Source: a virus
Reading direction: 5' to 3' (one strand)
DNA: 24,008 nucleotides
Virus record (IMG/VR): IMGVR_UViG_3300007352_000051
Span: 1-24,008 of that record
Position numbers and translations under genes: made by a program. Numbering within the stretch: position 1 is the first letter of the stretch; each line of letters opens with the position of its first letter. Under the pieces are notes generated by a model that was not told where the DNA came from, made no database searches, and saw only the letters and a program-made list of their open reading frames with translations. Shown here piece after piece: positions 1-24,008 of the stretch.

Positions 1-341
1 ATACTTTTAACCTAGTCCCCAAGAGCTATAGGCTTGGATTTATTCCAACGATGAATCCGAGTGTGTTTGAAGATGTGACTTTTTTTGCGACGGATAAAAC
101 TGTTACTACGCTGCTGCCTAAACTTCAAAAGGCTTTTGGGCTGCCTTTTGTTGCTACAGGAAATTGGACAGACCCTAAGAGCTATCGAGATTATGTAATG
201 CTTCGTTGCTTTAACGACAGAGCCGGGACAGAAAGCATCTTTGAACCCATCGGCTATTACGCAGTCCTCGAAGCCCAACACGGAACACAAGTTATGCTTA
301 ACTATATCCGTGCCGGGCTAATTGAGGCGGGACTACTTTAA
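1..341 (+). CDS. Unrecognised plus-strand protein, 3' part only
   Basis: This is the only plus-strand gene I accept. The frame is open from the left edge of the window (first full codon at 3) to a TAA at 339-341, giving at least 112 residues, so the start lies outside the window; the ATG at 51 is an internal methionine or a later start. The composition is protein-like, mixed alpha/beta, with aromatic-rich stretches such as GNWTDPKSYRDYVMLRCFND, and no signal peptide or membrane segment in the visible part. I do not recognise a family. It converges on the minus-strand ejection-protein gene and their 3' ends overlap by 9 bp (333-341) with no obvious terminator between them, so this is probably the border between two oppositely transcribed phage modules. 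The minus-strand ORF over the same bases (12-290) reads less like a protein and is taken as its shadow. Confidence 0.6.
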   Translation, partial: TFNLVPKSYRLGFIPTMNPSVFEDVTFFATDKTVTTLLPKLQKAFGLPFVATGNWTDPKSYRDYVMLRCFNDRAGTESIFEPIGYYAVLEAQHGTQVMLNYIRAGLIEAGLL

Positions 342-2624
342 CTCTTCGGGCCGCAGTAGCTTTACCTTTCCATTCTTGTCTACTTCGGCCTCATGAAATG
401 TGCCGCGCATGTTAACATAAACTTGTGCTCCACGCGGAAGCATTTTAAGCATTGAGCTAGTAATATTTTCAGCTTGTTGCTTAGATGCAGCCCCGTAGAG
501 TTGCTTGGTTAACAGCGCGGCTCCTTTTTCGTTAAGAATAAAATTTTCAATAAAATGTTTTCCAAAAGGAATACCCACCGCCATTGTAGCCGCTAAGCCA
601 AGATTTCCTGGCGAAGTCCCCCCTAATGCAACTGTGCCCGCGCCTGTAGTTAATGCAATTACACCATAAGCAATTTTAGAAGTCCACCACCCTGCCTGCC
701 CTGCGGAAGTAGCTCCAAATTTATTAGCCCTTGCATAAGACGCAAGTGCTCGAATAGCCCTTCGCTGGCCGGGCTTGAAAATTTCGTCGCTATTCAAAAT
801 TGATTGACTTGTGCTATTATCGTAGAGTGAATTAAAGAATTTCTCACCGTCCAGTGTCCCGTCTGCTTTCAGCGCACGATGAAAATGCTCTTTAAGAAAA
901 TGAGCTGCAACATCAGTAGGGTCGCCATTGTTAGCGGCAACTAGCTGTTTTGCGCGTGTAACTGATCCCATCGCCGCGTTCATCTGCTGAACTTCGTCTA
1001 AGCCCAGAGTTCTAGGGTCACTAATCTGACGTGTCTCTGCTAGAATTCCGCCACCAGTTTCTCCGCTAAACCGTGCAACGCGATCTCTAGTAACTGCAAC
1101 AGCTTGTTCATATGCCTGCTTAGAGCCGGGGAACCACCCCAAATTTGGATCACCAATACTGGCCGCCTCAGCTTGGCTAAGCAATGCTTGTAGTTTCTTA
1201 GAAGCACCATGTAAGGCCGCTTGGCTACTATCCGCATGAGTTACTTCTAAGAGTTTACGCAGTCCATTTCGCAGCGCCTTCGTAGTCTCATAGCTAGTAA
1301 TAAATTCTTGAGTAGCCTGTCCTTGCAAGTTAGTCATGTAAGATGGCTTCATCTCTGCAAGCTGATCTACGATAGCCTTTACATTTCTAATTTGCGTTTG
1401 CAATGGGCCGTTCTGCGGGAACATCGCTTGAGGATCATCAAAAAGTTTAGCAACGTCGCCTTGAAGAATTTGTGCAAATTCGACAGGGTTAGGAATACGC
1501 ACAGCGCCGTTAATAGTTTTATCTTTAAGTACAACTTGTGTAGATGCAGGTGTAACTACGCTTACTTGCCCGTAAGCATTAGTTTTAGTTACTGCGGGGA
1601 TATTAACTACTTCTTCGTATTGTACCGTCTTTGGTGACGCGGTAGTTACAGCCTCTACACGGTCCCATGCAGTGTCTTCAAGTTTATACGCAATTCTGCG
1701 CGCTTCTAAGACATGCTGTTGTGCTTCTTTTGCAAGCTTTTCAGGTGAAACATCTCTAAGTGCTTTAACAGTTTTGAATTTGCCTCCAAACGCTTTTGAA
1801 AGCGCCCTGTCCATAGCACGCTTATAGTTATTAAGAATATCCGTCTTTGCTTTTGCAGGCACTAATCCAATCAGTGTATCCACGAAAGGGCTGGAGCCTA
1901 GTGCATTAATTGTTGGATTAGGCGCATCATAGACTTTAGCAAATCGAGAGGCCTCTATAAGCTCTTCAGCTTCATCTTCTGTCTTAGGGAACATTTTGCC
2001 TAGTTTAAGCGCTAAAGCGTTCTTAACTCCGCCAGCCTTATTAATAGCACTAAGCGTATTTCCAAGGCCGCTTGTGCCTTTATCAAGCACACCTTCTAAA
2101 GTAGACCCCATTAAAGTAGGCTGGGGTGCGCGATATTGAAAAGGGGTTATTTCAGGCGGAAGGTTAGCCTGCGCATATTGCGTGCCATAATGGGAGAGTA
2201 CGCGGCCTCCAATTTTAGCGCCCCCAACAAGTGCAGCTCCAATAGGCCCTTTAGCAAACTTAGGATTTCCAATTACTTTATCTAAGACTTCTCCAGTAAG
2301 CCCCATGATAATATCAGGAGTTAAGTTCTCCCAAGTTTGCCTTGAAATAGGCACGGCAATATTCTCTTCTTTAGGCACGATATTCTTCATGCCAGCTTCA
2401 AGAAAAGACTCCTTTGCGCGGCCCGGATTAAGGCTTCGCATTTGCTGTTCCTTAAAAGGATCACTTGGAGGCTTACGAACATTCTCAACGAAAAGGTTAT
2501 AAGTCTTCTCGTCGAATTTTCCAAGCTCAGGGTCAATTTGAGACGCGAGTTCCCGCTGAGTAGCAGGGTCTAATGCCATTACATCGGGGTCAGCTAGAAA
2601 TTCGCGCACTTTTGCGTTGGGCAT
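333..2624 (-). CDS. Large internal virion / DNA-ejection-like protein (763 aa)
   Basis: The start is secure: a perfect AGGAGG lies 6 nt before the ATG and overlaps the upstream gene's TAG. The protein is mostly helical and charged, with Gly/Ala-rich patches. One clear hydrophobic stretch lies near residues 650-690 (AYGVIALTTGAGTVALGG and the following Gly/Ala-rich segment) and could insert into or cross a membrane. It is the last of three consecutive minus-strand genes (227, 370 and 763 aa) after the tail fibre genes. That is the position and size order of the ejection proteins of short-tailed phages (T7 gp14-gp15-gp16, P22 gp7-gp20-gp16), which form a channel through the host envelope. I see no lytic transglycosylase motif. 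The role is inferred from position, size and the hydrophobic segment, not from a recognised domain. Confidence 0.6.
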   Translation of the reverse strand: MPNAKVREFLADPDVMALDPATQRELASQIDPELGKFDEKTYNLFVENVRKPPSDPFKEQQMRSLNPGRAKESFLEAGMKNIVPKEENIAVPISRQTWENLTPDIIMGLTGEVLDKVIGNPKFAKGPIGAALVGGAKIGGRVLSHYGTQYAQANLPPEITPFQYRAPQPTLMGSTLEGVLDKGTSGLGNTLSAINKAGGVKNALALKLGKMFPKTEDEAEELIEASRFAKVYDAPNPTINALGSSPFVDTLIGLVPAKAKTDILNNYKRAMDRALSKAFGGKFKTVKALRDVSPEKLAKEAQQHVLEARRIAYKLEDTAWDRVEAVTTASPKTVQYEEVVNIPAVTKTNAYGQVSVVTPASTQVVLKDKTINGAVRIPNPVEFAQILQGDVAKLFDDPQAMFPQNGPLQTQIRNVKAIVDQLAEMKPSYMTNLQGQATQEFITSYETTKALRNGLRKLLEVTHADSSQAALHGASKKLQALLSQAEAASIGDPNLGWFPGSKQAYEQAVAVTRDRVARFSGETGGGILAETRQISDPRTLGLDEVQQMNAAMGSVTRAKQLVAANNGDPTDVAAHFLKEHFHRALKADGTLDGEKFFNSLYDNSTSQSILNSDEIFKPGQRRAIRALASYARANKFGATSAGQAGWWTSKIAYGVIALTTGAGTVALGGTSPGNLGLAATMAVGIPFGKHFIENFILNEKGAALLTKQLYGAASKQQAENITSSMLKMLPRGAQVYVNMRGTFHEAEVDKNGKVKLLRPEELK

Positions 2625-2633
2625 TAATTCCTC

Positions 2634-3746
2634 CTACTTTAAGCCGTACTTCGCTTTAATTGCATCTACGTTTGAAGAAGACTTAGGCGTAGTAGAAGTC
2701 TCACTGTTTAGCCCATGCGCTTTAAGCATTGTTTCGCGGAGGGATTTAACATATTTAAGCCCACTCTGCACTTTAGCTAAAGCTGCTTCAGGTGTAATAT
2801 CCCCGCTTTCTCCAGGGACAAATGATAGCAAAACCTGTTTTTCTTGGGGTGTTAGCGCAGCACCAAAGAGAGGATGCCCAATAATAGCTACGCCGCGGCC
2901 AAGCCCGGCTTCAACTTCCGCTTCAGTCGCATCTAAACCTTGGGTTGCTTTTTTAAGCCCTCTAAGTTTAGCACCAATAGGGCCTGCAAAGTATTTCTTT
3001 TTCTTAGGGTCTTTTAGAAATTCACCAATCTCATTATAAAGCCCTTCAGCAACCTCAAGGTCTACAAATTTCTGTTTTGTGCTATCAGTTAATTTCTTAG
3101 CACTCTTAGCCCCGCCTACTGCGGCACGTTTAGTAATTCCATCAATCACTGACTGTGCTCTAATCTTAGCAACATCGACAGCTTTCTTATAGTCCGCGTC
3201 TGCTTTGGCTTTATATTCGTCCTGTGCTAGTTTAGATTTGAATTCAACTAGCTCTTTCTGAGAAGGTAGAATTCCTTTAGCGGTGTCAATTGCAGACTTG
3301 GTACGAAGACCAAAGTAATTCTCAGTTTGTTCTTTCTTAGCATTAGTCTGTTCTTTAAGAATCTCAGCATAGCTTCGACCCTTTTGGATCATATCTTCAA
3401 GATCATTAGGATCGAGTCCATAAACACTTGCGCCAAGACTTCTAAATGCTTCGGGATCAAAAGAGCCACCCTTGGCCGCGTCCGACATAAGGCGGAAAAA
3501 GCCCGTTCGGCGGCCAATGAGGTCCTGCTTTAATCGTGTCTCAGATTCTTTAGCTCTATTCTGCTCTTTGAGAATTCGCTGCTGAAGTTGGGATTGCTGA
3601 AGTTGCTGCTCAGCTTCTTGAGCCTCGCGCTGAAAAGCAAGATTCTCCTGAAACTGCTTCTGCCGCATTATATTTTCGGCGTCTTGCTGGCCGAGCTGTT
3701 GCGCCTGCAAAAATGCAGCGATTACGGGATTTACTTGTGAGGCCAT
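2634..3746 (-). CDS. Coiled-coil internal virion-like protein (370 aa)
   Basis: I start it at the ATG at 3746 (MASQVNPVIAAF), one base after the stop of the upstream gene and about 9 nt after GGGGA. A longer frame opens at an ATG at 3797, but that start has no ribosome site and would overlap the neighbour by 50 bp. Residues about 12-75 are rich in Q, E, A and L (for example QQLQQSQLQQRILKEQNRAK), a strong coiled-coil signal, followed by long helical Lys/Ala/Glu-rich segments and a Ser/Thr tail. There are no cysteines, signal peptide or membrane helix that I can see. It lies between two other putative ejection proteins, in the place of the middle internal core protein of podoviruses (T7 gp15, P22 gp20). 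The family is not recognised; a tail or scaffold role is possible. Confidence 0.6.
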   Translation of the reverse strand: MASQVNPVIAAFLQAQQLGQQDAENIMRQKQFQENLAFQREAQEAEQQLQQSQLQQRILKEQNRAKESETRLKQDLIGRRTGFFRLMSDAAKGGSFDPEAFRSLGASVYGLDPNDLEDMIQKGRSYAEILKEQTNAKKEQTENYFGLRTKSAIDTAKGILPSQKELVEFKSKLAQDEYKAKADADYKKAVDVAKIRAQSVIDGITKRAAVGGAKSAKKLTDSTKQKFVDLEVAEGLYNEIGEFLKDPKKKKYFAGPIGAKLRGLKKATQGLDATEAEVEAGLGRGVAIIGHPLFGAALTPQEKQVLLSFVPGESGDITPEAALAKVQSGLKYVKSLRETMLKAHGLNSETSTTPKSSSNVDAIKAKYGLK

Positions 3747-3747
3747 A

Positions 3748-4431
3748 TTAGACGTTCCCCATTCCTCCGCCCACTCCAGGGACATTAGAGAGGCCATAGC
3801 GTTTTAGGGCTTCATCTAGTGCCCAATTGCGCCCGTAAGTACTTGCAATGCCCTGCCCTAAGCCGCTAAACAGCCCACCGAGCATATCTCCCGGCTGTGT
3901 CGCCGTACCCGTAGTGCGAGAGTTATTCGTTACGGTGGTTGTGCCTGTTTGCCTATTTCCTACTGGCATAGCCGATGCGCCTTGAATGAGGCTCATTATA
4001 TCTTCCTGCTGCAATTGGCGTTGCAGAAGTGGAATAGAGTTCTCAAAATCCAAAATGCGCCCTTGCTGAGTATCATCCATACGAGATGAGATGGCCGCGC
4101 CCGCGGGGGAGTAGCTTAAACCGCGCTGAGCTAAAGTTCGAGAAAGCAGTTTCTTTTGCATTTCTCCTGAGCGATTAAGTTCTCTTAGCCCACTCGCCCG
4201 ATAGCCTGAAACATCACTGCCAGTATTAAGCCGATTTAGAAGTGCATTAATAGCAGCGCCATACCCTGAAGACGCTTCATCACTGAGAATAGGATTGTTA
4301 TAAAGATCTACATTTTGGGTTGAAGTGCCACTCGTAGTGGACTCCTGCGTTGCAGTTTTCTTGCGATTGCCAAGTAACCCTGCAAGTGCGGAAATGCCTG
4401 AAATTGCCAATGGAGCTAGAAAAGCTGGCAT
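3748..4431 (-). CDS. Small internal virion / ejection-like protein (227 aa)
   Basis: The ATG at 4431 follows TAGGAGAAAACA, so the ribosome site AGGAG overlaps the TAG of the upstream adhesin gene. The N-terminus is hydrophobic and Ala/Gly/Leu-rich (MPAFLAPLAISGISALAGLL, residues 1-20) and is followed by a Ser/Thr/Gln-rich linker, a helical middle (about 85-155) and a Gly-rich C-terminus (LGGLFSGLGQG, then GVGGGMGN). Small proteins with one N-terminal hydrophobic segment and low-complexity linkers commonly open the ejection-protein cluster of short-tailed phages (compare T7 gp14 and P22 gp7), and this one opens such a cluster. The next gene starts one base after its stop. The assignment rests on architecture and position; a minor structural protein of another kind remains possible. 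Confidence 0.6.
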   Translation of the reverse strand: MPAFLAPLAISGISALAGLLGNRKKTATQESTTSGTSTQNVDLYNNPILSDEASSGYGAAINALLNRLNTGSDVSGYRASGLRELNRSGEMQKKLLSRTLAQRGLSYSPAGAAISSRMDDTQQGRILDFENSIPLLQRQLQQEDIMSLIQGASAMPVGNRQTGTTTVTNNSRTTGTATQPGDMLGGLFSGLGQGIASTYGRNWALDEALKRYGLSNVPGVGGGMGNV

Positions 4432-4440
4432 TGTTTTCTC

Positions 4441-6030
4441 CTATTCACACGAGCCACCAGGCTCAGAATAAATCGCCTCATCGCAATCCGTAAGAATCGG
4501 ATCATCGTCATCTATAGTCTTTACGAAAGTACAAGCGCCACTATTAACTACTAGATCAGGGCAAATTGGCACAGTAATTACTGGAAAGTTTAACGTGTCA
4601 CGGCGAGTTACAGTGGCTGCGTCGTACATAGTGAGAGTATCGGCAAAATTGAGCGCGGGGTTATCTGTAGGTAACGTGAAAACCCAGGTTTGTTGATTGT
4701 AAAGTCCCTCATAATCTCCACTACCCGAATTAGCCCCTGCGCCCGAAACATAGTAATAAAGAACAAAGCACCAATCTTGCCCATCATAGCTATAGTAACG
4801 TGGCCCATCTACAATATAGCTTGAATCATCTCCACGCGGCCCCTCATGAATTAGCGTAAAAGTATCCGTGGAAACTGCGTCTGTAACTACCCGATAAACT
4901 AAGCCAAATTCATTAGGCCGCGTTGCATAGGGCGAGAAAGTATCAACACCATAGCAAAAATAGAGCCTAAAGTTACTTCCATCATAATGAATATCCTGCG
5001 GAGTAGAACTATTATTTCCGTAGTTACCTGCCCAATCTGCATAAGTTCCATCAACTTGGTCATTGGGAAGCAAATGAAACGCAATGTCATATCGCGTAAA
5101 TGTCATCCCTACGCCGGGTGTACCATGATAAATACTCATGAGGCTGTGCGGACTTCCATCAGCAGCCGTAAAAGCATTATAAGTTAATGCGCTAAAGAAA
5201 AGTTTCCCGTTCTCAATTTTTAGTGCAGTCGCATTATAAAGTAGGTAAATATATCCGCCAGTTGTAGTAACATCAATATCATCTAAAATTGCCCCACTTG
5301 TATCTACAATTAAAAGATGGTATGTTCTTTCAGTAGCAAGAACTGCGGTAGTCGAGCCATCTTTGCTATAAAGAACATAGATATTACCGTCTGAGTGCAA
5401 TACAGCACTATGCGGAATACAGTGATAAAGATCATCCGTCTTTAATAGTGCTGGCGTAGTCCACGTAGTTCCATTAAAGTGAGTAAAGTGCATTTGTGCA
5501 TAGCTATATGAGTTCCTGTCCGCACAAAAGAAAGAATAGATATTACTCCCCGAAGTTACAGTAGCTACGTTGTGCTTATAAAAAGGGAAATCATTTACAA
5601 AAGACCCTGTCGCCCTTGCTAAATATTCAGGGCCACTGGCAGGCGTAGTTATTTCAGTTGTCCACGTTTCTGAATTAAAATTGAACTTAGTATAGAATAG
5701 CCTATATCTTTCGCCTAGAACTGGCAACCCGGTAGTTTGGCGTAATGCGCAAGGAAAATAAAGCATCTGCGCTGTAGAGTCATAATAAGGATTTAAGCAA
5801 GCTCCGTTAAATCCACCGTTTGTTGAACCATGATCTATGCCAATCGCAGTCCAAGTTGTGCCTCCATCTGCGCTACGCATCATTACAAGATCATAATTCG
5901 GATAGTTCGTATCTAAGTAGCCATTATCAAGTAAAACATAGATATTATCATTCACTATCCAAGGCCGCACAGACGACATGAATAGCTTTACAAAGCCATA
6001 AAAAGGCGGCGAGATTTGATACGAGGGCAT
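4441..6030 (-). CDS. Asp-box beta-propeller tail spike / receptor-binding protein (529 aa)
   Basis: The ATG shares one base with the stop of the upstream 85-aa gene (TAATG), with GGAG 5 nt before it. Near residues 52-60 lies SADGGTTW, a good match to the sialidase/BNR Asp-box (S-x-D-x-G-x-T-W). Weaker copies follow, such as HYDGSNFRLYF and SYDGQDWCF, embedded in many short aromatic beta-strands. This fits a six-bladed beta-propeller that binds or cleaves a glycan. I do not see a convincing sialidase Arg triad by eye, so enzyme activity is not claimed. Residues about 457-483 (FADTLTMYDAATV, then RDTLNFP) resemble the Ser-Asp repeats of two other adhesins in this window. The Cys-containing, Asp-rich C-terminus (DDDDP, then CDEAIY) is unexplained. 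Its position just before the ejection genes fits a tail-tip appendage. Confidence 0.62.
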   Translation of the reverse strand: MPSYQISPPFYGFVKLFMSSVRPWIVNDNIYVLLDNGYLDTNYPNYDLVMMRSADGGTTWTAIGIDHGSTNGGFNGACLNPYYDSTAQMLYFPCALRQTTGLPVLGERYRLFYTKFNFNSETWTTEITTPASGPEYLARATGSFVNDFPFYKHNVATVTSGSNIYSFFCADRNSYSYAQMHFTHFNGTTWTTPALLKTDDLYHCIPHSAVLHSDGNIYVLYSKDGSTTAVLATERTYHLLIVDTSGAILDDIDVTTTGGYIYLLYNATALKIENGKLFFSALTYNAFTAADGSPHSLMSIYHGTPGVGMTFTRYDIAFHLLPNDQVDGTYADWAGNYGNNSSTPQDIHYDGSNFRLYFCYGVDTFSPYATRPNEFGLVYRVVTDAVSTDTFTLIHEGPRGDDSSYIVDGPRYYSYDGQDWCFVLYYYVSGAGANSGSGDYEGLYNQQTWVFTLPTDNPALNFADTLTMYDAATVTRRDTLNFPVITVPICPDLVVNSGACTFVKTIDDDDPILTDCDEAIYSEPGGSCE

Positions 6031-6287
6031 TAAGGCTCCAGCGCTTTCACTCGTCTCTCAAGAAAGGTTACAGTAGCACTTAGCTTATTAATACGCTCTA
6101 AATAGTCACTCTGAATAATTAGCAACTCTTCACGAGTTACATAGTCACTTGGTACAACACTCTTGGCCGCGTTCGTGATTCGGCGTTGCTTAAAGTCTAC
6201 AACATTAGCCGTAAGTCCGCGAATGTCATCCTGAATTTCACGGATTGCAATATTAGCATCGGGAAGCGTCTTAATGTCTCTAAGCAT
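6030..6287 (-). CDS. Short coiled-coil protein (85 aa)
   Basis: It starts at the ATG at 6287, overlapping the last 8 bases of the tail nozzle gene, with GGGTGA a few nt upstream. It ends sharing one base with the start of the propeller gene. It is almost entirely helical, with heptad-like hydrophobic spacing in residues 5-40 and 53-83 (LLIIQSDYLERINKLSATV), so a dimeric or trimeric coiled coil is likely. It sits between a nozzle-like protein and a receptor-binding protein and overlaps both, so it may be a trimeric connector or chaperone for the spike. That role is inferred from position only; no family is recognised. Confidence 0.65.
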   Translation of the reverse strand: MLRDIKTLPDANIAIREIQDDIRGLTANVVDFKQRRITNAAKSVVPSDYVTREELLIIQSDYLERINKLSATVTFLERRVKALEP

Positions 6288-9200
6288 ACTTCACCCATTT
6301 CGGTGTTGCTTCCATACCGCCGACATTTAATTTAAGCTGGAGATCATAACGATGAAACGCCTCTGTCGTGGGGCCAAGAATAACCCTAAAGACAGTACCA
6401 TTAACTGTCTTTGGCAATATCGCCTCATAAACATCATCAACTCCGGCGACAGTAGTAAGCGTGAGATTGTATTCACCTACGCTCGAAACCATGTTCGGGT
6501 CAATTGCTTCTGTTTCATTAAGAATTTTGATCGGTATAGAAGTGCCACCTGCAACGACGCGAAGCCTAATCGCAAGTAGTTTCGCCATCTTATCGAACCG
6601 AAGCGGCCCAATTTGATCGTATTTCTTACCGACCGGAAGTGTCTCGACATTTTCTAGTTTACCGAAACCATAAAACTCGAAAGGTGAAGAGCCTACTAAG
6701 TCTCCTGAAAAATCCACGCCGAATACGTCCGTACTAAAGTAATGGAACGTAGTCATCTTAACGGCAGTATTAAGTGTACTAGCTGTTCCTGCTACGTTAT
6801 CAATGTAAGGCGTAAACGTCACATCTGCCCCATTGGTATTAATAACCATTGGAATAGTGCGAATACGCTTCTTGGCCGCAACGCCAAAGTTATTCTCAGG
6901 AATACGGAACTCTTTAAGCCGTGGCGGAAGAACCTCTATATCTTGTGGAGTGATGGTGCCGTAAAACTCAAATGGAGTCTTAGGACTGCTGAGACTTTCA
7001 AGGGTTCCCCCGATATTGATTCCAATAGTATCGGTTGTAAAGAAATACTCAGTGACTGAAGGTTCGGATGTTGAGAAATCCAATGCTGTCTGATCGGTTC
7101 CGTCAATTCGTGGAGTAAATCGAACTGAAGACCCTCGCGTATTGATCCTAAACTTATAGCTTGAGTGGCGCTTGCGATTTGGTGTTCCATAGTCAGTTTG
7201 CGGAATCTTCAGATAAGTAACCGGAGTTGGCATCTTTTCGGATACCATCTCGTCTGTACGAATTCCATAAAACTCGAATAGGCCGCAGATGATACCGCCA
7301 ATATCGGTCCCAACGGCCTCGGAGTCAAAGTAATGAATATGCGTAGCTTTACGATCGAAGCTAAACGATGAAGTTGTCTGCAATGTTCCATCAATAATGG
7401 GATAGAACTCGCACGTTGCTCCAAGAGTATCAATCTCGAATGGAAAGTTTACGAATCTCTTGCGTGCAGGCGTGCCAAGATTACTATTGGGAATACGCAG
7501 ATAAGTGAGCTGCTCAGGCCGCGGTTCGTATTCGATGCTAAAGTTATAAATCTTACAGGTGGTAAGCCCACTGCCAGTAATCTTTACCGCGAACGTTTTA
7601 CCAAGTCCAATCGTTTCCGCAATCGTTATGAGTTTTTCTTCGCGGCCATCGAATTGGACACCGCTCATTACAGTAGTAAACTGTGTGCCGCCATTCTTAG
7701 CGATAGAAACATTGACGGCAGTATTACCTGTATCCGCCGTAACTTTCAGTGTGAATACATCTTTGCGATTGCGGGGTTGCCCGTTGTTATCATGGAAGGT
7801 TTGGAAATAAATATCCTGCGCGTATGAGGCGCTGTAAGTATAAATTTCTCGCAACGCATTACCTGATCCGCCGCCATAAGCTGCAATGAGCTTCCCATCC
7901 TCTTCAGTAAACAACGCAATAGGGTCAGTGTAATAAGGGTGCCAGTAGTTCTTAGCAAAATCATAGACAAAAACTCTCCTAGCCCCATCTTGAAGAGGGA
8001 GCGAAATAAATAGCTTGTTCTTAGCTACCGTGATTGGCGCTGCAATAGTGTCGTTTGGCGAGATGAGAACTGGTGCGATTTCATAGCGGATCGTCCCTTG
8101 GAATAAGAGATTAAGTTGCTGTGAAATAATAACCGAATTGGCTCCTGCGAGCGCCGTGACGCCTTGCGACGATAGATAATAAAGCGTTCCTTGGTAACTA
8201 GAAACTTCACTTGTAATGGGAGGATGAGATACTCCAAGAGGCCGAATAATAGCATCAATAGTCCCATCAGGCAAGTCATCAAGAGTACCCGAAAGTTCGT
8301 AAATGTCTTGTGTCGTACCAACGAGAATTCTCCCCGTATCTGCTTTATAAGCCCAGAGATTTCTAGTTGTGGAGTCGCCAGAGAGTTTTAATGAGAGAGT
8401 TGGATTTATGAGATCAGGATTATCACGCTCGGATACATAGATTTCATTAGGCGCAATGTAGATAGCACGCCCGTTGTAGTCTCCAACGATCCCAATAATT
8501 GCTTCAGTGATGCTCTGAACGCTAAGATTTCCCAGAATCAGCGTTTCTTCTTTGAGCGCATCTTCGTCCGACATTGTGTCGTTCGTGTCGATGAAGGGTG
8601 ACGAAATCTCCAGAACCTTATAGAATTTATCCAGCTTCCGCACCGCATCACGAGGGCGGCCAAAGTAAGGAGCATTACTTCTAGAGCTTCTACGGTAAAC
8701 CCAGATATGCGTAACTTCAGAAGGAATACCCGAAGTGTGCGGAGTAATAGTGGTAAAGCCGTGACTAACGTATACTTCGCCTGCAATCGGGCTTTCTGGT
8801 GAGCGCGCAATGTACTTGCCATCGTCGGTTACATAAACTTGAACGTAGTCATAAGTATCATTAAGCGGGCCTAGTTCGCCGCCAAGTACACGAAGATCAT
8901 TGACAATATTAGTAGAAGCATCGGAACACTCAATTAAAACCTTTGCTCCAGTTACATTCGTCCAACCTTTATCGTAACTATCACCTGCACGTTGGAAGTC
9001 TTTACGGGCCGCGCTTAAGGTTGACCAAGCATTAATGCCACGAGTAAAAGCAGAGTTTCCGTCATTGACCCATTCGTACCAGTAATAATCAGACTCATCC
9101 GTGGTAGAGTCAAGATAGAATACCAGCTTTACAGACTTGAGAAAAGCAGTATTTCCAATGCGAACATTGAAGAAGAAGCCATCATCGCTAAGAGGCGAAG

Positions 9201-9738
9201 TGGAACCTGTTACGGTAGTATCAGTATCGAGAAGAGTTAAAGATGCAACGCCTACATAATCAGGCGCGGCCGCATCTGCGCTAACATCAGAACCCGAAGT
9301 CGTTAAATCTTTCTGGGGCTGAACATTGTTCGCCACGCCGGGCGGCCCCGAAGGTGCAGGAATACCTAGATCGTAAGTGTTTGTACCATCGTCCTTAATT
9401 TTAACATTTCCAGAGCAAATAAGAACATAGCCACGAGAAGTCCCAAAGCCAGCATCAGAAGCAGAACCGCCAGAAGCAATAACGCTGCCATTCCGAGTAA
9501 CACTTCCATCTTGATGTGCTGCATAGCGATTTAGTGTAGCTCCAAAATACTTTGAATAGATATGATGTGGGTAGGAGCCAAATGTGTAAATGTCAGCAAT
9601 TCCCGGAGTAAGCGTTAATGCACCTTCTTCGTCGATGGTAAGATTATCCATTCGCGCAAGGCCACGGGGGTCCCCGTTCTGAAAATCCGCAGACGGAACC
9701 CAGCCCAAAATCCAATTCTCACGTGTGATGGCTGCCAT
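6280..9738 (-). CDS. Tail nozzle / tail stabilisation-like protein with triplicated C-terminal domain (1152 aa)
   Basis: This is the largest gene in the window. The N-terminal part (residues about 25-55: ARMDNLTIDEEGALTLTPG) matches the pattern of tail tubular protein B / P22 gp10-type stabilisation proteins, where a list of 'D-N..i...G.l..RPG' opens a beta-propeller hub. The body to about residue 740 is beta-rich with repeated YxxS/T-G strands, as expected for such a hub. Residues 744-839, 840-940 and 941-1036 are three homologous units of 96-101 aa, each running from an (Y/F)-(L/R)-(K/R)-I-P motif to a (P/L)FEFYG motif; a further unrelated beta domain ends the protein. Compared with T7 gp12 (about 790 aa) it is long, and the triplication accounts for much of the excess. 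The ATG is 4 nt after the HNH gene stop and has no good ribosome site. P22 gp10- and T7 gp12-type proteins form the lower tail of short-tailed phages. Confidence 0.65.
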   Translation of the reverse strand: MAAITRENWILGWVPSADFQNGDPRGLARMDNLTIDEEGALTLTPGIADIYTFGSYPHHIYSKYFGATLNRYAAHQDGSVTRNGSVIASGGSASDAGFGTSRGYVLICSGNVKIKDDGTNTYDLGIPAPSGPPGVANNVQPQKDLTTSGSDVSADAAAPDYVGVASLTLLDTDTTVTGSTSPLSDDGFFFNVRIGNTAFLKSVKLVFYLDSTTDESDYYWYEWVNDGNSAFTRGINAWSTLSAARKDFQRAGDSYDKGWTNVTGAKVLIECSDASTNIVNDLRVLGGELGPLNDTYDYVQVYVTDDGKYIARSPESPIAGEVYVSHGFTTITPHTSGIPSEVTHIWVYRRSSRSNAPYFGRPRDAVRKLDKFYKVLEISSPFIDTNDTMSDEDALKEETLILGNLSVQSITEAIIGIVGDYNGRAIYIAPNEIYVSERDNPDLINPTLSLKLSGDSTTRNLWAYKADTGRILVGTTQDIYELSGTLDDLPDGTIDAIIRPLGVSHPPITSEVSSYQGTLYYLSSQGVTALAGANSVIISQQLNLLFQGTIRYEIAPVLISPNDTIAAPITVAKNKLFISLPLQDGARRVFVYDFAKNYWHPYYTDPIALFTEEDGKLIAAYGGGSGNALREIYTYSASYAQDIYFQTFHDNNGQPRNRKDVFTLKVTADTGNTAVNVSIAKNGGTQFTTVMSGVQFDGREEKLITIAETIGLGKTFAVKITGSGLTTCKIYNFSIEYEPRPEQLTYLRIPNSNLGTPARKRFVNFPFEIDTLGATCEFYPIIDGTLQTTSSFSFDRKATHIHYFDSEAVGTDIGGIICGLFEFYGIRTDEMVSEKMPTPVTYLKIPQTDYGTPNRKRHSSYKFRINTRGSSVRFTPRIDGTDQTALDFSTSEPSVTEYFFTTDTIGINIGGTLESLSSPKTPFEFYGTITPQDIEVLPPRLKEFRIPENNFGVAAKKRIRTIPMVINTNGADVTFTPYIDNVAGTASTLNTAVKMTTFHYFSTDVFGVDFSGDLVGSSPFEFYGFGKLENVETLPVGKKYDQIGPLRFDKMAKLLAIRLRVVAGGTSIPIKILNETEAIDPNMVSSVGEYNLTLTTVAGVDDVYEAILPKTVNGTVFRVILGPTTEAFHRYDLQLKLNVGGMEATPKWVKYA
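6631..7509 (-). repeat. Three tandem ~97-aa domains in the nozzle protein
   Basis: On the protein the units are residues 744-839, 840-940 and 941-1036. Each begins LTYLRIP, VTYLKIP or LKEFRIP, continues with G(T/V)xxxKR, an I(D/N)T(L/R/N)G strand, F(Y/T)P(I/R/Y)ID, and a Y/F-F-(D/T/S) strand before (V/I)GxDxGG-like residues, and ends (L/P)FEFYG. The copies have diverged at the DNA level, so they are old duplications rather than unstable direct repeats. Confidence 0.85.
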
Positions 9739-9742
9739 TGGT

Positions 9743-10210
9743 TTACTCGAAATTCAATCTAGCAAACTTGCCAAAAACTCGCTTAGCTGCGATATCATAT
9801 GCTTGTGCAGCGGCTTGCTCTGTATGAAAATAACCTAGGTGTTCTTCAAAACCATTATACTTTATTTTAGCTCGCCAGCGCCCCTCATTTCGTGTCACGC
9901 CTTTATATTGTGATGCTGTATTTTTTCGTTTTCTTAAATTACCATTATTTTGCGATTGGCAACAAAGGCGTAAGTTTTCTTTTCGGTGGTCTAAACGTGA
10001 TTCTTTATGGTCTACTTGCAAAGGGCCTGCGTAGTCTAAAAGATAACGATGCAAATAAACACTGCCACCCCCAGGGAGGTTAGCTCTAAAATAAACAACA
10101 CCCCTTCTATTATAATTTGGATACCAACTGAGCTTAGATACTTTTTCAATATCTTCAGCATCAATAATAACTTCGTGCCCGCCAATATTTAATCTTGTAA
10201 TCGCTGCCAT
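9743..10210 (-). CDS. HNH homing endonuclease with AP2 DNA-binding domain (155 aa)
   Basis: Residues 54-90 carry an HNH nuclease core: H54 in the first strand, then VDHKESRLDHRKENLR with the D67-H68 pair and the NLR helix (N79), followed by N88/N89. Residues 102-153 are an AP2/ERF-type domain (YKGVTR, W112, then LGYFHTEQAAAQAYDIAAK and FGKFARLN). This architecture is well known in free-standing phage homing endonucleases, which cut intron- or intein-free alleles and spread themselves. The gene starts directly after the stop of the LamG adhesin (TAA-ATG) and stops 4 nt before the nozzle gene, so it is inserted precisely between two virion genes. Its first six residues (MAAITR) are identical to those of the nozzle protein downstream. 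It is not expected to be a virion component. Confidence 0.92.
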   Translation of the reverse strand: MAAITRLNIGGHEVIIDAEDIEKVSKLSWYPNYNRRGVVYFRANLPGGGSVYLHRYLLDYAGPLQVDHKESRLDHRKENLRLCCQSQNNGNLRKRKNTASQYKGVTRNEGRWRAKIKYNGFEEHLGYFHTEQAAAQAYDIAAKRVFGKFARLNFE

Positions 10211-11563
10211 TTAATTCACCACGTCGTTGAGATAGCGTCGGAGATAATTCGTAAGAGAAGTATTGAGAAGCGTGCTTGCTGCATCGCTGAAGTTATTCAT
10301 GTCATCCGTAGAAGCATTAGAAGTGCCAGAAGATGAATTAGTGCTGATGGCATCAGATAGGTTATTCATACTATCGGACACAGTTAAATAGGAAGCTAAG
10401 AATAAGACAGCTGCATCGCTTAGAGTTAAAGTATCACTAAATGTTGGGAAATAATTAAATCTTAAAGCTGTGCTGTCACTAAGGCTAAAGGAGTCTCCAG
10501 GATTAATCGAAGCATAAAGAGAGAGCGCGGCCGCATCGCTAAGACTCAGTGTATCACTTGCAGTCTGCGCATTGGGTCCAAATGGAACAAGCGTAGCTTC
10601 ATCACCAAGCCCATAAAACATTGAATCGTATGCTTCAACTGGAAGACTAAAAGCATGGGTTACTGCATCGCTTAATTCTAGCGTATCGCTAACAAGATTG
10701 CCATAGCCTAGCGACGCATAGTCAAAGTTATTAGCTGCGAGTGAATTAACTTCAACGCCAATTGGACCATCGGGGCCTAATTGCCAAACTTTGCCATCAC
10801 CCCAACTATTAAGGTCGCTGCCAACTGTAACTAATATCCCATTAATAGCAGGAAGGCGCCATTTACGCGCTTGCGGAAAAGTTAGAAGATCATACGGCGC
10901 ATCTTTAAGCCATAGAATCTCTTCTTTGCTAATTGCACGATCATAGACATAAATATACCTAAAAGTCGCGCCAATCTGCTCAGAGTTAACCGCATTGCCG
11001 CCAATATAAACTGCACGAGTGCCAGTGTAAAGGCCGCTTGCTGTCCTTGAGTTTATGAGAACTGCATCATCATATGTCTTCTGCGAGAATACATCATCAA
11101 GTGTAAACGCTAAATGGAGCTGGCGGCCAACAATAGTCGCGACCGTTGCATCTAAATCATCAAACCACATCGAAAAACGAATTGTTGTAGCATTTTGTGG
11201 CCTAATAATGATGATCTGCCGATTAGAGCCTGAAATACCCATTGAAAAAGTAGCGCCTACGGTCGTAGACGTGCCTAACCCAGAGCATCCAAGAATAATT
11301 GAATAAGGTTTATTAGCAATATCCGGGCCTTGTGTATATGACCCTGCGGTGCCAACAGGAAGCACCATATCTCTATTGCCATCCCAAGAACATGTGTTCT
11401 CTACGGAAATAGCATTTTGAGCTACAAGATCATATACACCAGTTCCCGAACCCTCCAAAAAAGGGTACGCCGCTACAAGACCCTGTGTAAGCGGGTGGCC
11501 CCACTTAATCTGTGATCCCGCAGGAGGCTTTTTGTAGCCTCTCCCATTGGAGGAATATGCCAT
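10211..11563 (-). CDS. LamG/concanavalin-like tail adhesin with Ser-Asp repeats (450 aa)
   Basis: Residues about 25-230 look like a LamG/concanavalin A-like jelly-roll. The pattern GLVAAYPFLEGSG, then a D-L strand and the closing YIYVYDRAISKEEILWLKD is typical of LamG-like domains in phage fibre proteins, which bind glycans. A linker (about 230-290) is followed by at least six imperfect repeats of 'SDTLxLSDAxxL' to residue about 430. The start at 11563 follows the stop of the 198-aa gene by a few bases, with only a weak GGGT ribosome site. It lies between a beta-rich structural protein and the homing endonuclease. The likely role is a tail fibre or head fibre that binds host surface sugar; no enzymatic residues are recognised. 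Confidence 0.68.
   Translation of the reverse strand: MAYSSNGRGYKKPPAGSQIKWGHPLTQGLVAAYPFLEGSGTGVYDLVAQNAISVENTCSWDGNRDMVLPVGTAGSYTQGPDIANKPYSIILGCSGLGTSTTVGATFSMGISGSNRQIIIIRPQNATTIRFSMWFDDLDATVATIVGRQLHLAFTLDDVFSQKTYDDAVLINSRTASGLYTGTRAVYIGGNAVNSEQIGATFRYIYVYDRAISKEEILWLKDAPYDLLTFPQARKWRLPAINGILVTVGSDLNSWGDGKVWQLGPDGPIGVEVNSLAANNFDYASLGYGNLVSDTLELSDAVTHAFSLPVEAYDSMFYGLGDEATLVPFGPNAQTASDTLSLSDAAALSLYASINPGDSFSLSDSTALRFNYFPTFSDTLTLSDAAVLFLASYLTVSDSMNNLSDAISTNSSSGTSNASTDDMNNFSDAASTLLNTSLTNYLRRYLNDVVN
10270..10693 (-). repeat. Tandem Ser-Asp (SDTLxLSDA) repeats of the LamG adhesin
   Basis: Reading the minus strand, residues about 291-430 contain VSDTLELSDAVT, ASDTLSLSDAAA, GDSFSLSDSTAL, FSDTLTLSDAAV, VSDSMNNLSDAI and TDDMNNFSDAAS, spaced roughly 20-30 residues apart with variable hydrophobic links. 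They suggest a repetitive beta stalk. Similar units occur in the 289-aa protein and once in the 529-aa protein. Confidence 0.8.
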
Positions 11564-11568
11564 TTTAA

Positions 11569-12165
11569 TTACCCAATCGAATCACCAGAAACCATGTGAG
11601 CTTCAACTGCAACTGCTTGGCCCGTATTATCCGCATCAACAACTAAACGAAGGCGTGAAATAGCTGTAAGATCAAGCTGTGCTACAAACATTTCAGCTTG
11701 GTCGTAGATAGTAGCGCCTGTCTGAGCATTTACAAGGTTATCTTCAATTGTAACACTCGTATTCGTCGAGACAGACTTAATGCGGCCCCATTCGCTATTA
11801 GCAATAGTTCCATTGTCAATATAGATAAGGTCTGCAACAGTAAGGTTAGTCGTGGAGGCTACTGTAATGACGTTAGTTCCAGCGCTAACTGTACCCGATA
11901 CTGCTTCCGATTCCGCGGCCGCAGTTTGAGTTAGAAATCTTGCAATAGGGTACCAATGTCCATCAGCAGAGCTTTTAGAACTCGCTTCAATGCGAAATTC
12001 TACCGCTTGCGTGAGCGCAGTAGTAGCCCTGCGGCCAAAGTGAATAAAGATAGTGGCCGCAAGTTTAGTGCTTACGTCCAGCGCGCTTGAGATTAGTACC
12101 GTGTTTGACGCTACGCTTTGCAGCGCTAGAACTTCTGTTCCTGCCGTTTTTGTGATTGTTGCCAT
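11569..12165 (-). CDS. Beta-rich virion structural protein (198 aa)
   Basis: The ATG at 12165 follows TAAAGAGATTAAAG and lies inside the 3' end of the glycosyltransferase-methyltransferase gene, overlapping it by 101 bp in another frame. The protein is rich in Thr, Ala, Val and Ser with repeated short beta-strands. A segment near residues 88-120 (GTVSAGTNVITVASTTNLTV, then DLIYIDNGT) resembles a small barrel/binding module seen in many phage tail, collar or decoration proteins. There are no cysteines or membrane segments. The position before the LamG adhesin suggests a collar, fibre-base or decoration role. The exact family is not recognised. Confidence 0.65.
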   Translation of the reverse strand: MATITKTAGTEVLALQSVASNTVLISSALDVSTKLAATIFIHFGRRATTALTQAVEFRIEASSKSSADGHWYPIARFLTQTAAAESEAVSGTVSAGTNVITVASTTNLTVADLIYIDNGTIANSEWGRIKSVSTNTSVTIEDNLVNAQTGATIYDQAEMFVAQLDLTAISRLRLVVDADNTGQAVAVEAHMVSGDSIG

Positions 12166-13372
12166 CTTTAATCTCTTTAGCCTCTTTTACAGGGGCACTA
12201 AGTATCCCCGTCTTCTTTCCACGAAGAATCATGTTATAGCCCGATTCTTCAACGTTAACTTCATTTACACCATTATCTTTAAGGGCCTGCGCTACTCGCT
12301 TAGGCCATAGCCCATTGTAATGAAAGTCATAAGGATTACTCTGTGCACCGTAAAGAACATTAAGCACATCATTGCTTACTACGTCAGACTTAAAGTTCTT
12401 AATCGCCCATTCAATATTCGGAAGAACCAGAAAAACTTCACCGCCTGGCTTGAGAATTCGGAGCCATTCTTTCAAAACTTCTTCCCACTCGCTTCGACCC
12501 AAGTGTTCAAGGACGTGCGAAGAGAATACCAAGTCGAAAGACTCATTATCGAAAGGAAGCAGCCGCACATCACAGCGATAATCAGGGTTTACGTCATCAC
12601 GAATATCTACACGAACTAGATCGTAGCCCGGAAATTGCTCACTTCTATCGAGTGGGCCGCATCCAATGTCAACGCCCCGTTTAGCCTTCTCAAGATTTAG
12701 CTTACGGGTCGGAAGAGAATTAGATGGAAGGGAATACGCTTTATCTCCGTATACGTCAACATGTTTACAGAGCAAGGAAGAATCGCACCAGACTTTATAT
12801 TTCGTCTCTTCCAACACCTTCTTGCAAAAGTAGAGGTCTTCCGTCCACTGCTCGGCCATGTTGCGGGCATCTTTGAAGTCGTCATCGTCGATTGTCTTAA
12901 ACCAAGGCTTAGGGAGTTCTTTAAGCACATCTGTACGAATTAGAGTACAGTCCATTCCAAGACCAGTAACTTCAAAGAACTCGCCAGCTTTCCAATCCCA
13001 ATAAGACCCAACGCCATTTCCACGAAACACAAGTGGCGCGGGAGGATCACACTTACTGCAATAAACACCACCGACTACGCCAAGATTCGGGTCTTGCTCA
13101 GCACGAAAGATAAGCTGTTTAAGAGTTGCAAAAGGCGGAATTACATCGTCGCCAAGAAAGAAGACATATTTATGACCCTGCTTAACTGCCTCTTCGCATA
13201 CTTCATTTCGAGCCTGATCTACCGCTTTTCCCCACGGAACCATTACGTTCACGGAATAATTAATCGGAGGATTAAGCCCCTTATATTGAAGCGCCCACTC
13301 AAGAGTAATCGGGCGGCCAAGTGTAGGAATACCAATAAGTAGCCCAGGGCCACAAGTAAGTTTCTGTTGCAT
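12065..13372 (-). CDS. Glycosyltransferase-methyltransferase fusion protein (435 aa)
   Basis: Two enzyme domains are visible. Residues 9-210 form a GT-A-type glycosyltransferase: IGIPTLGRP strand, DQARNEV, then KYVFFLGDDV with the metal/sugar-nucleotide D75-D76 pair, and an acceptor-side WTEDLYFCKKV (E178-D179) with H204 downstream. Residues 232-330 form a class I SAM-dependent methyltransferase: RGVDIGCGP (motif I, SAM loop), VRVDIRDD (acidic end of strand 2), LPFDNESFDLVFSSHVLEH and LRILKPGG. The last ~33 residues are basic (KNGRNRSSSAAKR) and are encoded where the next gene overlaps. AGGTGA 9 nt before the ATG supports the start. The likely product adds a sugar and methylates it or a neighbouring residue; target (virion protein or host glycan) is unknown. 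Confidence 0.8.
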   Translation of the reverse strand: MQQKLTCGPGLLIGIPTLGRPITLEWALQYKGLNPPINYSVNVMVPWGKAVDQARNEVCEEAVKQGHKYVFFLGDDVIPPFATLKQLIFRAEQDPNLGVVGGVYCSKCDPPAPLVFRGNGVGSYWDWKAGEFFEVTGLGMDCTLIRTDVLKELPKPWFKTIDDDDFKDARNMAEQWTEDLYFCKKVLEETKYKVWCDSSLLCKHVDVYGDKAYSLPSNSLPTRKLNLEKAKRGVDIGCGPLDRSEQFPGYDLVRVDIRDDVNPDYRCDVRLLPFDNESFDLVFSSHVLEHLGRSEWEEVLKEWLRILKPGGEVFLVLPNIEWAIKNFKSDVVSNDVLNVLYGAQSNPYDFHYNGLWPKRVAQALKDNGVNEVNVEESGYNMILRGKKTGILSAPVKEAKEIKDGNNHKNGRNRSSSAAKRSVKHGTNLKRAGRKH

Positions 13373-13375
13373 ATA

Positions 13376-13711
13376 TTAATTCACCTGTTTAGTAAATTCC
13401 TCAAGTCGCTTATTAAGGGTTGTAATTTCAAGCTGAAGAAGCGCATTAGAATGATTTAATGCAGAAATAATCTCAGTTGCCTGAGTTAATTTCTTCTCTA
13501 GCTCATTAACTTTAGCAGTCATCCGTTCCAGCTCATCCCAAAGAGCTTTGCGGAGCTTTTCTTCCGTTTCCGCAAGTTGCTCCTCTCTATGAAGCTGTAC
13601 ATCCATCTCTTTCTCTTTAGATGGGATTGCCCGGCGAACTATTTCTGTAAAAAGCCCCCCGCCTAGGGCCGCGCTTAAAATCACGCCAACTTGGTTGACA
13701 TCCAAAGACAT
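13376..13711 (-). CDS. Membrane-anchored coiled-coil protein, spanin- or holin-like (111 aa)
   Basis: The ATG overlaps the upstream stop by one base (TAATG) and GGAG lies 7 nt before it. Residues 7-25 (QVGVILSAALGGGLFTEIV) form one hydrophobic segment near the N-terminus. Residues about 32-109 are a long charged coiled coil with regular Leu/Ile spacing (EELRKALWDE-like and LLQLEITTLNKRLEEF heptads). An N-terminal anchor followed by a long coiled coil is the plan of inner-membrane spanins, and it also occurs in many uncharacterised phage proteins near tail or lysis genes. No outer-membrane spanin partner (lipobox) or endolysin is in the window, so lysis is only one possibility. Confidence 0.6.
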   Translation of the reverse strand: MSLDVNQVGVILSAALGGGLFTEIVRRAIPSKEKEMDVQLHREEQLAETEEKLRKALWDELERMTAKVNELEKKLTQATEIISALNHSNALLQLEITTLNKRLEEFTKQVN

Positions 13712-14580
13712 TAACTCACTCCAATATTGACCCCAATTAGGATCATCACAATGCCTGATATTTCAAATACTTCTACCTCTATTGTAATGGCGTCACTGAG
13801 ATTATCCATATCATCAGCAACGGTTAGAGTTAATACAACTGCAAGAAGAATAGTTACTGCGTCAGCAAGATTATCTGCATTATCAGTAACGCCAAGAAAG
13901 TAATCTTTGAATGATGCAGAGACGGACTCAGAAAAACTATTAGCGCTATCTCCAGTCCCAAGTAAGTAAGATAAATTAAGGAGTTTATCATCACTCCAGC
14001 TATTTAATGAGTCGCTAGCTGTAACTGTAAGCTCTGATGTTCCAGCAGCCTCTGTAATGGAAAAGTGCGCAAGTGTGTGGTTGCTACCTACGCCAGATTT
14101 CCCAATGACAACTTTTAGTGTTGTCGTAGAGAAAGTTAAATTCTTTAATGCTTGGTTAGAGGCCCAATTTGAATCGGAAGTATGCAGAGTACCATTAATA
14201 TCATAATATTGATTTGCTCCCGGCGTACTTCCACTAGTCATCGAATAAAGACTAGTAGTATCGTCGAAAATTTCTATGTATTGCGTAGATTGCGCATTAG
14301 CCGCGTCCCCTAATGCACAACCAATATCATATGAGCCAGCAGCCGGAAGATCAATACGAAATGTTAAAGGAGAAGCAGCAGCTGCAAAATTAATTCCTGC
14401 AACTCTAGCATTTACTGTAGTAGAACGATTACGAGTAGAGGGAGAAGCAGGAGAGCCAGTCCACCCAAAAGTGATACCATTCCGCGTTTGCGGATAAGTA
14501 TCACCGATGGAATAGGTAGTATTCGCAGGGTCAGCGACGTAGCCCGACGTTGCTCTAAAATTGAAGCCATAAGTTGCCAT
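13711..14580 (-). CDS. Adhesin with galactose-binding-like N-domain and Ser-Asp repeats (289 aa)
   Basis: Residues 1-175 look like a beta-sandwich carbohydrate-binding domain: YGFNFRATSGYVADPANTTY, a GITFGW strand, FRIDLPAAGSYDIGCALGD and TLKVVIGKSG. This order resembles malectin/galactose-binding-like N-domains of polysaccharide-acting enzymes and phage fibres. Residues about 183-265 carry Ser-Asp repeats (ASDSLNSWSDDKLLNLS, TDNADNLADAVTI, ADDMDNLSDAITI) like those of the LamG adhesin. The C-terminus is hydrophobic (FEISGIVMILIGVNIGVS). The ATG has no ribosome site: it follows CCCCCCA, and the only in-frame alternatives upstream end in a TAG. A short GTG mini-ORF with a good ribosome site precedes it. 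A tail or head fibre role is inferred. Confidence 0.62.
   Translation of the reverse strand: MATYGFNFRATSGYVADPANTTYSIGDTYPQTRNGITFGWTGSPASPSTRNRSTTVNARVAGINFAAAASPLTFRIDLPAAGSYDIGCALGDAANAQSTQYIEIFDDTTSLYSMTSGSTPGANQYYDINGTLHTSDSNWASNQALKNLTFSTTTLKVVIGKSGVGSNHTLAHFSITEAAGTSELTVTASDSLNSWSDDKLLNLSYLLGTGDSANSFSESVSASFKDYFLGVTDNADNLADAVTILLAVVLTLTVADDMDNLSDAITIEVEVFEISGIVMILIGVNIGVS
13780..14033 (-). repeat. Ser-Asp repeats of the 289-aa adhesin
   Basis: Four degenerate units on the minus strand: ASDSLNSWSDDKLLNL, GDSANSFSESVSAS, TDNADNLADAVTIL and ADDMDNLSDAITIE. The first is strikingly like SDLNSWGDGKVWQL in the LamG adhesin (near residue 244 there), which supports a shared origin rather than chance composition. 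Confidence 0.7.
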
Positions 14581-14587
14581 TGGGGGG

Positions 14588-14614
14588 TCACTGTAAAATA
14601 ACTAAATAGCCCAC
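14588..14614 (-). other. Possible 8-codon leader mini-ORF
   Basis: After the TAG of the 89-aa gene, the minus strand reads TAGGAG, then 7 nt later a GTG opening a frame of eight codons ending in TGA at 14588-14590, 7 nt before the ATG of the 289-aa adhesin. The adhesin itself has no ribosome site, so translation may be coupled through this short frame. It may equally be the scar of a replaced gene start. Confidence 0.3.
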
Positions 14615-14624
14615 GCTGAGACTC

Positions 14625-14894
14625 CTACCGTTTATGCCACCGACTCCGATGAATTCGCGTATAAACATCGTTATACTGATGTTGAACAGCACTCAAAGCC
14701 CTATTAAAGCCTTCGAGTGAGCTAACATCAAAAGTATCGCTAAAACTCCCGCGGCTATCAAAAACATTATCTTCTGAGTCAATCTCAAAAGTAACGCTAA
14801 TTTTAATTCGGCTGGCCGCGGACGAGCCGAGATCAGGGTCTTTCAGAATCTTAAAAATCTGCAACGCGGCCCAAAGGCGTAGTTTATTTAGCAT
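14625..14894 (-). CDS. Unrecognised small phage protein (89 aa)
   Basis: It overlaps the upstream 86-aa gene by one base (TAATG), so it is translationally coupled to it. The N-terminal 25 residues look like an amphipathic basic helix (LRLWAALQIFKILKDPDLGS). Residues 30-60 are beta-rich and acidic (ISVTFEIDSEDNVF), and the C-terminus is helical and basic (NDVYTRIHRSRWHKR). No membrane segment, signal peptide or known motif is seen. Its coupling to a conserved small virion protein suggests a minor structural or assembly role; nothing more can be said. Confidence 0.65.
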   Translation of the reverse strand: MLNKLRLWAALQIFKILKDPDLGSSAASRIKISVTFEIDSEDNVFDSRGSFSDTFDVSSLEGFNRALSAVQHQYNDVYTRIHRSRWHKR

Positions 14895-15154
14895 TAAATT
14901 AACCCCACGATATTCGTTGCAGTTGTGCTAGTAGAATAAACCCGGCGAACCTTAAAAGGATAGACACTTCCGGCGGCGACGTTTACCAATGTAACAGGCG
15001 TATCATCATCTACGAAGAGAACTCGAATATTTCCGGTGCCCCCAATAAAGAGAGCCTTCGGAACATCCTCAGCTTCATAGACAGTAGTATCGCTTGGCGT
15101 TATTGCAAACGCGCTAGTTGCCGGACCAAAACGGTCAGCATTAATACCAGGCAT
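14894..15154 (-). CDS. Small beta-rich virion-associated protein (86 aa)
   Basis: AAGGAG 8 nt before the ATG supports the start. The sequence has the pattern of a widespread small phage protein: 'a.aItPsDtt' (AFAITPSDTTVYEAEDVPKA), then an (A)L(F/Y)(I/V)G-tGnIrVLF strand, 'vtl.nVaaGsvyPfkVrRV' and 'T.aTnIvgL' at the end. Such proteins are found among capsid and tail genes and are thought to be minor structural components. It has no cysteine and no membrane segment. I recognise the pattern, but I do not know an established function. Confidence 0.65.
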   Translation of the reverse strand: MPGINADRFGPATSAFAITPSDTTVYEAEDVPKALFIGGTGNIRVLFVDDDTPVTLVNVAAGSVYPFKVRRVYSTSTTATNIVGLI

Positions 15155-15165
15155 AACTATGCTCC

Positions 15166-15660
15166 TTAGTTCGAGAGCGTATAGCTAATGCTCAGAGTAT
15201 TAGAAGTGGTCTTATTGATAGTGGAGAAAGTAGCGCGGGCAAGCATCGTTCCACCCGATGAAGAGTTGAACATGCCAACTTCACCGAGAGTCGTGTTTCC
15301 TTCATTAGTAGCGAAAGAAACTTCAGCGCGCCAAGAGGGAGGATTCGAGGTAAGATTCGTGGTGGTAAATGTCCCGATGGCTTTACGAGTCGTTTCAGAA
15401 CCCAGGCCAGAATCGGAAGTTGCAGGGGCCGCAGTCCCGGTGCCAATAGCAATATACGAAATGCTTTGGGCGGTATTAATTTCAGACGAAGCAATTTGCT
15501 GCAAGACCCAACGGCGGCCCGTAGTGACTACAGTATTACGATTGCTTCCCTTTTCGACTACATCATCGTAAATCGGCAACTTGCCCTTACGAATAATTTC
15601 AGAGCGAAGTGCATCCTTGAGTTCAAACTCAATGAATCCACGAAGTTTCAATTCGGCCAT
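15166..15660 (-). CDS. Tail fibre / collar-type structural protein (164 aa)
   Basis: AGGAGAAGAAG directly before the ATG, overlapping the upstream TAG, fixes the start. Residues about 40-60 are helical (NTVVTTGRRWVLQQI). They are followed by ISYIAIGTGTAAPATSDSGL and a Glu-x-x-x-Arg, the 'iaiGtGt..pa..dt.L..E..R' signature common in phage tail-fibre base and baseplate-associated proteins. The rest is a beta-sandwich with strands WRAEVSF, TLGEVGMFN, GTMLARATFS and SNTLSISYTLS. It lies just after two head-tail adaptors, so a collar or appendage-attachment role fits. Confidence 0.7.
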   Translation of the reverse strand: MAELKLRGFIEFELKDALRSEIIRKGKLPIYDDVVEKGSNRNTVVTTGRRWVLQQIASSEINTAQSISYIAIGTGTAAPATSDSGLGSETTRKAIGTFTTTNLTSNPPSWRAEVSFATNEGNTTLGEVGMFNSSSGGTMLARATFSTINKTTSNTLSISYTLSN

Positions 15661-15669
15661 CTTCTTCTC

Positions 15670-16371
15670 CTAACGTTTTCTACTTGGGTATCGCCAAGGT
15701 AATTGCGGCGGAGCAGGCGGCCCACCCATATTGCGTAAAGATGTTTCACTTAACGCGGGCCGCTGAGAGACATACGCTCCAGCATTTATTCTAGAAAAGT
15801 AGGAGAAAAGAAGTTCAAATTTAGCTTTGTAATACTTGCTTGCGGTTAAATTCTGCCCTTTGCCTTCTTTAAGAAAGGCGCGATATAGCGCATAGGCTTT
15901 CTTAAAGCGGCGGCTTACATAAGAAGGAAGCACATAAGTGCTAGCGTCACTACTACGATAGCCAGAGATAATACACTGAGTACTAATGTCCGCTCCGAAT
16001 AAATCTTCGCTCCCGGTAGGCGTGATAGACTCGTTAGGAGTAGGAATAAGCCTAAGAACAGCAATGTTTGTAGGATGAAGAGTGTAGTACCTGGGTTCTG
16101 ACGAAGAGTATTCATTTTTAGTCGCCTCAGAGACTACAGCAGAATTATATGCGATAAGATTAGCATCATCGAAGTTAACTGGATCAAGCATCGTGCCTTT
16201 CCAGGTAACTCGTGTGATATTCTTAATATAAACAGGGAGAGAATAGGTACTTTGGCCCGCTACAACAGTTAAAGCGTACCGCATCCAATAGATGTTTTCT
16301 TTGGTCGATACGTATTTCTCTGCTTCATTGAGCAGATCATTTAGATAGCTTTCGGACCAGATGATGGGCAT
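15670..16371 (-). CDS. Head-tail adaptor-like protein, second copy (233 aa)
   Basis: The ATG shares one base with the stop of the preceding 206-aa gene (TAATG). The layout resembles that gene: an N-terminal helix bundle (WSESYLNDLLNEAEKYV), the motif VVAGQSTYSLPVYIKNITRV, a beta middle with LRLIPTP, and a C-terminal helical arm (RRFKKAYALYRAFLKEGKGQ and the following helix). Proteins of this type bind below the portal in short-tailed phages (T7 gp11 and P22 gp4 have comparable roles). The C-terminus is Pro/Arg-rich (PPAPPQLPWRYPSRKR). The two copies may form two stacked rings or one may contact the fibre. Confidence 0.65.
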   Translation of the reverse strand: MPIIWSESYLNDLLNEAEKYVSTKENIYWMRYALTVVAGQSTYSLPVYIKNITRVTWKGTMLDPVNFDDANLIAYNSAVVSEATKNEYSSSEPRYYTLHPTNIAVLRLIPTPNESITPTGSEDLFGADISTQCIISGYRSSDASTYVLPSYVSRRFKKAYALYRAFLKEGKGQNLTASKYYKAKFELLFSYFSRINAGAYVSQRPALSETSLRNMGGPPAPPQLPWRYPSRKR

Positions 16372-16991
16372 TATTTTAAGCTATCCACGTAATCAGGTAA
16401 TCTCAACGTATCCCGATAAAGCTCAACTTCACGAAGGCATCGAGTATATTCATTGAAGTATTCTTGCGCCTTCACAAACTCTTCGGCTTGCTCGAAAAGA
16501 TCAGCCGTAACATAATTCTCTATCGCTTCGTCTCCACTAACAGCCGGGAGGTTAGGAGAAGAACTACCGCTAAGTGTATCGGCCGCGGCATAATAAAAGA
16601 CCCAAAAGTTGCCACTAGTAGCAGTAACACGAGGATAAATTCCGACATAGCGATAGTTAAAAACAGCGAAATACTCCGGCTCACCCGTTTGTAATTCCCA
16701 GTCATTTCGTTGCATATCCAGCCAACGAGGAGTTTTAGGAATTAGCCACCTACGAACCCGTGAATTATAAATCCCACGCAGAGCAACAAAGTCAGAGATA
16801 AGAGTAGGCAGATCGTAGTAAGACTTATTTGCAGTGACAGCAATCGTCGTCGCTTTGGGATAACAGGCTGTAAGTGATACGATCTCATCATATCCATCCT
16901 GCACGGCTTCATTGAAGTCTTCGGGCTTATAGAAATAGCCCGCATCGTTGAGATTCAACGCGGCCTTAGCGACAATTTCGTCACGAGTCAT
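16371..16991 (-). CDS. Head-tail adaptor-like protein, first copy (206 aa)
   Basis: The N-terminus (MTRDEIVAKAALNLNDAGYF, then FNEAVQDGYDEIVSL) is a helical region. It is followed by VTANKSYYDLPTLISDFVAL, a W-x-x-Q-x-G-E-P-x-Y/F segment (WELQTGEPEYF), VGIYPRV and a C-terminal helical arm (NYVTADLFEQAEEFVKAQEY). This order is characteristic of the adaptor/connector proteins of metagenomic short-tailed phages, which dock on the portal ring. The start is 3 nt after the stop of the holin-like gene with only a weak GAG ribosome site, so coupling is likely. It is followed by an evident paralogue. Confidence 0.7.
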   Translation of the reverse strand: MTRDEIVAKAALNLNDAGYFYKPEDFNEAVQDGYDEIVSLTACYPKATTIAVTANKSYYDLPTLISDFVALRGIYNSRVRRWLIPKTPRWLDMQRNDWELQTGEPEYFAVFNYRYVGIYPRVTATSGNFWVFYYAAADTLSGSSSPNLPAVSGDEAIENYVTADLFEQAEEFVKAQEYFNEYTRCLREVELYRDTLRLPDYVDSLK

Positions 16992-16994
16992 TAA

Positions 16995-17165
16995 TTAGTC
17001 TCGGCCCAATAGCCCACTCAAAGAAGTAATAGCAAGCCCCAAAAGCTCAATATCTTCATCTTTATAGGTATGCCCCGTAAAGATAGTAGCAACCCCCAGG
17101 ATTACTCCCCCCGTAGTTCTAGGATTTTTCACGAGTCTCGTCAGCACGCTTCTCAGAATTCCCAT
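16995..17165 (-). CDS. Small holin-like membrane protein (56 aa)
   Basis: I start it at the ATG at 17165, which has GGAGA 5 nt upstream. A TTG at 17177 would lengthen it by four residues but has no ribosome site. It overlaps the methyltransferase 3' end by 47 bp. Residues 16-30 (RTTGGVILGVATIFT) and 39-54 (IELLGLAITSLSGLLG) are two short hydrophobic segments separated by a charged turn (HTYKDEDI). Small phage proteins with this 'TT-G-hydrophobic-D-x-hydrophobic' plan are often annotated as holin-like. No endolysin is next to it, so a lysis role is unproven; a virion membrane peptide is an alternative. Confidence 0.6.
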   Translation of the reverse strand: MGILRSVLTRLVKNPRTTGGVILGVATIFTGHTYKDEDIELLGLAITSLSGLLGRD

Positions 17166-17712
17166 ATTTATCTCCAAAGATTACTTCCCGCAAATGCTCC
17201 GCATAAGTAATACGCGGGCGAGCTTTCCGAGCTGTGAGAATGGTGTACTGAGGATTAGCATCTTCGCTCTTAATATGAATGTTATCAAACCCCACCGAAA
17301 GTATAAGATCTTTAAGTTCAGCCGAATCCATAGCGGACACGTGAAAATCAGAAGGGCTGAGTTGTCGGCCATAAATGCAAGCCTCCCAGAAATCACGCTT
17401 ACCACGATGGTTTTCTAGCCAGTATTTAATGCAAGTGCTAAATTCAGGATAGCCTAAAATTAGCCTTCCATTTTCAGCGAGTGCCCGATGAATTTCAGTA
17501 AGAATCGTAGGATGCCATTTCTTTTCAATATGCTCAATCGTGTGCATGAAAAGAACTTCTTCAAAGACACCCTCTTCAAATGGAAGAGGCTTCTTTAAGT
17601 CAACTACCAAATCAGGCTCTAGAGCCTCATCGCAATCAACATTAAGGAAGCCTTCCAGCTTACATTGGCCACAGCCAAGGTTCAACTTCTTAGGGGGAGC
17701 TTTTTCATCCAT
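17119..17712 (-). CDS. SAM-dependent methyltransferase (197 aa)
   Basis: The class I methyltransferase fold is clear: PKKLNLGCGQ (motif I, SAM-binding loop, residues about 7-16), FLNVDCDE (acidic end of strand 2), PLPFEEGVFEEVLFMHTIEH (strand 4 region and post-motif helix) and HRALAENGRLILGYPE. A segment after it (DFWEACIYGRQLSPSDFH) resembles the substrate cap of glycan- or lipid-related methyltransferases. I chose the ATG at 17712, 2 nt after the 57-aa gene's stop; a GTG three codons upstream is the alternative, and neither has a good ribosome site. It follows a glycosyltransferase, so a methylated sugar product is a reasonable guess; the substrate is unknown. Confidence 0.78.
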   Translation of the reverse strand: MDEKAPPKKLNLGCGQCKLEGFLNVDCDEALEPDLVVDLKKPLPFEEGVFEEVLFMHTIEHIEKKWHPTILTEIHRALAENGRLILGYPEFSTCIKYWLENHRGKRDFWEACIYGRQLSPSDFHVSAMDSAELKDLILSVGFDNIHIKSEDANPQYTILTARKARPRITYAEHLREVIFGDKYGNSEKRADETREKS

Positions 17713-17714
17713 AA

Positions 17715-17888
17715 TTAGCACATTTTAGTAGTCTTAACTTCAATATATAACCGCGTGCCTGGATGAGTTTGTTTAGAGATTGCTTCAATCCAATGAATGA
17801 AATCAAAAATATCATCAAAATTAACTTCATACTCAGCCGCGCTTATAGGAATTAAATCCTTTGCAGGAATCTTAAAATTAACTTTCAT
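17715..17888 (-). CDS. Small protein between glycosyltransferase and methyltransferase (57 aa)
   Basis: Found by reading the 156-bp gap on the minus strand. An ATG at 17888 opens a 57-codon frame ending in TAA at 17715-17717. It begins MKVNFKIPAKDLIPISAAEY and ends TRLYIEVKTTKMC, with alternating hydrophobic and charged residues and an aromatic helix (DDIFDFIHWIEAIS). It overlaps the end of the glycosyltransferase by 11 bp and stops 2 nt before the methyltransferase ATG, the spacing used throughout this operon, which argues that it is real. The ribosome site is weak. No family is recognised; a partner or chaperone of the two enzymes is possible from position alone. Confidence 0.6.
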   Translation of the reverse strand: MKVNFKIPAKDLIPISAAEYEVNFDDIFDFIHWIEAISKQTHPGTRLYIEVKTTKMC

Positions 17889-18642
17889 TAAGAGACTCCA
17901 AAATCTTCATTATCTGTTCCGGGCTTCTATCGAGCCTATGCGGTTCCTCAGTTTGATCTTTGAGATTCTCAACTCTCTTTTCATCAAACTCTTTCCAAAG
18001 ATGCACATTGCCAGGCCCAACGAAATCGCTGCCCAAATTGTGCATAGTCTCTACGTTTACGTCAACGAAGACTTCAAGCTCTGGAATCTGCTCTTTAGCC
18101 CGTTTACAAAAGAAAACGTCTTCAGTCTGATAAGCAGAAGTTACGAAGAAAGGTGGCTGGACCTTCTTCAGTAAATCCACCTTAATGAGAACGCACGAAA
18201 AACCAACCGCATCACACTTAAGAAGGCCCGTTTCAGGGTCCGCCTTCTCTTTATAATCCGTGACATAGTGGCATTTCTTGTATGCTTCATCCGTGAAGTT
18301 AAAGATCATCGGATGGTAAGGATAGCCACGAATATGAGTCACGCCAGCGATAATATCTTTATCCCAACGCTGAAGCTGAGAGAAAGCATGAATACCAACG
18401 AGAACATCATCGTCGATAAACATTAGATAATCCATCTCAGCATCTAATGCAATCTTGGCCGCTTCATTGCGCATACGATCAATTGACATGCGCCGCGGAG
18501 CACATAATGAGAATTCCATCTCTTCCCCGGCCGCGTTCTTTAAGCCTTTAAGAACGCCGAGGCGAAAGGCAAACTGCATGTGATTCGCGTAATTATATTG
18601 ATCTACCGCGTTAAGAGTATTGATTCCGAGTAGAGTTTTCAT
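17878..18642 (-). CDS. GT-A-fold glycosyltransferase (254 aa)
   Basis: The domain plan is that of a family-2-like glycosyltransferase: strand LLGINTL, SIDRMRNEAAKIAL, then DYLMFIDDDV with the DxD-type D77-D79 cluster that binds metal and sugar nucleotide, IIAGVTH, a CDAVGFSCVLIKVDLL acceptor/loop region, TSAYQTEDVFFCKRAKE with E174-D175, and a late VDVNVETMHNLGS (H201). The same succession, including the TED-x-(F/Y)FCK motif, is found in the N-terminal half of the 435-aa fusion, so the two are related. It begins right after the terminator that ends the capsid block and has no ribosome site. It probably glycosylates a phage or host component in the cytoplasm during assembly. Confidence 0.8.
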   Translation of the reverse strand: MKTLLGINTLNAVDQYNYANHMQFAFRLGVLKGLKNAAGEEMEFSLCAPRRMSIDRMRNEAAKIALDAEMDYLMFIDDDVLVGIHAFSQLQRWDKDIIAGVTHIRGYPYHPMIFNFTDEAYKKCHYVTDYKEKADPETGLLKCDAVGFSCVLIKVDLLKKVQPPFFVTSAYQTEDVFFCKRAKEQIPELEVFVDVNVETMHNLGSDFVGPGNVHLWKEFDEKRVENLKDQTEEPHRLDRSPEQIMKILESLNES

Positions 18643-18650
18643 ATATTAAA

Positions 18651-18677
18651 AATTGGGGGAGGAACTATCCCTCCCCC
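18651..18677 (-). terminator. Intrinsic terminator after the head genes
   Basis: On the minus strand the 8-bp perfect stem GGGGGAGG / CCTCCCCC (18670-18677 with 18655-18662) closes a 7-nt loop and is followed by AATTTTTAA (18654 downward). The T-run is on the minus-strand side only, so it acts on the leftward transcript that ends after the decoration gene at 18703. It would limit expression of the downstream glycosyltransferase relative to capsid. Confidence 0.85.
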
Positions 18678-18702
18678 TCGATTCTCTCAGGAGGAGCGCA
18701 TC

Positions 18703-19251
18703 TTAGAGATTGCGAACAAACACCTTAGCCAGAACCGTAAGCGCCGTACCGTTAGAAGTAGCAACGCTATCAGTAGAGGCAAAAGAGGCAACGTCTTCAG
18801 CCAAGAAAGCATAAGCACGGCGAGAATTGATATACGTTACCGTAGTCTCACCCACCGTATTGCTTCCAGCCGCAGTAGAAAAGCAATTGTTCACCGTATC
18901 ACAGGAGAGCAATACACCTTTCGCAATCGAAGTCGATCCGGCCCAGTTATCAGAAGTAGCCGAGCCTCCACGAGTTGCACGACGAAGAATTGCTTCGCGC
19001 ACAACACCGAAAAGTTGAACATCGCCGATTTCGCCGTCTGCGATAGTTTCTTTGGCAACGCCGTAGAAGAACGTATCACAAAGGGCTTGCGAACCCATGC
19101 CTGACGGAAGTTTTACCGCCAAGCCATCTTCAGTTCCGTCAAGAGAAAGTCCAACAGGAGTTCCCTTGGGAATAGACGCGCCAGCATCATTACGCACACG
19201 CGACGTAATGCGATCGCCACCTTTGGTGTAGCCAACTGTAGGGGAATTCAT
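18703..19251 (-). CDS. Head decoration-like protein (182 aa)
   Basis: AAGGAG lies 11 nt before the ATG. The protein has a Gly/Ala/Ser/Thr-rich beta-sandwich composition. GGDRITSRVRNDAGASIPKG, then TPVGLSLDG, IADGEIGDVQLFGVV, AKGVLLSCDT and RRAYAFLAEDV follow the pattern of DUF2190-like small capsid-decoration proteins, in which 'A..I..Gt.V' and 'G..G.v...Gvv' strands recur. It is immediately downstream of the major capsid gene and is the last gene before a strong terminator, which fits a protein made in capsid-like amounts. It could alternatively be a fibre-base protein; a decoration or cement role is inferred. Confidence 0.65.
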   Translation of the reverse strand: MNSPTVGYTKGGDRITSRVRNDAGASIPKGTPVGLSLDGTEDGLAVKLPSGMGSQALCDTFFYGVAKETIADGEIGDVQLFGVVREAILRRATRGGSATSDNWAGSTSIAKGVLLSCDTVNNCFSTAAGSNTVGETTVTYINSRRAYAFLAEDVASFASTDSVATSNGTALTVLAKVFVRNL

Positions 19252-19272
19252 AGTTTCTTATTCTCCTTAGAA

Positions 19273-20355
19273 TTAGCTCAAAGTAAGCGTGCGCGCCACT
19301 TTGCCGATTACGCCATGCTTGCGACGATTGTTCACGCAAACATTGCCCATCCAAGCGATATGGCCCACGCGAGAGTCACCGTTATGCGGCTTAACAAAAG
19401 TCTTGCCATTTTCATCGGTGAGCATCGAGAAATCGCGCCCGGCCATATACTTAATGCGAAAGAACTTCGTGTTAAGGAAGTAAATCGTTCCGCCCGTTGT
19501 GGTGGAAGTATCGGTAGTTCCAGCGAAAACGTTGGGGACTTTCTCATCCCAAACAACAAGAGACTTCATCCACTTGATGTTCTCAAAGGGGAAGTTCTGA
19601 TCGCTAGAAGTCTGGCGATACCGCTTGTAAATTGCCATGTGGAACAATTCGTAGGTCGTCTGATCCATAAGAATGAGATCGGGCGAACCACCAGTTCCAC
19701 GAGAACAATTGTTATACATGGTCAACATTTCTTGCAGAAGACCATCTCCCGTAGTGGCCGCACTCGTAGTGCTAAAGTTGCGCCACCAGGAATAGGTGCT
19801 GCCCGAAATATTGCCCACGGTTTCAGCAGTGGTACTATATTCAATGAGCTTCGGAAGAGGCTCAATTGAAGAAGAACCATTGTTGCCGCTAACTTTGGGA
19901 GTCGTGAGAGCACCATTACCACTGCCTTGCAGCAAGTGAGTAATGAAACCTTCCTGAATTCCCATTTCAGCCTGCATGATCTTAGTCTTGACGAGATCGA
20001 CGATCTTTTCGCGATTCTTCAAAACTTCGTCCATCGAGTAAACGATGGGAATTGCAAGCTGACGCCATTCATATACCGCAGACGTAACCCCATCAACCGG
20101 AGTTACACCCAACTCATCATAACCCGCATACGAATCCATCGTACCGAGTTGGTACATCAGGGGAACCTGAATGTACGATCCACCATTCTCACTCTCGTAA
20201 AGAGAAGAGTTAATTACCTTAGAATAGAAAGCATTAGACTTGCCGATGTTATCGACAATCTTCTTAGAATAGTTAGCAAGAGTCTGAGAGAATAGAGAAT
20301 CAAGATAAGTGGTAATCTGCGACGGATTTGTTGCAGTTCCGAACGTGATTGCCAT
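19273..20355 (-). CDS. Major capsid protein, HK97-fold (360 aa)
   Basis: It directly follows the scaffold gene and precedes the decoration gene, the standard position. Features include an N-terminal helical arm (ITTYLDSLFSQTLANYSKKI), a GSYIQVPLMY strand (E-loop region), WRQLAIPIVYSMDEVLKNRE and VDLVKTKIMQAEMGIQEGF (spine helix of the P-domain), LILMDQTTYELFHMAIYKRY (A-domain) and a C-terminal FFRIKYMAGRDFSML block. The length, about 360 aa without an N-terminal delta domain, agrees with a separate scaffold gene. AGGAG with a following AGGAA before the ATG gives a strong ribosome site. Long plus-strand ORFs over this gene are shadows. Confidence 0.85.
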   Translation of the reverse strand: MAITFGTATNPSQITTYLDSLFSQTLANYSKKIVDNIGKSNAFYSKVINSSLYESENGGSYIQVPLMYQLGTMDSYAGYDELGVTPVDGVTSAVYEWRQLAIPIVYSMDEVLKNREKIVDLVKTKIMQAEMGIQEGFITHLLQGSGNGALTTPKVSGNNGSSSIEPLPKLIEYSTTAETVGNISGSTYSWWRNFSTTSAATTGDGLLQEMLTMYNNCSRGTGGSPDLILMDQTTYELFHMAIYKRYRQTSSDQNFPFENIKWMKSLVVWDEKVPNVFAGTTDTSTTTGGTIYFLNTKFFRIKYMAGRDFSMLTDENGKTFVKPHNGDSRVGHIAWMGNVCVNNRRKHGVIGKVARTLTLS

Positions 20356-20376
20356 TTCCTAATTCTTTCTCCTATG

Positions 20377-21141
20377 CTACTTCTCTATTGATTTAGCCGC
20401 AAGAGCAATAGCTTCGTCCAAGTCTAGCGCCTTCGTGTTAGTTCTAGTCGTAGAACTTTCACGGGTACTGGAGGAGGATAGCCGCGAAGTGGCGTCCTCA
20501 GAGTTATTTTTCAGTTTCGCCTTAATTTTTTCCTTAGCAGACGTTTCCGTTGCTTCGGCTTTGGCGATCTGATAAAGTCGTTTCATGTATGCCAGAGGCT
20601 TAGTATTCTTACCAGGAGCAATCTCATCCATCAGCTCAAAGATGCGCGCTTCAAACTTCTCAGCATCTTCATGCTCCGAATACAGCTTCTCAATGGCATT
20701 AGAAGTCTCTTCTTCCGCTTTGGCACGAGTCAGTTCTTCAAAGCGGGAACGATTCTCCGTATCGTAATGTTCAAGAACCTTCTCAATAGCAGGCCCAAGT
20801 TTCTCTGAGAGAAAGCCCATATCTTCGCCAAGAGCTTCCGCAAACACTTCGCGGATAGCCTTCTTCGCGGCCTTCTTTTCAGCGGGAGTATGCTCCTCAC
20901 CTTTAATTAAACCTGCTTGGCGCGCAAGAGCTTCAATAATGGGCCGCGCACTACGAGGGTCAGAAAGAGCGTTATAAAGCTTTTCGGCTTCGCTTAGTTC
21001 TTTCGGGGCTTCTTTTTCTTTCCCTCGATCATTTCCCTTAGTTCCTTGAGCATCTGCATCGTCTTTTTGCTCAGGTAGGGTTTGTACGTTATCTTCATCT
21101 TTTTCATTAATTTCATCAACAGTAGTATCGAGTTCAGACAT
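20377..21141 (-). CDS. Capsid scaffold protein (254 aa)
   Basis: Between portal and capsid, this is a very hydrophilic, highly charged protein without aromatic core: an acidic N-terminus (residues 1-50 with DEDNV, EKEAPKELSEAEKL), helical repeats with REVFAEALGEDMGF and AIEKVLEHYDTENRSRFEEL, and a Ser/Thr-rich region (SSSSTRESSTTRTNT). It ends with a small amphipathic helix (LDLDEAIALAAKSIEK), the kind of C-terminal helix used by scaffold proteins to bind capsid subunits. The start is the only sensible one; its ribosome site (AAAGG, 14 nt away) is weak. Confidence 0.8.
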   Translation of the reverse strand: MSELDTTVDEINEKDEDNVQTLPEQKDDADAQGTKGNDRGKEKEAPKELSEAEKLYNALSDPRSARPIIEALARQAGLIKGEEHTPAEKKAAKKAIREVFAEALGEDMGFLSEKLGPAIEKVLEHYDTENRSRFEELTRAKAEEETSNAIEKLYSEHEDAEKFEARIFELMDEIAPGKNTKPLAYMKRLYQIAKAEATETSAKEKIKAKLKNNSEDATSRLSSSSTRESSTTRTNTKALDLDEAIALAAKSIEK

Positions 21142-21174
21142 TGAAATTAGTAACCTTTCTTAGAATCTTTCCCT

Positions 21175-21414
21175 TTACCCTTCATCTTTTCCATGAGCTT
21201 CTGCTTCATGGCCGCTTTCATTGTTCCCTTTTTCATTCCGCAAGGCATCCTTTTCTTTAACCTCAAACTTAGCTAGAATAGCATCTGTAAGCTTTTTTAG
21301 ATCAATTGTCCCGTCAAGTGTAATTGATCCGCGGGACAAAGAATACCAATCTTGCCGAGATAGAACATCCTCAACAATAGCATCTGTAAGAAACGCAAGT
21401 AATTTAGTCCTCAT
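21175..21414 (-). CDS. Small unrecognised head-operon protein (79 aa)
   Basis: The ATG overlaps the portal stop as ATGA (21411-21414), so it is translationally coupled to portal. Residues 1-25 (MRTKLLAFLTDAIVEDVLSR) are helical and amphipathic; residues 30-50 include SITLDGTIDLKKLTDAILAK; the C-terminal 30 residues are charged and disordered-looking (KEKDALRNEKGNNESGH). It precedes the scaffold gene. Small proteins at this place are often assembly factors or minor virion proteins, but I recognise no family. Confidence 0.65.
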   Translation of the reverse strand: MRTKLLAFLTDAIVEDVLSRQDWYSLSRGSITLDGTIDLKKLTDAILAKFEVKEKDALRNEKGNNESGHEAEAHGKDEG

Positions 21415-23228
21415 TGCACTAATTGATTATCCAATTGACTCTGTATTTCGTTTGTCGTCGGAGGCGTTTGTTGTTCAATCATTCTTTGTGCTTGACCACC
21501 ACTCGGAGCCATTGCCCCAGATGGATCACCCCCTCCTAATGCGCCAGCTTGCGCCGCCTGACCAATCATTTGCAGCAGCGCCGCATTTTGCATCTCTCGA
21601 ATGACGCGCTCATTACGATAGCCAATTTTATAAGCCGCTTCACGAATAAGTAGCGGTGAAAGTGAAAGCTGTGGAAAATTCTGTAGAACGGCGAGAAACT
21701 CAAGAAACTTAGTTTTCTCTAGCTCATTCTGATTCGGCGAAGTCGACGCAACGTCAATGAGAACTACAAAGTCATAGCCATCGTCAAGCTGATCCGGCCA
21801 GATTTGGTTATAGCTACGATTGGCCGTGTAGTCCATTAGCATCTGAGACTTATTTCCCTGCGGAGTCTCAGCATACATGGGCTGCGTAAAGCGATCTCGT
21901 GCGGTGAGAATAGCCTCACGAACAATATAGGCCAACCACGAATTTACTTCTTCAACTTCTGCGCCTTCGCGGATACTTGCGCGTCCTTCGATAATATTCG
22001 CTTGCGTGGCGGTAACACGATCTCCAATGCCGCGCGCCTCTTGCGATGTTGCAGAAACCAAATTGAAGTCATCTTTAGGAACTACGAGAGCTTGATCGGA
22101 TGCTTTACCTAAATCGGGAGAAGCGATGGGTTCAATACCAGAATGTTTGTAAAAGATAACTGTGCCATCAGGCCCATGCGTAAACTTATCCATCTCTTCA
22201 GCAGAGATAGAGTTTTCTTTAATCTGAAACTTACGAGTAAACCTACGCCGATGATTCCTCGCCTGCTCTCTGGCTTCGTTAATTTCATCTTGGGGCGAGA
22301 GCCACTGAAATACGGGAGGAATCGGATAGAACCCTTCAAAGTCCAAATCCCAGCGAAGATCAAAGATGGGAAGGCGCTCAAAGTCTTTGCTAAAGCGAAT
22401 CTCCCCATCCGAGTCTGTGAGAATGTAGCGCTTTCGTGCCCGATTATCCCAAATGTGCCAAATCTTAATTAAATCTTCCGCTTCCTCAAGAGTAGGGTCT
22501 GTATCCGTAGTTGGATCTTCCGGTGAAACCGCGGCCGCACCGAGTTCAGTTCTAAAATCTTCAACCTTCTTCTTTAGTGCTTTCGCAAGGTCTTTAATGT
22601 GAACGAACTCATAGTAACCAACCCAATCACAAGACTTCAGAGTGTCTGCTTCATTGTTAGCGCCTACTCTAAATCGTTTCGGATTGATATACTTGAAATA
22701 GATGCGTTCAGATTCGAGAGTCTCACGCGGCTCCGTAACCACACGGTCTTTATTAACTTCCGGATTGCGGTCAGAAGCATATTCGGGTTTATCAAGATTA
22801 GGATTCTCTATAAATGATGCTGAGTAGCCCACTTCCACCACGCCAAATCGGGTGAAAGAGTCCCGCGCGGCCTTCTTAAGAACAAAAGCAAACTCTGAGT
22901 TCTGGTCAGTTAGAATCGTATTAATGAGCGATTCTTTAATCTGCGCAGAAGCAATGGCCTTTTCGAGATCGAAGTTCGCATCTCCAGGCTTCGGTGTGAT
23001 TATTACGCGGGGATTCCGAACGAGATAGTTTGCTAGCTTGATCTTAACCGTTGAATAGATCATATTCAAGGTATAAGGTGCAGCGTTTTCTTGTTTAGAA
23101 ATGTCCCACTGGAATCCCCGGTAATATTGCTCCAATACCTCACACTTATACTGCGTAGCCCACTTGTTATAGCGGGCATTGGCAGCAGTAATTTTGCCAA
23201 CCCAAGGAGATGTGAGAGATTGGGGCAT
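21411..23228 (-). CDS. Portal protein (605 aa)
   Basis: The portal forms the dodecameric ring at the capsid vertex through which DNA passes. Signs in order: an N-terminal helical region with KCEVLEQYYRGFQWD, PYTLNMIYSTVKIKLANYLV, a large alpha/beta wing (RFGVVEVGYSASF, ERIYFKYINPKRFRV), EDLIKIWHIWD, FEGFYPIPPVFQWLSPQDEI and EAREQARNHRRRFTRKF (stem helix), QALVVPKDDFNLV and GDRVTATQANIIEGRASI. The C-terminus is Gln/Gly/Ala-rich (QAAQAGALGGGDPSG), as in many portal barrels. It lies just after terminase and before scaffold. The length is usual for short-tailed phages. The ribosome site is weak (AAAAG), and the start lies 7 nt after the 71-aa gene's stop. Confidence 0.9.
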   Translation of the reverse strand: MPQSLTSPWVGKITAANARYNKWATQYKCEVLEQYYRGFQWDISKQENAAPYTLNMIYSTVKIKLANYLVRNPRVIITPKPGDANFDLEKAIASAQIKESLINTILTDQNSEFAFVLKKAARDSFTRFGVVEVGYSASFIENPNLDKPEYASDRNPEVNKDRVVTEPRETLESERIYFKYINPKRFRVGANNEADTLKSCDWVGYYEFVHIKDLAKALKKKVEDFRTELGAAAVSPEDPTTDTDPTLEEAEDLIKIWHIWDNRARKRYILTDSDGEIRFSKDFERLPIFDLRWDLDFEGFYPIPPVFQWLSPQDEINEAREQARNHRRRFTRKFQIKENSISAEEMDKFTHGPDGTVIFYKHSGIEPIASPDLGKASDQALVVPKDDFNLVSATSQEARGIGDRVTATQANIIEGRASIREGAEVEEVNSWLAYIVREAILTARDRFTQPMYAETPQGNKSQMLMDYTANRSYNQIWPDQLDDGYDFVVLIDVASTSPNQNELEKTKFLEFLAVLQNFPQLSLSPLLIREAAYKIGYRNERVIREMQNAALLQMIGQAAQAGALGGGDPSGAMAPSGGQAQRMIEQQTPPTTNEIQSQLDNQLVQ

Positions 23229-23235
23229 TTAACTT

Positions 23236-23451
23236 TTATTCTTTTTCATTGATAGCAATAGCCGCGTTAGCCCACATAACAGCTTGCTGAAGATTAGTAA
23301 ATGCAAGCGACTTTTCGCGGCTATCTGGCGTGTGTAATCTAAACGCATGGGCTAATTCTTTAGCAAGCGTACGAATATGCTCATAGCGTTCCTGTTGCGT
23401 GCCAAAGGGTTTATGGTACGTAAATGTATTTTCAATTTGGGTGCTAGTCAT
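23236..23451 (-). CDS. acb2: Acb2-like cyclic-nucleotide sponge, anti-CBASS candidate (71 aa)
   Basis: The family pattern is 'FTYH.p...Q.eRYe.iR..akeLA......P.sRE.SLA.t.L..AvMWANAaIA.ne'; here I see FTYHKPFGTQQERYEHIRTL near residues 10-29, TPDSREKSLAFTNLQQAVMW in the second half and ANAAIAINEKE at the end. This is the Acb2 (T4 Vs.4-type) helical hairpin, whose hexamers bind cyclic di- and trinucleotide signals and so silence CBASS defence. The aromatic residues F10 and Y12 and the Arg/Tyr of the first helix sit where family members are conserved. GAGG 8 nt before the ATG overlaps the terminase stop, giving a good start. Length (71 aa) is right for the family. The assignment is from memory of the family pattern; ligand binding is not shown. 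Confidence 0.75.
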   Translation of the reverse strand: MTSTQIENTFTYHKPFGTQQERYEHIRTLAKELAHAFRLHTPDSREKSLAFTNLQQAVMWANAAIAINEKE

Positions 23452-23456
23452 AAGAA

Positions 23457-24008
23457 TTACCTCAGCGCCTTCGGTGCCACTTTTCTATTCGCTAGATACT
23501 GAAAGAAAGCAAAACTCCGCTTCGGCATTGCACGCTGCTTTTCAGCTACGCCGCCTCCGTGCATTGCAATGAAGTAACGGACACAATCATAGGCATGATC
23601 GGGAACACTCTTTTCTCGGTCATCTGAATAGATTGACTTACCGTTATCTGAGCCAATGAGAACTCTTCGTTGTGCTCCAATTTGCGTAATAGCGTGATTA
23701 CATCCTTCAGGATATTCCTTGCTTCTTCGTATGAAATATATTCCAGGCGCAGGGGACTGCCCGGTAACGGGATGCTTCGTTTTATATGACAGTTTAAGGA
23801 GCTCATTTATCCTATTGCGAGTAGCCATCTCGTTATTATCAGCAGGTGCCCATGCAATAGCAGGAGCTTCAATATCTGCCGTAATATACTCGTCAGCTAC
23901 ACTCCAAAATCCGCCATCCTTTTGGGAGGCTTTACGAAAGATCGAAGGATCGGCATAATTTCCTGAGTAATACTCTTGGATATCTTGGCCGCCTACGCTT
24001 CGATACGT
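23457..24008 (-). CDS. Terminase large subunit, C-terminal 183 residues
   Basis: The frame is open to the right edge, so the ATG at 23828 is an internal methionine and the gene begins outside the window. The visible part is the RuvC-like nuclease end of TerL: YYSGNYADPSIFRKASQKDG near the edge, then FWSVADEYITAD, IAWAPADNN, INELLKLSYKTKHPVTGQ, a beta-hairpin PAPGIYFIRR and the terminal VPDHAYDCVRYFIAMHGG. The DHxxDxxRYF signature carries the last acidic residue of the nuclease site and ends most TerL proteins. The ATPase half (Walker motifs) is not in the window. TerL cuts concatemers and drives DNA through the portal. It heads the leftward operon seen here. Confidence 0.88.
   Translation of the reverse strand, partial: TYRSVGGQDIQEYYSGNYADPSIFRKASQKDGGFWSVADEYITADIEAPAIAWAPADNNEMATRNRINELLKLSYKTKHPVTGQSPAPGIYFIRRSKEYPEGCNHAITQIGAQRRVLIGSDNGKSIYSDDREKSVPDHAYDCVRYFIAMHGGGVAEKQRAMPKRSFAFFQYLANRKVAPKALR

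What the first reader, a model, noticed from the sequence alone, without database searches (positions are those of the whole stretch)
23236..23451. Acb2-like anti-defence gene sits inside the terminase-portal junction
The 71-aa product shows the Acb2/Vs.4 family signature (FTYH near the N-terminus, RYEHIR, SRE-SLA, MWANAAIA). Acb2 proteins bind cyclic nucleotides and block CBASS. Here the gene has its own good ribosome site and lies between TerL and portal, so it would be made with late head genes rather than early. That suggests late-stage signal sequestration, or packaging of protein into the particle. The family is established; the timing and any virion link are inferences.
Basis: partly seen in the sequence, partly recalled or inferred. 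Interest (0 to 1): 0.7.

Follow-up and report, generated by a model that had tools for sequence, protein, structure and literature searches.

The report
Nucleotide-sponge gene inside phage packaging operon
An uncultured phage carries a small gene of a known family that soaks up bacterial alarm molecules, and it sits in a slot between two DNA-packaging genes where its relatives carry nothing or other small cargo genes, so it is probably made together with the virus particle.

Summary
Window 23236-23451 (minus strand) encodes a 71-aa member of the Acb2/Tad1 hairpin family (Pfam PF24729, 73 bits against a cut-off of 27). The predicted fold is three helices, and its best solved match is T4 Vs.4/Acb2 bound to cGAMP. 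The tyrosine needed for binding in T4 Acb2 is kept. The gene lies 5 nt after terL and 7 nt before the portal gene, with a good ribosome site. A partner contig overlaps both ends of the window. It completes TerL and places the replication genes on the opposite strand, which supports late expression.

What is new is the context. In 66 dereplicated TerL-portal junctions of related uncultured phages, 37 are tight (mostly overlapping stop and start codons). 29 carry inserts, mostly small ORFs without a known family. Only the window carries acb2 there. The junction is therefore a cargo slot, and acb2 is one occupant. Late-module placement recurs in unrelated phages of this family (portal-acb2-protease, endolysin-acb2-holin).

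Best reading: a cyclic-nucleotide sponge co-expressed with the late proteins that can trigger such defences. Ligand, timing and oligomer are untested. No evidence supports packaging into the virion.

The parts
23236..23451 (-). acb2-like gene, 71 aa, Acb2/Tad1 hairpin family
   Evidence: PF24729 E 2.3e-20; phrog_1454 E 5.7e-25; AF2 pLDDT 95.6, helices 3-9, 19-40, 45-68; Foldseek top hit 7uq2 Vs.4 with cGAMP
23460..23463 (-). ribosome site GAGG, 8 nt before the acb2 start, inside the 3' end of terL
   Evidence: read from the sequence
23457..24008 (-). C-terminal part of terL (runs off the window)
   Evidence: continued in L082 with exact 99-bp overlap, Walker A GGFGNGKS and Walker B-like ALLDQAEEID; Terminase_6N E 1.8e-4 just under cut-off; relatives with the same TerL-portal order
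21411..23228 (-). portal gene, 605 aa
   Evidence: phrog_12082 portal E 5e-15, phrog_332 head-tail adaptor E 1.7e-6
19273..20355 (-). major head protein gene of the same co-directional block
   Evidence: phrog_9953 E 3.9e-43
23229..23456 (-). 228-nt insert between the terL stop and the portal start, relative to the tight ancestral-type junction; it holds only acb2
   Evidence: junction comparison with relatives

Best explanation
The gene encodes a short Acb2-type sponge: a helical-hairpin protein that probably forms a hexamer and binds cyclic oligonucleotide alarm signals of CBASS-like systems without cutting them. It was gained as cargo in the TerL-portal slot and is translated from the late packaging and head mRNA. 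The sponge would accumulate in step with the portal and head proteins. That is when systems triggered by such late proteins would make their signal. Shown here: family, fold, position, insertion relative to relatives, opposite strand to replication genes. Inferred: hexamer, ligand binding, late timing, benefit.
For: Family match far over the cut-off, and T4 Vs.4 matches the same Pfam model with a similar score, 71 bits. Model pLDDT 95.6 with one short and two long helices, the layout described for Acb2 (PMC12043709; PMC10419184). Best solved fold is T4 Vs.4 with cGAMP, probability 0.94, TM 0.64. Best solved relative by profile is 'Acb2 homolog 43', 76 aa, six chains in the entry. Y12 aligns with T4 Y8 (Y8A loses binding, PMC12657218) and PaP2 Y11; the invariant R27 aligns with PaP2 K26. 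Tight spacing and no promoter-like site on the strand. Replication genes on the opposite strand of the partner contig. Late triggers have precedent: an acb2-deletion phage escaped CBASS partly through a major capsid mutation (PMC10419184); a TIR-based system senses capsids (PMC11312562); the portal YonE activates the NADase SpbK (PMC11984713).
Against: No binding, expression or infection data. Foldseek E-value is weak (0.5), as expected for a small helical protein. T4 F82, which stacks on the ligand, is A66 here (but PaP2 Acb2, solved with cGAMP, also has Ala there). The match to T4 Vs.4 by profile comparison alone is modest (probability 49, 22 columns). The experimentally studied Acb2 genes sit in early or replication regions (T4; PaMx41/PaP2), so late expression is not needed for function. 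The host is unknown.
Confidence: 0.6

Rival explanations
1. Cargo with no timing meaning: the gene landed in a permissive slot, is transcribed by read-through, and its late timing is incidental. It works as a sponge whenever it is made.
For: The same slot holds many unrelated inserts in relatives, including an HNH endonuclease; the closest relatives of this acb2 sit next to a DNA polymerase (L004), near an exonuclease (L003) or upstream of a TerL-like gene (L002), so the gene is found in both settings.
Against: Late-module placement of the family recurs in unrelated phages: portal-acb2-protease (L023), TerL-acb2 (L012), portal-x-acb2-major head, endolysin-acb2-holin.
Confidence: 0.25
2. A sponge for another signal, such as gcADPR of Thoeris or cA3 of type III CRISPR, rather than CBASS dinucleotides.
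For: The Pfam family spans Acb2 and Tad1, and the C-terminal motif SRE..A.T...A.MW.N is shared with Tad1. Acb2 and Tad1 also bind trinucleotides (PMC12043709).
Against: The protein lacks the N-terminal beta domain that helps form the Tad1 gcADPR pocket (length 71 aa, model all-helical); the Tyr and basic residue of the Acb2 dinucleotide pocket are kept.
Confidence: 0.3
3. A sponge packaged in the virion and injected with the DNA, so that it acts at the very start of infection.
For: Only the neighbourhood of head genes.
Against: No packaging signal or virion data; unrelated proteins occupy the same slot in relatives; relatives of the gene are found outside head modules.
Confidence: 0.04
4. A packaging or portal accessory factor unrelated to counter-defence.
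For: Tight linkage to terL and portal.
Against: None of the other 65 measured dereplicated junctions of related phages has it; the profile is absent from 18 of 18 and, over cut-off, 50 of 50 related records; family members sit in many other places in other phages.
Confidence: 0.03

Closest known systems
Acb2 of phage T4 (Vs.4) and of Pseudomonas phages PaMx33/PaP2
   Same: Same Pfam hairpin family as T4 Vs.4, same predicted helix layout, binding Tyr and a basic residue aligned.
   Different: 71 aa against 88-93 aa; the inter-helix loop is shorter by about 20 residues; T4 F82 is Ala; gene in the late packaging block, while T4 vs.4 lies among tk-vs-regB genes and PaP2/PaMx41 acb2 lies in the primase-MazG operon opposite the structural genes.
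'Acb2 homolog 43' (PDB 9ptq)
   Same: 76 aa, hairpin only, PEGREKS motif like PDSREKS here; best solved match by profile.
   Different: Only 58 profile positions align, 23.6 bits; its ligand is not known to me.
Tad1 (Thoeris anti-defence 1)
   Same: C-terminal hairpin with SREN..ALTH.EEALMWMN motif.
   Different: Tad1 has an N-terminal beta domain; this protein does not.
phrog_1454 genes of Paenibacillus, Mycobacterium, Gordonia and Streptomyces phages
   Same: Same full-length short family; 221 phage records at E up to 0.01, some already annotated as cyclic nucleotide sequestering proteins (PMC13348362, PMC11953737).
   Different: None of those inspected lies exactly between adjacent TerL and portal genes; GiJojo has TerL-x-acb2-five genes-portal.

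Membership tests
Acb2/Tad1 hairpin family (PF24729) | Profile match over the curated cut-off | tested here: met
   73 bits against 27
[quoted passage not shown]
   Helices 3-9, 19-40, 45-68, pLDDT 95.6; layout as described in PMC12043709
Acb2 (anti-CBASS 2) | Closest solved fold is an Acb2 | tested here: met
   7uq2 Vs.4 with cGAMP ranks first, probability 0.94, but E 0.5
Acb2 (anti-CBASS 2) | Dinucleotide-pocket residues (T4 Y8; PaP2 Y11 and K26; T4 F82) | tested here: inconclusive
   Y12 and R27 match; A66 replaces F82 as in PaP2. The role of K26 is from memory.
Acb2 (anti-CBASS 2) | Homo-hexamer with three dinucleotide and two trinucleotide sites | not testable with these tools
   Only single chains can be predicted here; 9ptq has six chains
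Acb2 (anti-CBASS 2) | Binds cyclic oligonucleotides and blocks CBASS | not testable with these tools
   Needs binding and infection assays
Tad1 | N-terminal beta domain plus hairpin | tested here: not met
   71 aa, no strand in the model

The most novel reading that the evidence does not exclude
The TerL-portal junction in this uncultured phage lineage (distantly related to Myxococcus phage Mx9) is a dedicated slot for late-expressed counter-defence and other cargo genes, and phages repeatedly place nucleotide sponges in late modules because late virion proteins are the triggers of cyclic-nucleotide defences.
Probability: 0.25. Interest if true: 0.65.

Novelty: new member of a known kind. Interest (0 to 1): 0.42.

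Why it matters
If the sponge is made with the head proteins, signal sequestration can be timed to the trigger, which would change how counter-defence genes are looked for: they are usually sought in early regions. The comparison also gives a practical handle. The same TerL-portal slot in dozens of related phages holds small genes of unknown function, and one occupant is a known counter-defence family, so the other occupants are good candidates for a counter-defence screen.

Tried and rejected
Tad1 membership was rejected because there is no beta domain. Virion packaging was found to have no evidence. A packaging accessory role was rejected because the gene is absent from relatives. NCBIfam gave no match. 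Single-sequence search of solved structures found only weak matches (E 0.12 or worse); a profile was needed. An exact search for the terL-acb2 junction in viral contigs found no second copy, so there is no independent contig with the same junction. No cultured relative of the TerL was found; the head protein has only distant ones, Myxococcus phages Mx8/Mx9 and others at 25-29% identity. The bacterial genome scan gave one unnamed MAG contig with a tight TerL-portal junction, so the host stays unknown. Literature searches for a described TerL-portal cargo slot found none in the held library.

Full report
What is there. The ORF at 23236-23451 is on the minus strand and encodes MTSTQIENTFTYHKPFGTQQERYEHIRTLAKELAHAFRLHTPDSREKSLAFTNLQQAVMWANAAIAINEKE. 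It matches PF24729, the Acb2/Tad1 hairpin, with 73 bits against a cut-off of 27, and phrog_1454 over almost its full length. A profile made without the window protein scores it at 120 bits; the best of 1000 shuffles scores 9. Comparison with relatives shows third-position change as in a selected gene.

Neighbours. Transcription runs from high to low coordinates: terL (cut by the window edge), 5 nt, acb2, 7 nt, portal, then a head block with a major head protein. GAGG lies 8 nt before the acb2 start, inside the end of terL. The TerL call rests on a second contig, IMGVR_UViG_3300007352_000055 (L082/L189). It matches the high end of the window by exactly 99 bp, and the low end of the window matches this same contig over 79 bp, 211 nt in from its other end. 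The two contigs are therefore most likely one phage of about 45.6 kb in two pieces (my arithmetic). The joined ORF has Walker motifs and a Terminase_6N match just below cut-off.

Timing. On the partner contig the primase, DNA polymerase, Sak4-like annealing protein, exonuclease and helicase genes are on the strand opposite to terL. The region around terL-acb2-portal has no sigma-70-like site on the coding strand and no terminator-like site between the three genes. This is what one expects of a late operon with divergent early genes. It is inference, not a transcript.

Fold and residues. With 38 relatives from viral contigs the AlphaFold2 model has pLDDT 95.6 and helices 3-9, 19-40 and 45-68. 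Foldseek ranks T4 Vs.4 with cGAMP first (probability 0.94, TM 0.64, E 0.5), then Tad1. By sequence profile the best solved relative is 'Acb2 homolog 43', 76 aa, six chains in one entry. Aligned with T4 Vs.4 and PaP2 Acb2, Y12 falls on T4 Y8 and PaP2 Y11, and R27, invariant in 39 sequences, falls on PaP2 K26. Y8A in T4 is reported to disrupt dinucleotide binding (PMC12657218); the part of K26 is from memory. T4 F82, which stacks on the base, is A66 here. PaP2 Acb2, solved with cGAMP (8H2J, PMC11722364), also has Ala there, so this does not exclude binding.

The insertion. TerL and portal searches gave 95 loci with both TerL and portal, 67 after dereplication at 95% TerL identity; 66 could be measured. 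In 37 the gap is at most 40 nt, and in 31 it is between -15 and 14 nt, typically overlapping stop and start codons (TAATG, TGATG). In 29 (the window included) there is an insert, in 27 of them of 120 nt or more. The inserts encode mostly unrelated small ORFs: an HNH endonuclease (PF13392), proteins with HExxH-like motifs, small membrane proteins, and many with no family. No other junction has acb2. The nearest TerL relatives are L122, with an unrelated 70-aa ORF in the slot, and L111, with a tight junction. PF24729 is absent from 18 of 18 related records, the partner contig included. Among 50 more there is one match just under cut-off, in G078, elsewhere in the genome and on the strand opposite to its TerL. 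The distant relative Mx9 also has three small genes between terL and portal. So the junction is a cargo slot, and acb2 is a lineage-specific occupant. The inserts were called by a simple script and a few may be portal extensions.

Is late placement general? In phages with the same short family the gene is found in late modules: portal-acb2-head protease (L023), TerL-acb2 (L012), portal-acb2 (L052), a gene-acb2-TerL (L029); Quhwah portal-x-acb2-major head; Jace endolysin-acb2-holin; prophi91-3 lysin B-acb2-holin; Bing, Meibysrarus and PSonyx holin-acb2; Bernal13 acb2-TerS-TerL; GiJojo TerL-x-acb2; LilyLou acb2-x-TerL. It is found in replication or other regions in Paenibacillus Bob, Gordonia Switzerland, BengiVuitton, Lactococcus 1706, SecTim467, Octobien14 and Mollymur, and a few genes before the terminase genes in Cheetobro and Marshawn. 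Of 18 annotated representatives that I picked by hand, 9 are late, 2 near the terminase and 7 early or other. This is a survey, not a test of enrichment. The experimentally studied Acb2 genes are not in structural operons.

Mechanism. The best reading is a sponge made with the late proteins. Its logic has precedents: phages that lost acb2 escaped CBASS partly by a major capsid mutation (PMC10419184), a TIR-based system senses capsids (PMC11312562), and the portal YonE activates the SpbK NADase, with a separate phage counter-defence (PMC11984713). None of this is shown for this phage; its host is unknown.

Verdict. The protein is a new member of a known family in an uncommon but recurrent kind of place. 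The cargo slot between terL and portal is the part that deserves follow-up.

Noticed in passing
L105-L185, TerL-portal junctions: The junction is an insertion slot for unrelated small genes in 29 of 66 dereplicated related phages (window included); several families recur (HExxH-like proteins in L124, L155, L165, L170, L174; a 72-aa family in L150, L154, L159).
   Followed up: partly
L189:1-60 (IMGVR_UViG_3300007352_000055, low end): The contig begins with Illumina P7 adapter and index-primer sequence, an assembly artefact in the public record.
   Followed up: no
window 1-79 and 23910-24008: Both window ends match the same partner contig, so window and partner are probably one circularly closed phage genome of about 45.6 kb.
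   Followed up: partly
window 17119-18642 and 12065-13372: A glucosyltransferase-like gene and methyltransferase-like genes (phrog_1574, phrog_842, phrog_5399, phrog_6636) lie within the head and tail region, perhaps virion or host-surface sugar modification.
   Followed up: no
window 9743-10210: HNH endonuclease (phrog_99 E 2.7e-32) in the late block, next to a gene with a LamG-like domain at 10211-11563.
   Followed up: no
L038:5221-5388: An acb2 relative of only 55 aa that lacks the loop and SREKS segment, probably an in-frame deletion.
   Followed up: no
GenBank records of Paenibacillus phages, e.g. KT361655, MH460826: Members of the Acb2 hairpin family are annotated as phosphomannomutase, probably wrongly.
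   Followed up: no
L188:1926-2171 (G078): A related phage carries a distant hairpin protein (26.1 bits, just under cut-off) on the strand opposite to its terL.
   Followed up: partly
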